From a virus: a stretch of DNA of 41,146 nucleotides. The position numbers and the translations under genes are program-made. How positions within the stretch are numbered: the first letter of the stretch is position 1; the number at the start of each line of letters is the position of its first letter. The notes under the pieces are model-generated. The model was not told the DNA's origin. It did not search any database and was given only the letters and a program-made list of their open reading frames with translations. Of this stretch, positions 1 through 41,146 are shown piece by piece. The stretch spans positions 1-41,146 of the IMG/VR virus record IMGVR_UViG_3300049736_000146. The stretch is one strand, 5' to 3'.

Positions 1-577
1 AATCAAGTTGGTAATCCAGTTCGCGAATCTCTTCTATATTTTCTCGGGACTTATCCCGAAGAAGAACATTCATTGTTGAGAATACTTGAATGTCTAAGAT
101 GTCTTCAATAATATCACGTCTCTGTGCAACTGGAAGACGCATGAAAGGAACAAACGTAGAAGAACCAAGCACCACAATCTGTGTGAATGACTTGTAGTTC
201 ATCTTGAGAACATTATTCTCAAAGTTCTTCTGCTGTTCGGCAAGTGAACTTTCTTGATTCCACAATTTACCGTTCGCATAGATCTCAAACTTGTTTGGTT
301 TAATACCACGTACAACTTTATACTGTTGCTTCCCGATACGGAATTCAATTTCAACCAAACAATCTTTTTCGTTTATACTATTAACCATTGCTGGTTTAGG
401 AATTTTACGAAATGGTTTTCCAAACAAAGAAAAGGTAAGAGCATCTAAGATAGTGCTCTTACCTGCTCCATTTGTTCCGACAATTAAATTTGTCCTTGCA
501 GTTTCTAAATTTACTTCACTATAAACATTACCCGTAGACAAAAAATTCTTCCAACGGAGTTTTTCAAAAATAATCAT
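1..577 (-). CDS. 46: gp46 recombination endonuclease ATPase subunit, N-terminal part (cut by window edge)
   Basis: ATPase subunit of the gp46/gp47 (Rad50/Mre11, SbcC/SbcD type) complex, which resects DNA ends for recombination-dependent phage replication. I translated this frame by hand: it is open from the ATG at 577 to the window edge (192 codons). The N-terminus shows an SMC-type ABC head with Walker A GTNGAGKST at residues 34-42 and a Q-loop region around NYKSFTQIVVLG, followed by the QRRDIIEDIL stretch that leads into the coiled coil. Its ATG overlaps the stop of the DUF3110-like gene by ATGA, implying translational coupling. The coiled coil, signature motif and Walker B lie outside the window. 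Confidence 0.95.
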   Translation of the reverse strand, partial: MIIFEKLRWKNFLSTGNVYSEVNLETARTNLIVGTNGAGKSTILDALTFSLFGKPFRKIPKPAMVNSINEKDCLVEIEFRIGKQQYKVVRGIKPNKFEIYANGKLWNQESSLAEQQKNFENNVLKMNYKSFTQIVVLGSSTFVPFMRLPVAQRRDIIEDILDIQVFSTMNVLLRDKSRENIEEIRELDYQLD

Positions 578-837
578 TCTTTATCAGGTGGGGGAATAAT
601 AAGGTCGTCTGCTGTAATAATAGAATACTTTTGTCCTTGAGATCTACATGCAGTAATAATTAAATCGGGTTCAACTTCAAGAATTTCTAAATCAGGATTG
701 TCATTGACCTCCTCTAACAAAAAAAGATAACGCAATGCATCATCTTCTTGTTCAAATAATGGAATAATACGATCTTCAGAATCATTGAATACGGAATAAA
801 TTCCGGATGGTTCATCTTGCAATGTGATTATGTACAT
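574..837 (-). CDS. DUF3110-like small protein
   Basis: 87-aa protein of unknown function. Its pattern (a short beta start, a FEQEDDALRYLFLLEE-type core, and an ending with DDLIIPPPDKE) resembles DUF3110, a family I know from cyanobacteria, plastid-bearing plants and cyanophages. No catalytic motif, signal peptide or membrane segment is visible. It starts three bases after the gp47 stop and ends in an ATGA overlap with gp46, so it sits inside the recombination nuclease operon. That suggests coordinate expression with the nuclease, but no function can be claimed. Family assignment is from pattern recognition only. Confidence 0.85.
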   Translation of the reverse strand: MYIITLQDEPSGIYSVFNDSEDRIIPLFEQEDDALRYLFLLEEVNDNPDLEILEVEPDLIITACRSQGQKYSIITADDLIIPPPDKE

Positions 838-840
838 GCA

Positions 841-1881
841 TTAAACAGTCTCACATGATTCTATGTAGAGAGATTGCATTAACTTTTTGAGTTCGGTTTT
901 GTCTACCGCAAGTTCAATCTCATCAATATACTCACTCAATAGAGTGAGCGTATCTTTTACGTTTAATTCTACATCATCTAGGTCTTCTGTGTCAACTAAA
1001 GTCTCCATAATTTTTACATCATGAACACCTACGTTGTAAAGACGATCAACCAATGTTTCAAACATTTGGTAGTCTCGTTTTTCGTTAACAACGATCTTGA
1101 TGAACTTGTTTTTATAACCAGACACATCCTGTTTGTTGTAGTCCATACTGGTATCGTCATAGAAGATTTTGTCAAAGATCTCGTATGGATTTCGGACAAA
1201 CTTAAGAGTATCACTTTCCGTATCGTAGATATGGAATCCACGAGTGTCCTTATAATCATTCCAAAACATTTGATATGGGTTACCTAAGTATTGAACATTT
1301 CCATGTTTAGATTTATGATGAAAGTGTCCTGACCATACTCGTTTAAAGTTTTTAAAGTCTGAAACTTTAAACCCACCATCAAACTTCATGCCAGGGGTAA
1401 CTTCAAATCCATCACACTCTAGATGTCCACATACATTATCAGCATTACTTTCGCTGATCATTTTTAAACTTACTTCTTTATTCCCAGCATTAATCCACGG
1501 CAACATTAAAAATGTTTTGCTACCCAGTTTAATTTCTTTTGGATCTACGTAAATTTTAATATTATTATACTGTTCTAATAAAAGTTCCGGAGAATTAATC
1601 TGATTTGTATTTTTGTAATACGTACAATGATTTCCCAAGATCATATGAACTTTATAATTTTTTAATCGCTTGAAGTAATTTTCATTAACACGGTTAAAAG
1701 TATTAAAATCCATAGACTTTCGGTTATCAAAAGTGTCACCCAAATCAATAATGGTATTGACACCTTCTTTCTCAAGAGTAGGAAAAAAGATCTCGTCATA
1801 GAATCTCTGAAAGTAATTCCAGAACGCTAAAGAACCTTTGCGTCCATCAAGATGTTGGTCTGTAATGAGTGCAACTTTCAT
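841..1881 (-). CDS. 47: gp47 recombination endonuclease nuclease subunit (SbcD/Mre11-like)
   Basis: Calcineurin-like metallophosphoesterase that forms the nuclease half of the gp46/47 DNA end-processing complex. The metal-binding series is present in order: D8 and H10 in DQHLDGR, GDTFDNR at 48-54, GNH at 83-85 and a later GHFHH motif. The length of 346 aa is normal for the T4 gp47 family. Its ATG overlaps the stop of the preceding 81-aa gene (ATGA). The acidic C-terminal stretch is where family members contact gp46. Confidence 0.95.
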   Translation of the reverse strand: MKVALITDQHLDGRKGSLAFWNYFQRFYDEIFFPTLEKEGVNTIIDLGDTFDNRKSMDFNTFNRVNENYFKRLKNYKVHMILGNHCTYYKNTNQINSPELLLEQYNNIKIYVDPKEIKLGSKTFLMLPWINAGNKEVSLKMISESNADNVCGHLECDGFEVTPGMKFDGGFKVSDFKNFKRVWSGHFHHKSKHGNVQYLGNPYQMFWNDYKDTRGFHIYDTESDTLKFVRNPYEIFDKIFYDDTSMDYNKQDVSGYKNKFIKIVVNEKRDYQMFETLVDRLYNVGVHDVKIMETLVDTEDLDDVELNVKDTLTLLSEYIDEIELAVDKTELKKLMQSLYIESCETV

Positions 1882-2123
1882 AACTTACCGCTCACTGTTC
1901 CATCATAGGTAGCTGCATATTTGCAGTTTGCCCAGTTAGTAGCGACACCTTCCAAGTGGAATGGCGTTCCGACCATGACAGATTCCCTCGTACCGCCTGT
2001 GACGATGCTCTCGCCATCCTCACCATAGCTAGCCCACGTTCCAAAGCGTTTCTCTGTAATACGGAACTTTCCATAGGGTGTTTCATACCATTCATATTCA
2101 GAAATTTTAGAGTTGTCACTCAT
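1878..2123 (-). CDS. Conserved hypothetical protein, 81 aa
   Basis: I do not recognise a named domain. The protein is aromatic- and glycine-rich (YEWYETPYGKFRITEKRFG near the N-terminus, then a GTPFHLEGVATNWANCKY segment) with no membrane segment; it looks like a small compact beta-rich protein. Start and stop both overlap neighbours: ATGAGTGA at the upstream 52-aa gene and ATGA at gp47, so it belongs to the 55-47-46 operon. Small genes of this kind between 55 and 47 are usual in cyanomyoviruses. Confidence 0.8.
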   Translation of the reverse strand: MSDNSKISEYEWYETPYGKFRITEKRFGTWASYGEDGESIVTGGTRESVMVGTPFHLEGVATNWANCKYAATYDGTVSGKL

Positions 2124-2274
2124 TGTTTGCTTGTTTCCTTAACGTATTATTATAGATCACAACTCTGCCGTGACGATGAGTAAAGACCAGTTCGTCATCT
2201 GGACCCCAACACAGCTCTTCATATAGAGCATTCAATTTAGACATGTCTTCATACAGTTGATTTGGATTTGGCAT
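2116..2274 (-). CDS. Small conserved protein, 52 aa, between gp55 and gp47
   Basis: Short ORF found by hand. It starts at the ATG overlapping the gp55 stop (TGATG) and ends with an 8-base overlap into the next gene (ATGAGTGA). The protein begins MPNPNQLYEDMSKLNALYEE and continues with a WGPDDELVFTHRHGR segment: an amphipathic helix followed by a charged beta-like stretch. No function is known to me. Overlaps on both sides and correct spacing make it very probably a real coupled gene. Confidence 0.78.
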   Translation of the reverse strand: MPNPNQLYEDMSKLNALYEELCWGPDDELVFTHRHGRVVIYNNTLRKQANNE

Positions 2275-2762
2275 CAGCGATTCATTTTAATTTCAATATT
2301 TTCTTTAATGCTACCCATGTCAGAATAGGAAGCGTTCATACCTGACATACTACCATCGTATGTGTCTGTATGCATCACTTCATCATATCCTGAACGTTCA
2401 AGAATTTTATTTTTAATTTCTAATTGTTTCTTTTCTTTTTGAATTCTTCTTAAAAATGCGTAGTAAATAATTTGCGTAAAATAAGCAAACGGGTTAGAAG
2501 ACTTCTCTGGATTAAAGTTGTCAATGTACTGCAGGCAGTTCTCAATGCCATCACAGATCATATCCTCACGAAACATGTAGTTGACAAAGTTAGGTTTGTA
2601 TGATAGATGTGTAGCAATCTTAAGGAAACACTCACCAATATAATTTGGAACACGAGGACGTGGTTGACCGTTTTCTTTTGCTGCGATCACTTTGTTCCGG
2701 TAGACAGAGACCGCCTCTAGAAATTCTTTATTGTTGACGTAATACTCTGTCTTTTTTTTCAT
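2274..2762 (-). CDS. 55: gp55, sigma factor for late transcription
   Basis: Phage-encoded sigma-like factor that directs host RNA polymerase to late promoters (TATAAATA type), so it controls the structural genes of this window. The 162-aa protein has the sigma region 2-like core: YFTQIIYYAFLRRIQKEKKQ near residues 93-112 is the region-2 helix that contacts core polymerase. Length and lack of region 4 fit gp55. The ATG at 2762 has an AGGA eight bases upstream. A host-type promoter with an overlapping palindrome precedes it. It is followed by the small coupled genes leading to 47 and 46. Confidence 0.93.
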   Translation of the reverse strand: MKKKTEYYVNNKEFLEAVSVYRNKVIAAKENGQPRPRVPNYIGECFLKIATHLSYKPNFVNYMFREDMICDGIENCLQYIDNFNPEKSSNPFAYFTQIIYYAFLRRIQKEKKQLEIKNKILERSGYDEVMHTDTYDGSMSGMNASYSDMGSIKENIEIKMNR

Positions 2763-2789
2763 GAGAACTTTTCCTTTTCGGATACTCTT

Positions 2790-2818
2790 AGTTTAGTTCA
2801 TCTTATGAATATTGTCAA
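2790..2818 (-). promoter_or_regulatory. Host-type (sigma70) promoter of gene 55
   Basis: On the minus strand TTGACA (2818-2813) is followed after exactly 17 bases by TAAACT (2795-2790), a near-consensus bacterial promoter. The predicted start is about 20 bases before the gp55 ATG. Unlike the structural genes it has no TATAAATA box, as expected for a middle-class regulator transcribed by host-type holoenzyme. Confidence 0.75.
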
Positions 2819-2828
2819 GGCTTGACAA
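2812..2828. promoter_or_regulatory. Perfect palindrome overlapping the gp55 -35 box (operator-like)
   Basis: TTGTCAAG-G-CTTGACAA is a perfect 8-1-8 inverted repeat. Its promoter-proximal arm contains the TTGACA -35 element. A one-base loop and no T-tract make a terminator unlikely, so a protein-binding site is the better reading. The binding protein is unknown. Confidence 0.55.
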
Positions 2829-2882
2829 ATCCTGATAACCTGAGTAGGATAACTATGTCAGAGTTCAGAAGGGTTGTAGCTC

Positions 2883-3293
2883 TTAGCTTTTATTAAATAG
2901 ATCTTCTAAAGATTTTTTAGTTTCTTTAATAGAACCTAGGTTTCCCATTGTACGAGAAAACTTATGAGGTTCATATGAATCTTTAAATGAACTAACTTGA
3001 TTAATATGTCTTGCTACTGTATCAGAGTAAAATTTTTCAATACGTTTATCTTCAACTTGTGTCATGGTTATAATATGTTGTTTAGGTAAAACAAACATAT
3101 GATCAAAAGTTGAATGAATCCATTCTGTTAAAGAAAATCCATTAACTTTTAAATGATTTCTTTGTTGATCAACAAAAGTTACCTCCATAGGATTTTCTAG
3201 TACAAGACTATCATCATCAGGCATATAAGAAACTTTTGAAATTATTTCTTCACCTGTAATTAACTTCATAGTTGCTAAAAATTCTTCTTCCAT
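2883..3293 (-). CDS. Conserved hypothetical protein downstream of uvsW (possible Sm-like fold)
   Basis: 136 aa. The N-terminal half (LITGEEIISKVSYMPDD followed by a LENPMEV segment) has the look of an Sm/LSm-type small beta barrel; the C-terminal third is charged and probably helical or flexible. No catalytic residues stand out. It starts two bases after the uvsW stop, so it is co-transcribed with uvsW, and is followed by a 120-bp gap with the gp55 promoter. The Sm-like idea is a weak inference; the conserved position beside uvsW is typical of cyanomyoviruses. Confidence 0.8.
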   Translation of the reverse strand: MEEEFLATMKLITGEEIISKVSYMPDDDSLVLENPMEVTFVDQQRNHLKVNGFSLTEWIHSTFDHMFVLPKQHIITMTQVEDKRIEKFYSDTVARHINQVSSFKDSYEPHKFSRTMGNLGSIKETKKSLEDLFNKS

Positions 3294-3295
3294 AT

Positions 3296-4765
3296 TTAAC
3301 TTGATCTAAGGTTTACTTTTATAACCTCATACTTAAAGTTCTCATCATTATAAATGTTGACTCTCTCATTCAAATGTCTAAGGGTATAGTTCTGACCGCC
3401 AATGTCATCAGCGATATCGTATAAGGTTGCGATGTCTTTGCCTTCGCCTTTCCTTAGCACACGTCCAATTGATTGGAGATTACGGATGCGTGACTTACTA
3501 GGGGATGCAAAAATAATATTGTGTAGTCTCTTAATATTAATGCCTGTAGAGAATGTACCGTATGAAGCAAGGATCACGGCGTTGTTTTCAGTCTCTGTAA
3601 TCTGACGAACTGATTCTCTGTCTTCAACATCAGTACCACCATGAACAAAAAATAATTTTCGTCCGGGGTCTATATTGCTATTTATCAATTCTAAAAGTGG
3701 TTCTCCATGCTTTTCAATGTAGTTGAATAATACAAGAGTGTTTCCTTCAATATCTTTTACTAAGTTTTTAATAAGATTATTTCTACCACGATGCTCTACA
3801 ATGTAGTCCATCTCATCATGATATGATTCAAAGTGTTGCGGAGCATGTTTACAAAGTAAAATTTTTATTCTAAACTTACTAAGATAACCTGACTTAATTA
3901 GATCATCTGTTTTAGTAACCTGTTCGCAATCACCAAACAATCCTTCTAACACCCACTTGTGTGTCTTGGTGCCGTCTAAGGTGCCGGTAAAACCAAATCT
4001 ATATTTTGCATTATGTAACTTGGTCATGATTCCTGTGAGGGACTTTGACTTAAATAGGTGTGCCTCATCACCAATAACACAGTCAATATCATCAAAGTAT
4101 CTTTTTGGAAACTTGTAGATGGATTGCCAAGTGGAAATAATAATTGGTTTGTCTGTATTTTTATCCTTGCCCGAATATATCTTATGCACATGATCGTCAG
4201 CATTCCATCCATAGTCATTAAAGTCGTTGACCATCTGTTCTACCAAGGACGTAGTAGGGACGATGATGAGCGTCTTCTTGTTGGTAGCAGTATAATATCT
4301 GACGAGGGAATAGATCATCAAAGACTTTCCAGACCCCGTAGGAGAAAGTAAGAGCTTCCTATTATTTTTAATTGCTTCATATACAGCACGATACTGATAC
4401 ACTCTTGGTTTAATTTCAGATCGTGTAATTTTATTCATGAATGTTTCAATGCCTGCGTAGGAAACAAAATCATTTGTTTCCTTAACATCTCCATACCAGT
4501 CATTTTTTTCGTACTCAATATTGTACTGGCGTTCACCTGCCCACACCTGTAGGTGCTTCATCAGACCACCATAAAGGTCTCCTGTACCAGGAGAGTACAG
4601 ACGGATAGTTCCATCCCAGTATTTGTATCTGGGGTTCTTCTTCAGGAACTTTGCTTCAGGAACTTCAAACGAAAAATAATCTGAGAGCTCCTGATGCACA
4701 TGGGGTTCTTCAGAATGGATAGTAATATATACTTCGTTTTTCTTCTTAATAATTAAATTAGACAT
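3296..4765 (-). CDS. uvsW: UvsW RNA-DNA and DNA helicase
   Basis: Superfamily 2 helicase that branch-migrates recombination intermediates and unwinds origin R-loops, moving the phage from origin-dependent to recombination-dependent replication. Motif I SPTGSGKS, motif II DEAH (VIGDEAHLF), a GFTGTLDGT motif III-like element and motif VI QSIGRVLRKG are all readable. The N-terminal ~100 residues match the small UvsW DNA-binding domain. I chose the ATG at 4765 (MSNLIIKKK, 489 aa), not the upstream TTG, because it overlaps the oxygenase stop by only 8 bases. Confidence 0.95.
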   Translation of the reverse strand: MSNLIIKKKNEVYITIHSEEPHVHQELSDYFSFEVPEAKFLKKNPRYKYWDGTIRLYSPGTGDLYGGLMKHLQVWAGERQYNIEYEKNDWYGDVKETNDFVSYAGIETFMNKITRSEIKPRVYQYRAVYEAIKNNRKLLLSPTGSGKSLMIYSLVRYYTATNKKTLIIVPTTSLVEQMVNDFNDYGWNADDHVHKIYSGKDKNTDKPIIISTWQSIYKFPKRYFDDIDCVIGDEAHLFKSKSLTGIMTKLHNAKYRFGFTGTLDGTKTHKWVLEGLFGDCEQVTKTDDLIKSGYLSKFRIKILLCKHAPQHFESYHDEMDYIVEHRGRNNLIKNLVKDIEGNTLVLFNYIEKHGEPLLELINSNIDPGRKLFFVHGGTDVEDRESVRQITETENNAVILASYGTFSTGINIKRLHNIIFASPSKSRIRNLQSIGRVLRKGEGKDIATLYDIADDIGGQNYTLRHLNERVNIYNDENFKYEVIKVNLRSS

Positions 4766-5324
4766 AAGGTCCGCCACCAAACCAAGAGACTAAAGATTTT
4801 CTAACTCCTGATGTTATTGGATTAACTTTATGCCAAGTATCCGAAGGAAAAAATATAACCGTTCCTTTAGGTTCTTTAAATTTTACACTTCTTTCTTTGG
4901 TTAAGGGTCCGAAGAGTTCTAGTTCTAGTTCACCACCTTCATACTCTTCTGGATCATTTAAAAATACGGTAAGACTTATTTTTCTAATAGGACTGTCTGA
5001 ACACATACCCATTTGTTGAGATTTTAAAAGTCCTTGTGCATCAATATGCCAATCATAATGATCTCCTTCGTTATAAAGAGTATATTGAATACCTTCACCT
5101 CCTAAAATTTGGAGATTCCATTCTGCATCTACATTTACTTGATGGCAAAGAGTTAGCAACAGAGCTCTAACTTCGCGATTTTCAATCCAATTAATTTTAC
5201 ATTTTCTTAAATCTTGATTACTTGCCTCACCTTCTTCAAGATTATTTTCTACAATTGCATTTTCAATTATTGAAAGATCGTGATCATTTAATTTAAATTT
5301 AACTAGAGGATTACCGAATTTCAT
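4758..5324 (-). CDS. 2OG-Fe(II) oxygenase, prolyl-4-hydroxylase/PKHD type
   Basis: Putative Fe(II)/2-oxoglutarate dioxygenase of 188 aa. The facial triad is readable: HxD at H93/D95 (in YDWHIDAQ) and distal H165 (TWHKV), with R175 as the 2-oxoglutarate salt-bridge residue. The double-stranded beta-helix core includes KISLTVFLNDPEEYEGGELEL. The ATG at 5324 overlaps the uvsY stop (TAATG); a longer non-ATG start at 5351 is less likely. It lies between uvsY and uvsW and is coupled to both. The substrate is unknown; DNA, protein or small-molecule hydroxylation are all possible. Confidence 0.88.
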   Translation of the reverse strand: MKFGNPLVKFKLNDHDLSIIENAIVENNLEEGEASNQDLRKCKINWIENREVRALLLTLCHQVNVDAEWNLQILGGEGIQYTLYNEGDHYDWHIDAQGLLKSQQMGMCSDSPIRKISLTVFLNDPEEYEGGELELELFGPLTKERSVKFKEPKGTVIFFPSDTWHKVNPITSGVRKSLVSWFGGGPYV

Positions 5325-5797
5325 TATTGTCCATTGACGAATTTTTCCCACTCAATTGCACTCTTGACCTGGAAACCTCTATTAGAAATTTGACGCATGA
5401 CTTGATCTATCCAGTAAAGCATCTGGTCTAGATATTTAATTTTTGCCTCAAGGTTGATGATATCCTCATCTGCCTCAAGGTATGTTCTCATTTTTTCTGA
5501 AGTCTTAATGCTTGATCCAAATGGTTTAGCAGCATAGGTCTTAGCATCTGCTTCGCCTGAGTAATACTCACGCTTATTTTTTACCAGTTTGCGGATCTCA
5601 AATTCTAGCGAGGTCTTGATCTGCTGAATGTCAGTGTAGTGGTTTAAGTATTTATTATGTTGGAAAGGGATAGATAATGCGAGTTGTCCCAGATCTGTGG
5701 TATACTGTTTGTTCTTAAACTGAAAGTCAACTGCAGAATCTTCTGCCCAGTCTTCTCTTAGTTTTTCAAATTTATTACGAAGGGTTTCAAAATTCAT
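5324..5797 (-). CDS. uvsY: UvsY recombination mediator
   Basis: UvsY loads the UvsX recombinase onto single-stranded DNA covered by gp32. The 157-aa protein is mostly helical and charged, begins MNFETLRNKFEKLREDW and matches the cyanomyovirus UvsY pattern, including the EADEDIINLEAKIKYLDQML helix. Its start overlaps the gp3 stop by four bases and its stop overlaps the oxygenase start, forming the run 3-uvsY-oxygenase-uvsW. Confidence 0.88.
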   Translation of the reverse strand: MNFETLRNKFEKLREDWAEDSAVDFQFKNKQYTTDLGQLALSIPFQHNKYLNHYTDIQQIKTSLEFEIRKLVKNKREYYSGEADAKTYAAKPFGSSIKTSEKMRTYLEADEDIINLEAKIKYLDQMLYWIDQVMRQISNRGFQVKSAIEWEKFVNGQ

Positions 5798-6306
5798 AAA
5801 GGTTGTAAATTCTCATTGCAAATAGTGTATTTCTCATACTTAAACGTTACGTCTGCAAGTAGATACTCAACATCTCCTACTGTAGCATCAAATTGAACTC
5901 CAGACAATGACACTGGAAAAATATTTTTAAAATCAATAATATGATTTACATTATTATATGAAGTTAAAATGTGTAGTCGTGCTGATGAGTATTCATCTGG
6001 ACCAGACGATCTTCCATTTGCCAATCCAAATTCAGTAATCCAATCATGTACTGTACGGTAATTAATTAATTCTTCATCAATAATAAACCGAACATTTAAA
6101 TCTCCATAACTAACTCCACCACTTGGAGCAATTGCTACGCCTCTATATGGCGTAGGAACTTCAACAAATGGCATTGAAATATCTGGAATACTTGCTGTCT
6201 GGCAGAAAAAATCTACACCACGAAAAATTTCAAGATCCAGTTTAAAACCAACTGGAGATAAAAAGTTGCGGTTACCGATTTGTTCTTTGTACCATTCTGC
6301 AGGCAT
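5794..6306 (-). CDS. 3: gp3 tail completion / tail tube terminator protein
   Basis: Caps the tail tube at the head-proximal end. The 170-aa protein has the tail-tube-like beta pattern also found in gp19 (N-terminal MPAEWYKEQIGNRNFLSPVG, then QTASIPDISMPFVEVPTPYRG), which is how gp3 looks in cyanomyoviruses, where it follows gene 23. A CATAAATA late-promoter-like box lies 23 bases upstream. It overlaps uvsY by four bases. Identity comes from the family pattern and position. Confidence 0.85.
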   Translation of the reverse strand: MPAEWYKEQIGNRNFLSPVGFKLDLEIFRGVDFFCQTASIPDISMPFVEVPTPYRGVAIAPSGGVSYGDLNVRFIIDEELINYRTVHDWITEFGLANGRSSGPDEYSSARLHILTSYNNVNHIIDFKNIFPVSLSGVQFDATVGDVEYLLADVTFKYEKYTICNENLQPL

Positions 6307-6328
6307 GTCAACTTCCCAAGCTACTTAG

Positions 6329-6336
6329 TATTTATG
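6329..6336 (-). promoter_or_regulatory. Candidate late promoter box upstream of gp3
   Basis: CATAAATA on the minus strand, 23 bases upstream of the gp3 ATG and overlapping the stop of the preceding small gene. One base from the T4 late consensus TATAAATA. Confidence 0.45.
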
Positions 6337-6496
6337 GGTTGTCTGCATCAAGACCTAAACTAATTAAATATTCTGTCCACCAATCCGGATCTTTTTTCTG
6401 TCTCCATTCCGGAACTGGTAAACCACGAAGCGAATAGTATTCATTAATCGCTTCATTGATAATCTGTGCGATCTCCAAATTCTTCTTCCTTTTCAT
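6332..6496 (-). CDS. Small conserved protein, 54 aa
   Basis: Probably starts at the ATG at 6496 (MKRKKNLEIAQIINEAINEY); a longer ATG start at 6559 would deepen the overlap with the upstream small membrane protein to over 100 bases. The C-terminal half is tryptophan-rich (PEWRQKKDPDWWTEYLISLG). Soluble, helical, no recognised domain. It overlaps the end of the preceding ORF by 44 bases. Function unknown. Confidence 0.65.
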   Translation of the reverse strand: MKRKKNLEIAQIINEAINEYYSLRGLPVPEWRQKKDPDWWTEYLISLGLDADNP

Positions 6497-6665
6497 CAAC
6501 GTCTGCATATGGATTGTCCAAGAATGGTCCTCGTTTTCGTGAAGGTTCTTTTCTAACATAATCCGATTCAGTGTTTACAGCGGACATCCAAACAACAAGT
6601 TTCATTATAATAAAGATTGTTGCTAATGGAGACAAGCATAATAATAATACTAATGATTGATTCAT
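6453..6665 (-). CDS. Small membrane protein, 70 aa
   Basis: One N-terminal hydrophobic segment (about residues 4-29, LVLLLCLSPLATIFIIMKLV) followed by a charged tail rich in Asp, Glu, Arg and Pro. This is a signal-anchor topology, probably in the host inner membrane. The start overlaps the stop of the 55-aa gene by ATGA. No family recognised. Confidence 0.7.
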   Translation of the reverse strand: MNQSLVLLLCLSPLATIFIIMKLVVWMSAVNTESDYVRKEPSRKRGPFLDNPYADVDEKEEEFGDRTDYQ

Positions 6666-6829
6666 TGCGAATATTCGTTTATGATATCTAATACCTTATC
6701 TAGGGAATCATGAGCACCGTCATACCACTGACCTGTCATATTAGAATTTGTATCTTTATTGTACAATTCTGTCTTTAATTTATATACCTTTGCAAGCATA
6801 TCTGTTTTATGTAAGCTACCACGAGGCAT
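6662..6829 (-). CDS. Small conserved protein after the capsid gene, 55 aa
   Basis: ORF of 55 codons found by hand. It begins MPRGSLHKTDMLAKVYKLKT and ends DSLDKVLDIINEYSQ: two amphipathic helices around a central polar WYDGAHD segment. It lies just after the gp23 terminator, 33 bases below the hairpin, and ends in an ATGA overlap with the next gene. I recall small proteins of this type next to gene 23 in cyanomyoviruses; function unknown. Confidence 0.78.
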   Translation of the reverse strand: MPRGSLHKTDMLAKVYKLKTELYNKDTNSNMTGQWYDGAHDSLDKVLDIINEYSQ

Positions 6830-6862
6830 AATAATTAAGAGATACTACTTCTATTTAAGCAT

Positions 6863-6887
6863 AAAAAAAGGGACCCCGCAGGGTCCC
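6863..6887 (-). terminator. Strong rho-independent terminator after gp23
   Basis: On the minus strand a perfect 7-bp GGGACCC/GGGTCCC stem with a 4-base loop is followed by seven Ts. It starts about 20 bases after the gp23 stop and is the clearest terminator in the window, closing the late capsid transcript. Confidence 0.9.
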
Positions 6888-6908
6888 TGTGTTGATATCG
6901 TAACGATA

Positions 6909-8294
6909 TCACATGAGGTTCTGAACCAATACACGACGGTAGTACTGGTTACGTGAAGCGGTAAGTGCTTCAGCATCAGGTGTACCGTTAGCAGCAGTAA
7001 CGAATGGGTTAGCGACCATGCCGTAGCGGGTCTTAAATCCAATCTTGGGCTGGAAGGTGTCAGGACCGATTGAGCGGACCATCTGGAGGGGTACGTATGG
7101 GCAGTAGAACAGACCCGAATCATAAGGGGAAGTACCCTTATAACCAACTACGTAGTAGTGGGAGTTAGAAACGTTAGCAGAGTAAGGATCAACGAAGACC
7201 TTAATGCGACCGTTCATGGTTCCAACTAGAAGGTTACCGGTGTCATCAACTTCACCGATGGAAGGACCACCAGCACCAGTTAGACCTGAGGTGTAGTCTA
7301 GAGTACCAGACATCGCGAGAGCAGAAGCAACATCAGCAGAAGTGATGATGAAGTTGCCCTTTCCTCTACGAGTCTCTTGTGCGATTGCGTTGGCATCGCG
7401 CTCAATTTGGAACATAAGTCCCTTGAATTTTTCAACTGACCATCTGCCGTTGGAGTCAACGTCTAGGTCAAAGCGACCAGCATTGGCAGTGTTGTTCTGA
7501 GCACCAGGCTTAGCGATGGTGTACACAGTACGAACAACTTCACGGTTGATCTCAGCAAGGATCTCGCTAGACAGAATGTTAGCAAGTTCCTGTTCAGCAT
7601 CAAGACCGTGGATTGCCTTAAGGTCTTGTGCCAATTCCAAGGTGTATTCTGCTTTGAGAGCTCTGGACTGTGCAGTCACAGAAGTCTTCTCAATGCTGAA
7701 TGACATCTCGCGGAATAGTTTTCCGCTTTCTCCTAGTGCCTCAGCGTCCTCACGTGCCATGGGCTTAACGCCACGGTCATAAGTACCTGAATCGTTAAGA
7801 AGACCGGGGTTGCTTCCTGCAACGGGGTTAGCGGTGTCGTATGCGTTTGCGGTTGCATCAAATCCTGCAGAGAAGTCACTGTCGGGTTCGTTGTACAGTG
7901 CTTCAACACCGTCACGACCTTCATACTGACTCTTCATTGCGAAGATTAGTCCAGTAGGACCAGACATGGGTTGAACGCCACAAATGTCATAGGCAATGAG
8001 GTTAGGCATTGCACGACGGATGAGGCTGATCATTACAGGATCAAATCCAGCAAGACCACCAGTTTGGGTGCTTAGACCTGAACCTGAAAGGGCGTTGCCA
8101 CCAATGGCTCCGGCATTATTACCTGCTGATCCACCTGCTTCGTTAAGCATACCGCGCTCTTCGCGCATGAATCTTTCTTGGTTTTCTAACAGAACAGCGG
8201 TAACACTTTTTCTATAGTTGTCTGTGATGGCTGAAGAGCCTTCATGACCTAGAACAGGTGCCCACTTTTCTGTCAGAGCTTGTGCATTAAACAT
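6909..8294 (-). CDS. 23: gp23 major capsid protein
   Basis: Main hexamer subunit of the head. The 461-aa sequence matches the T4/cyanophage gp23 family: N-terminal MFNAQALTEKWAPVLGHEG, a KPMAREDAEALGESGKLFREM-like region and the GYKGTSPYDSGLFYCPYVPL C-terminal part. Residues after about 57 (GMLNEAGGSAG) offer an (I/L)XE-type cleavage site for the gp21 protease, predicted to remove the first ~62 residues. RBS CGGAG precedes the ATG. A strong terminator follows immediately. Confidence 0.97.
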   Translation of the reverse strand: MFNAQALTEKWAPVLGHEGSSAITDNYRKSVTAVLLENQERFMREERGMLNEAGGSAGNNAGAIGGNALSGSGLSTQTGGLAGFDPVMISLIRRAMPNLIAYDICGVQPMSGPTGLIFAMKSQYEGRDGVEALYNEPDSDFSAGFDATANAYDTANPVAGSNPGLLNDSGTYDRGVKPMAREDAEALGESGKLFREMSFSIEKTSVTAQSRALKAEYTLELAQDLKAIHGLDAEQELANILSSEILAEINREVVRTVYTIAKPGAQNNTANAGRFDLDVDSNGRWSVEKFKGLMFQIERDANAIAQETRRGKGNFIITSADVASALAMSGTLDYTSGLTGAGGPSIGEVDDTGNLLVGTMNGRIKVFVDPYSANVSNSHYYVVGYKGTSPYDSGLFYCPYVPLQMVRSIGPDTFQPKIGFKTRYGMVANPFVTAANGTPDAEALTASRNQYYRRVLVQNLM

Positions 8295-8330
8295 TTTTTG
8301 CTCCGAATTTAAAAATAGGTTTTATAATAA

Positions 8331-9494
8331 TCACTTCCAGCGATTCAGGGCGGTGAGGTATTGTGCCATTGCTGGTGTTACCTCTTCGCTTAATCCTTCA
8401 ACTGGAGTTTCATCTGCAACTTCTGCTGCGGGAGTAGAAACTGAATTCTTGAAGTATGACTCTTTGATAGTTTTAACTTTCTTAGAGAAATCTTCTTCAG
8501 TTACATACTCTAGACCCTCAGCAAGTGCTGCGAGTTTTTCTTTTTGAGTATCTGCGAGTCCTTCTGACACAGTGGACAGAATATTGAGTTTGGCAGACTC
8601 GTTAAGACGATTCTGTAGTTTCACATTTGCCTTGACCTGTTCGTCTAGGCGCTCTTCCATTTCACGAATAGATTCAGCCATACCTTCTACCACGTCAACT
8701 TTGTCGTCGGGGATAGCGATATAGTGTTCTTCAAAGAGACCTTTGAGACCTGCGATGAAGTCTTCAGTGATCTCATTTTTGATGCCACGATCAACAGCTA
8801 CTTGATTTTCTTCTAGCCATTGTGTGACTGCGTAGTTTACAGTTCCGTTAACTTCCTCAGAGAGTTCTGCATTAGCAGATTCTACTTGCTTCTCTAATTC
8901 TTTACCGAAATGCTCTACAAGCTTGTCATACTCTTCAGAGATTTTCGCTTTGACAGCAGCTTCAAAAATAGTTTTTGCTTTCTCAGCGAACTCTTCTGAG
9001 AGTTCTGTGCCTTCTAAGAGGGCACTAATGTCTGATGACATATCCAGCTCTTCAAATGCTGGTTTGATAGGATAAGATACGTTTGGACCTTTCTTAGTTC
9101 CGTAAGCAATTTCTGCGCCAAGTGTATTGGCACCTGCTTCATCACCAGGTTTACCTGATGGTGAAGTAACACTACCGTCTTGTGAGACAGGTGCTGCTGC
9201 TTTAGAACCAGGATTATCTTCACCTTCTTCTTTGTTAGAATGAAGTGGTTCAGACTGTGAACCGCCAAGATCAGTCTGTGACTGATTAGGTGCAACTGAT
9301 GTAGGTACTGTTGGCATTGGATCTTTACCACTGCCGTTTTGTTGAGGATCACCCGAAACTGCCGAGGGATCTGAGCCTGTACCAGGAATTACTGAAGCAG
9401 ATACACGAGGCATGGGATCCTGTGCTCCCGCTTCCATAACGACTTGCTGACCGCTCAGAAACTCCTCAAACTTTTCGTTTAACATGTCTGACAT
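8331..9494 (-). CDS. 22: gp22 prohead core scaffold protein
   Basis: Internal scaffold around which gp23 assembles; degraded by gp21 during maturation. The 387-aa protein has a long polar Pro/Ser/Gly/Gln-rich N-terminal third (roughly residues 20-130, low complexity) and an acidic, coiled-coil-prone C-terminal half with many Glu/Lys. Position between 21 and 23 is diagnostic. The disordered N-terminal third seems large against T4 gp22 (about 270 aa). An AATAAATA box lies 39 bases upstream. Confidence 0.92.
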   Translation of the reverse strand: MSDMLNEKFEEFLSGQQVVMEAGAQDPMPRVSASVIPGTGSDPSAVSGDPQQNGSGKDPMPTVPTSVAPNQSQTDLGGSQSEPLHSNKEEGEDNPGSKAAAPVSQDGSVTSPSGKPGDEAGANTLGAEIAYGTKKGPNVSYPIKPAFEELDMSSDISALLEGTELSEEFAEKAKTIFEAAVKAKISEEYDKLVEHFGKELEKQVESANAELSEEVNGTVNYAVTQWLEENQVAVDRGIKNEITEDFIAGLKGLFEEHYIAIPDDKVDVVEGMAESIREMEERLDEQVKANVKLQNRLNESAKLNILSTVSEGLADTQKEKLAALAEGLEYVTEEDFSKKVKTIKESYFKNSVSTPAAEVADETPVEGLSEEVTPAMAQYLTALNRWK

Positions 9495-9532
9495 TTTGAG
9501 TCCTTCCGTAAATCTTATGATTATCTATAGTT

Positions 9533-9540
9533 TATTTATT
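9533..9540 (-). promoter_or_regulatory. Candidate late promoter box upstream of gp22
   Basis: AATAAATA on the minus strand in the gap between 21 and 22, 39 bases before the gp22 ATG; one mismatch to TATAAATA. Confidence 0.45.
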
Positions 9541-9543
9541 AAA

Positions 9544-10188
9544 TTATAAACCCGCGAGGAAGTTTTGGAACACTTGAAGCGTTCTCTCCTCTAGGTTTTG
9601 GCGAGTAGATTCGCCTATGTGACGTTGATATTTAGCAACTTGGGACTCCTTAAGAATTCCATTATCCCAAACCCACTCTTTGCCTTCCATGATACCATTG
9701 ACAAAAGCATCTGGTGCAGAGGGATCTGCCACAATGTCTGCAGCCGTAGCAAGCATAAAGTCATCCATAACATATGCGGTACTTTCACGCTTATCAATAC
9801 TTCCCATTCCGCGTGAAGATACACCAAGTTGTACACCTTCACCTAAGAGAGATTTAGCAATCTTCCCCATAGGAGTATCTAAGATTTGCGCTTTTCCCAT
9901 GAAGTTATTACCTTCTGCTCTAAGCGAAGTAATTCTGTGGGAAACTCTATCAAGGTTGACAGTTGGACCATCAGGATGACCCAACTCACCAAGAGCACGA
10001 TTAGTTTTAACATACTCTTCGTTATAACGTCCGACTTCACGTTCTAAAACTTGAAATGGATAAACACGACCGTTCCTATTCTTCAGTTCAGACTGAAGAA
10101 AAACACCTTCAATGTATAATTTTTTGTCATCACCAACTCCTTCGGTGATAACACGTACATCTTCAATCTGTTCCGTTATCAGTTTCAT
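9544..10188 (-). CDS. 21: gp21 prohead core protease
   Basis: Serine protease of the herpesvirus-assemblin/T4 type that cleaves scaffold and capsid propeptides. It shows the family motifs GELGHPDG (H71) and GVSSRGMG (catalytic Ser among S124/S125). 214 aa is a normal length. The ATG at 10188 overlaps the preceding core-protein ORF by 26 bases. Confidence 0.95.
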   Translation of the reverse strand: MKLITEQIEDVRVITEGVGDDKKLYIEGVFLQSELKNRNGRVYPFQVLEREVGRYNEEYVKTNRALGELGHPDGPTVNLDRVSHRITSLRAEGNNFMGKAQILDTPMGKIAKSLLGEGVQLGVSSRGMGSIDKRESTAYVMDDFMLATAADIVADPSAPDAFVNGIMEGKEWVWDNGILKESQVAKYQRHIGESTRQNLEERTLQVFQNFLAGL

Positions 10189-10384
10189 TAGTTTCCGTCT
10201 CTACTGGTTCGTCAAAGTAAGTCTTGGCAACACTTTGTTTGTATGTTGATAAAGTTTCTGATGCTTTTGCATATAGCAAATCTTGAATAGCATCAATTGC
10301 TTTTGACCTTTCATTGTCTGCAATAGCAGTTACAATGTTAACAACTTCCGCTTCCGGATTAACCGGATTGATATTATTTTCCAT
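10163..10384 (-). CDS. Putative gp67-like prohead core protein, 73 aa
   Basis: Small acidic helical protein in the slot between portal (20) and protease (21) where T4 has the core genes 67 and 68. The C-terminal tail is very acidic (ETETNETDNGTD), as expected for a core peptide precursor. Sequence similarity to gp67 is not evident by eye, so the role rests on position, size and charge. A CTAAATA box lies just upstream, over the gp20 stop. Confidence 0.7.
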   Translation of the reverse strand: MENNINPVNPEAEVVNIVTAIADNERSKAIDAIQDLLYAKASETLSTYKQSVAKTYFDEPVETETNETDNGTD

Positions 10385-10394
10385 GACTTATTGT

Positions 10395-12098
10395 TTATTT
10401 AGTATTACTAGAAGGTTTAGGTTGCGCTTTCGCCATTTGTAACTGTTTTTGATGCGCGTCGTCTGCTTTTTCTTGTTCCCTTTCATGAGAATCGTCAGCT
10501 TGTTGTGCTGCAATTTCAGGTTGGAATGCTTGATTCTGACGATCCATCATATCAAAAGTATTGATATCTGCTGGATTCATTGCTAAACCAGAATCAATCT
10601 CTGATTTCATTTGTCTATCAATTTCTTTGTATTCCTTTTCGTTTTGTTGTAGAACTTGTCTTCTTACGTATTCAAGAGAAAAATACTTACCAACAAATGG
10701 ATCCATCTGAGTTGCAAGAGCAATGCGTTGCGTCATTAGTTCTTGTTCTTTTAACTCATTAAAATGGTTATCAAACAGGAAGTCATATTGAATATGCTCC
10801 TTCATTTCATCCCAATCTTCAGGAGAAATTACTCCTTTGAGAATAAGTTGTGTCTTGAGGATATCGTGAAAAAGTTCCCCAAAACGTTTACGTAGACGAC
10901 CAATAAATTTAGTAAACTTAAGTTCGTCACGAAGTACTTCAGTACTCTTACCAAGATTAAATCCTTTACTCTCATCAGTGAGACGAGAAGGTGGTAGGTT
11001 TAGGGAGTTGTATAATTTCTTTTTGAAATACTCAACGTCCTTAAGTTCGCCAAGGTTCTGACCACCCGGCAGAGTTGTGATCTCAGTGCCACGACCACCT
11101 TCACGACGGGGCAACCAGAAATCCTCAAGCATACTCATATGCTTTTTGTCGTCACGAATCTCGCCAGTGCTAGCATCGTATACAAGCTTGTTACGATAAC
11201 GTGCCATGACATCACGTAGGTACTGTTCCGCCTTGACTTTGGGAAGATTACCAACGTCAATATAAAAGATTCTACGTTCTGGTGCGCGTGACAGTCTGTA
11301 AATAACCAGAGCATCTTCAATCATTCTTAGTTGATTGAGTGATTTAATTCCCTTGTGTAGGAAACTCAGGTGCATTCTTTTATTTAAATCTTGAACACCG
11401 GAAGAACAAAATGCAATAGAATCTGCAGCAATTTTAATTCCTTGGGCGTTTGACATATCACCAATTGGACCAAGAGCGCCGCCCTTTAAATATCCTTTGG
11501 GATTGTATAAAAAATAATCAACGTAATGACCCCACTCGTATTCTAGGGCAGTACCTTTTATTGCTCGGTTTAATCTTGGATCCGATGAACCTGAATCTAA
11601 TTTTTGTCTGACCTTACGCATTTTAAGCGGGTCAATATAACGTAATTCAAGAATTCCTTTTTTTGGATTATCTAAATCAATTACTTTGTGGTAAAATAAT
11701 TTACCATCAATATACCAACTACGAACTATTTCATGAGCGCGGTTATCAAAATTCAACATCTGTTTGATTTTATCAAACTCATCACGAACTTTTTTCTTAA
11801 CCCCGGCACCAACTTCCAGATTATTTAAATCAACTTCAACACAACTATCGTTGGCATCACTAACTACAAATTCATTTACAATTTCATCCACAGCAGAATC
11901 TACTTCTGGATGTAGAGACATGTCTCTATAACGTTTGATCAGTTCAAACTCATTCCTTGCAGTAGCGTCTGTGTCTACATACGTTCCAAAGTAACCGCCT
12001 GCTGCAATAGAGACTGGCTCGTCAGCAGAAGGAGGGACAGGGGATTGACCCTTCTGACCCTCCTTACGATTAATTTGAAAGCCAAATAACTGACTCAT
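10395..12098 (-). CDS. 20: gp20 portal vertex protein
   Basis: Dodecameric portal through which DNA enters and leaves the head. The 567-aa protein starts MSQLFGFQINRKEGQ and has the T4-like portal core (VDSAVDEIVNEFV, RRIFYIDVGNLPKVKAEQYL, a DFWLPRREGGRGTEI stretch, LNLPPSRL). The C-terminal ~60 residues are Gln/Asp/Lys-rich and probably disordered. Directly follows the tube gene with a CTAAATA box between them. Confidence 0.96.
   Translation of the reverse strand: MSQLFGFQINRKEGQKGQSPVPPSADEPVSIAAGGYFGTYVDTDATARNEFELIKRYRDMSLHPEVDSAVDEIVNEFVVSDANDSCVEVDLNNLEVGAGVKKKVRDEFDKIKQMLNFDNRAHEIVRSWYIDGKLFYHKVIDLDNPKKGILELRYIDPLKMRKVRQKLDSGSSDPRLNRAIKGTALEYEWGHYVDYFLYNPKGYLKGGALGPIGDMSNAQGIKIAADSIAFCSSGVQDLNKRMHLSFLHKGIKSLNQLRMIEDALVIYRLSRAPERRIFYIDVGNLPKVKAEQYLRDVMARYRNKLVYDASTGEIRDDKKHMSMLEDFWLPRREGGRGTEITTLPGGQNLGELKDVEYFKKKLYNSLNLPPSRLTDESKGFNLGKSTEVLRDELKFTKFIGRLRKRFGELFHDILKTQLILKGVISPEDWDEMKEHIQYDFLFDNHFNELKEQELMTQRIALATQMDPFVGKYFSLEYVRRQVLQQNEKEYKEIDRQMKSEIDSGLAMNPADINTFDMMDRQNQAFQPEIAAQQADDSHEREQEKADDAHQKQLQMAKAQPKPSSNTK
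10396..10402 (-). promoter_or_regulatory. Candidate late promoter-like box (CTAAATA)
   Basis: CTAAATA on the minus strand at the end of gene 20, 12 bases before the ATG of the 73-aa core ORF and about 210 bases before gp21. The short distance to the first ATG means it more likely serves gp21 or downstream genes. Confidence 0.3.
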
Positions 12099-12126
12099 AA
12101 TAATTGTTCAACTGTACGCTTCCTAT

Positions 12127-12133
12127 TATTTAG
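12127..12133 (-). promoter_or_regulatory. Candidate late promoter-like box upstream of gp20
   Basis: CTAAATA on the minus strand, 28 bases upstream of the gp20 ATG, overlapping the gp19 stop codon. Confidence 0.4.
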
Positions 12134-12693
12134 GCAACCGTAATACCTGCTTCTCCAGCACTCTCAACAGTCCAATATGAATATTGGAATTCAACTGAGA
12201 ACTCTTCAATCTGATCATTGCTATCATAAGCAAGATCAATTGCGGAAGATGATGTTGGGAATGCATACCAAAGTTTGTAAGTTCTTAGAACCTTACCTTC
12301 AGCTTTCTCATCTTTTTCCATTTGATGAACGAAGAGATGCTTACCATAAACGGTAGGATCAATGACTTCGTTTACATTGGATTCGTGACTGTTCATTTGT
12401 CTCATCCAATCCTCAAAGAAGGCACGAATTTTCATGTCTTCATCATTGATAAAGGTAGCACTCCAATTGTCAAACGTGCGGTCTCCCGCAATTTTAACTG
12501 TGCGCCCACGGAAAGGAACTTCAATTACACCTACATTGGATGCTGGTAGAGCAGCAGACTTGCACATATATGATGCAAGGTTCTGCTTTGCTGAATCATC
12601 TCCAGGGAATGCAATATCTACCCTGAACATATTGGGTCTTACACCCTGTTTTACTTTGTTTAAAAAACCAGAGACTGAATTAGTTACTGACAT
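12130..12693 (-). CDS. 19: gp19 tail tube protein
   Basis: Forms the inner tube of the contractile tail. The 187-aa protein shows the T4 gp19 pattern: VSGFLNKVKQGVRPNMFRVDIAFP at the N-terminus, KSAALPASNVGVIEVPFRGR and a terminal VEFQYSYWTVE strand. A strong AAGGAG ribosome site precedes the ATG. Follows the sheath gene. Confidence 0.94.
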   Translation of the reverse strand: MSVTNSVSGFLNKVKQGVRPNMFRVDIAFPGDDSAKQNLASYMCKSAALPASNVGVIEVPFRGRTVKIAGDRTFDNWSATFINDEDMKIRAFFEDWMRQMNSHESNVNEVIDPTVYGKHLFVHQMEKDEKAEGKVLRTYKLWYAFPTSSSAIDLAYDSNDQIEEFSVEFQYSYWTVESAGEAGITVA

Positions 12694-12717
12694 TTTTTTA
12701 GTTACTCCTTACTGTTG

Positions 12718-12724
12718 TATTTAA
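12718..12724 (-). promoter_or_regulatory. Candidate late promoter-like box upstream of gp19
   Basis: TTAAATA on the minus strand, 24 bases before the gp19 ATG, in the short gap after gp18. Weak match to TATAAATA. Confidence 0.3.
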
Positions 12725-12730
12725 TGATGA

Positions 12731-14953
12731 TCAGCGTCCAACTACTTCGCTGAAGGAAACTCCAGTTCGTGTTGCAGTAAACGTTACTGAAACGTAGTTG
12801 ATGGAGCGAGCGGGTTTGATGAAGATTTCTGCAACAAATTCGTTGCGGTCAATAACATCAGGGGTGTTATTGGTTTCATCACAAACAACTAGGAAATCAG
12901 TGATTCCCTGAGCAGCAACGATGTTATCTAGATAACCACCGATTGCACCAGCAAATGAGGTGCGAGTAGTTGTATCGTTGATTTCAAAAAGAACACTCTT
13001 AGAAAGTTGTTCAACTCTTTTCTCAACGTTAAGGAAGAGACGGCGAACATTAATTCTATCAAATGCTGATGGTGCAGCAAGAGCAGTTTTATCACCGAAC
13101 AATACAGCACCGCTACCTGGGAAGGTTACGACTGGATTAATTCTGTTCTGATAAAGTTCGTCTCTATCTGCTTTGTTTGGATTGAATGCCAGTTTAATTA
13201 CGTTGCGAAGACCGCCACGATTCATGCCAGCAGGAGAAATCCAATCAGCAACTGTTTCTGAAGTATTAACACAAAGACCAGCAATGTCTCCATTGCAAGG
13301 AACATAGCGATACTTATCATTAAAACGATCATACATGTACTTGTAACCGCTATCAAGAACAGCGTATGAAGTAGATGTAATTGTATTGAAGAAATTAACT
13401 GTGTTAGTTCTTTGATCTGAGGATGACAATGCAGTTCCGCCACTGCCAATTTGATTTCCTTTATGGGGAGAAACAAATGCGATACAATCTTTACGGAGAG
13501 CAGCAACTGCTACACATTTCTGTGCCTTAGCAAGTGTGTCTGATTCTGAACCCATAGATCCACCCATGAGGATGAAGTTAGTTTCAGTTGCTTCTGTATC
13601 TGCAAACAGATCCATAGCAGCATTTACTTCTCCGGGAGTATATGAGTAATCATCAACTCCTCCAGATAATGTAGATTCGTTTAATGCTGCAAGAAGGAAC
13701 TTATCTCCAGTTGTCAATGCAGTTGATGCTTGTCCGAATGCTTCTGCACCACCTGCTGTCGTTGGTTCTACAAGACCGGTTAGTGTTCCACTTGTGTAGA
13801 TAAATTCCGATTGTAAATTAACGATATCTTTGAAATACAAAGAAGAACCTTCTGCACTCTTGGCATCAGTCATCTTGGAAAGATATGTAATTCTTTCTAG
13901 TACAGTTGATGCAGCACCGGAAACATCGCCAGTGGTGTCAATAACTGCAATATGAATTTCGTCATATGAAATTCCTCTAGAAGATGCATATACAGAAGTA
14001 CCAGGACGAGGACCAATTGCACCAAGAGTTAATTCAGTTCCTGCAATTTTAGTATTGGTGTACCAATCTTTAACTGAAGAAATTGCAATGTTATCATTTG
14101 ATACTGTACCAATAGTAACAGAAAGATCTGCACTTGCACCAGTTCCAAGGTCTGCTGCTGGTACTGTAACAACATCGCCTTGTGTATATCCAGTACCACC
14201 TGCTTGAACTGTAACTGAAGTAACAGCTCCATTGACATCAATGATAGCTTGTACTTGTAACCCAGATCCTGTACCACCAGATGGTGAAGATGTGTGGGAA
14301 CCATTCTGAGAACCAACGCCAGTATATGCAGTAAATGTAACTGCTGATACAATACCATCTCCGGGTTCATCAAATACATCAGATGATGTAATAAGTGAAC
14401 CGGGGTTCTCTAGGATAACTGCTAATTCATTTGATGCACTATCAAAAGAATAAATTCTGCCTGCTTTACCACCTACAGTTGTAAATGCAGTGTTTGCTGT
14501 TGTAGTTGCAGGAGCAGATGCTAGTGTTAGAATCTGATCTGCACCACGGTCAACTGCAACAACCTTAAGTGAGTTACCCCACGATCCTGCTGTTCTTGCT
14601 ACGAATGCTTCTGCACCACCAACACCAGATTGATAATCTGATTCGTTTCTTACTAAAACTGCTGTGCCATCTGATGTTGCATTAAGAACACTGGTTTCTG
14701 CACGAACTACTGCTAATCTACCACCGTATCCTAGAAACTCAGACGCAACGAGCCAGTCTTCTGCATTTGATTCCGAAGGAGTACCAAAGGTTGCTACCAA
14801 ATCTTTCAATGAAGAGATGGGAGTAACTTCTCCGATGGGTCCTTTTTGGAATGATGATGCTAAAGCTGCTGTTAGAGTTGAGCTGCCTACAATGGTAACA
14901 TTAGTAAGGTCGCGTTCTCTTAAAATAACACCAGGCGAGACTTGACTTGCCAT
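12731..14953 (-). CDS. 18: gp18 contractile tail sheath protein
   Basis: Sheath subunit whose contraction drives the tube through the envelope. 740 aa; N-terminal MASQVSPGVILRERDLTNVT, the conserved TWLFGP-equivalent C-terminal region (PAGMNRGGL, NPNKADRDELYQNRINPV, INVRRLFLNVEKRVEQL, LFEINDTTTRTSF) is characteristic. Residues about 205-283 are a Gly/Thr/Val-rich insertion with an AGGTGYTQGDVVTVPAADLG segment that resembles one in gp14 of this genome; such insertions usually form surface domains. Strong RBS (AAGGAGATAAAAGATG). GATAAATA box upstream. Confidence 0.95.
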   Translation of the reverse strand: MASQVSPGVILRERDLTNVTIVGSSTLTAALASSFQKGPIGEVTPISSLKDLVATFGTPSESNAEDWLVASEFLGYGGRLAVVRAETSVLNATSDGTAVLVRNESDYQSGVGGAEAFVARTAGSWGNSLKVVAVDRGADQILTLASAPATTTANTAFTTVGGKAGRIYSFDSASNELAVILENPGSLITSSDVFDEPGDGIVSAVTFTAYTGVGSQNGSHTSSPSGGTGSGLQVQAIIDVNGAVTSVTVQAGGTGYTQGDVVTVPAADLGTGASADLSVTIGTVSNDNIAISSVKDWYTNTKIAGTELTLGAIGPRPGTSVYASSRGISYDEIHIAVIDTTGDVSGAASTVLERITYLSKMTDAKSAEGSSLYFKDIVNLQSEFIYTSGTLTGLVEPTTAGGAEAFGQASTALTTGDKFLLAALNESTLSGGVDDYSYTPGEVNAAMDLFADTEATETNFILMGGSMGSESDTLAKAQKCVAVAALRKDCIAFVSPHKGNQIGSGGTALSSSDQRTNTVNFFNTITSTSYAVLDSGYKYMYDRFNDKYRYVPCNGDIAGLCVNTSETVADWISPAGMNRGGLRNVIKLAFNPNKADRDELYQNRINPVVTFPGSGAVLFGDKTALAAPSAFDRINVRRLFLNVEKRVEQLSKSVLFEINDTTTRTSFAGAIGGYLDNIVAAQGITDFLVVCDETNNTPDVIDRNEFVAEIFIKPARSINYVSVTFTATRTGVSFSEVVGR

Positions 14954-14990
14954 CTTTTATCTCCTTAGAAATTCCGATTTTACCTGAAAT

Positions 14991-14998
14991 TATTTATC
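14991..14998 (-). promoter_or_regulatory. Late promoter box upstream of gp18
   Basis: GATAAATA on the minus strand, 38 bases upstream of the gp18 ATG, in the only real gap between 17 and 18. One mismatch to TATAAATA, at a sensible distance. Confidence 0.55.
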
Positions 14999-15038
14999 TA
15001 AACCAGGTTCTTCAGAGGGGAAACCATGCATGAACTTA

Positions 15039-15260
15039 CTACCAGTCTGGATACTCCCACCTGTTACTATCTATTTTTCTTGTTTTTAATACTCTAATCT
15101 TAGTGCAGTCTTTACATTCGTATGAATATGCTGATGGAGTAGTTCTATTTTTTCTAGTTTTATAGAAATCATTAATCAATTCTTTAGTTACACCACACGA
15201 CCTACATTTCCTTTCTGTAAATATCAGATGGTCTAGAGAGAATTGATCTTCTATATTCAT
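15039..15260 (-). CDS. Small zinc-finger-like protein, 73 aa
   Basis: Starts at the ATG overlapping the gp17 stop (TAATG). Contains CRSCG at residues ~19-23 and CKDC about 25 residues later, a four-cysteine zinc-binding pattern, with a DFYKTRKNR basic segment between. Similar four-Cys modules occur at the N-terminus of phage HNH-type endonucleases, but no HNH catalytic part is present here. So it may be a stand-alone DNA- or RNA-binding finger or a remnant of a homing endonuclease. An upstream TTG start inside gp17 (15311) is less likely. Confidence 0.75.
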   Translation of the reverse strand: MNIEDQFSLDHLIFTERKCRSCGVTKELINDFYKTRKNRTTPSAYSYECKDCTKIRVLKTRKIDSNRWEYPDW

Positions 15261-16912
15261 TAGTAGTTCCACATGTATCCAACTTCTTCCTGTGTCGTTC
15301 CATACTGCCAAACGGTTCCTTCTTCATCCACAAAGGTATCATCACCCAAACCGTCATCAATAAACCCAAAAGGAGCCATGTCTTGGTCAATTTGATTTCT
15401 TTGTTCATCATAAATTCTTCTCCTGACATCTTGATCTGTCATTTCTTTGAAGTATTCTTGCATGACTAACCACGCAAACAATACCATACACATAACAAGG
15501 TCATCATGATATCCCTCGTCTGCTTCCCACGCTTGTTTCTTCTGTACAAATGTAGTGAGTTCTTGGAAGATCTGGAAGTCATTAAACAATAACTTGTCTT
15601 CTTCAATAATAGCTTTAAGATTAGAGCAACCGATTTTCTTAACGGTCACACTCATCTTAACACCTAGTTGAGTTTTGTTTCCTGAGAATCCTTGCCCCAC
15701 GACTTGACCTGCTCTACCACGCATCGCACACATAAGTACGTTAGGATATTCAAGATCATAATTGAGAGTGGAAGCAATACCATCTCCAATATCATTTACT
15801 TCTACTAGAACATATGGATTATTATATTCTTTACAAACTTGAAAAATTACTGAGGGAAACAGTATAGGTTTAATCTCATTATTTCTGTACTTTGCAACGA
15901 TCTTATACGGCATCGTGGTGATATCAAACACGAGGAAAGCACTGTAGTCACCACCAATTCCTCTGGCAACATCAACAGTAATAATGTATTCGTGATCTTT
16001 TTCTGCTCTCGTATAAACATCAAGTCCTGCATTGCTTGCAATAGGATCGTGGAATGGTATATTTTGTAATTTTGATGGACTGATTAAAGTATCAGCAGAT
16101 CCAAGGAAGTCGCACTCAAACTCTTGTGCAAACTGTCTTGGTGATGTATTCTTAATTGTCTCTTCTTTCCACTTAGCATCTCTGCCAGGTACTTGAGACC
16201 AGTGAACTTCGTTTGTAGTGTAATCATTTCTACCCCTACTAGCATCCTCCCACATCTTGTAGAAGTGATTCATGCCGTTAGGCGTTGAGATAATAATTAC
16301 TTTCGTTGATTTACCAGAAGTAATAGTAGGATAAACAGAGGCAAAGAATTGCTCCGCAACATGGTTTGGAACGAATGCGAATTCGTCAAGGAAGAGGATG
16401 TTAAAAGACATGCCTCGGACAGCACTCGCAGATGTAGAAGCTGCCAATATCTTACTGCCATTTTCTAACTCTACGTTACCTTTATTCCATACAAGAATAC
16501 CATGCTGCATCCACTTAGGCAAGTTCTCGTATGCAAGTTGTAATCTTCCTAGAAGTTCCCTAGCGGTAGATGCCTTGTTTGCAAGAATACCAATATTGAC
16601 ACTATCAAAAAAGATTGCATAGTAAAGAAGATAAGCGACAACAGTAGTAGACTTTCCTGTTTGTCTTGGGAGTTTTGCGATGTTGAATCTGTTTTCATGA
16701 AAATCATTTAAAATTTTCTTTTGAAAATCATACATCTTGAAAGGTATCAAACCCTCATCAAGAGAAATGATTTTAATGTAATTCATTGCAAAGTAGATAG
16801 GATCATTCTTACACCTGATCCACTCATCAATTTGTTTTTTTGTAAACTGTATTGGGGTCCCCGCCTTTTTAAGGTTGGGATTACCCAAATACACATCATT
16901 ACTAGTTGCCAA
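15260..16912 (-). CDS. 17: gp17 terminase large subunit (packaging ATPase and nuclease)
   Basis: Motor that packages and cuts the genome concatemer. Walker A RQTGKST at residues 83-89, Walker B ILFLDE at 172-177, coupling motif near STPNG at 209-213, and an RNase H-like nuclease with D314 (TVDVARGIGGDYSAF) and a later YHDDLV acidic pair. 550 aa is normal. The start is a TTG at 16912: an in-frame TAG lies four codons upstream and the first in-frame ATG is residue 43, while the N-terminal NDVYLGNPNLKKAGTP stretch belongs to the family. A TATAAATA box is 25 bases upstream. Confidence 0.96.
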   Translation of the reverse strand: MATSNDVYLGNPNLKKAGTPIQFTKKQIDEWIRCKNDPIYFAMNYIKIISLDEGLIPFKMYDFQKKILNDFHENRFNIAKLPRQTGKSTTVVAYLLYYAIFFDSVNIGILANKASTARELLGRLQLAYENLPKWMQHGILVWNKGNVELENGSKILAASTSASAVRGMSFNILFLDEFAFVPNHVAEQFFASVYPTITSGKSTKVIIISTPNGMNHFYKMWEDASRGRNDYTTNEVHWSQVPGRDAKWKEETIKNTSPRQFAQEFECDFLGSADTLISPSKLQNIPFHDPIASNAGLDVYTRAEKDHEYIITVDVARGIGGDYSAFLVFDITTMPYKIVAKYRNNEIKPILFPSVIFQVCKEYNNPYVLVEVNDIGDGIASTLNYDLEYPNVLMCAMRGRAGQVVGQGFSGNKTQLGVKMSVTVKKIGCSNLKAIIEEDKLLFNDFQIFQELTTFVQKKQAWEADEGYHDDLVMCMVLFAWLVMQEYFKEMTDQDVRRRIYDEQRNQIDQDMAPFGFIDDGLGDDTFVDEEGTVWQYGTTQEEVGYMWNY

Positions 16913-16936
16913 AACAAAATACTAGTTCACCACTAC

Positions 16937-16944
16937 TATTTATA
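16937..16944 (-). promoter_or_regulatory. Late promoter of gp17
   Basis: Exact TATAAATA on the minus strand, 25 bases before the gp17 TTG start and overlapping the end of the preceding gene. It gives the packaging motor its own late promoter downstream of the accessory block. Confidence 0.7.
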
Positions 16945-17239
16945 GGTCTCCAAATTGATCACGCATTTCTTCCATTGATTTTTTCTTTGAGGCATAGACA
17001 CCATCAATGTATCCAGACCTGTATTCCCAAGTGGTTCCACCATCTTGTCCTTTCCTGGGGTTAATACATTGCTCGTCACCTAGTTTATTGCAAACAAGAC
17101 CAGCAAGGTCTAATTCACTCTTGTCATATGATGCGGCAGTGCCTCTAAAGACATGCTTGCCGTTGATCCAAGTAGCGCCACATTTAGGACATTCTTTTCT
17201 CTCAAGTTTGAGACTAGACAGTTCCTTATCGTTGGTCAT
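16940..17239 (-). CDS. Zinc-ribbon-like small protein, 99 aa
   Basis: Contains CPKCG at residues 18-22 and a later pair C50...C58 (VCNKLGDEQC), consistent with a four-cysteine zinc ribbon. The C-terminus is charged and helical. Overlaps the preceding membrane-protein gene by 14 bases and ends on the gp17 promoter. I recall such small Cys-motif proteins just before gene 17 in cyanomyoviruses; function unknown. Confidence 0.75.
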   Translation of the reverse strand: MTNDKELSSLKLERKECPKCGATWINGKHVFRGTAASYDKSELDLAGLVCNKLGDEQCINPRKGQDGGTTWEYRSGYIDGVYASKKKSMEEMRDQFGDL

Positions 17240-17447
17240 CTTTTAATTCCTTTATAAGTTTATTGTAATCAGGTAAATCCTTTATGAGTTGTTGTTCTAA
17301 TTTACGTCTCATCATATACATTCTGAATTGAACCCATCGCCATCTGATTACGAGATCAATGTATGCGAATAGACGCACCGTTTCATCCATACCTGCATAT
17401 GCCACAAGTAGAATAAAACACGTGATTAATACATAGAGTCCAAGCAT
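17226..17447 (-). CDS. Small membrane protein, 73 aa
   Basis: N-terminal hydrophobic helix (residues 2-19, LGLYVLITCFILLVAYAG) then an amphipathic, basic C-terminal half (RWRWVQFRMYMMRRKLEQQ) likely to lie on the inner membrane or form a coiled coil. Preceded by an 80-bp non-coding gap with a TATAAT box and an inverted repeat. No function known. Confidence 0.72.
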   Translation of the reverse strand: MLGLYVLITCFILLVAYAGMDETVRLFAYIDLVIRWRWVQFRMYMMRRKLEQQLIKDLPDYNKLIKELKDDQR

Positions 17448-17450
17448 TTT

Positions 17451-17503
17451 GTTACACTCTGCTACAAAGTATTATAGGACTATGTAGGGAAAAATAGTGT
17501 AAC
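17451..17503. repeat. Separated 8-bp inverted repeat around a TATAAT box
   Basis: GTTACACT (17451-17458) and AGTGTAAC (17496-17503) are perfect inverted copies 37 bases apart, flanking a perfect minus-strand TATAAT (17476-17471). One half lies near the -35 position and the other just after the predicted start, so a looping operator or long-range hairpin is conceivable. No good -35 element is visible at 17 bp. Confidence 0.4.
17471..17476 (-). promoter_or_regulatory. Candidate host-type -10 box (TATAAT)
   Basis: Perfect TATAAT on the minus strand about 24 bases upstream of the 73-aa membrane protein ATG, within the only sizeable gap of the accessory block. The -35 region is weak (CACTAT at 17 bp spacing). 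Confidence 0.4.
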
Positions 17504-17527
17504 GAATGCTAACAATTTGTGTATTGT

Positions 17528-17728
17528 CTACATTTCCGAAAAATTGTATTCTGCAATCATAGCAAACATTCTTTTCTTCATTATATCCAGAAGAACTTGT
17601 TCTTCAGCAGGACGTGCAGGAGAACCTGGCCACATCTTAATTGAATAATCATAGTGGTCATACAGACATCGGACTTCATCTATTCCTAGTGTCATGGTGC
17701 AATGCCATTCATTTTCTTGAGGGTTCAT
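17528..17728 (-). CDS. Conserved hypothetical protein, 66 aa
   Basis: Soluble small protein (MNPQENEWHCTMTLGIDEV at the N-terminus, a WPGSPARPAEEQVLLDIMKKR helix later). No named domain recognised. Its ATG overlaps the preceding small ORF by ATGA, and it ends before the 80-bp non-coding gap. Confidence 0.75.
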   Translation of the reverse strand: MNPQENEWHCTMTLGIDEVRCLYDHYDYSIKMWPGSPARPAEEQVLLDIMKKRMFAMIAEYNFSEM

Positions 17729-17892
17729 TTGTTTACGTTACAGGTTAGTTCGCAATTTTCTCCTTCAAATTCTGAATTAGGGATAAAAGGTGAGGATCCA
17801 CACACAGCACTTCTACACCATCGTGCCCCGTGCTCTTCTGATTTCTCTGAGTGCTTCAAGGTCCATGTTTTTTGTTCCTCCGTCGTATGCAT
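17725..17892 (-). CDS. Nested Cys-containing small protein, 55 aa
   Basis: Begins at the ATG at 17892 inside the 3' end of the nuclease gene, in another frame, and overlaps it by 80 bases. A very strong Shine-Dalgarno (GAGGAGGG, eight bases spacer) lies ahead of the ATG and the stop forms an ATGA overlap with the next gene, both good support. The second half holds four cysteines (WCRSAVCG, then ENCELTC) that could form disulphides or bind metal. The GAGGAGGG also encodes Glu-Glu-Gly of the nuclease, so coincidence is not excluded. Confidence 0.6.
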   Translation of the reverse strand: MHTTEEQKTWTLKHSEKSEEHGARWCRSAVCGSSPFIPNSEFEGENCELTCNVNK

Positions 17893-18271
17893 GAGCGTAA
17901 CCCTCCTCAATCATTTGTTCGTTAAGTGACACGTCTCCGTCCCCAATGTAAAGCCAACCCAGAAGACGCCCGTATTTGCCAGTCCCACCAACAAGTTCAG
18001 TCCTAACAGACAACTCATCATCACCAGCCAACGTACCTTCCAGTTTTTCTTTGAGCCAGTTTGTTGCTTCAATTCCAAGTGCTTTCTCCTCTAGGTTTCT
18101 GGTTCTTTTCTCTGGCGTATCAACTCCTGCAACTCTAACTCTTTCTTTCTTGTATAGATCAAACCCAAGATCAATGGTGACATCAATAGTATCCCCGTCA
18201 AGAACACGATTGATCTCCGTCACTCGGAAGTTGTAGCAACTCTTCCTGCTTGGTGGTGTCAATGCTCCCAT
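17813..18271 (-). CDS. Staphylococcal-nuclease-like (thermonuclease) protein
   Basis: 152-aa SNase-fold enzyme, expected to be a Ca2+-dependent phosphodiesterase on DNA/RNA. Active-site positions are kept: D25-G-D27-T, R46, D51-T52-P-E54 and R102 in KYGRLLG, matching D21, R35, D40, T41, E43 and R87 of the staphylococcal enzyme; LNEQMIEEGYAHAY is the C-terminal helix. No signal peptide, so it probably acts inside the host, e.g. in host DNA or RNA degradation. The start overlaps the previous small ORF by 74 bases and its end overlaps a nested ORF. Confidence 0.9.
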   Translation of the reverse strand: MGALTPPSRKSCYNFRVTEINRVLDGDTIDVTIDLGFDLYKKERVRVAGVDTPEKRTRNLEEKALGIEATNWLKEKLEGTLAGDDELSVRTELVGGTGKYGRLLGWLYIGDGDVSLNEQMIEEGYAHAYDGGTKNMDLEALREIRRARGTMV

Positions 18272-18404
18272 GGGATTCTCTCTTATCTATTCCTAGTATG
18301 TATATGATGCTATAAACTGCCATAACTACCACGAGGAATGTCATAATAATCACCGACCATACTGGATCAGATGGATTATCAAGTGGTCTTAATACTAAAT
18401 TCAT
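18198..18404 (-). CDS. Small membrane protein, 68 aa
   Basis: Central hydrophobic helix (about residues 16-38, VWSVIIMTFLVVVMAVYSIIYIL) with polar ends; the C-terminal tail is Ser/Asp/Gln-rich and overlaps the nuclease start. The ATG forms a 4-base ATGA overlap with the stop of a 25-codon ORF. No family recognised. Confidence 0.65.
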   Translation of the reverse strand: MNLVLRPLDNPSDPVWSVIIMTFLVVVMAVYSIIYILGIDKRESHGSIDTTKQEELLQLPSDGDQSCS

Positions 18405-18478
18405 TTCTTAACAGGCCAAGTAAGTTCCATTCCTATCGTTAATAGTAAAACAAATCCGAAAACAAATAAAGCACTCAT
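18401..18478 (-). CDS. Putative 25-aa membrane micropeptide
   Basis: ATG at 18478, two bases before the end of the preceding gene; translates to a short hydrophobic helix (MSALFVFGFVLLLTIGMELT) and a WPVKK basic end. It fills exactly the space between two genes and ends in an ATGA overlap with the next gene. Tiny single-helix peptides resemble small photosystem or membrane-protein regulators, but nothing more can be said. No other ORF accounts for these bases. Confidence 0.5.
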   Translation of the reverse strand: MSALFVFGFVLLLTIGMELTWPVKK

Positions 18479-18479
18479 T

Positions 18480-18653
18480 TTATTCCTTCCAAGTTATCCA
18501 AGGATCTTTATTGTGTAGACAAGAATTTGGATGTGTCCAGTTTTCAAATTCCCAATGTCCTTTATCTAATGATATCAGTTGTAGTTTTAAATTTTTATTT
18601 TCTTTTTTGAGTGCGTAAATTTCTTCTTTTAATTTTGTAATTTGCCTGTCCAT
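18480..18653 (-). CDS. Small coiled-coil protein, 57 aa
   Basis: First half is a Lys/Glu/Leu heptad-like helix (MDRQITKLKEEIYALKKENK), second half Trp/His-rich (HWEFENWTHPNSC). Overlaps the preceding ORF by 25 bases and leaves only one base before the next start. Function unknown. Confidence 0.62.
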   Translation of the reverse strand: MDRQITKLKEEIYALKKENKNLKLQLISLDKGHWEFENWTHPNSCLHNKDPWITWKE

Positions 18654-18832
18654 ATATCCCTAAAGTAAAAGTCAACTTTAGTGAGCCCTGTTAAGGGTGG
18701 AGTCTCACCTCCCTCAGCCCACTCCATACAAAACTTATGTATTTGATCAGATGAATTGACGTGACGAACACCATATAATCTTGCAAACGATGACATAGCA
18801 AAACTATATCTTGATTTAATATGTGGTTTCAT
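18629..18832 (-). CDS. Hypothetical protein, 67 aa
   Basis: Soluble basic protein starting MKPHIKSRYSFAMSSFARLYG. No domain recognised. Starts within the last codons of the previous 60-aa ORF (17-base overlap) and its own end overlaps the coiled-coil ORF. Part of the tight chain of small genes after the gnd fragment. Confidence 0.6.
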   Translation of the reverse strand: MKPHIKSRYSFAMSSFARLYGVRHVNSSDQIHKFCMEWAEGGETPPLTGLTKVDFYFRDIWTGKLQN

Positions 18833-18998
18833 ATTGTTGAATCAATCTTTGGGTTTGTTTTTTATCAGACCCACAAGGAGCATTCCTTAGACACATAAGA
18901 ATTAATTCATCATCACTAATAGAGGGTTTAATTGTAAACCCCCATTTATCAACCTCACCTTCTACAGGTGCTTCAACGTAATCAAATTCGTGTGGCAT
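18816..18998 (-). CDS. Hypothetical 60-aa protein coupled to the gnd fragment
   Basis: Starts at the ATG at 18998, inside the last codons of the gnd-like gene in another frame. Protein MPHEFDYVEAPVEGEVDKWG then a helical SDDELILMCLRNAP and QTQRLIQQYETTY; not part of 6-phosphogluconate dehydrogenase as far as I can see. A longer ORF start at 19058 would overlap gnd by 77 bases and is less likely. AGG is very close to the ATG (two bases), so coupling to gnd translation is probable. Confidence 0.6.
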   Translation of the reverse strand: MPHEFDYVEAPVEGEVDKWGFTIKPSISDDELILMCLRNAPCGSDKKQTQRLIQQYETTY

Positions 18999-19458
18999 TA
19001 CCTGGTGATAGCGATTGGAAAATTTTAGAACATGCATTGACAGCATAGGTTGCTCCATATACTCCAGAGAAGATATATGAGATACCTAACTTACTACAAT
19101 ACTTTTCTAGTTCCTGACATTTTGAGATGTCACTGGTACTATGATCAATAATAATATCACCTTCCTCAAGTAAAGGAAGCAACTCATCAAGTGTGTCTTC
19201 TGCTTTTTGCTCTGGACATGTCATCTGAAAAATACCAGGAACCTTACCAGCACTAGTATATTTCTTACCGTCAGATTTAACTGCTCGGACAAGATACTCT
19301 ATTGAAGTTACACATCCACTAAGGTATCCTGCTTCATACTGTCCACAGGCATTCTCATAGTTGGTACTACTGTAACCCCAAACTTCAATTCCTTTTTCAA
19401 TCATACGGCGGGACATACCTTCACCAGTACGACCCAAACCAATCATTCCAACTTTCAT
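18982..19458 (-). CDS. gnd: Truncated 6-phosphogluconate dehydrogenase (NADP-binding domain only)
   Basis: Starts MKVGMIGLGRTGEGMSRRMI, the GxGxxG Rossmann signature of Gnd, and continues with QMTCPEQKAEDTLDELLPLL and EEGDIIIDHSTSD, which match the N-terminal domain. Full phage or host Gnd proteins are roughly 300-480 aa; this one stops at 158 aa, before the helical domain with the catalytic Lys/Glu and substrate sites. The final ~30 residues (YIFSGVYGATYAVNACSKIF) still resemble the start of the linker. Full Gnd makes NADPH and ribulose-5-phosphate in the oxidative pentose phosphate pathway; this fragment probably cannot. Either a decaying AMG or a repurposed NADP-binding domain. Confidence 0.82.
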   Translation of the reverse strand: MKVGMIGLGRTGEGMSRRMIEKGIEVWGYSSTNYENACGQYEAGYLSGCVTSIEYLVRAVKSDGKKYTSAGKVPGIFQMTCPEQKAEDTLDELLPLLEEGDIIIDHSTSDISKCQELEKYCSKLGISYIFSGVYGATYAVNACSKIFQSLSPGNATRI

Positions 19459-19466
19459 GTTTCTAA

Positions 19467-19790
19467 TTAATTTACGTGAATAACTCCAGTCATACCTGCG
19501 CCCTGGTGAGGACCACAGAAGAACTCATAGTCTCCTGCATCAGCAAATACAACATCCTGTGTTTCTCCAGGAGCAAACAGTAGTGCTTCTCTAGAGAGAT
19601 CTGCACGACCTTCTACAATAATATTGTGAGGAGGTAGTGCTTCATTGATGAAGTGGACCGTATCTCCTGCAGAGATTGAGATCTCATTTGGTTCAAATAC
19701 TAGGTTACCACCGGCACCCATTGATACATCTACTGCCCATACAGGAGCAGCAATAAAAATGGTAAAAAGAAAACTGATAATAAATTTCAT
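19467..19790 (-). CDS. petE: Plastocyanin
   Basis: Blue copper electron carrier that moves electrons from cytochrome b6f to photosystem I (or cytochrome oxidase) in the thylakoid lumen. 107 aa with an N-terminal signal peptide ending near AAPVWA, cleaved about residue 19. Copper ligands all present: H55 (PPHN), C92, H95 and M100 in CGPHQGAGM. It is an intact auxiliary metabolic gene, expected to keep light-driven electron flow going in infected cyanobacteria. It sits five bases after the 63-aa membrane protein, in the accessory block between 16 and 17. Confidence 0.96.
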   Translation of the reverse strand: MKFIISFLFTIFIAAPVWAVDVSMGAGGNLVFEPNEISISAGDTVHFINEALPPHNIIVEGRADLSREALLFAPGETQDVVFADAGDYEFFCGPHQGAGMTGVIHVN

Positions 19791-19795
19791 AATTT

Positions 19796-19987
19796 TTATA
19801 AACTAATTTTTAACCAAGGTAATAGTGGGGGAATAACTCCTATGAGCCTGAGGAGACCTTCAGCAAAAAGAGCGAGAACAACCCAACCCACACACATAGA
19901 AATAATTCCAGCATTCCGGTTGTGCTTACGAATTGCGTCATCAATCATCTCCTGACACTCTTGTTTAGTTACGTAATCTTTGGGCAT
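19796..19987 (-). CDS. Small membrane protein, 63 aa
   Basis: Charged N-terminus (MPKDYVTKQECQEMIDDAIRKHN) then one membrane segment (about residues 29-52, ISMCVGWVVLALFAEGLLRL) and a short tail. RBS GGAG is nine bases from the ATG. It directly precedes plastocyanin by five bases, so they are likely co-expressed. A minus-strand TATAAT lies about 35 bases upstream. No function known. Confidence 0.7.
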   Translation of the reverse strand: MPKDYVTKQECQEMIDDAIRKHNRNAGIISMCVGWVVLALFAEGLLRLIGVIPPLLPWLKISL

Positions 19988-20021
19988 TATGTAACTCCAC
20001 TATCTATAATATGTGTGCGTG

Positions 20022-20027
20022 ATTATA
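20022..20027 (-). promoter_or_regulatory. Candidate -10 box upstream of the petE pair
   Basis: TATAAT on the minus strand about 35 bases before the 63-aa membrane protein that precedes petE. No convincing -35 hexamer at 17 bp, so the call is tentative; it would give petE a host-type promoter. Confidence 0.35.
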
Positions 20028-20038
20028 CTCACCATTTG

Positions 20039-20215
20039 TCATGAGTTCGTGACTTCACATGTTTGATCCGGACAGTACTCCTCTTTATAGTAATGTATTT
20101 TTTCAATTAAATTTTCGTATTGATCCCACATGTATTCAGAACCAGTTTGTTCTTGATACATTTTACATGCTTTTTCTAAACGGTAAATGTCGCAGGCATT
20201 TAGTCTCATCGTCAT
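20039..20215 (-). CDS. Small conserved protein, 58 aa
   Basis: ORF found by hand, starting at the ATG at 20215 (MTMRLNACDIYRLEKACKMY; a second ATG is two codons in) and ending YCPDQTCEVTNS. Helical, with four cysteines and several tyrosines, no membrane segment. It fills the gap between the DUF6321-like gene and the petE pair. Unknown function. Confidence 0.7.
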   Translation of the reverse strand: MTMRLNACDIYRLEKACKMYQEQTGSEYMWDQYENLIEKIHYYKEEYCPDQTCEVTNS

Positions 20216-20249
20216 AACACAAGTTATACAAATAATTATAGTAATTTAC

Positions 20250-20528
20250 TTAGCAATTCCACGCTCTCAAACTTTTATTAATCCTACTGTCAGGATCTCG
20301 TGACGTTTTCTTGCTAGTCAGTTTCTTTTTCATGCCTTTCATTCTTGCACAGAATGATGCACGTCTTTTATTTCCCTTCTTTTTTGATGGAGCTTTTAAA
20401 TCAGAACCAGGATTTTCACGTTCATAAGACTTTCTCCCTTTTTCATTGAGACCGCCTTCTTTATTTTGACCGGATTTTTTTGTCCATGCAGATTCCGAAA
20501 GGTCTTTAATCTCTTTATATGATTTCAT
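20250..20528 (-). CDS. Basic phage protein of DUF6321 type
   Basis: 92 aa and very Lys/Arg-rich. The pattern SAWTKKSGQNKEGGLNEKG, RENPGSDLKAP and RRASFCARMKGMKKKL is one I recognise as a widespread phage family (DUF6321) of unknown function. The charge suggests nucleic-acid binding. An AATAAATA box lies 21 bases upstream of the ATG. Confidence 0.82.
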   Translation of the reverse strand: MKSYKEIKDLSESAWTKKSGQNKEGGLNEKGRKSYERENPGSDLKAPSKKKGNKRRASFCARMKGMKKKLTSKKTSRDPDSRINKSLRAWNC

Positions 20529-20547
20529 GAGATTTCAACAGTTATGT

Positions 20548-21228
20548 TTATTTATTTCTTCCAACATAATTCCACTCATCTAAACCGTCGTAATTAGGTA
20601 GATGTGTTAAATTTGTTGATAGTACATATCTAGGATTATCTGTTTTATTTTTTTCCGTTTTGTGAGTTACCCAACCAGGAAAAAATAAAACATCATTTGT
20701 TTCTACTTCAATTGGACCCCATAAAAGATCTAGATCTCCAAGAGGTTCCGAACACTTATAGGGTTTTAATGGATTCTCAATTAAAAGATTTCCACTACCT
20801 TCTGGAACTTCTAGGTATGCTGCTACAGAAATAGTTGCATTTTGGTGATGGTGTGCTTCAGTAAAACCACCTTTACGATGCACATTAATCCAAGATTCAT
20901 TAACTGACATATTACATGGAGGTGCATGAAACCATGTATGCATTAGAAAGGGAACTACAAATTTTAAGTAGTCATTAAATTTATTAAACTCATCCCAGTT
21001 ATGTGGAACATCCCAAGTATCAGGAATATTATTAAAATGAACTCCGGTAATTGCATCACCATTTTCAGGATCCTGCCAATCATATTTTGTAGATAGTATT
21101 TTAGAATCTTTTAAATATTCATCTACTTTTTCTTTAAAAGAATCAAATTTAAAATCAAATTTTGTTTTGTAGATATATGCAGGGAAAGCATCAATACCCT
21201 CCATAAAATCATAATCATCTCCCATCAT
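20548..21228 (-). CDS. 2OG-Fe(II) oxygenase (PF13759-like)
   Basis: Putative Fe(II)/2-oxoglutarate dioxygenase of 226 aa in the family often annotated as 'putative 2OG-Fe(II) oxygenase' in cyanophages. The HxH-type metal motif is in GFTEAHHHQNA (H126-H128), the distal His is H189 (GWVTHKTEK), and R200 in DNPRYVLS should bind 2-oxoglutarate. Different subfamily from the oxygenase between uvsY and uvsW. First gene of the accessory block after gp16; a GATAAATA box overlaps the gp16 stop. Substrate unknown. Confidence 0.88.
   Translation of the reverse strand: MMGDDYDFMEGIDAFPAYIYKTKFDFKFDSFKEKVDEYLKDSKILSTKYDWQDPENGDAITGVHFNNIPDTWDVPHNWDEFNKFNDYLKFVVPFLMHTWFHAPPCNMSVNESWINVHRKGGFTEAHHHQNATISVAAYLEVPEGSGNLLIENPLKPYKCSEPLGDLDLLWGPIEVETNDVLFFPGWVTHKTEKNKTDNPRYVLSTNLTHLPNYDGLDEWNYVGRNK
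20549..20556 (-). promoter_or_regulatory. Candidate late promoter-like box upstream of the DUF6321 gene
   Basis: AATAAATA on the minus strand 21 bases before the ATG at 20528; one mismatch to TATAAATA. Confidence 0.4.
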
Positions 21229-21248
21229 AATAATTGTTCTATTACTGG

Positions 21249-21256
21249 TATTTATC
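21249..21256 (-). promoter_or_regulatory. Candidate late promoter box at the end of gene 16
   Basis: GATAAATA on the minus strand, about 21 bases before the ATG of the oxygenase; it could drive the accessory block late in infection. Confidence 0.45.
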
Positions 21257-21669
21257 TACCTTTTTCCACCGCCCATTTCCTTAAGCATCTTTTGTAGTTC
21301 TGCTGTAGAACCTACAAACATAGCATTGTTGGTAACTTTAGATGGTCCTTTTTTATCTTCATCTAAGTCTTTCATTTTCTTATGAAGATCTTGAAGTTTC
21401 TCTGTCATGTCTGAGACATGCTTCATTGCCGCTACAGCAACTTCATACGCTCTTGGGTGCCCACTTTCCTGAGCGACCTCTAACGCACCTCTGACCGCCT
21501 CCTGACCTTGATCTATGAGTGAGTAAAGTTCTCCTCTGGTATATCGGTAATCTTTTTCCCGATCATCCTCGTCAACCTTAGGTGGTTGTGGTTTACATGG
21601 TTTTGATTCCTCAACAGGTTCAGCACTAATGTTGAGAACATCTTCCATATTTTCTTCTAGGTTACTCAT
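21256..21669 (-). CDS. 16: gp16 terminase small subunit
   Basis: Regulates packaging initiation and stimulates gp17. 137 aa, helical: the YTRGELYSLIDQGQEAVRGALEVAQ helix and the HPRAYEVAVAAMKHVSDMTEKL helix form the small-terminase core; the N-terminus is acidic and the end is KMLKEMGGGKR. Start overlaps the gp15 stop (ATGA). Unlike T4, gene 17 is not adjacent: a 4.3-kb block intervenes. Confidence 0.9.
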   Translation of the reverse strand: MSNLEENMEDVLNISAEPVEESKPCKPQPPKVDEDDREKDYRYTRGELYSLIDQGQEAVRGALEVAQESGHPRAYEVAVAAMKHVSDMTEKLQDLHKKMKDLDEDKKGPSKVTNNAMFVGSTAELQKMLKEMGGGKR

Positions 21670-22463
21670 AAGAATTCCATCCCTTCATTAAATCCAAAGT
21701 CATCTGTGGGTACTACAAATTGATCATCGGCAGCATCAACTTGTCCATCTTGATTATAATCAACTGTTGCTTTAGGAGTGTATGACAATTCAACGTGTCT
21801 CTTATTAACATTAAGATCTCCAATAGTCTCAATGACACGTGCCTTACGAATAACATCTGCTTTAGAATAAGGACCATAGATGTAAGACTTCGCAGTAAAT
21901 GATAGAGTATATGTAATAGATCTTCTTGTAGTAAAATCTTCTTCCCAATCATCCTCAAAGTTTACACTGTTGAGAACAAAAGCAACATCCCTAATCTCAT
22001 CCATGTCAGGAATAAATTTAATACTTACGTTTAATGATGGTTGGAAAAATGGTAAAATTTGTTCTAGAATTTGCAACCCGTCGTCTTGAGATTTAGCAAT
22101 AATACCAAGTTCAAATCCAATGTTATATGGTACAGGAACATATTGAGTTCTTACTTCTTCTCCGTTATCTGCAATAGCAGTTTTATATTTTTGAGTAGCT
22201 GCCGTTTTTCTTGCACTATCGTAATCAATACTTGACATTTCAAAATACATTCTTGGTAGAGTAATCGCTACCTTTCTACCATCGGAAGGGTTACCTTGAA
22301 GTCTATACAAGAATTTTTGTTTAGGTCCATAAGCAAGAGGAACTTTTTCAGTTTCTAATACCTGACCATCAACAGTTTTTTTCAATTCAATATTATTGAA
22401 TAATGTTCCAAAAGCGATTACGGTTTTTCTAACCGCTTCGTTATAAAATTGTGTTCCTAACAT
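21666..22463 (-). CDS. 15: gp15 tail completion protein (sheath terminator)
   Basis: Hexamer that caps the sheath and joins tail to neck. 265 aa, beginning MLGTQFYNEAVRKTVIAFGTLFNNI, the family N-terminus, with DYDSARKTAATQKYK and the ITYTLSFTAKSYIYGPYSK segment. The ATG overlaps the gp14 stop (TAATG). A VDYNQDGQVDAAD stretch near the C-terminus looks like an EF-hand/dockerin-type calcium loop, unusual for gp15. Confidence 0.92.
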   Translation of the reverse strand: MLGTQFYNEAVRKTVIAFGTLFNNIELKKTVDGQVLETEKVPLAYGPKQKFLYRLQGNPSDGRKVAITLPRMYFEMSSIDYDSARKTAATQKYKTAIADNGEEVRTQYVPVPYNIGFELGIIAKSQDDGLQILEQILPFFQPSLNVSIKFIPDMDEIRDVAFVLNSVNFEDDWEEDFTTRRSITYTLSFTAKSYIYGPYSKADVIRKARVIETIGDLNVNKRHVELSYTPKATVDYNQDGQVDAADDQFVVPTDDFGFNEGMEFL

Positions 22464-23869
22464 TAGAAGCTACCTGTAAAATTACCAAACTCACCGAATG
22501 GGTTTCTTTCACCCCAGTCAATAATATTATCCGCACCATCTTCAATTGATTGATTCTGATCAAACTCAGTGCTTGTGTTATTAATTGTTGAGAATGTTCC
22601 TAGTGTATATATCGCATTAGACTCAACACCTCTGATGAGATCACCATCTAAGAAATTACCAGTACGATTCATTACCTCTAGGGTATAATCAACTCCGTTC
22701 CAATCTGCTACCTCAGCAATTGTTGCACTATCTAAGTCAAACATCTGTGCTCTTTGACCACTGGTAATAGTATCTGTATAAGCATTAATTAGGTATTTAA
22801 GATTTACTGAGTCGTAATAAAAATGTCCTGGTACGGTTGTTGCATCCGTACCATTAAATGTGTAAACGTAAGAAATTCTACTGTCTTCAAATTTCCAGTA
22901 GTAGTATTTTTTCTGAGTAGTAGTTGCATAGTTTGGATCAAATCCACCAAGAGCAGTTACTTCAATTACACTATTAGATGAAGTCCAAGTTCTACTACCA
23001 CTTTGTTGTACCATTCCTCCAATGACAACATGTTCATCTTTAATAAATTGAACCGCTTGAGGTGGAGCATCAATAGATATGGTGGGTGGGTTTGCAGGAT
23101 CATATCCCGTTCCTCCACCAACGATTGATAGTGACACTACACCACCATCTTCAATAGTAGATTCAACAATACCACCTGTCCCCCCTCCACCTGTAATACT
23201 TACAGAGGGTGCTGTGTTATAACCACTTCCTGCAAGAGTTACAGTTGCTCCAGATATACTGCCGCTAGAATCAACGGTAACTGTTCCAGTTGCTTGCTGT
23301 CTGGTAGTAAGACCAAGATTAAGGGTTGTGATGTTACTGAAATCTCTTTCAATATCGTCAATTTCGTCAATCCCGGTGTCAAACTTGTCTGCTCCTTGCT
23401 CGTAGAGTTCAGCAGTAAGAACATAAAAATACTGTTTGCCCAATTGGAAGAATGGTTGTTCTCGTTCAACATACTTGATCTCGTAAGTATCTTCTGTCAA
23501 TGGAAAATATATTAGATCTCCTTCGTTCGGTCTACCATCTACTGCTAAATTCATTGCAGGATTTGCAGACTGTTCCCATCTTCTTCTGGAAACAACAAAT
23601 GTAATTTCGTCAGTAATTCTTAAACCAAACTTACTAACAAATTCATTGCCTGCTCCAAATCCCTCAACATTAACCAGCATCATTTCAATCATATAACTTT
23701 GATTGAATTCTGATTGAATAACTTCTCCTAAAGTTTTATCTTTAATTTGAACTCTAGGAACGTAATAAACATCAGCACCGAACAATTTAATTTGCTCGTC
23801 TACTAAATCTTGTACAAGATTCTGTTCGGTTTTATTACCACCGTATTGTGGGAAGTATACCTTTTTCAT
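22463..23869 (-). CDS. 14: gp14 neck protein with extra Gly-rich domain
   Basis: Head-to-tail connector. N-terminus (MKKVYFPQYGGNKTEQNLVQ, GADVYYVPRV, GFGAGNEFVSKFGLRI) and C-terminus (DWGERNPFGEFGNF) are gp14-type, but the protein is 468 aa against about 256 in T4 gp14. Residues 195-268 form an inserted beta-rich module with two repeats of a GSGYxxxPxVxI type (SGYNTAPSVSITGGGG and GTGYDPANPPTISI); a second non-gp14 stretch follows to about residue 400. Four-base overlap with gp13. The extra part is likely displayed on the neck. Confidence 0.9.
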   Translation of the reverse strand: MKKVYFPQYGGNKTEQNLVQDLVDEQIKLFGADVYYVPRVQIKDKTLGEVIQSEFNQSYMIEMMLVNVEGFGAGNEFVSKFGLRITDEITFVVSRRRWEQSANPAMNLAVDGRPNEGDLIYFPLTEDTYEIKYVEREQPFFQLGKQYFYVLTAELYEQGADKFDTGIDEIDDIERDFSNITTLNLGLTTRQQATGTVTVDSSGSISGATVTLAGSGYNTAPSVSITGGGGTGGIVESTIEDGGVVSLSIVGGGTGYDPANPPTISIDAPPQAVQFIKDEHVVIGGMVQQSGSRTWTSSNSVIEVTALGGFDPNYATTTQKKYYYWKFEDSRISYVYTFNGTDATTVPGHFYYDSVNLKYLINAYTDTITSGQRAQMFDLDSATIAEVADWNGVDYTLEVMNRTGNFLDGDLIRGVESNAIYTLGTFSTINNTSTEFDQNQSIEDGADNIIDWGERNPFGEFGNFTGSF

Positions 23870-24702
23870 CCGATCATATCCATTGGTGGAAGTTCATATG
23901 TACTGCTAGATTTTTCCATTAAAGCAGCAATTTCTTTTTCTGCATCGTCATATAGTTGCCTACCATTCATACTGACACCACCTGGAAGTTGAATGCCATT
24001 AAATTTAATAAGGTTCTGACCCCACTGTCTTTTAATTAATGCGGTAGAATATTTTTTAATGAACGGATCGTTATACACTTGAGTAAACGTTTCTGGATCA
24101 AGTGCTCTAAAACAATCAATAAGTACCCACTCGTCTTTCATAACTCTTTTTGGATCAATATCAATATACAAACGATCTTGTCTGCAATTAAATCTATATG
24201 AAATCAATGAACCAGTATTGATAATCATATCAATATTTTCAAAGTGTTGCTTTATCATGTAGTAGTTGACCATATCAAAACCACCAAAAGCAAGACCTGT
24301 ACCTGATGCATTTGAAAACAAATCCATCAAATAATACTGGTTGCTCATACCAAACATATTATTTCTTACAAAGTTTGAACTGATACCATATACTTTACTG
24401 ATACCAAATATATGATCAGGAACTTCTAAGTAATTTTTTCTGTTCTCCCAAGTTGCTGCATCAGGAGCAGCAGTAGAAACTGTTTCATCTTCCGATGTAA
24501 ACCTTGTTATATCATCGTCAGTAAACTGGTGCTTGAGGTACATTCTTTCAACACCATCATAGTGACGCTCGCGATAATATTGCAATGCATCATCAATAGC
24601 ATCGTCAACTTGATCGTCATCTATATTGATCTCTAGAACTGGGAACCCTAATTGTCTTAAACAATAGTCCCTTAGCTCGGACCTGCTAGAAGGTTGAGCC
24701 AT
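23866..24702 (-). CDS. 13: gp13 neck protein
   Basis: Neck protein that seals the portal with gp14. 278 aa, MAQPSSRSELRDYCLRQLG and the DDALQYYRERHYDGVERMYLK helix are typical of the T4/cyanophage gp13. The ribosome-binding region is inside a terminator-like hairpin whose distal arm carries a late promoter. Its stop overlaps gp14 by ATGA, starting the 13-14-15-16 run. Confidence 0.94.
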   Translation of the reverse strand: MAQPSSRSELRDYCLRQLGFPVLEINIDDDQVDDAIDDALQYYRERHYDGVERMYLKHQFTDDDITRFTSEDETVSTAAPDAATWENRKNYLEVPDHIFGISKVYGISSNFVRNNMFGMSNQYYLMDLFSNASGTGLAFGGFDMVNYYMIKQHFENIDMIINTGSLISYRFNCRQDRLYIDIDPKRVMKDEWVLIDCFRALDPETFTQVYNDPFIKKYSTALIKRQWGQNLIKFNGIQLPGGVSMNGRQLYDDAEKEIAALMEKSSSTYELPPMDMIG

Positions 24703-24734
24703 AAAAAAATACCCCTAGTTTCCTAAGGGTATTT
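24703..24734 (-). terminator. Terminator-like hairpin just before gp13
   Basis: On the minus strand AAATACCC pairs with GGGTATTT, extended by TAG/CTA with one mismatch around a short GAAA loop, and is followed by a run of seven Ts directly against the gp13 ATG. The likely gp13 ribosome-binding bases lie in the hairpin, and the T-run ends one base before the start codon. Confidence 0.8.
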
Positions 24735-24737
24735 ATA
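24730..24737 (-). promoter_or_regulatory. Late promoter of the 13-14-15-16 run, embedded in the hairpin
   Basis: Exact TATAAATA on the minus strand. Its expected start, about six bases on, is after the upstream arm of the hairpin, so a transcript made from it should lack that arm and leave the gp13 ribosome site (AGGA, GGGG) open. Confidence 0.75.
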
Positions 24738-24751
24738 ATTCCTAATGATGA

Positions 24752-25291
24752 TCAGAAATCAATCGGATTTGCTGCATGAAATGCTGGTCTCCAGTCTGCA
24801 TCAAATGCTTCAACTTCTTCAGGCGTAGTAAGAGAATTTAGTAAAGCTTCATGAGCATTGTTAGCATCACGTGCTGCTTTTCTATATGCAGCTACTTTTG
24901 TTTGTCTAGTGGTTACATTTTCACCTTCTAGATAATCTAGATCTTTTGCTCTCTCTGCTCTCCATTCAACATTTTCAATAACATCAGCAATAAGTGATTT
25001 AATTCTATTGACTTTATCTTTTCTACGTTGGTCTCTACGATATGCATCTATTTCTTCTAGTAGAAGAACTCTTTGTTCTTCTATTGTTTTGCCTGGGAAT
25101 CTATTAACAACTGCAGTTTTATCAGAATTTAATGTTAAACTATCAAATTCTTCTGTAGTTTTATCATAATCATATTCTACACAATATTCGCCAGTTGGCA
25201 ATTCTTCTCCATCAAAAGGATTGCCACCTTCAAATATTCTAATAGGAGAAAGTTCCGAATTTGGACCTTCAGTAAAATAAATAAATGCCAT
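24752..25291 (-). CDS. Putative tail-fibre assembly chaperone, copy 2
   Basis: 179 aa, paralogue of the protein at 26847-27347. Shared elements: (K/R)FPGKTIEEQ near the middle, a charged helical region, a W-x-x-x-R/T-RAKD helix and a C-terminal LTTPEEVEAFD-like segment. The layout (beta N-terminus, helical C-terminus, gene directly after a fibre gene) resembles tail-fibre assembly proteins, so a chaperone for the adjacent 493-aa fibre is my inference. An exact TATAAATA box lies upstream. Confidence 0.72.
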   Translation of the reverse strand: MAFIYFTEGPNSELSPIRIFEGGNPFDGEELPTGEYCVEYDYDKTTEEFDSLTLNSDKTAVVNRFPGKTIEEQRVLLLEEIDAYRRDQRRKDKVNRIKSLIADVIENVEWRAERAKDLDYLEGENVTTRQTKVAAYRKAARDANNAHEALLNSLTTPEEVEAFDADWRPAFHAANPIDF

Positions 25292-25312
25292 TTGACTACT
25301 TTTGTTTATTGT

Positions 25313-25320
25313 TATTTATA
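25313..25320 (-). promoter_or_regulatory. Late promoter upstream of chaperone copy 2
   Basis: Exact TATAAATA on the minus strand, 22 bases before the ATG and just past the end of the fibre gene. Confidence 0.65.
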
Positions 25321-25323
25321 TTT

Positions 25324-26805
25324 TTAATCTTGGTTTGATTCTAGTTGAGATGAGAACAGCGATGTATTATACATTGATGGAACCAAGAATGGATATCCTG
25401 TACTGTTTCCTGGAGTATCAAGTAAGTAGGCACTCCTATTACTATCCCAATCATTAATATCATCACCATTACTTCTTTTCATAAATTCATAATCAAAATC
25501 AATAACTTTATAATATGTACCAGGATCGTCTTTATTTTGATCCCTGGTAAAGACCAATTTGTTCTTGCCTAACGGAGCAAGAGATCTCCCATAACTAGAG
25601 TCTTGATTGTAGAATTTCAAGTACTTACCATCACTAATTCGTACAACTACGAAAGAAATTCCTGATCCATAGTAATACATTGGACAATATGACCACCAAT
25701 ACTGACCATCACTTGAAACTTGCCATCTAGATCCATATCTAATGCCTTGCTCGTAACCATACGAGGTAGTGTAAGTTGGATTCCATAGAATACCCGAATA
25801 AACACCAGCACTATTCCAATGCTCTAAGATTGCACCATTACTTGGAGTCATCGTGAATGTATATACCTGTCCGTCGTCAGTAATACAAGTTTGGCATCTA
25901 TCTCTTGCCTCAGTCGCACCAGAATAAGACCCGTAAGCACGTGAGGACGCTTTATCATACGGAGTTGCATTTGCAGATGCAAATGCTTGATAAATTTTTG
26001 AATCGCTAGGGGTTTTGGATGCTGTTGCATCAGCAGTTCCGCTGTAATAACTACCCGACAAAGATAGTGCTCTCATGTCAACACTAAAATCATTATAAAC
26101 AATTGGTTGCTTATACCCATTACCATCAGTTTGCATCACAACAACTTTTTTAGCCGCTACATTAATACAGCTACTGCCATACATATCCTCATCTGTAGTA
26201 TTGCTATTACTAGGACCTGATGCACTAACAAGAGGAATATTAATAAAATTAGATCCTTCTCTCTGCCACAAATTATAATATTTTACCGTATTTCTTTGAC
26301 CGAAATGCATTCTTGTAGTACCACCAGCTCCCTCTCTGTTAGAGAACCATGCCCAATCTTGATTAATATCACCTACAATGCAATTAACATCTCTAAAACC
26401 ATATGGTGTATAACTTTGCGCTGCAGGCCAACCTCTTAAATAACCTGAAGTTTTAGCATACTCAGTAACACTAAGGTGTCCTTGGTGTCCTAAGTAACCA
26501 ACATTACATGTATTTGAACCACGATCTCCAGAAGAACTTGCATGACTAGTAGTTTCCATATACTGACTACTAGCAAAATTATTAAAAAATTCAGGAGAAT
26601 AAGAAGTATATGTTCTAAATTGATTATGGTGATAGTTTCCATCACCCACATATTTTGCAATCGGTTCTATGTTATGATCAAAAAGAATCCATCCACCACC
26701 ATGTACACTATGTTCCATGGCATAAACCGCAAAACATGGTTGTTGATATGGATCTTGAACTTTTGATTTTACCGTTGCAGGTCTTGTTGTGATACTTCTT
26801 GCCAT
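25324..26805 (-). CDS. Fibre-like virion protein, copy 2 (493 aa)
   Basis: Paralogue of the 512-aa protein at 27351-28889. Both start MAR-x-x-TT and share QPCFxxYAxxHS with HGGG, RTYT, VGYLGH, YGFRDV and the C-terminal TTSYGYEQG, GSRWQVSSDG, RISDGK run. Rich in Tyr, Gly, Ser and Asn, no membrane segment, beta-rich; suits a surface adhesin, but no catalytic or known domain can be named. Two stretches of DNA (25705-25735, 25743-25770) are identical to the other copy. CTAAATA box upstream. Confidence 0.78.
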   Translation of the reverse strand: MARSITTRPATVKSKVQDPYQQPCFAVYAMEHSVHGGGWILFDHNIEPIAKYVGDGNYHHNQFRTYTSYSPEFFNNFASSQYMETTSHASSSGDRGSNTCNVGYLGHQGHLSVTEYAKTSGYLRGWPAAQSYTPYGFRDVNCIVGDINQDWAWFSNREGAGGTTRMHFGQRNTVKYYNLWQREGSNFINIPLVSASGPSNSNTTDEDMYGSSCINVAAKKVVVMQTDGNGYKQPIVYNDFSVDMRALSLSGSYYSGTADATASKTPSDSKIYQAFASANATPYDKASSRAYGSYSGATEARDRCQTCITDDGQVYTFTMTPSNGAILEHWNSAGVYSGILWNPTYTTSYGYEQGIRYGSRWQVSSDGQYWWSYCPMYYYGSGISFVVVRISDGKYLKFYNQDSSYGRSLAPLGKNKLVFTRDQNKDDPGTYYKVIDFDYEFMKRSNGDDINDWDSNRSAYLLDTPGNSTGYPFLVPSMYNTSLFSSQLESNQD

Positions 26806-26843
26806 TTGTGTTACTCAGAATTTTTTACGGTCTCAATCTAACT

Positions 26844-26850
26844 TATTTAG
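26844..26850 (-). promoter_or_regulatory. Candidate late promoter-like box upstream of fibre copy 2
   Basis: CTAAATA on the minus strand, 39 bases before the fibre ATG, overlapping the end of chaperone copy 1. Confidence 0.35.
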
Positions 26851-27347
26851 TTGAATTGTTCTTTAACATTAAATGCTACTACATCTTCTTCTGTAGTTAA
26901 AGTACCTAATAAAACTTCTGCCTCATTAGATTTAATTCTAATAGCATTTATTTCTGCAAGTACTGCTGTTGTACTATCAGAGTTACCATTAACTAAATCA
27001 TTATCTTTTGCTCTAGTTAGTTTCCATTTTAATTCTCTGATCGCATCAGCAGCAGACATTTTAATTTTTTCTGTCTTAAATGCTACTTGGGTTGTAAAAC
27101 GTTTAGATGCATCTTCATCTTCAATTAAACTTTTTTGCTCTTCAATGGTTTTACCAGGAAATTTATTTGAGAGTGTGACACCATCAGCATTTAACTTTAT
27201 GGAAACAAGATAATCAGTTTCTTTCCATTCGTATTCAATAATTGCTAGTGCGTGATCACCTGCACCTGTATTATTTTGTGCTTCTAGTTCGGTGTCATAC
27301 ACACCAATAGCATGGTTATCTAATTTGTTATATACAATAAATGACAT
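26847..27347 (-). CDS. Putative tail-fibre assembly chaperone, copy 1
   Basis: 166 aa, paralogue of the protein at 24752-25291, with NKFPGKTIEEQ, a RELKWKLTRAKDNDL helix and LTTEEDVVAFN near the end. It follows fibre copy 1 by three bases, so they are expressed together. Chaperone role inferred from gene order, size and layout; similarity to known fibre-assembly families cannot be confirmed by eye. Confidence 0.7.
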   Translation of the reverse strand: MSFIVYNKLDNHAIGVYDTELEAQNNTGAGDHALAIIEYEWKETDYLVSIKLNADGVTLSNKFPGKTIEEQKSLIEDEDASKRFTTQVAFKTEKIKMSAADAIRELKWKLTRAKDNDLVNGNSDSTTAVLAEINAIRIKSNEAEVLLGTLTTEEDVVAFNVKEQFN

Positions 27348-27350
27348 TTT

Positions 27351-28889
27351 TTATAACTCCGAAATGTTAGGCATGTTTGGTTCTGAGCAAAATAATGAAG
27401 TATCATATTTTGCTGGAATTATACATGGATAAGTTGTACTATAAGGACCGCATTCAAAGGCATATGTCATAATAGTACCATCCAATGATAATTCTTCTCC
27501 GTAAGTGCGTTTATCCATTTCGTATTTAAGATCAATTGATCCAATTCTCATTCCAGCGCCACCATCACCATTCGCCGTTTTACCCCAACCCAGTGAGTTT
27601 GGTCCAATCGGGAAAGGATGTCTTCCATCACCACTATCATTGATTTGATACCTGAGAAGTTTTCCGTCAGAAATTCTGATCATCATCATATAAACACCTG
27701 CTCCATAATAATATGAAGGACAGTATGCCCAAGCAAACTTACCATCACTTGAAACTTGCCATCTAGATCCAAACTGTCTGCCTTGCTCGTAACCATACGA
27801 GGTAGTCCAAGTATAATTATGATGGTGGTGTCCATTTTGAGAGAGTTGACCGTCAGTCTGTCTCTGATCATGTTGTTGATCTGATCCTTTCCATCTGTAC
27901 CAGTGAGCTCCACTACTTGGAGTCTGAACGAATACTACAATATCTCCATTATCACATAAGAATGGAATTGGTCTATATCTAGCTTCGTTATTACCAGAGT
28001 AATTATTATAAGCAGTATTAGTTTCTATCTGTTGATACTCAGTAACGTTTGCAGAGTTACTAAAGAAATTGTGAAGACTGCTATCACTATTTCCCTCGTT
28101 CTGAGCACTCATTGATTGGGCATATGCTTTAGAGTTTGCATGTGAAAACTCTCGCAAATCAGGAACGTTGTTATAAACAACGGGTTTGAACCGACCAGTA
28201 CTAGTGGTAAACATCACTAGAAACTTATTTGTTTTTTTGTTGTAGCAACAACCGCCATGAGTTGCATAGAAATTCTCTGTACTACCATCTCTATTGGTAT
28301 AATTTCTAGGTATGACAGTCTGCTGTGAATACCTACCATTAAACTTCATATTATAATATTCAGTTGCAGATCTCTTCAAGAACATTAAGTTCGGTGCAGT
28401 ATTCCCACTTTCAGTGCTGAAAATTGCATAATCTTGATGTGTTTCATTTACAATAGGACAAACATCTCTAAAACCGTAAGCTCTATAACTTGTTCCATTA
28501 TCGCGACCAGCCATGACCCAACCGCCCATGTTGCCAGCAGCAGAACCAGAAGAACTATGAGACATATGTCCCAAATATCCTACCATAGGAGTATGGCAAC
28601 AATTCCAACCACCATTGGAAGATGCAGATGAATTTGTTTGGGTACTATTATAACTGCTACTGGATTCAAAAAATTCAGTAGCAGATGTTGTATAAGTTCT
28701 CCATGACCCATAACCACTGCTGTCTCCTGTACCAAAATCCGCCGCCACAATATTAAAATTATGGTCGTATTGATAATAACCCCCACCATGAGAATGGTTT
28801 AAAGCATAAGTCGTGAAACACGGTTGTGAATAAGGATTTATCGTTTTTTGTTGGGATGCAACCGTTGCGGTTGTTAACTTGCGAGCCAT
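27351..28889 (-). CDS. Fibre-like virion protein, copy 1 (512 aa)
   Basis: First of two paralogous surface proteins. MARKLTTATVASQQ then PYSQPCFTTYALNHSHGGG; mid part His/Asn/Gly/Tyr-rich with a HHHHNY stretch; C-terminal conserved block TTSYGYEQG, GSRWQVSSDG, CPSYYYGAG and IRISDGK. The central third is the most different between copies, which suggests that part faces selection from host receptors. Probably a trimeric adhesin or baseplate fibre; function inferred from location with other tail proteins. Confidence 0.78.
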   Translation of the reverse strand: MARKLTTATVASQQKTINPYSQPCFTTYALNHSHGGGYYQYDHNFNIVAADFGTGDSSGYGSWRTYTTSATEFFESSSSYNSTQTNSSASSNGGWNCCHTPMVGYLGHMSHSSSGSAAGNMGGWVMAGRDNGTSYRAYGFRDVCPIVNETHQDYAIFSTESGNTAPNLMFLKRSATEYYNMKFNGRYSQQTVIPRNYTNRDGSTENFYATHGGCCYNKKTNKFLVMFTTSTGRFKPVVYNNVPDLREFSHANSKAYAQSMSAQNEGNSDSSLHNFFSNSANVTEYQQIETNTAYNNYSGNNEARYRPIPFLCDNGDIVVFVQTPSSGAHWYRWKGSDQQHDQRQTDGQLSQNGHHHHNYTWTTSYGYEQGRQFGSRWQVSSDGKFAWAYCPSYYYGAGVYMMMIRISDGKLLRYQINDSGDGRHPFPIGPNSLGWGKTANGDGGAGMRIGSIDLKYEMDKRTYGEELSLDGTIMTYAFECGPYSTTYPCIIPAKYDTSLFCSEPNMPNISEL

Positions 28890-28923
28890 TAATTTGTCCT
28901 ATTATAGTAACTGTTCAGAATTA

Positions 28924-29247
28924 TCAAGCGTTTCCGTCAATACCGTATGCTACTGCAGAAATTCCAGTTGCAGATGACCAAATTTGAACGGCGTTTGTTG
29001 CATCAACAACAATACCTGTTCTTTCAAGAACACCGTTTGCTGGTAAAGTAACACCATATTCAATATGATCAGCATCTGCTACAGTTGTGGTAGCTGCTAA
29101 TGCAAGTCTGATAGTAATATTACTTGAAGTTCTATTACATACATTTACTGTACATACTTTTGTTTTACCTGTACTTGCTACGGGAACTAAAGTTTCCCAA
29201 GTTGAGGCGGACGCAACGTCCACCTTTGCATATACTCCTGACGCCAT
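28924..29247 (-). CDS. Small virion structural protein, 107 aa
   Basis: Beta-rich, Thr/Ala/Val-rich protein (MASGVYAKVDVASASTWETL, then NVCNRTSSNITIRLALA and VTLPANGVLERTG) with no charge clusters. It looks like a small immunoglobulin- or jelly-roll-like structural protein. Lies between the 1563-aa protein and fibre copy 1; RBS AAGGAG and TATAAATA upstream. Structural role inferred from context. Confidence 0.75.
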   Translation of the reverse strand: MASGVYAKVDVASASTWETLVPVASTGKTKVCTVNVCNRTSSNITIRLALAATTTVADADHIEYGVTLPANGVLERTGIVVDATNAVQIWSSATGISAVAYGIDGNA

Positions 29248-29287
29248 GTTAATGCTCCTTGTTAGATCTTGCTTATGGTGTTATGGT

Positions 29288-29295
29288 TATTTATA
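29288..29295 (-). promoter_or_regulatory. Late promoter upstream of the 107-aa structural gene
   Basis: Exact TATAAATA on the minus strand, 41 bases before the ATG, just past the 1563-aa gene stop. It may also drive fibre copy 1. Confidence 0.65.
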
Positions 29296-29296
29296 A

Positions 29297-32200
29297 TTAC
29301 ATTGCGGCAATAAAATAACCAATAGCGGTTATTTCAGCTATGCCTGCATCAACATATGTTTTAACTGCCAACTGAGTTGGAACTGATATATCATCAGCAG
29401 AGTCACCAGCAAGAGTAACATCATTGTCAAATGATACACCCAGTACTGTAGTTTCAGTTAGAACCGAAGTTCCGTTAACGTGATATTCCTTAGAAGCAGC
29501 AATATCAACATGCTCCGAAAGAATCCACTTATCACCGGATGCTGACCAAGAAATAGTCTTATCGTTACCAGCTTTTACGGTAATACCACCACCGTCTCCA
29601 GTAATATCGGAAGGTCCACCAGCACTGAATACAGTACCAGTTGCACTACCACTACCTTGGAACACAGCACTTAATGTAACGGTACTTCCGTTAACAGCAG
29701 AAACTGTATATGTACCAGACATAGTGACTGTACCGCCACCGGACGTTACTCCAACAGCAACACCAGGTGCTAGGTTAGTGGTATCACTTACATTCGTGAT
29801 GTCAGTTGAACCGGCACTGATATCACCAGTAAAACTACCAGAAGCAACTGTACCGAGTTCAATGTTACGATCTTTGGAAGTAACAGTAACGGAATTAACC
29901 GAAGTTGTAGTTCCTTTAACAGTTAAGTTTCCTCCAACTGTAAAGTCAGAACTAACTGAATTCAGTGTGCTGACATAAGTAACGACTGCTGCCTGAGTAG
30001 GAACTTTCTCGTTACTGTTCTGCGCCATCGTGCCATCAGTTGAGAATTCGTTAATAGCAGCACCCAACTGAGCACCGATAGAACCAAGTCTCAAACTTGA
30101 TAGACCAGATAGGTCAAACGCAGAAGCATCTAGAGTTGCTTTACCAGTTGCCTGTTCAACTTTAAAGTACTTACCAACTGCGAAGTTACCATCTTGGTCA
30201 GTAGATACGTAGTAAACACGACCAGGACGTGATTCGTCAGTTTCCTGTGAAGGAACATTTGGTGATAAGGGAAGACCAGGCCAATTTGTATTCGCTTTGC
30301 TTCCAGTACCAACGTCTAGGAAATCGTGTGCAGTTAATCTAACTTGAGAATAACGATAACGAATCTTGAAGTCTTGACCATCGCCAGCAGCAATTACTTT
30401 CTCGTCAGCAAATAGTAAAGTAGTAATACCAGTAGTATCAGCAGTTACTGCAGAGACAAGGAAGAATTCATCATCAACTTTAATATAATCATTTGCTTCA
30501 AAGTTGAGATCCGCACGTTTGATGCGTAGGAAAGTTTGTACATCTGTAGCATCTTCAATTAGTTCATCTTGTGAAGTAACCTTAGTTTGATAAATGGTTA
30601 CTGCATCACCTTGTGCGTGGTTTTGTGCAACAGTTCCATCTTGTGCCCTAGCAACTTCAATTTGGTCTGCAGCGACAATTGCTACAACCTTGAAGAGTTC
30701 CTGGTTAACAACAACATAACCGTTTGCAATCATTCCAGTAACGCTTGCAACACCCATGATATATGGTGCTTGCTCAGTACCGGTTGAGGTAGAGTTGATA
30801 GCACCACTCAAAGTGGTTGCTGTAGCAGTTGCATTTTCTGGGTAGTGTGTTACACTAGTAGTACCATTATGCGTTGCTGCAGTTGATCCTAGAGCGCCTC
30901 TGTTGACTGTTAGAGAACCTCTACCATCTGGAGCAGTATAGCTGGAGTTGGAGATAACGTATGAACCAGAGTCATCATTAACCCCATTATCCTGCAGTTC
31001 AACAGAACCACCCTGGTCCGGAGCATATGTAAGATCAACAACCGTAAGAACAAAACCTTTTTGTCCGGTAACCGCATCAGTATTATTAACGAGGGTAATA
31101 TATGCAGATGAAAGTTGTCCTGTAATTACTTCACCTTGTACAAAGGTTCCTGTAATTGGGAAGTAGTAAAGGTAACCTGAAGGTGACTGATCGCTGATCA
31201 ACTCAGCAACTGCACCCGAAGTACCACCAATGATTCTTTCGCCCGGAGTAAATCCGCCATCTTTAGCAGCAGCAGGATTAATTTCTAGACGACCACCTTT
31301 GACTTTACCATCAACGGTAACTTCATTGGCATCAAATCCTCTAGCAACTGCACCATACTTACCATAAGAAGAGTTACCAGAAACACCACGAATTCTACCA
31401 CCTCTTGTAGAGGTGTATGAAATGTGATTATAATACGTGAAGCAAGATACAATCTCAGTTGCAGCACCTCTAGTTACATAGAAACCAATACCACCATCAA
31501 GGATTTGGGTATAGGAGTCAAACACCATTGACTTGTTTGACTTAGTTGAGGTGTTATCAAAGTGTTCGTGAGTACCACCATCAAGTACAACACCTACAGC
31601 AGCACCACCAATTGCGGCACAGTTTTGAACATAAGGTGACTTAGTAATCGGTGAATTTGGATTAAGTCTGAAGTATACACCTTTAAGAGTTCCATGATCT
31701 GTGTTCTTATCATCTGGAGCATAAGGAACAAATCCAGACATGCCTTCAAATACCATATCTTTAATGGTATTTGCAGTAGACAGGAAGAACATCGTGGCTT
31801 CCTGGTTAGGAATACCAGCAGCAGTCGTGATAGACTTGTATGCATCATCATTAGATGCTACTAACATGGAACCATTATTGATTCCAGCAATTGACATATC
31901 GCAAAGAGTTCCGATTGCAGCAGTTTGAGTTGCACAATTTCCAGGATCATTAGTAATTGTATTATCAACTACTTGATTAATTACATTACCAGTTGCCCCT
32001 CCTACTGTTTCATTATTAACTACTTTAATTCCAGCATCTTTGATGATACCTAATAGAACTTGATCTTCTGCGGCAACCGTAGTAATAGCATCAGCACCAC
32101 CACCAATAACAGCAGTTGCGAAAGCATGAACTCTATCATTACCACCAGATCTTACTTGAGCAGCAAGTTCTACAACAAACTCTTCCAATCTTGTGCGGAC

Positions 32201-33988
32201 ATCAGCACCAGCACCAGTAGGACTTGCACTTTGATCTGCAGTAAATTTGTAGTATGCTTCGTGAGCAAGGAAAGTTTTGTTTGCAGTTAGAAGATTTGCA
32301 GCATCAGCAGACGAATTAGAAACAGTGTTTGTCCATTTGTCTGCTGTATTCCAAGTACCACCAGTAACTTGCTGAACAGTAATAGTATTTGCTTGAGACT
32401 CTAAAATTCTAGCAGTCTTAGTTCCAGCTGAGTTGGAAACAACATCTCCATATTGGAAAGAATCTGCTGCTTGGGAAAGAACTAGATTTTGAGTAGTAGA
32501 ATTAAAACCTGATTTTGGTTTAACTTTTGAAGTTCTTAGGTTATCACCAACCAAAGAAACGTGATCAGGAACTACAATCGGGAGAGTTTCTTCGTAGACA
32601 CCTGCTTTGAGGTAAATTGCAATAGGATTTGTTGCACTGGGTGCGTCTGCACCAGTTAAAGTAGCAATAGTATCACAAGCATAACGTAAACTACCAAATG
32701 CTCTAGAGATTGATCTGCCGCTATTTGAATCGGAACCTTCTTTGGTTACGTAGTAAACAGCATTTGATACATTATTAGATTCCCATCTTGGTAGAATAGG
32801 TGAACCTCCAACAGTCAGAATCTGACCGCTTGCTTCTTTAAGTTCTGCTGCAGTTGCAGTATTTGGGTTTGCTGGCAATGCAATTCTGTTAATACCAGAT
32901 GCAGACTGATACAGAAGGTCACCAGTCTCTTGTAGTACCTGAGCAGCGTCACCACCTTGAGAGACGTAGTTCCAATAAACTGCAGTAGTATCAAGTTCCG
33001 GAGCAGTTGTTGCACCAGTAGTGTTAGATCTAATACAAACGTAAGAGTTACCGTTTCTGTTAACGACATCACCTAGTTGATAAACTGCACCATTATTCCA
33101 TGCAGCGTTCCAGTTTAGACCCTCAAGAACTAGATCCCAGAATCTTGTATTAGTTGGATATGGGATATAAGCAATAGTACCGCCAGTAGCACCAGCAGTC
33201 TCAGTACTTTCAATCGTAAATCCGGTAGTCGTAGATAACTTAACGCGGAATGATGTATTGTATTGAGCAGCAGATGTTCCGGAAAGTGTTACTAAATCAC
33301 CAACACCAAATGGTGCGGCAGGTTGAGCAGCATCAAATACAACTGTTACTTCACTGCCATCACCACTGATAGTGGCGATAGTGTAAGACTCGGGAGTTGT
33401 AGTAAGTTTACATGAGTAAGCATTACCACCATACTTGACAAGATTTCCTGGTTCGTATACTTCATTGCTGTCAAAATCACCTTGTGGTGAGAAACCAGTT
33501 GAAAGAACTTTCCAATAAAGTTCATCCGTATTTGGTGCTACGTTAGTAGAATTTTGTTGTGCTGTATATGTGTAACCACCAAAGGTTACAATGTCACCTT
33601 TTTGATAGACAGTTGCAGAGGACCAAGTATCTTCAAAATTTAGACCTTCAGAATAGGCTTCAAATTTAGTGAAGTCAAAACTTGCGGGACCAGTATGTGC
33701 TGTAGTACAACGATATACAGTATTGCCATATTTGACAAGATCGTTTAATGCATACCAAACACTAGTGGTTTGATATTCTCCACGATTTCTAAGACCTTCT
33801 GTTTGAAGATCCCAATTTCCTAGATCGGAAGAATAAAAACTAGTTTCCGTATTTGCGGAAGTGTGATTGGTGGTACAGACATATGCGTTTGCACCGTACT
33901 TGACAATATCGTCAATGACATAAGCAGTGCTCGCCGTCCAATCACCGCGCCACTTAAACTTCAGTCTGCCGAGTCTAAAATCTGCCAT
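29297..33988 (-). CDS. Large tail/baseplate structural protein with carbohydrate-binding and beta-helix regions (1563 aa)
   Basis: Five N-terminal repeats of a W-x-x-x-x-x-Y-x-x-x-D-x-V-x-x-x-G-x-x-Y-x-C type (about residues 14-45, 69-100, 119-150, 169-200 and 292-320) look like CBM5/12-type carbohydrate-binding modules. Residues ~410-495 (VYYVTKEGSDSNSGRSISRA, IAIYLKAGVYEETLPI, HVSLVGDN) match the start of a pectin-lyase-like beta-helix, and GRIRGVSGNSSYGKYG suggests more rungs. The C-terminal third is Thr/Ser/Gly/Val-rich and ends with two copies of a VPTQ-A-V-x-TYV motif, typical of phage fibres. No catalytic residues are assignable. Probably attachment to, or degradation of, host surface glycans. 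Confidence 0.85.
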   Translation of the reverse strand: MADFRLGRLKFKWRGDWTASTAYVIDDIVKYGANAYVCTTNHTSANTETSFYSSDLGNWDLQTEGLRNRGEYQTTSVWYALNDLVKYGNTVYRCTTAHTGPASFDFTKFEAYSEGLNFEDTWSSATVYQKGDIVTFGGYTYTAQQNSTNVAPNTDELYWKVLSTGFSPQGDFDSNEVYEPGNLVKYGGNAYSCKLTTTPESYTIATISGDGSEVTVVFDAAQPAAPFGVGDLVTLSGTSAAQYNTSFRVKLSTTTGFTIESTETAGATGGTIAYIPYPTNTRFWDLVLEGLNWNAAWNNGAVYQLGDVVNRNGNSYVCIRSNTTGATTAPELDTTAVYWNYVSQGGDAAQVLQETGDLLYQSASGINRIALPANPNTATAAELKEASGQILTVGGSPILPRWESNNVSNAVYYVTKEGSDSNSGRSISRAFGSLRYACDTIATLTGADAPSATNPIAIYLKAGVYEETLPIVVPDHVSLVGDNLRTSKVKPKSGFNSTTQNLVLSQAADSFQYGDVVSNSAGTKTARILESQANTITVQQVTGGTWNTADKWTNTVSNSSADAANLLTANKTFLAHEAYYKFTADQSASPTGAGADVRTRLEEFVVELAAQVRSGGNDRVHAFATAVIGGGADAITTVAAEDQVLLGIIKDAGIKVVNNETVGGATGNVINQVVDNTITNDPGNCATQTAAIGTLCDMSIAGINNGSMLVASNDDAYKSITTAAGIPNQEATMFFLSTANTIKDMVFEGMSGFVPYAPDDKNTDHGTLKGVYFRLNPNSPITKSPYVQNCAAIGGAAVGVVLDGGTHEHFDNTSTKSNKSMVFDSYTQILDGGIGFYVTRGAATEIVSCFTYYNHISYTSTRGGRIRGVSGNSSYGKYGAVARGFDANEVTVDGKVKGGRLEINPAAAKDGGFTPGERIIGGTSGAVAELISDQSPSGYLYYFPITGTFVQGEVITGQLSSAYITLVNNTDAVTGQKGFVLTVVDLTYAPDQGGSVELQDNGVNDDSGSYVISNSSYTAPDGRGSLTVNRGALGSTAATHNGTTSVTHYPENATATATTLSGAINSTSTGTEQAPYIMGVASVTGMIANGYVVVNQELFKVVAIVAADQIEVARAQDGTVAQNHAQGDAVTIYQTKVTSQDELIEDATDVQTFLRIKRADLNFEANDYIKVDDEFFLVSAVTADTTGITTLLFADEKVIAAGDGQDFKIRYRYSQVRLTAHDFLDVGTGSKANTNWPGLPLSPNVPSQETDESRPGRVYYVSTDQDGNFAVGKYFKVEQATGKATLDASAFDLSGLSSLRLGSIGAQLGAAINEFSTDGTMAQNSNEKVPTQAAVVTYVSTLNSVSSDFTVGGNLTVKGTTTSVNSVTVTSKDRNIELGTVASGSFTGDISAGSTDITNVSDTTNLAPGVAVGVTSGGGTVTMSGTYTVSAVNGSTVTLSAVFQGSGSATGTVFSAGGPSDITGDGGGITVKAGNDKTISWSASGDKWILSEHVDIAASKEYHVNGTSVLTETTVLGVSFDNDVTLAGDSADDISVPTQLAVKTYVDAGIAEITAIGYFIAAM

Positions 33989-33999
33989 TTTTTAAATCC

Positions 34000-34368
34000 T
34001 TACTTAGGTCCTTGAGTGTTATGATCATATGATTTATTTAGTCTTGCAACTAAGTAACCATCATCATCAATGAAATATGTCAAGCGTCTGAAATCAAACC
34101 TGAACTGTTGGTATTTATCATCGGTATCATTTGAATATTGTCTTGCAACATTAGGTGTCGCATCCACATATTCAGTTCCTTGGAGAAAATCTTTATATTC
34201 TTCTCCATCAGTTCTATGAAAATCGTAAACTACGTCTTCAGTTGATCTCGCATTAGTATAATGAAGCATACCGTCCTTATCTCTTCTCAGAGCGTGTACG
34301 GTAAAGTCATTTGAATTTGCAACATTTTGTTCTTGTGTTGCAGTACTTGCACTAAGATATAAACTCAT
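34000..34368 (-). CDS. Virion-associated protein, 122 aa
   Basis: Acidic, Tyr- and Asp-rich (FTVHALRRDKDGMLHYTNAR, RQYSNDTDDKYQQFRFDFRR, FIDDDGYLVARLNKSYDHN). No named domain recognised; the terminal part appears beta-rich. ATGA overlap with the upstream Mtd-N-like gene and 11 bases to the 1563-aa gene, so it belongs to the tail operon. CTAAATA inside its end could serve the next gene. Confidence 0.75.
   Translation of the reverse strand: MSLYLSASTATQEQNVANSNDFTVHALRRDKDGMLHYTNARSTEDVVYDFHRTDGEEYKDFLQGTEYVDATPNVARQYSNDTDDKYQQFRFDFRRLTYFIDDDGYLVARLNKSYDHNTQGPK
34035..34041 (-). promoter_or_regulatory. Candidate late promoter-like box before the 1563-aa gene
   Basis: CTAAATA on the minus strand, 47 bases before the ATG at 33988, within the end of the 122-aa gene. 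Confidence 0.3.
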
Positions 34369-34823
34369 GCTAAGATCCTCCAGTAAATTCCGTCCCAGAT
34401 AAACTGAACATATAAACCAGCAACATCTAAAACAAATACGCTATCGGTATTTCCAAATTTATTCAAAAATAGCTGTCCATTACTGGCTGTTAGCGTGACA
34501 TTATTTATAGCCCATGTTGCTTTAAAATCAACTAGTTCCAGCACATCACCAACGTGAGGAACAACTCCCGCTGATTCAAATGGCATAGTTAATGATAGCG
34601 CACTTGCACTAGTATCAATTAACCATCTAAGTCCGCATGATAAACTTGTATCTGTATTGACAACTTCCCATCTCGTTCGTTGGAGTTCAAACCCCCCAAT
34701 ATCACTACCATCATGTACAACCGCTGTTTTTTTATCGGTATCTACCGTAAGTTCAGCTAACGCACCTGTAAATAGTGCGTGTTCGGAAGTTGTGCCCTTT
34801 CTAAATTGTACCTGAGTGGTCAT
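34365..34823 (-). CDS. Mtd N-terminal-like tail protein, 152 aa
   Basis: N-terminus VQFRKGTTSEHALFTGALAE and LTVDTDKKTAVVHDG match the short module found at the start of major tropism determinant (Mtd) and many phage fibre proteins, thought to fix the fibre to the baseplate. The rest is a small beta domain ending FIWDGIYWRILA. At 152 aa it is stand-alone and lacks a variable lectin domain. TATAAATA 27 bases upstream. Confidence 0.8.
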   Translation of the reverse strand: MTTQVQFRKGTTSEHALFTGALAELTVDTDKKTAVVHDGSDIGGFELQRTRWEVVNTDTSLSCGLRWLIDTSASALSLTMPFESAGVVPHVGDVLELVDFKATWAINNVTLTASNGQLFLNKFGNTDSVFVLDVAGLYVQFIWDGIYWRILA

Positions 34824-34849
34824 TATTAGCGCACAGTTTTTCTATGATC

Positions 34850-34857
34850 TATTTATA
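34850..34857 (-). promoter_or_regulatory. Late promoter upstream of the Mtd-like gene
   Basis: Exact TATAAATA on the minus strand, 27 bases before the ATG, in the gap after the giant repeat gene. Confidence 0.7.
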
Positions 34858-34860
34858 GAA

Positions 34861-37800
34861 TTAAATCATCCAAACATATGTGCGAGGTGGTTGGAACAAC
34901 TCAACTTGTACAATTCCAAATCCACTAATTGCGATTGAACCACTTGCAATATAAGGAGCACGTGCAAATGCCTCATCTCCATTAATAAATCCGAACAACG
35001 TTCCAGATCCGGCATAAGCACGGGATCTGATACTCGTACTAATACCATTAACGTTAATTTTAACGAATGGTTGCTCAGAGAATGTAAGTAATGGATCTCC
35101 GGATGTTCCTTGAAGTGTAAATTTGCCAGGAGTACCAAGTTCTCTTGCGGTAATTTTTTCTGATATTCTTTCTCCCGCAAACGAGAAGAGCATTTGTCTC
35201 TCGTCTGGGTTGACAGTGAGAGATTCTGCTGCACCAGATAGAGTTGGGATAATACCAAACCCAACAAAATCTCTTGCTCTTGTAGTAGTTGCATTTCCAC
35301 TGAGAGGAATTGTTCCTTCTCCAGTATGTGCAAATCTGACAAGAACACCAGCTTCTCCGGATGCCTTGAATAGTCCACCCTGACTGACTTCTCTTGCAGT
35401 TGTATTTTCTGTTCCCGCACCAATGAACGAGAAGAGCATTTGCCTCTCGTCTGGATTGAAGGTAACCGATTCTGCAGATCCCGATAGTTTTCTGAGTGAA
35501 CCAGAACCAATATGTAGTACGGAGATTTTGTTGATAGAATCTCCAGAGACCTTGAACAGAACTTGTTCTGTCTGCGGTACAACTCCAGTAGATTCTGATA
35601 CTCCACCAAATCCGAAGAGTGAACCAGTACCAATAATACTGCGATGAGTGGTGAAGAATACCTTGCCACTGATCTTCGTCTGAACAAATGGTTGTTCTGC
35701 GAATGTAAGTAATGGATCTCCAGATGTACCAGAGAATGTAAATGTTCCACCTTGACTGATTTCTCTGACAAGAATTCTTTCTGTACCTTCTCCTGTAAAG
35801 GAGAAGAGCATTTGCTTCTCGTCTGGGTTAAAGGTAATAGATTCAGCACTACCTGCAAGAGCAAAGATATTACCAGATCCAATGTTGTTCGGAACAAATT
35901 TCTCTGTAACAACACCAGAAATTTGAGTAGAACCAGAACCTGTATATACTGCAGAGAAGATTTCTTCACCATCTCCAGTGATATCAATCTCAACTTGTTT
36001 GATCTCAGCAACACTGAAGGATTCTGATGCTTCCCCAATGAAGGAGAAGAGCATCTGACGTTCATCTGGATTAAACGTTACAGATTCTGCAACACCATTA
36101 ATGGCGAAGATGTTACCCGATCCAATGTTATTGGGAACATATCGTACAAATACAACACCAGAAACTCTTAGGTCAGCTTGTAGTTCTGGCGATGCAGTGA
36201 AGGATTCTGATAGACCACCAATTCCGAATAGAGAACCAGTACTAAATTCAACAATAGATGTAGTCTCTGCAATTCTCGTTCCGGTAAACGAGAAGAGCAT
36301 CTGTCTCTCTTCTGGATTGACAGTAAGAGATTCTGCAGATCCGGAGAGTGTTTTGAGTGAACCAGAACCATTGTGTAGTAGACTGAAGTTTGTTTTTGCT
36401 TCACCACTAACTGGGATAGTACCAGTAACAACCCAAGATGGTTGCCAATCAAAGGTCTCAAAGTCAGATAGCGCACCTCTGCGAATTCTGATTGTCTTCT
36501 GAATACCGAAGTAATTCTCGGTATGAGTCTCGCTTCCTTCTCCTGTAAAGGAGAAGAGCATTTGCCTCTCGTCTGGGTTGACAGTGAGAGATTCGGATGC
36601 ACCAGAGAACTTCCTGAATGTACCAGTACCAACAACACTTGGAACATAATGTGTCTTGGCAATACCACTGACAGGAATAACTCCAAATGGTTGCTCTGCA
36701 AATGTAAGGATTTGAGGAGTTGTATCTCCAGATAGTCTGATTTCAGTACCTTCTTCTGGTGGATTGGCGGAGAATACTTCTTCGGATGTACCACCAAGTT
36801 TGATATGTGCTGTAAACTCTGGAAGTTTTCTGGTAATCGCTTCGGAACTAATTCCGTTAGAGAAGATAGCACCAGATCCAATAAAGTCTCTTGCTCTTGG
36901 AGTTGCAGCAACACCAGAAACGTTGATAGTTCCAAATACAAAGTGATGAACAAGTACACGTTCAACCAGATTATTAACAGTGAATAGACTTCCTGTTCCT
37001 GTGTATGGAATAGTAAAGCTTTCTGTGAGAACACCAGATAGTTTGATGTCTGTGGTAATATCTGGTGGATTGAATGATACTGCTTCCGCTGCACCATTGA
37101 TTCCGAATAGTGAACCAAATCCTGTAAATATTCTTGCCCTTGGAGTTTCTGCAATTCCAGAAACTGGAATTGTACCTTGAGATACCCAAGAAGGTTGCCA
37201 GTCGTAAGTAACAAATCTGCTGAATGGACCAGGAGATACTTTGAATAGAAGTTGTACTTCGTCTGGTGAGTATCTTCTGCTTTCTGTAGCACCACCGAAT
37301 CCGAATAGAGATCCACCACCAAATGTTCGTAGACTGAATAATGGAATCGCTGCATTGCGAACAAGAATCGGTGGAGATATATTGTTCCATTGTGGAGGAA
37401 CAACAATGAATGCTTCTCCAACAATCTTGATAACTGTACTCTCGGTAAAGAGAGAAGTGTCGCGAGAATACTTCTCAACCAGTGTACCCTTGAGTGAATC
37501 AAGTTGACCGAACGGACAGACAAGACCAGTAGTATCAAGAATATGTCCGTAATCTGTCAGTCCATCTTGTGGATCTGATACATCTTGATAGTCTGCGAAT
37601 ACTGTTGGTACAGTTGTAAATGCAGTTAATGTATAAGTTACTCCAGGATCAATTGATAATGTAGATCCTAGAGTTACCTTTGTGCATCCAGAAGACGATG
37701 TGGTATTTGTAGAGACAACTCCATCAACATCAAGACATACACTATTTGCAGAAAGATCAACGATTCTTCCATAATCAAGTTCAGGTTCATCTCTACAGAG

Positions 37801-40800
37801 ATCCATACTGTAAACTTCAGTATGCTTCTCTTCTGAAAGTTCACTGAGTTCTGGTTTCTTGGAACATAGAGTAATAGAACCAGTAGTCTCATATGCATAC
37901 TGAACTCTAAGATCTCCACCACTAATTGCGAATAGAGAACCGGTGCCTTCGTGTGCAAGAAGGATTGCAGGATCTCCAGATGTTCCAACGAATGTGAAAA
38001 TTGGTTCTTCGGTAGGAGGAACTGAAGTAGTAGACTCTGCTGTTCCTGTATATCCAAATAAAGTTCCTGTTCCCTTAATACCAACGGTAATACCAATTTC
38101 AGTATCACTACGGAATCCGAATAAACCATCACCTGGTTGTAGTAGACTGAAGTTAGTCTTGGAATTTCCGCCAAGTTTGATCTGACCACTACCAATTTCA
38201 CTAGCAAATAGTGGGGAGATTGCAACACCACTAATATCAATAAATCCACGACCATTATAATTTGGAGTGAATTTAACATCACTAACTCCAAAGATATCAA
38301 TCTGACCGTAGATACATGCAGGTAATCCTTGTCTTGGAGTTCCAAGAATATGACCATGATCAACCAGAGGTGAAGCATTCTCTGCAACAAATCCATAATC
38401 CAGAGTAGAAGATGGAACTGTGTATTGTGGAGTAATGGTGTAAGTAACACCAGGATCAACTGCTAACGAATTGAGTACCTTGGTGCATCCAGTTGCAGAT
38501 GTGGTATCTGTAGAAATAACACCGTCAACATCAACACAAGAAACTGCATTTGGATCAATAATAAATCCGTAATCTGGTTCGGTAAATGGTGCAATAGAAC
38601 TACAGTTGTAACTGTAAACCTTGACTTCCTCAAGGTTGTTAAATCCAAAGAGTCCACCAGAACCAACGTAATCATATACAGTTCTTTCAACTGCAGTTTG
38701 TAGCGTGAATAGAACACCACTACCAATCCAGTTGGGATTGAATGCAAACGTTGCTTCTCCAGTAAAGGAGAATAAAAGATCTCTTTCGTCTGGGTTGAAG
38801 GTAACCGAATCTGCAGCACCACTGAGAGTCGGGATAAATCCATCGCCAAATATACCAACGCCAATTCCAATCTGAGATTCACTATGGAATCCGAATAAAC
38901 CATCACCTGGTTGTAGTAGACTGAAGTTGGTAATAGAATCACCACCAAGTGCTTTGATGTTTCCTGAACCAAATACAGTGACATCAAGAGGAACTCTACC
39001 TTCACCGAAGATACTAATGCCACCCCGAGATATCCAGTTAGGTGCAAGACTATTAACAGATGCACCTGTAATATCAATATGACCGTAAATACATCCAGGC
39101 ATTCCGAGACGTGGAGTACCAAGAATATCTCCAAAGTCTGCAAGAGGAGCTGCGTTCTCTGAAGTTAATCCATAATCTAAGACATTAGATGCAATAGTAT
39201 TCTGAGGTCTTACAGAATAAGTAACACCTTGATCAATCGTTAGTGTATTAAGTACCTTGATACATCCAGACGTTGTTGTTTCACTCGCAGAAATAACACC
39301 GTCAACATCAACACATGCAATTGCTCCTGTGTTGATAATAAATCCATAGTCGTTCTCTGGGAAAGGAACGATAGAACTGCAGTTGTAATCGTATACTTTC
39401 TTCTCTTCAAGATTATTAAATCCGAAGATTCTTCCAGATCCAACATAGTCATATACAGTTTTCTCAACTGCAGTTTGTAGAGTGAATAGAACACCACTAC
39501 CAATCCAGTTGGGATTAAAGGAGAATGTTGCCTCTCCAATAAGAGAGAACAATAAATCTTTTTCTTCTGGATTAAAGGTAACGGATTCTGCAACGCCACT
39601 AAGAGTTGGAATAAATCCTGTTCCGGTAATTCCAGCAGTAATACCAATCTCAGTATCACTACGGAATCCGAATAAACCATCACCTGGTTGCAACAGAGCA
39701 AAGTTGGTAATAGAATCACCACCAAGTTTCCTGATGGTTCCTTTACCAAATACGGATACATCCAGAGGAACACTAGCTTCACCAGTAAGTTTACTGATGT
39801 ATCCTCTACTTGTCCAAGTTGGATTAAACGCAAACTGCGCTCCATTTTCTGGATCAAGATGGAACAATCCAAACGGAATAAGATTGCTAGTAATTAAGAT
39901 ATTACCAAAGTCTACCTGTGGTGAAGCAGGTTCTGATATTAGACCATAGTCAATAAAGTTACTAGGAGCATTAGCACCTAGACTTACACCATAAGTTGTT
40001 CCTGGATCAATACTTGCAGTTGATCCTACACGTACAATACATCCAGAAGATGTTCCGGATAATGTTCCTGATACATCTTCAATATCACTTGGATGACATA
40101 TAGTTAGATAACCATAGTCTGCCTTAGAGAATTCAATGATACTATCATTGATGTATCTTTCTGTATGTTTTTCGTCTGATAGTTCGGGAAGTTCTGGTTT
40201 TCTGCTAACCAGTTTAAGTCCACCAGATCCAACGAACGCATTTGTAGCGCGTTGCTGTCCATTAGATAGGGTGAATAGATCTCCAAATCCTGTTTCATGT
40301 ACAAGAGTAATATCTCTTGCAGTACCTGTAACCTTGCTAATATATCCGCTACTAGTCCATGTTGATACGAATGCATCGTCTGTACTTGCAATCGTAAATA
40401 GAGTACCAGAACCAAATATGCCAACACCAATACCGATAGGCGATTGTCCAAGTACAGAGGTACTTCCAACACCATTGTGCTTCGGAGAAAATACCTCTGT
40501 GCTTGTACCACTAAGACCCTTGACTTTTCCGTCAACGATATAACCGTATACTGCTGGTGAAGTCTGTCTACCAAAGGTAAACGCAATGCCTCTACCTTCG
40601 TAAGTGCTAGTCGCCTTCCAAGACGCTTCACTAACAACTTTAACAAATCCGAAAGATTCTACATTAGTTACATAAACAACTCTGCCGTAATCTTCTAGTG
40701 TGGCATTGATATCTGAAATATTACCAAAATTTATTGTTGGTAATACTGGAGTTGTTGTATGTGTATATGTTACTGATTTTAATCCATAGTGATCCCAATC

Positions 40801-41146
40801 GTTTCCACTATGATCTAGTTGTATTAATCTAAATTGTGTACCTGCTGTTCTCGCTACAGAAGGAATTGTAATCTCTACAGATTTTAAAGCATTAAATGTA
40901 GCGTCATTATGCGCTACTACAGTATCAATAGAAGTCCACGAACTTCCATCATAATACTCTAAGTTTAAACTCTCGGCAACAGTATCGGGATCTTCCCCAC
41001 CATTGATATCATTACCTCTAATTACCTCAAAGGTCAGTGAAGAATTGATATTGTTTGGTAAACTAAATTCTACTGTTCTAGGTTTATTAGCACTATTGAA
41101 TCTAATATGTCTACCAATATTAAATCCACCTGTTGCTCCTGTGCCT
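34861..41146 (-). CDS. Giant repeat-rich virion structural protein, N-terminus outside the window
   Basis: The reading frame is open from the window edge to the stop at 34861 (2094 aa visible); a TTG at 39867 that could be taken for a start is internal. The first ~127 visible residues are reelin-subrepeat-like (LNLEYYDGSSWTSI, ITIPSVARTAGTQFRL, HSGNDWDHYGL). Then come three long repeats of about 259 residues with a DYG motif, C-V-D-V-D-G, SGC-x-KV and CIYGxIDI, then about ten shorter units of a (D/E)(E/K)xxMLFSF-x-GE type with SGSLFG and S-G-x-A-E-S strands. No signal peptide, no enzyme motif. Likely a long tail or baseplate fibre/whisker. Confidence 0.85.
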   Translation of the reverse strand, partial: GTGATGGFNIGRHIRFNSANKPRTVEFSLPNNINSSLTFEVIRGNDINGGEDPDTVAESLNLEYYDGSSWTSIDTVVAHNDATFNALKSVEITIPSVARTAGTQFRLIQLDHSGNDWDHYGLKSVTYTHTTTPVLPTINFGNISDINATLEDYGRVVYVTNVESFGFVKVVSEASWKATSTYEGRGIAFTFGRQTSPAVYGYIVDGKVKGLSGTSTEVFSPKHNGVGSTSVLGQSPIGIGVGIFGSGTLFTIASTDDAFVSTWTSSGYISKVTGTARDITLVHETGFGDLFTLSNGQQRATNAFVGSGGLKLVSRKPELPELSDEKHTERYINDSIIEFSKADYGYLTICHPSDIEDVSGTLSGTSSGCIVRVGSTASIDPGTTYGVSLGANAPSNFIDYGLISEPASPQVDFGNILITSNLIPFGLFHLDPENGAQFAFNPTWTSRGYISKLTGEASVPLDVSVFGKGTIRKLGGDSITNFALLQPGDGLFGFRSDTEIGITAGITGTGFIPTLSGVAESVTFNPEEKDLLFSLIGEATFSFNPNWIGSGVLFTLQTAVEKTVYDYVGSGRIFGFNNLEEKKVYDYNCSSIVPFPENDYGFIINTGAIACVDVDGVISASETTTSGCIKVLNTLTIDQGVTYSVRPQNTIASNVLDYGLTSENAAPLADFGDILGTPRLGMPGCIYGHIDITGASVNSLAPNWISRGGISIFGEGRVPLDVTVFGSGNIKALGGDSITNFSLLQPGDGLFGFHSESQIGIGVGIFGDGFIPTLSGAADSVTFNPDERDLLFSFTGEATFAFNPNWIGSGVLFTLQTAVERTVYDYVGSGGLFGFNNLEEVKVYSYNCSSIAPFTEPDYGFIIDPNAVSCVDVDGVISTDTTSATGCTKVLNSLAVDPGVTYTITPQYTVPSSTLDYGFVAENASPLVDHGHILGTPRQGLPACIYGQIDIFGVSDVKFTPNYNGRGFIDISGVAISPLFASEIGSGQIKLGGNSKTNFSLLQPGDGLFGFRSDTEIGITVGIKGTGTLFGYTGTAESTTSVPPTEEPIFTFVGTSGDPAILLAHEGTGSLFAISGGDLRVQYAYETTGSITLCSKKPELSELSEEKHTEVYSMDLCRDEPELDYGRIVDLSANSVCLDVDGVVSTNTTSSSGCTKVTLGSTLSIDPGVTYTLTAFTTVPTVFADYQDVSDPQDGLTDYGHILDTTGLVCPFGQLDSLKGTLVEKYSRDTSLFTESTVIKIVGEAFIVVPPQWNNISPPILVRNAAIPLFSLRTFGGGSLFGFGGATESRRYSPDEVQLLFKVSPGPFSRFVTYDWQPSWVSQGTIPVSGIAETPRARIFTGFGSLFGINGAAEAVSFNPPDITTDIKLSGVLTESFTIPYTGTGSLFTVNNLVERVLVHHFVFGTINVSGVAATPRARDFIGSGAIFSNGISSEAITRKLPEFTAHIKLGGTSEEVFSANPPEEGTEIRLSGDTTPQILTFAEQPFGVIPVSGIAKTHYVPSVVGTGTFRKFSGASESLTVNPDERQMLFSFTGEGSETHTENYFGIQKTIRIRRGALSDFETFDWQPSWVVTGTIPVSGEAKTNFSLLHNGSGSLKTLSGSAESLTVNPEERQMLFSFTGTRIAETTSIVEFSTGSLFGIGGLSESFTASPELQADLRVSGVVFVRYVPNNIGSGNIFAINGVAESVTFNPDERQMLFSFIGEASESFSVAEIKQVEIDITGDGEEIFSAVYTGSGSTQISGVVTEKFVPNNIGSGNIFALAGSAESITFNPDEKQMLFSFTGEGTERILVREISQGGTFTFSGTSGDPLLTFAEQPFVQTKISGKVFFTTHRSIIGTGSLFGFGGVSESTGVVPQTEQVLFKVSGDSINKISVLHIGSGSLRKLSGSAESVTFNPDERQMLFSFIGAGTENTTAREVSQGGLFKASGEAGVLVRFAHTGEGTIPLSGNATTTRARDFVGFGIIPTLSGAAESLTVNPDERQMLFSFAGERISEKITARELGTPGKFTLQGTSGDPLLTFSEQPFVKINVNGISTSIRSRAYAGSGTLFGFINGDEAFARAPYIASGSIAISGFGIVQVELFQPPRTYVWMI
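35183..36580. repeat. Six short in-frame direct repeats in the giant gene
   Basis: The 11-mer gagaagagcat with similar flanks occurs at 35183, 35429, 35801, 36044, 36290 and 36551; spacings 246, 372, 243, 246 and 261 are all multiples of three. They encode the (M)LFSF strand of the repeated unit. Confidence 0.85.
38112..39712. repeat. Three ~775-bp direct repeats in the giant gene
   Basis: A 40-base-class block beginning ggaatccgaataaaccatca is found at 38112, 38886 and 39663 (periods 774 and 777, both multiples of three). A further 27-base identity follows copies two and three (ending at the accaccaagt bases). They correspond to protein repeats of about 259 residues. Confidence 0.8.

Follow-up and report, generated by a model that had tools for sequence, protein, structure and literature searches.

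A tandem pair of putative propeller adhesins with partner genes in a T4-like cyanophage: signs of old duplication, cassette exchange and gene conversion in one segment

What are the two tandem gene pairs that stand before the neck genes of an uncultured T4-like phage, and why do the two larger genes share nearly identical DNA in one short segment? We examined a stretch of 41,146 nucleotides, positions 1 to 41,146 of virus record IMGVR_UViG_3300049736_000146 (the window). The virus is a T4-like cyanophage of the Kyanoviridae type. The window carries the T4-type genes for portal, scaffold, protease, gp23 capsid, sheath, terminase, gp13 and gp14, and the major capsid protein gp23 is 78% identical to that of Synechococcus phage S-RSM4. 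A related 192-kb contig (L025/L030, G001) is collinear with the whole window and encodes two Photo_RC (psbA/psbD-type) genes, thus a marine cyanobacterium is the likely host. Towards the neck, the genes encode, in order, a fibre-type protein of 1563 aa (phrog_9851), a 107-aa protein weakly matching a tail fibre PHROG (E=6e-4), copy A, its partner, copy B, its partner, gp13 and gp14. The features of the locus are as follows.

29288 to 29295, minus strand: TATAAATA, a late-promoter-like motif at the upstream edge of the cassette (pattern scan).
28924 to 29247, minus strand: 107-aa gene upstream of A, inside the stretch that differs from the 192-kb cyanophage contig; identity falls from ~98% to ~75% at the start of the gene.
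27351 to 28889, minus strand: copy A, an open reading frame for a 512-aa propeller-like putative adhesin, first of the tandem; copy A sequences form one clade.
27690 to 27815, minus strand: apparently homogenised block in copy A, spanning roughly one modelled blade, with the 31- and 28-base identities and lineage-specific synonymous sharing with B.
26847 to 27347, minus strand: partner of A, 166 aa, putative assembly factor, after a 3-nt spacer.
25324 to 26805, minus strand: copy B, an open reading frame for a 493-aa propeller-like putative adhesin (AlphaFold model with Foldseek beta-propeller matches).
25654 to 25779, minus strand: apparently homogenised block in copy B, with the same identities and lineage-specific synonymous sharing with A.
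25313 to 25320, minus strand: TATAAATA, late-promoter-like, before partner B (pattern scan).
24752 to 25291, minus strand: partner of B, an open reading frame of 179 aa, putative assembly factor.
24752 to 29247, minus strand: exchanged cassette, made of the 107-aa gene, A, its partner, B and its partner.
24730 to 24737, minus strand: TATAAATA, located at the cassette's downstream edge ahead of the gp13-like gene (pattern scan), near a breakpoint at 24729-24788.

The window holds six copies of TATAAATA against 3.2 expected, a count that is not above chance and not significant alone. Other genes nearby have features of their own. The gp14-like neck protein (22463-23869) measures 468 aa, far longer than the 292-aa gp14 of Syn1, and a match of its residues ~174-262 to families of baseplate wedges and fibres suggests that a surface domain has been inserted. 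A 152-aa protein (34365-34823) has an Mtd_N domain and a gp9/10-like stretch, and a 1668-aa open reading frame contains internal DNA repeats of 71-74% identity at 35062-35264, 35683-35882 and 38078-39784.

The initial annotation had described a tandem duplication of a fibre gene followed by a chaperone gene, and the duplication was borne out. All four open reading frames lie where it had placed them on the minus strand, the 512- and 493-aa genes are each followed by a paralogue of about 170 aa, and both genes of the unit are paralogous, in the same order and strand, with A and B in separate clades. Aligned end to end over 513 columns, A and B are 37% identical (BLASTP E=3e-92); the partners reach 40% over 128 aa (E=1e-23). 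The reported identical stretches were confirmed base for base (31 bases, 25705-25735 = 27741-27771; 28 bases, 25743-25770 = 27779-27806), and the DNA block containing them matches at 99 of 118 positions (E=3e-27). The two copies do share a block; it is not C-terminal, as had been claimed, but lies ~70-80% along the protein and is followed by ~100 residues. Likewise, the strong divergence ascribed to the central parts is real but not limited to the centre: taken together, the sequence outside the block is ~36% identical, dipping locally at several points, and its N-terminus is conserved to a moderate degree. All four proteins are encoded at 100% identity in three contigs from other metagenomes, which excludes an assembly artefact.

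To which family do A and B belong? No protein of the family matches a named tail family, and neither copy has a tail-fibre match in Pfam or PHROG. Structures were predicted with AlphaFold for copy B and its partner. The copy B model has a mean pLDDT of 60 and a pTM of 0.69; its N-terminal third is unresolved, and residues ~140-460 are better modelled as repeated beta meanders. Foldseek searches of the PDB with this model return beta-propellers of many kinds, Photorhabdus lectins first, with probabilities up to 1.00 and E of 3e-5 but TM-scores of only 0.2-0.34 from a query of mean pLDDT 60; searches of BFVD return WD-repeat, FG-GAP and propeller proteins of viruses. The shared block corresponds to about one blade of the B model (residues ~343-385). 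Thus A and B are probably beta-propeller proteins, and "fibre-like" is a doubtful label and probably a misnomer, because the model resembles a propeller. A trimeric fibre would be expected to show a beta-helix, collagen-like or coiled-coil fold; the monomer model, outside its unresolved N-terminal third, is propeller-like. A propeller is also used in host recognition by the receptor-binding protein of staphylococcal phage phi11, where it is one module of a larger trimer; the likeness lies in the putative propeller, and sequence similarity was not found in a PDB search with the present proteins.

The partner of B is modelled with high confidence (pLDDT 91) as an N-terminal beta part and a long helical hairpin. 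This model has no fold match in the PDB, and the partner matches no chaperone of the Tfa, gp38 or gp57A type in Pfam, PHROG or PDB. From its linkage and size we regard the partner as a putative chaperone or assembly factor. It might instead be a virion subunit or a regulator, a reading that we find doubtful. The want of a chaperone family or fold match would suit such a role, as would the late-promoter-like site that partner B has of its own; on the other side, the partner gene directly follows the adhesin gene in every complete contig, and in one lineage a single partner serves two adhesins, which an assembly factor fits better than a subunit of fixed stoichiometry.

We compared the locus with its relatives. 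The window and the 192-kb contig are mostly 93-99% identical (94.8% in the flanks measured), whereas across 24752-29247 identity drops to 69.6%, the strongest divergence in the 41 kb. The edges of this stretch are abrupt, at ~29229-29289 and 24729-24788, in or beside spacers holding TATAAATA motifs. Lesser dips occur at 17.0-17.5, 19-20, 20.5-21.5 and 32.0-32.5 kb; the second strongest divergence spot, at 79-86% identity, is a 2OG-Fe(II) oxygenase gene (20548-21228). Against L010, gp13 has a dS of 0.012, compared with 0.52 for A and 0.61 for B. Likewise, against L028 and L009 the flanking long-fibre, gp13 and gp14 genes show dS of 0.08-0.16 and A and B show 0.39-0.50. The breakpoints vary, since against L009, L010 and L028 the drop starts in the 5' part of A and not in the 107-aa gene. 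Furthermore, dN/dS is 0.17-0.68 for the A and B genes and 0.31-0.95 for the partners, against 0-0.21 for gp13 and gp14. Compared visually, the trees of A and B branch in much the same way, suggesting that the pairs move together. Judged from these alignments, the four genes and the upstream 107-aa gene form a cassette that is exchanged between otherwise near-identical phages. The proposed diversification of receptor-contacting parts is therefore only partly upheld: both pairs do change more quickly than the genes beside them, but what is mainly seen is whole-cassette exchange between phages.

One might take A and B for structural decoration or neck parts, whisker-like, at the place of wac and gp12, with two copies serving assembly stoichiometry. 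In T4, gp12 and wac lie before gp13 and gp14, and the A and B units likewise stand directly before these genes. The fibritin of phage Aeh1 also requires a downstream chaperone gene (PMC3797505). Yet exchange of a whole cassette and fast evolution beside slow gp13 and gp14 are typical of host-recognition parts, and lectin-type propellers are among the best fold matches; we consider the decoration reading unlikely. The region before gp14 has been described as a hypervariable host recognition cluster in marine T4-like phages (PMC7029224). Place, exchange as a unit, fast evolution and the lectin-type fold together point indirectly to an adhesin role. Most likely A and B serve as adhesins in the part of the virion that recognises the host, each being matured by its partner.

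How widespread is the doubled organisation? Copy B, its partner and two distant adhesin relatives had no match among 50,697 phage records, and a search run without a positive control found no homologues in S-TIM5, S-CAM1, P-SSM2 and Mosig. The family is common in IMG/VR, where a relative of the adhesin is encoded in 128 stretches, and the best 80 of the 128 were retained for analysis. Three architectures emerge. The order A-partner-B-partner is intact in 22 contigs, the window and L044 included, and recurs in L085 and L087, two contigs that are more distantly related. About a dozen contigs have a single unit, with upstream sequence sufficient to exclude a nearby second copy; in L037 and L042, for example, the unit comes after the long-fibre gene, and in L037 it sits between a 107-aa-type gene and gp13/gp14. 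The third architecture, two adhesins with one partner, is found in L043, L049 and L051-L053. More distant tandem relatives of the adhesin occur in L091-L108, in many of them as two or three copies, with no recognisable partner gene. The contig L044 (WTIV01000013.1), a phage contig with the full quartet, lies inside a GTDB "Euryarchaeota" MAG and is very likely mis-binned.

Both copies are present in every contig of the A/B lineage that covers the whole region. A and B are reciprocally monophyletic (SH-aLRT 99), and the partners likewise form two clades (84). Nesting the nearer single-unit contigs with A, or with B, is rejected by the AU test (p=7e-4 each), and they branch outside both. As they can be placed with neither copy, the unit was duplicated once in an ancestor of this lineage. 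Phylogeny thus indicates a duplication that is old and fixed, preceding the diversification of the lineage. Three other histories were tried. Loss of one copy as the source of single units is rejected for the nearer single-unit lineages by the same AU result. A recent duplication does not account for the identical stretches, since the A/B split predates all sampled lineages of the clade. Finally, one duplication for all doubled lineages is refuted by the lineage in which two adhesins share a partner, where the adhesin duplicated separately (AU p=1e-5); for L085/L087, the test against one shared duplication gives p=0.5.

An old split makes the identical stretches the central question of the locus. 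The simplest alternative invokes strong purifying selection on the shared block, at the protein or RNA level, with no conversion, and few parts of the protein are indeed as well conserved as the block throughout the family, single-copy members included. We compared A-B synonymous identity within and between lineages, using all 5040 pairings of seven lineages and 27 overlapping windows. In columns 360-400 (~40 codons), synonymous identity is 0.76 within a lineage against 0.58 between lineages (pairing p=0.0002, 1/5040). Over the rest of the gene the values are 0.54 and 0.51, a much smaller effect (p=0.017), and away from the block the windows are mostly not significant.

The codons give the same picture. 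After a valine codon, both copies of the window lineage use TCA for serine (GTT TCA), while both copies of L012 and of L021/L022 use AGT (GTA AGT). In L035 alone, the two copies both have GGC CAT at a place that codes for Glu-Gln in nearly all other sequences. These patterns common to A and B are signs of conversion in four lineages; the block codons of L013/L014 show none. Selection on the protein fails to explain lineage-specific synonymous sharing between paralogues of one genome, including the TCA/AGT split. Constraint on the nucleotides was rejected as well, as the silent codons of the block show no unusual likeness between orthologues of different lineages, which match no better there than elsewhere (0.55-0.56). 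Codon bias is excluded as the cause by the rest of the gene. We therefore regard purifying selection alone as improbable. The homogenisation proposed earlier is thus supported, and the comparison within and across lineages separates it from mere protein conservation.

The extent of conversion appears limited. Paralogue-specific residues survive inside the block, and its protein tree still splits A from B, suggesting that the tracts are short. In the block DNA tree the A/B label changes six times, against once in each of the N-terminal and C-terminal trees. The AU test on the 126-base block does not reject A as one clade (p=0.13), and it is on the pairing test and the codon patterns that the case depends. 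A per-genome segment scan of silent codons by order permutation was weak (mostly p 0.01-0.1 or higher) and is superseded by the lineage-pairing test. The partners yield no window that passes the silent-site conversion test, and no conversion signal was detected in the duplicated adhesins of L043, L049 and L051-L053. The suggestion that the two copies recombine into one another was not supported: we saw no A/B chimera, and a single change suffices to part A from B in the N-terminal tree and again in the C-terminal one. Taken together, the silent sites argue that the block has been homogenised by short, recurrent gene conversion between the paralogues. Most simply, this conversion would arise as a side effect of homologous recombination wherever constraint on the protein keeps the two DNA copies similar; selection may maintain it, both copies needing the same blade.

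A dedicated device might also maintain the block. A locus with two pairs of adhesin and helper is reminiscent of the tail-fibre segments that Mu and P1 can switch, and the nearby 152-aa protein has an Mtd_N domain, as would suit an inversion switch or a diversity-generating retroelement. No reverse transcriptase (RVT_1) was found in the window and 16 related contigs, many of them fragments, in a search with positive controls. Both units have the same orientation and the order is identical in every quartet, which speaks against an inversion switch. Such a device is very improbable, and gene conversion by ordinary recombination is our preferred reading.

How does this locus compare with known systems? 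In Mu and P1, alternative pairs of tail-fibre and assembly genes (S-U and S'-U') can be switched. The present locus resembles them in holding two adhesin-helper pairs with shared parts, but here the order is a direct tandem of full-length genes with no inversion. With the host recognition cluster of pelagimyophages and cyanomyophages, a hyperplastic region (PMC7029224), it has in common the place before the neck genes, the variability between relatives and the tail genes; it differs in being a defined, sharp-edged cassette of 4.5 kb, with a propeller-like protein and its partner in two tandem copies. In the T-even gp37/gp38 adhesin locus, conserved motifs are targets of recombination in host-range genes (Tetart 1998, as related in PMC11414711 and PMC3797505). 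From those accounts the likeness lies in the motifs; here conversion between paralogues of one genome would homogenise the motif, and the variable parts are not swapped. The tail spike clusters of Ackermannviridae likewise hold several recognition proteins, with recombination between neighbours, on conserved N-terminal linking domains; partner gene pairs of this kind are not reported in the portions of that account at hand (PMC11414711). An Alteromonas phage fibre and its cognate chaperone also travel together between phages, as a single pair whose duplication the consulted part of the source does not describe (PMC10579305), whereas here the module is doubled; the search of the phage records brought out no sequence relation to the present proteins. 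A literature text search of partial coverage, weak evidence as such, found no close precedent for concerted evolution of one segment in duplicated host-recognition genes. The hypervariability of the region was already known; the protein family, the doubling that has become fixed in a whole lineage and conversion limited to a block appear to be new.

We propose the following model, which we hold to be somewhat better than an even bet as a whole: two anciently duplicated and co-retained propeller adhesins with dedicated partners, an exchanged cassette and conversion in one block. The two-gene unit was tandem-duplicated once before the lineage diversified, both pairs being retained. A and B would be surface-recognition proteins, probably beta-propeller adhesins held on the tail or baseplate by their conserved N-terminus, and as virion adhesins they would set host range. 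Each small partner, expressed from the next gene, may mature its own adhesin as a dedicated chaperone. The cassette at 24752-29247 is swapped whole between otherwise near-identical phages. Within the adhesins, short conversion appears to recur, confined to one segment of ~40 codons, presumably by homologous recombination where the conserved protein keeps the DNA similar enough. The homogenised segment may have a job common to both copies, as a blade core, an oligomer contact or a common ligand site, and having two copies may confer dual binding specificity or build a hetero-oligomeric tip.

Cyanomyoviruses lack wac, g10-g12, g34, g35 and g37 (PMC2984593), and since the marine phages of this group have no recognisable T4 fibre, short-fibre or whisker genes, their adhesins are poorly known. 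We tentatively suggest, as an idea with well under even chances, that the new propeller family and its partners are the missing receptor-binding apparatus of a large uncultured group of marine cyanomyophages, a heteromeric or dual-specificity tip whose shared blade is kept matched by conversion and the rest of whose cassette is exchanged as a host-range allele. The work names a specific candidate adhesin pair with partners for marine cyanomyophages, and documents what appears to be concerted evolution of one segment inside duplicated host-recognition genes. Furthermore, the natural set of alleles on nearly constant backbones would make cyanophage host-range genes directly testable.
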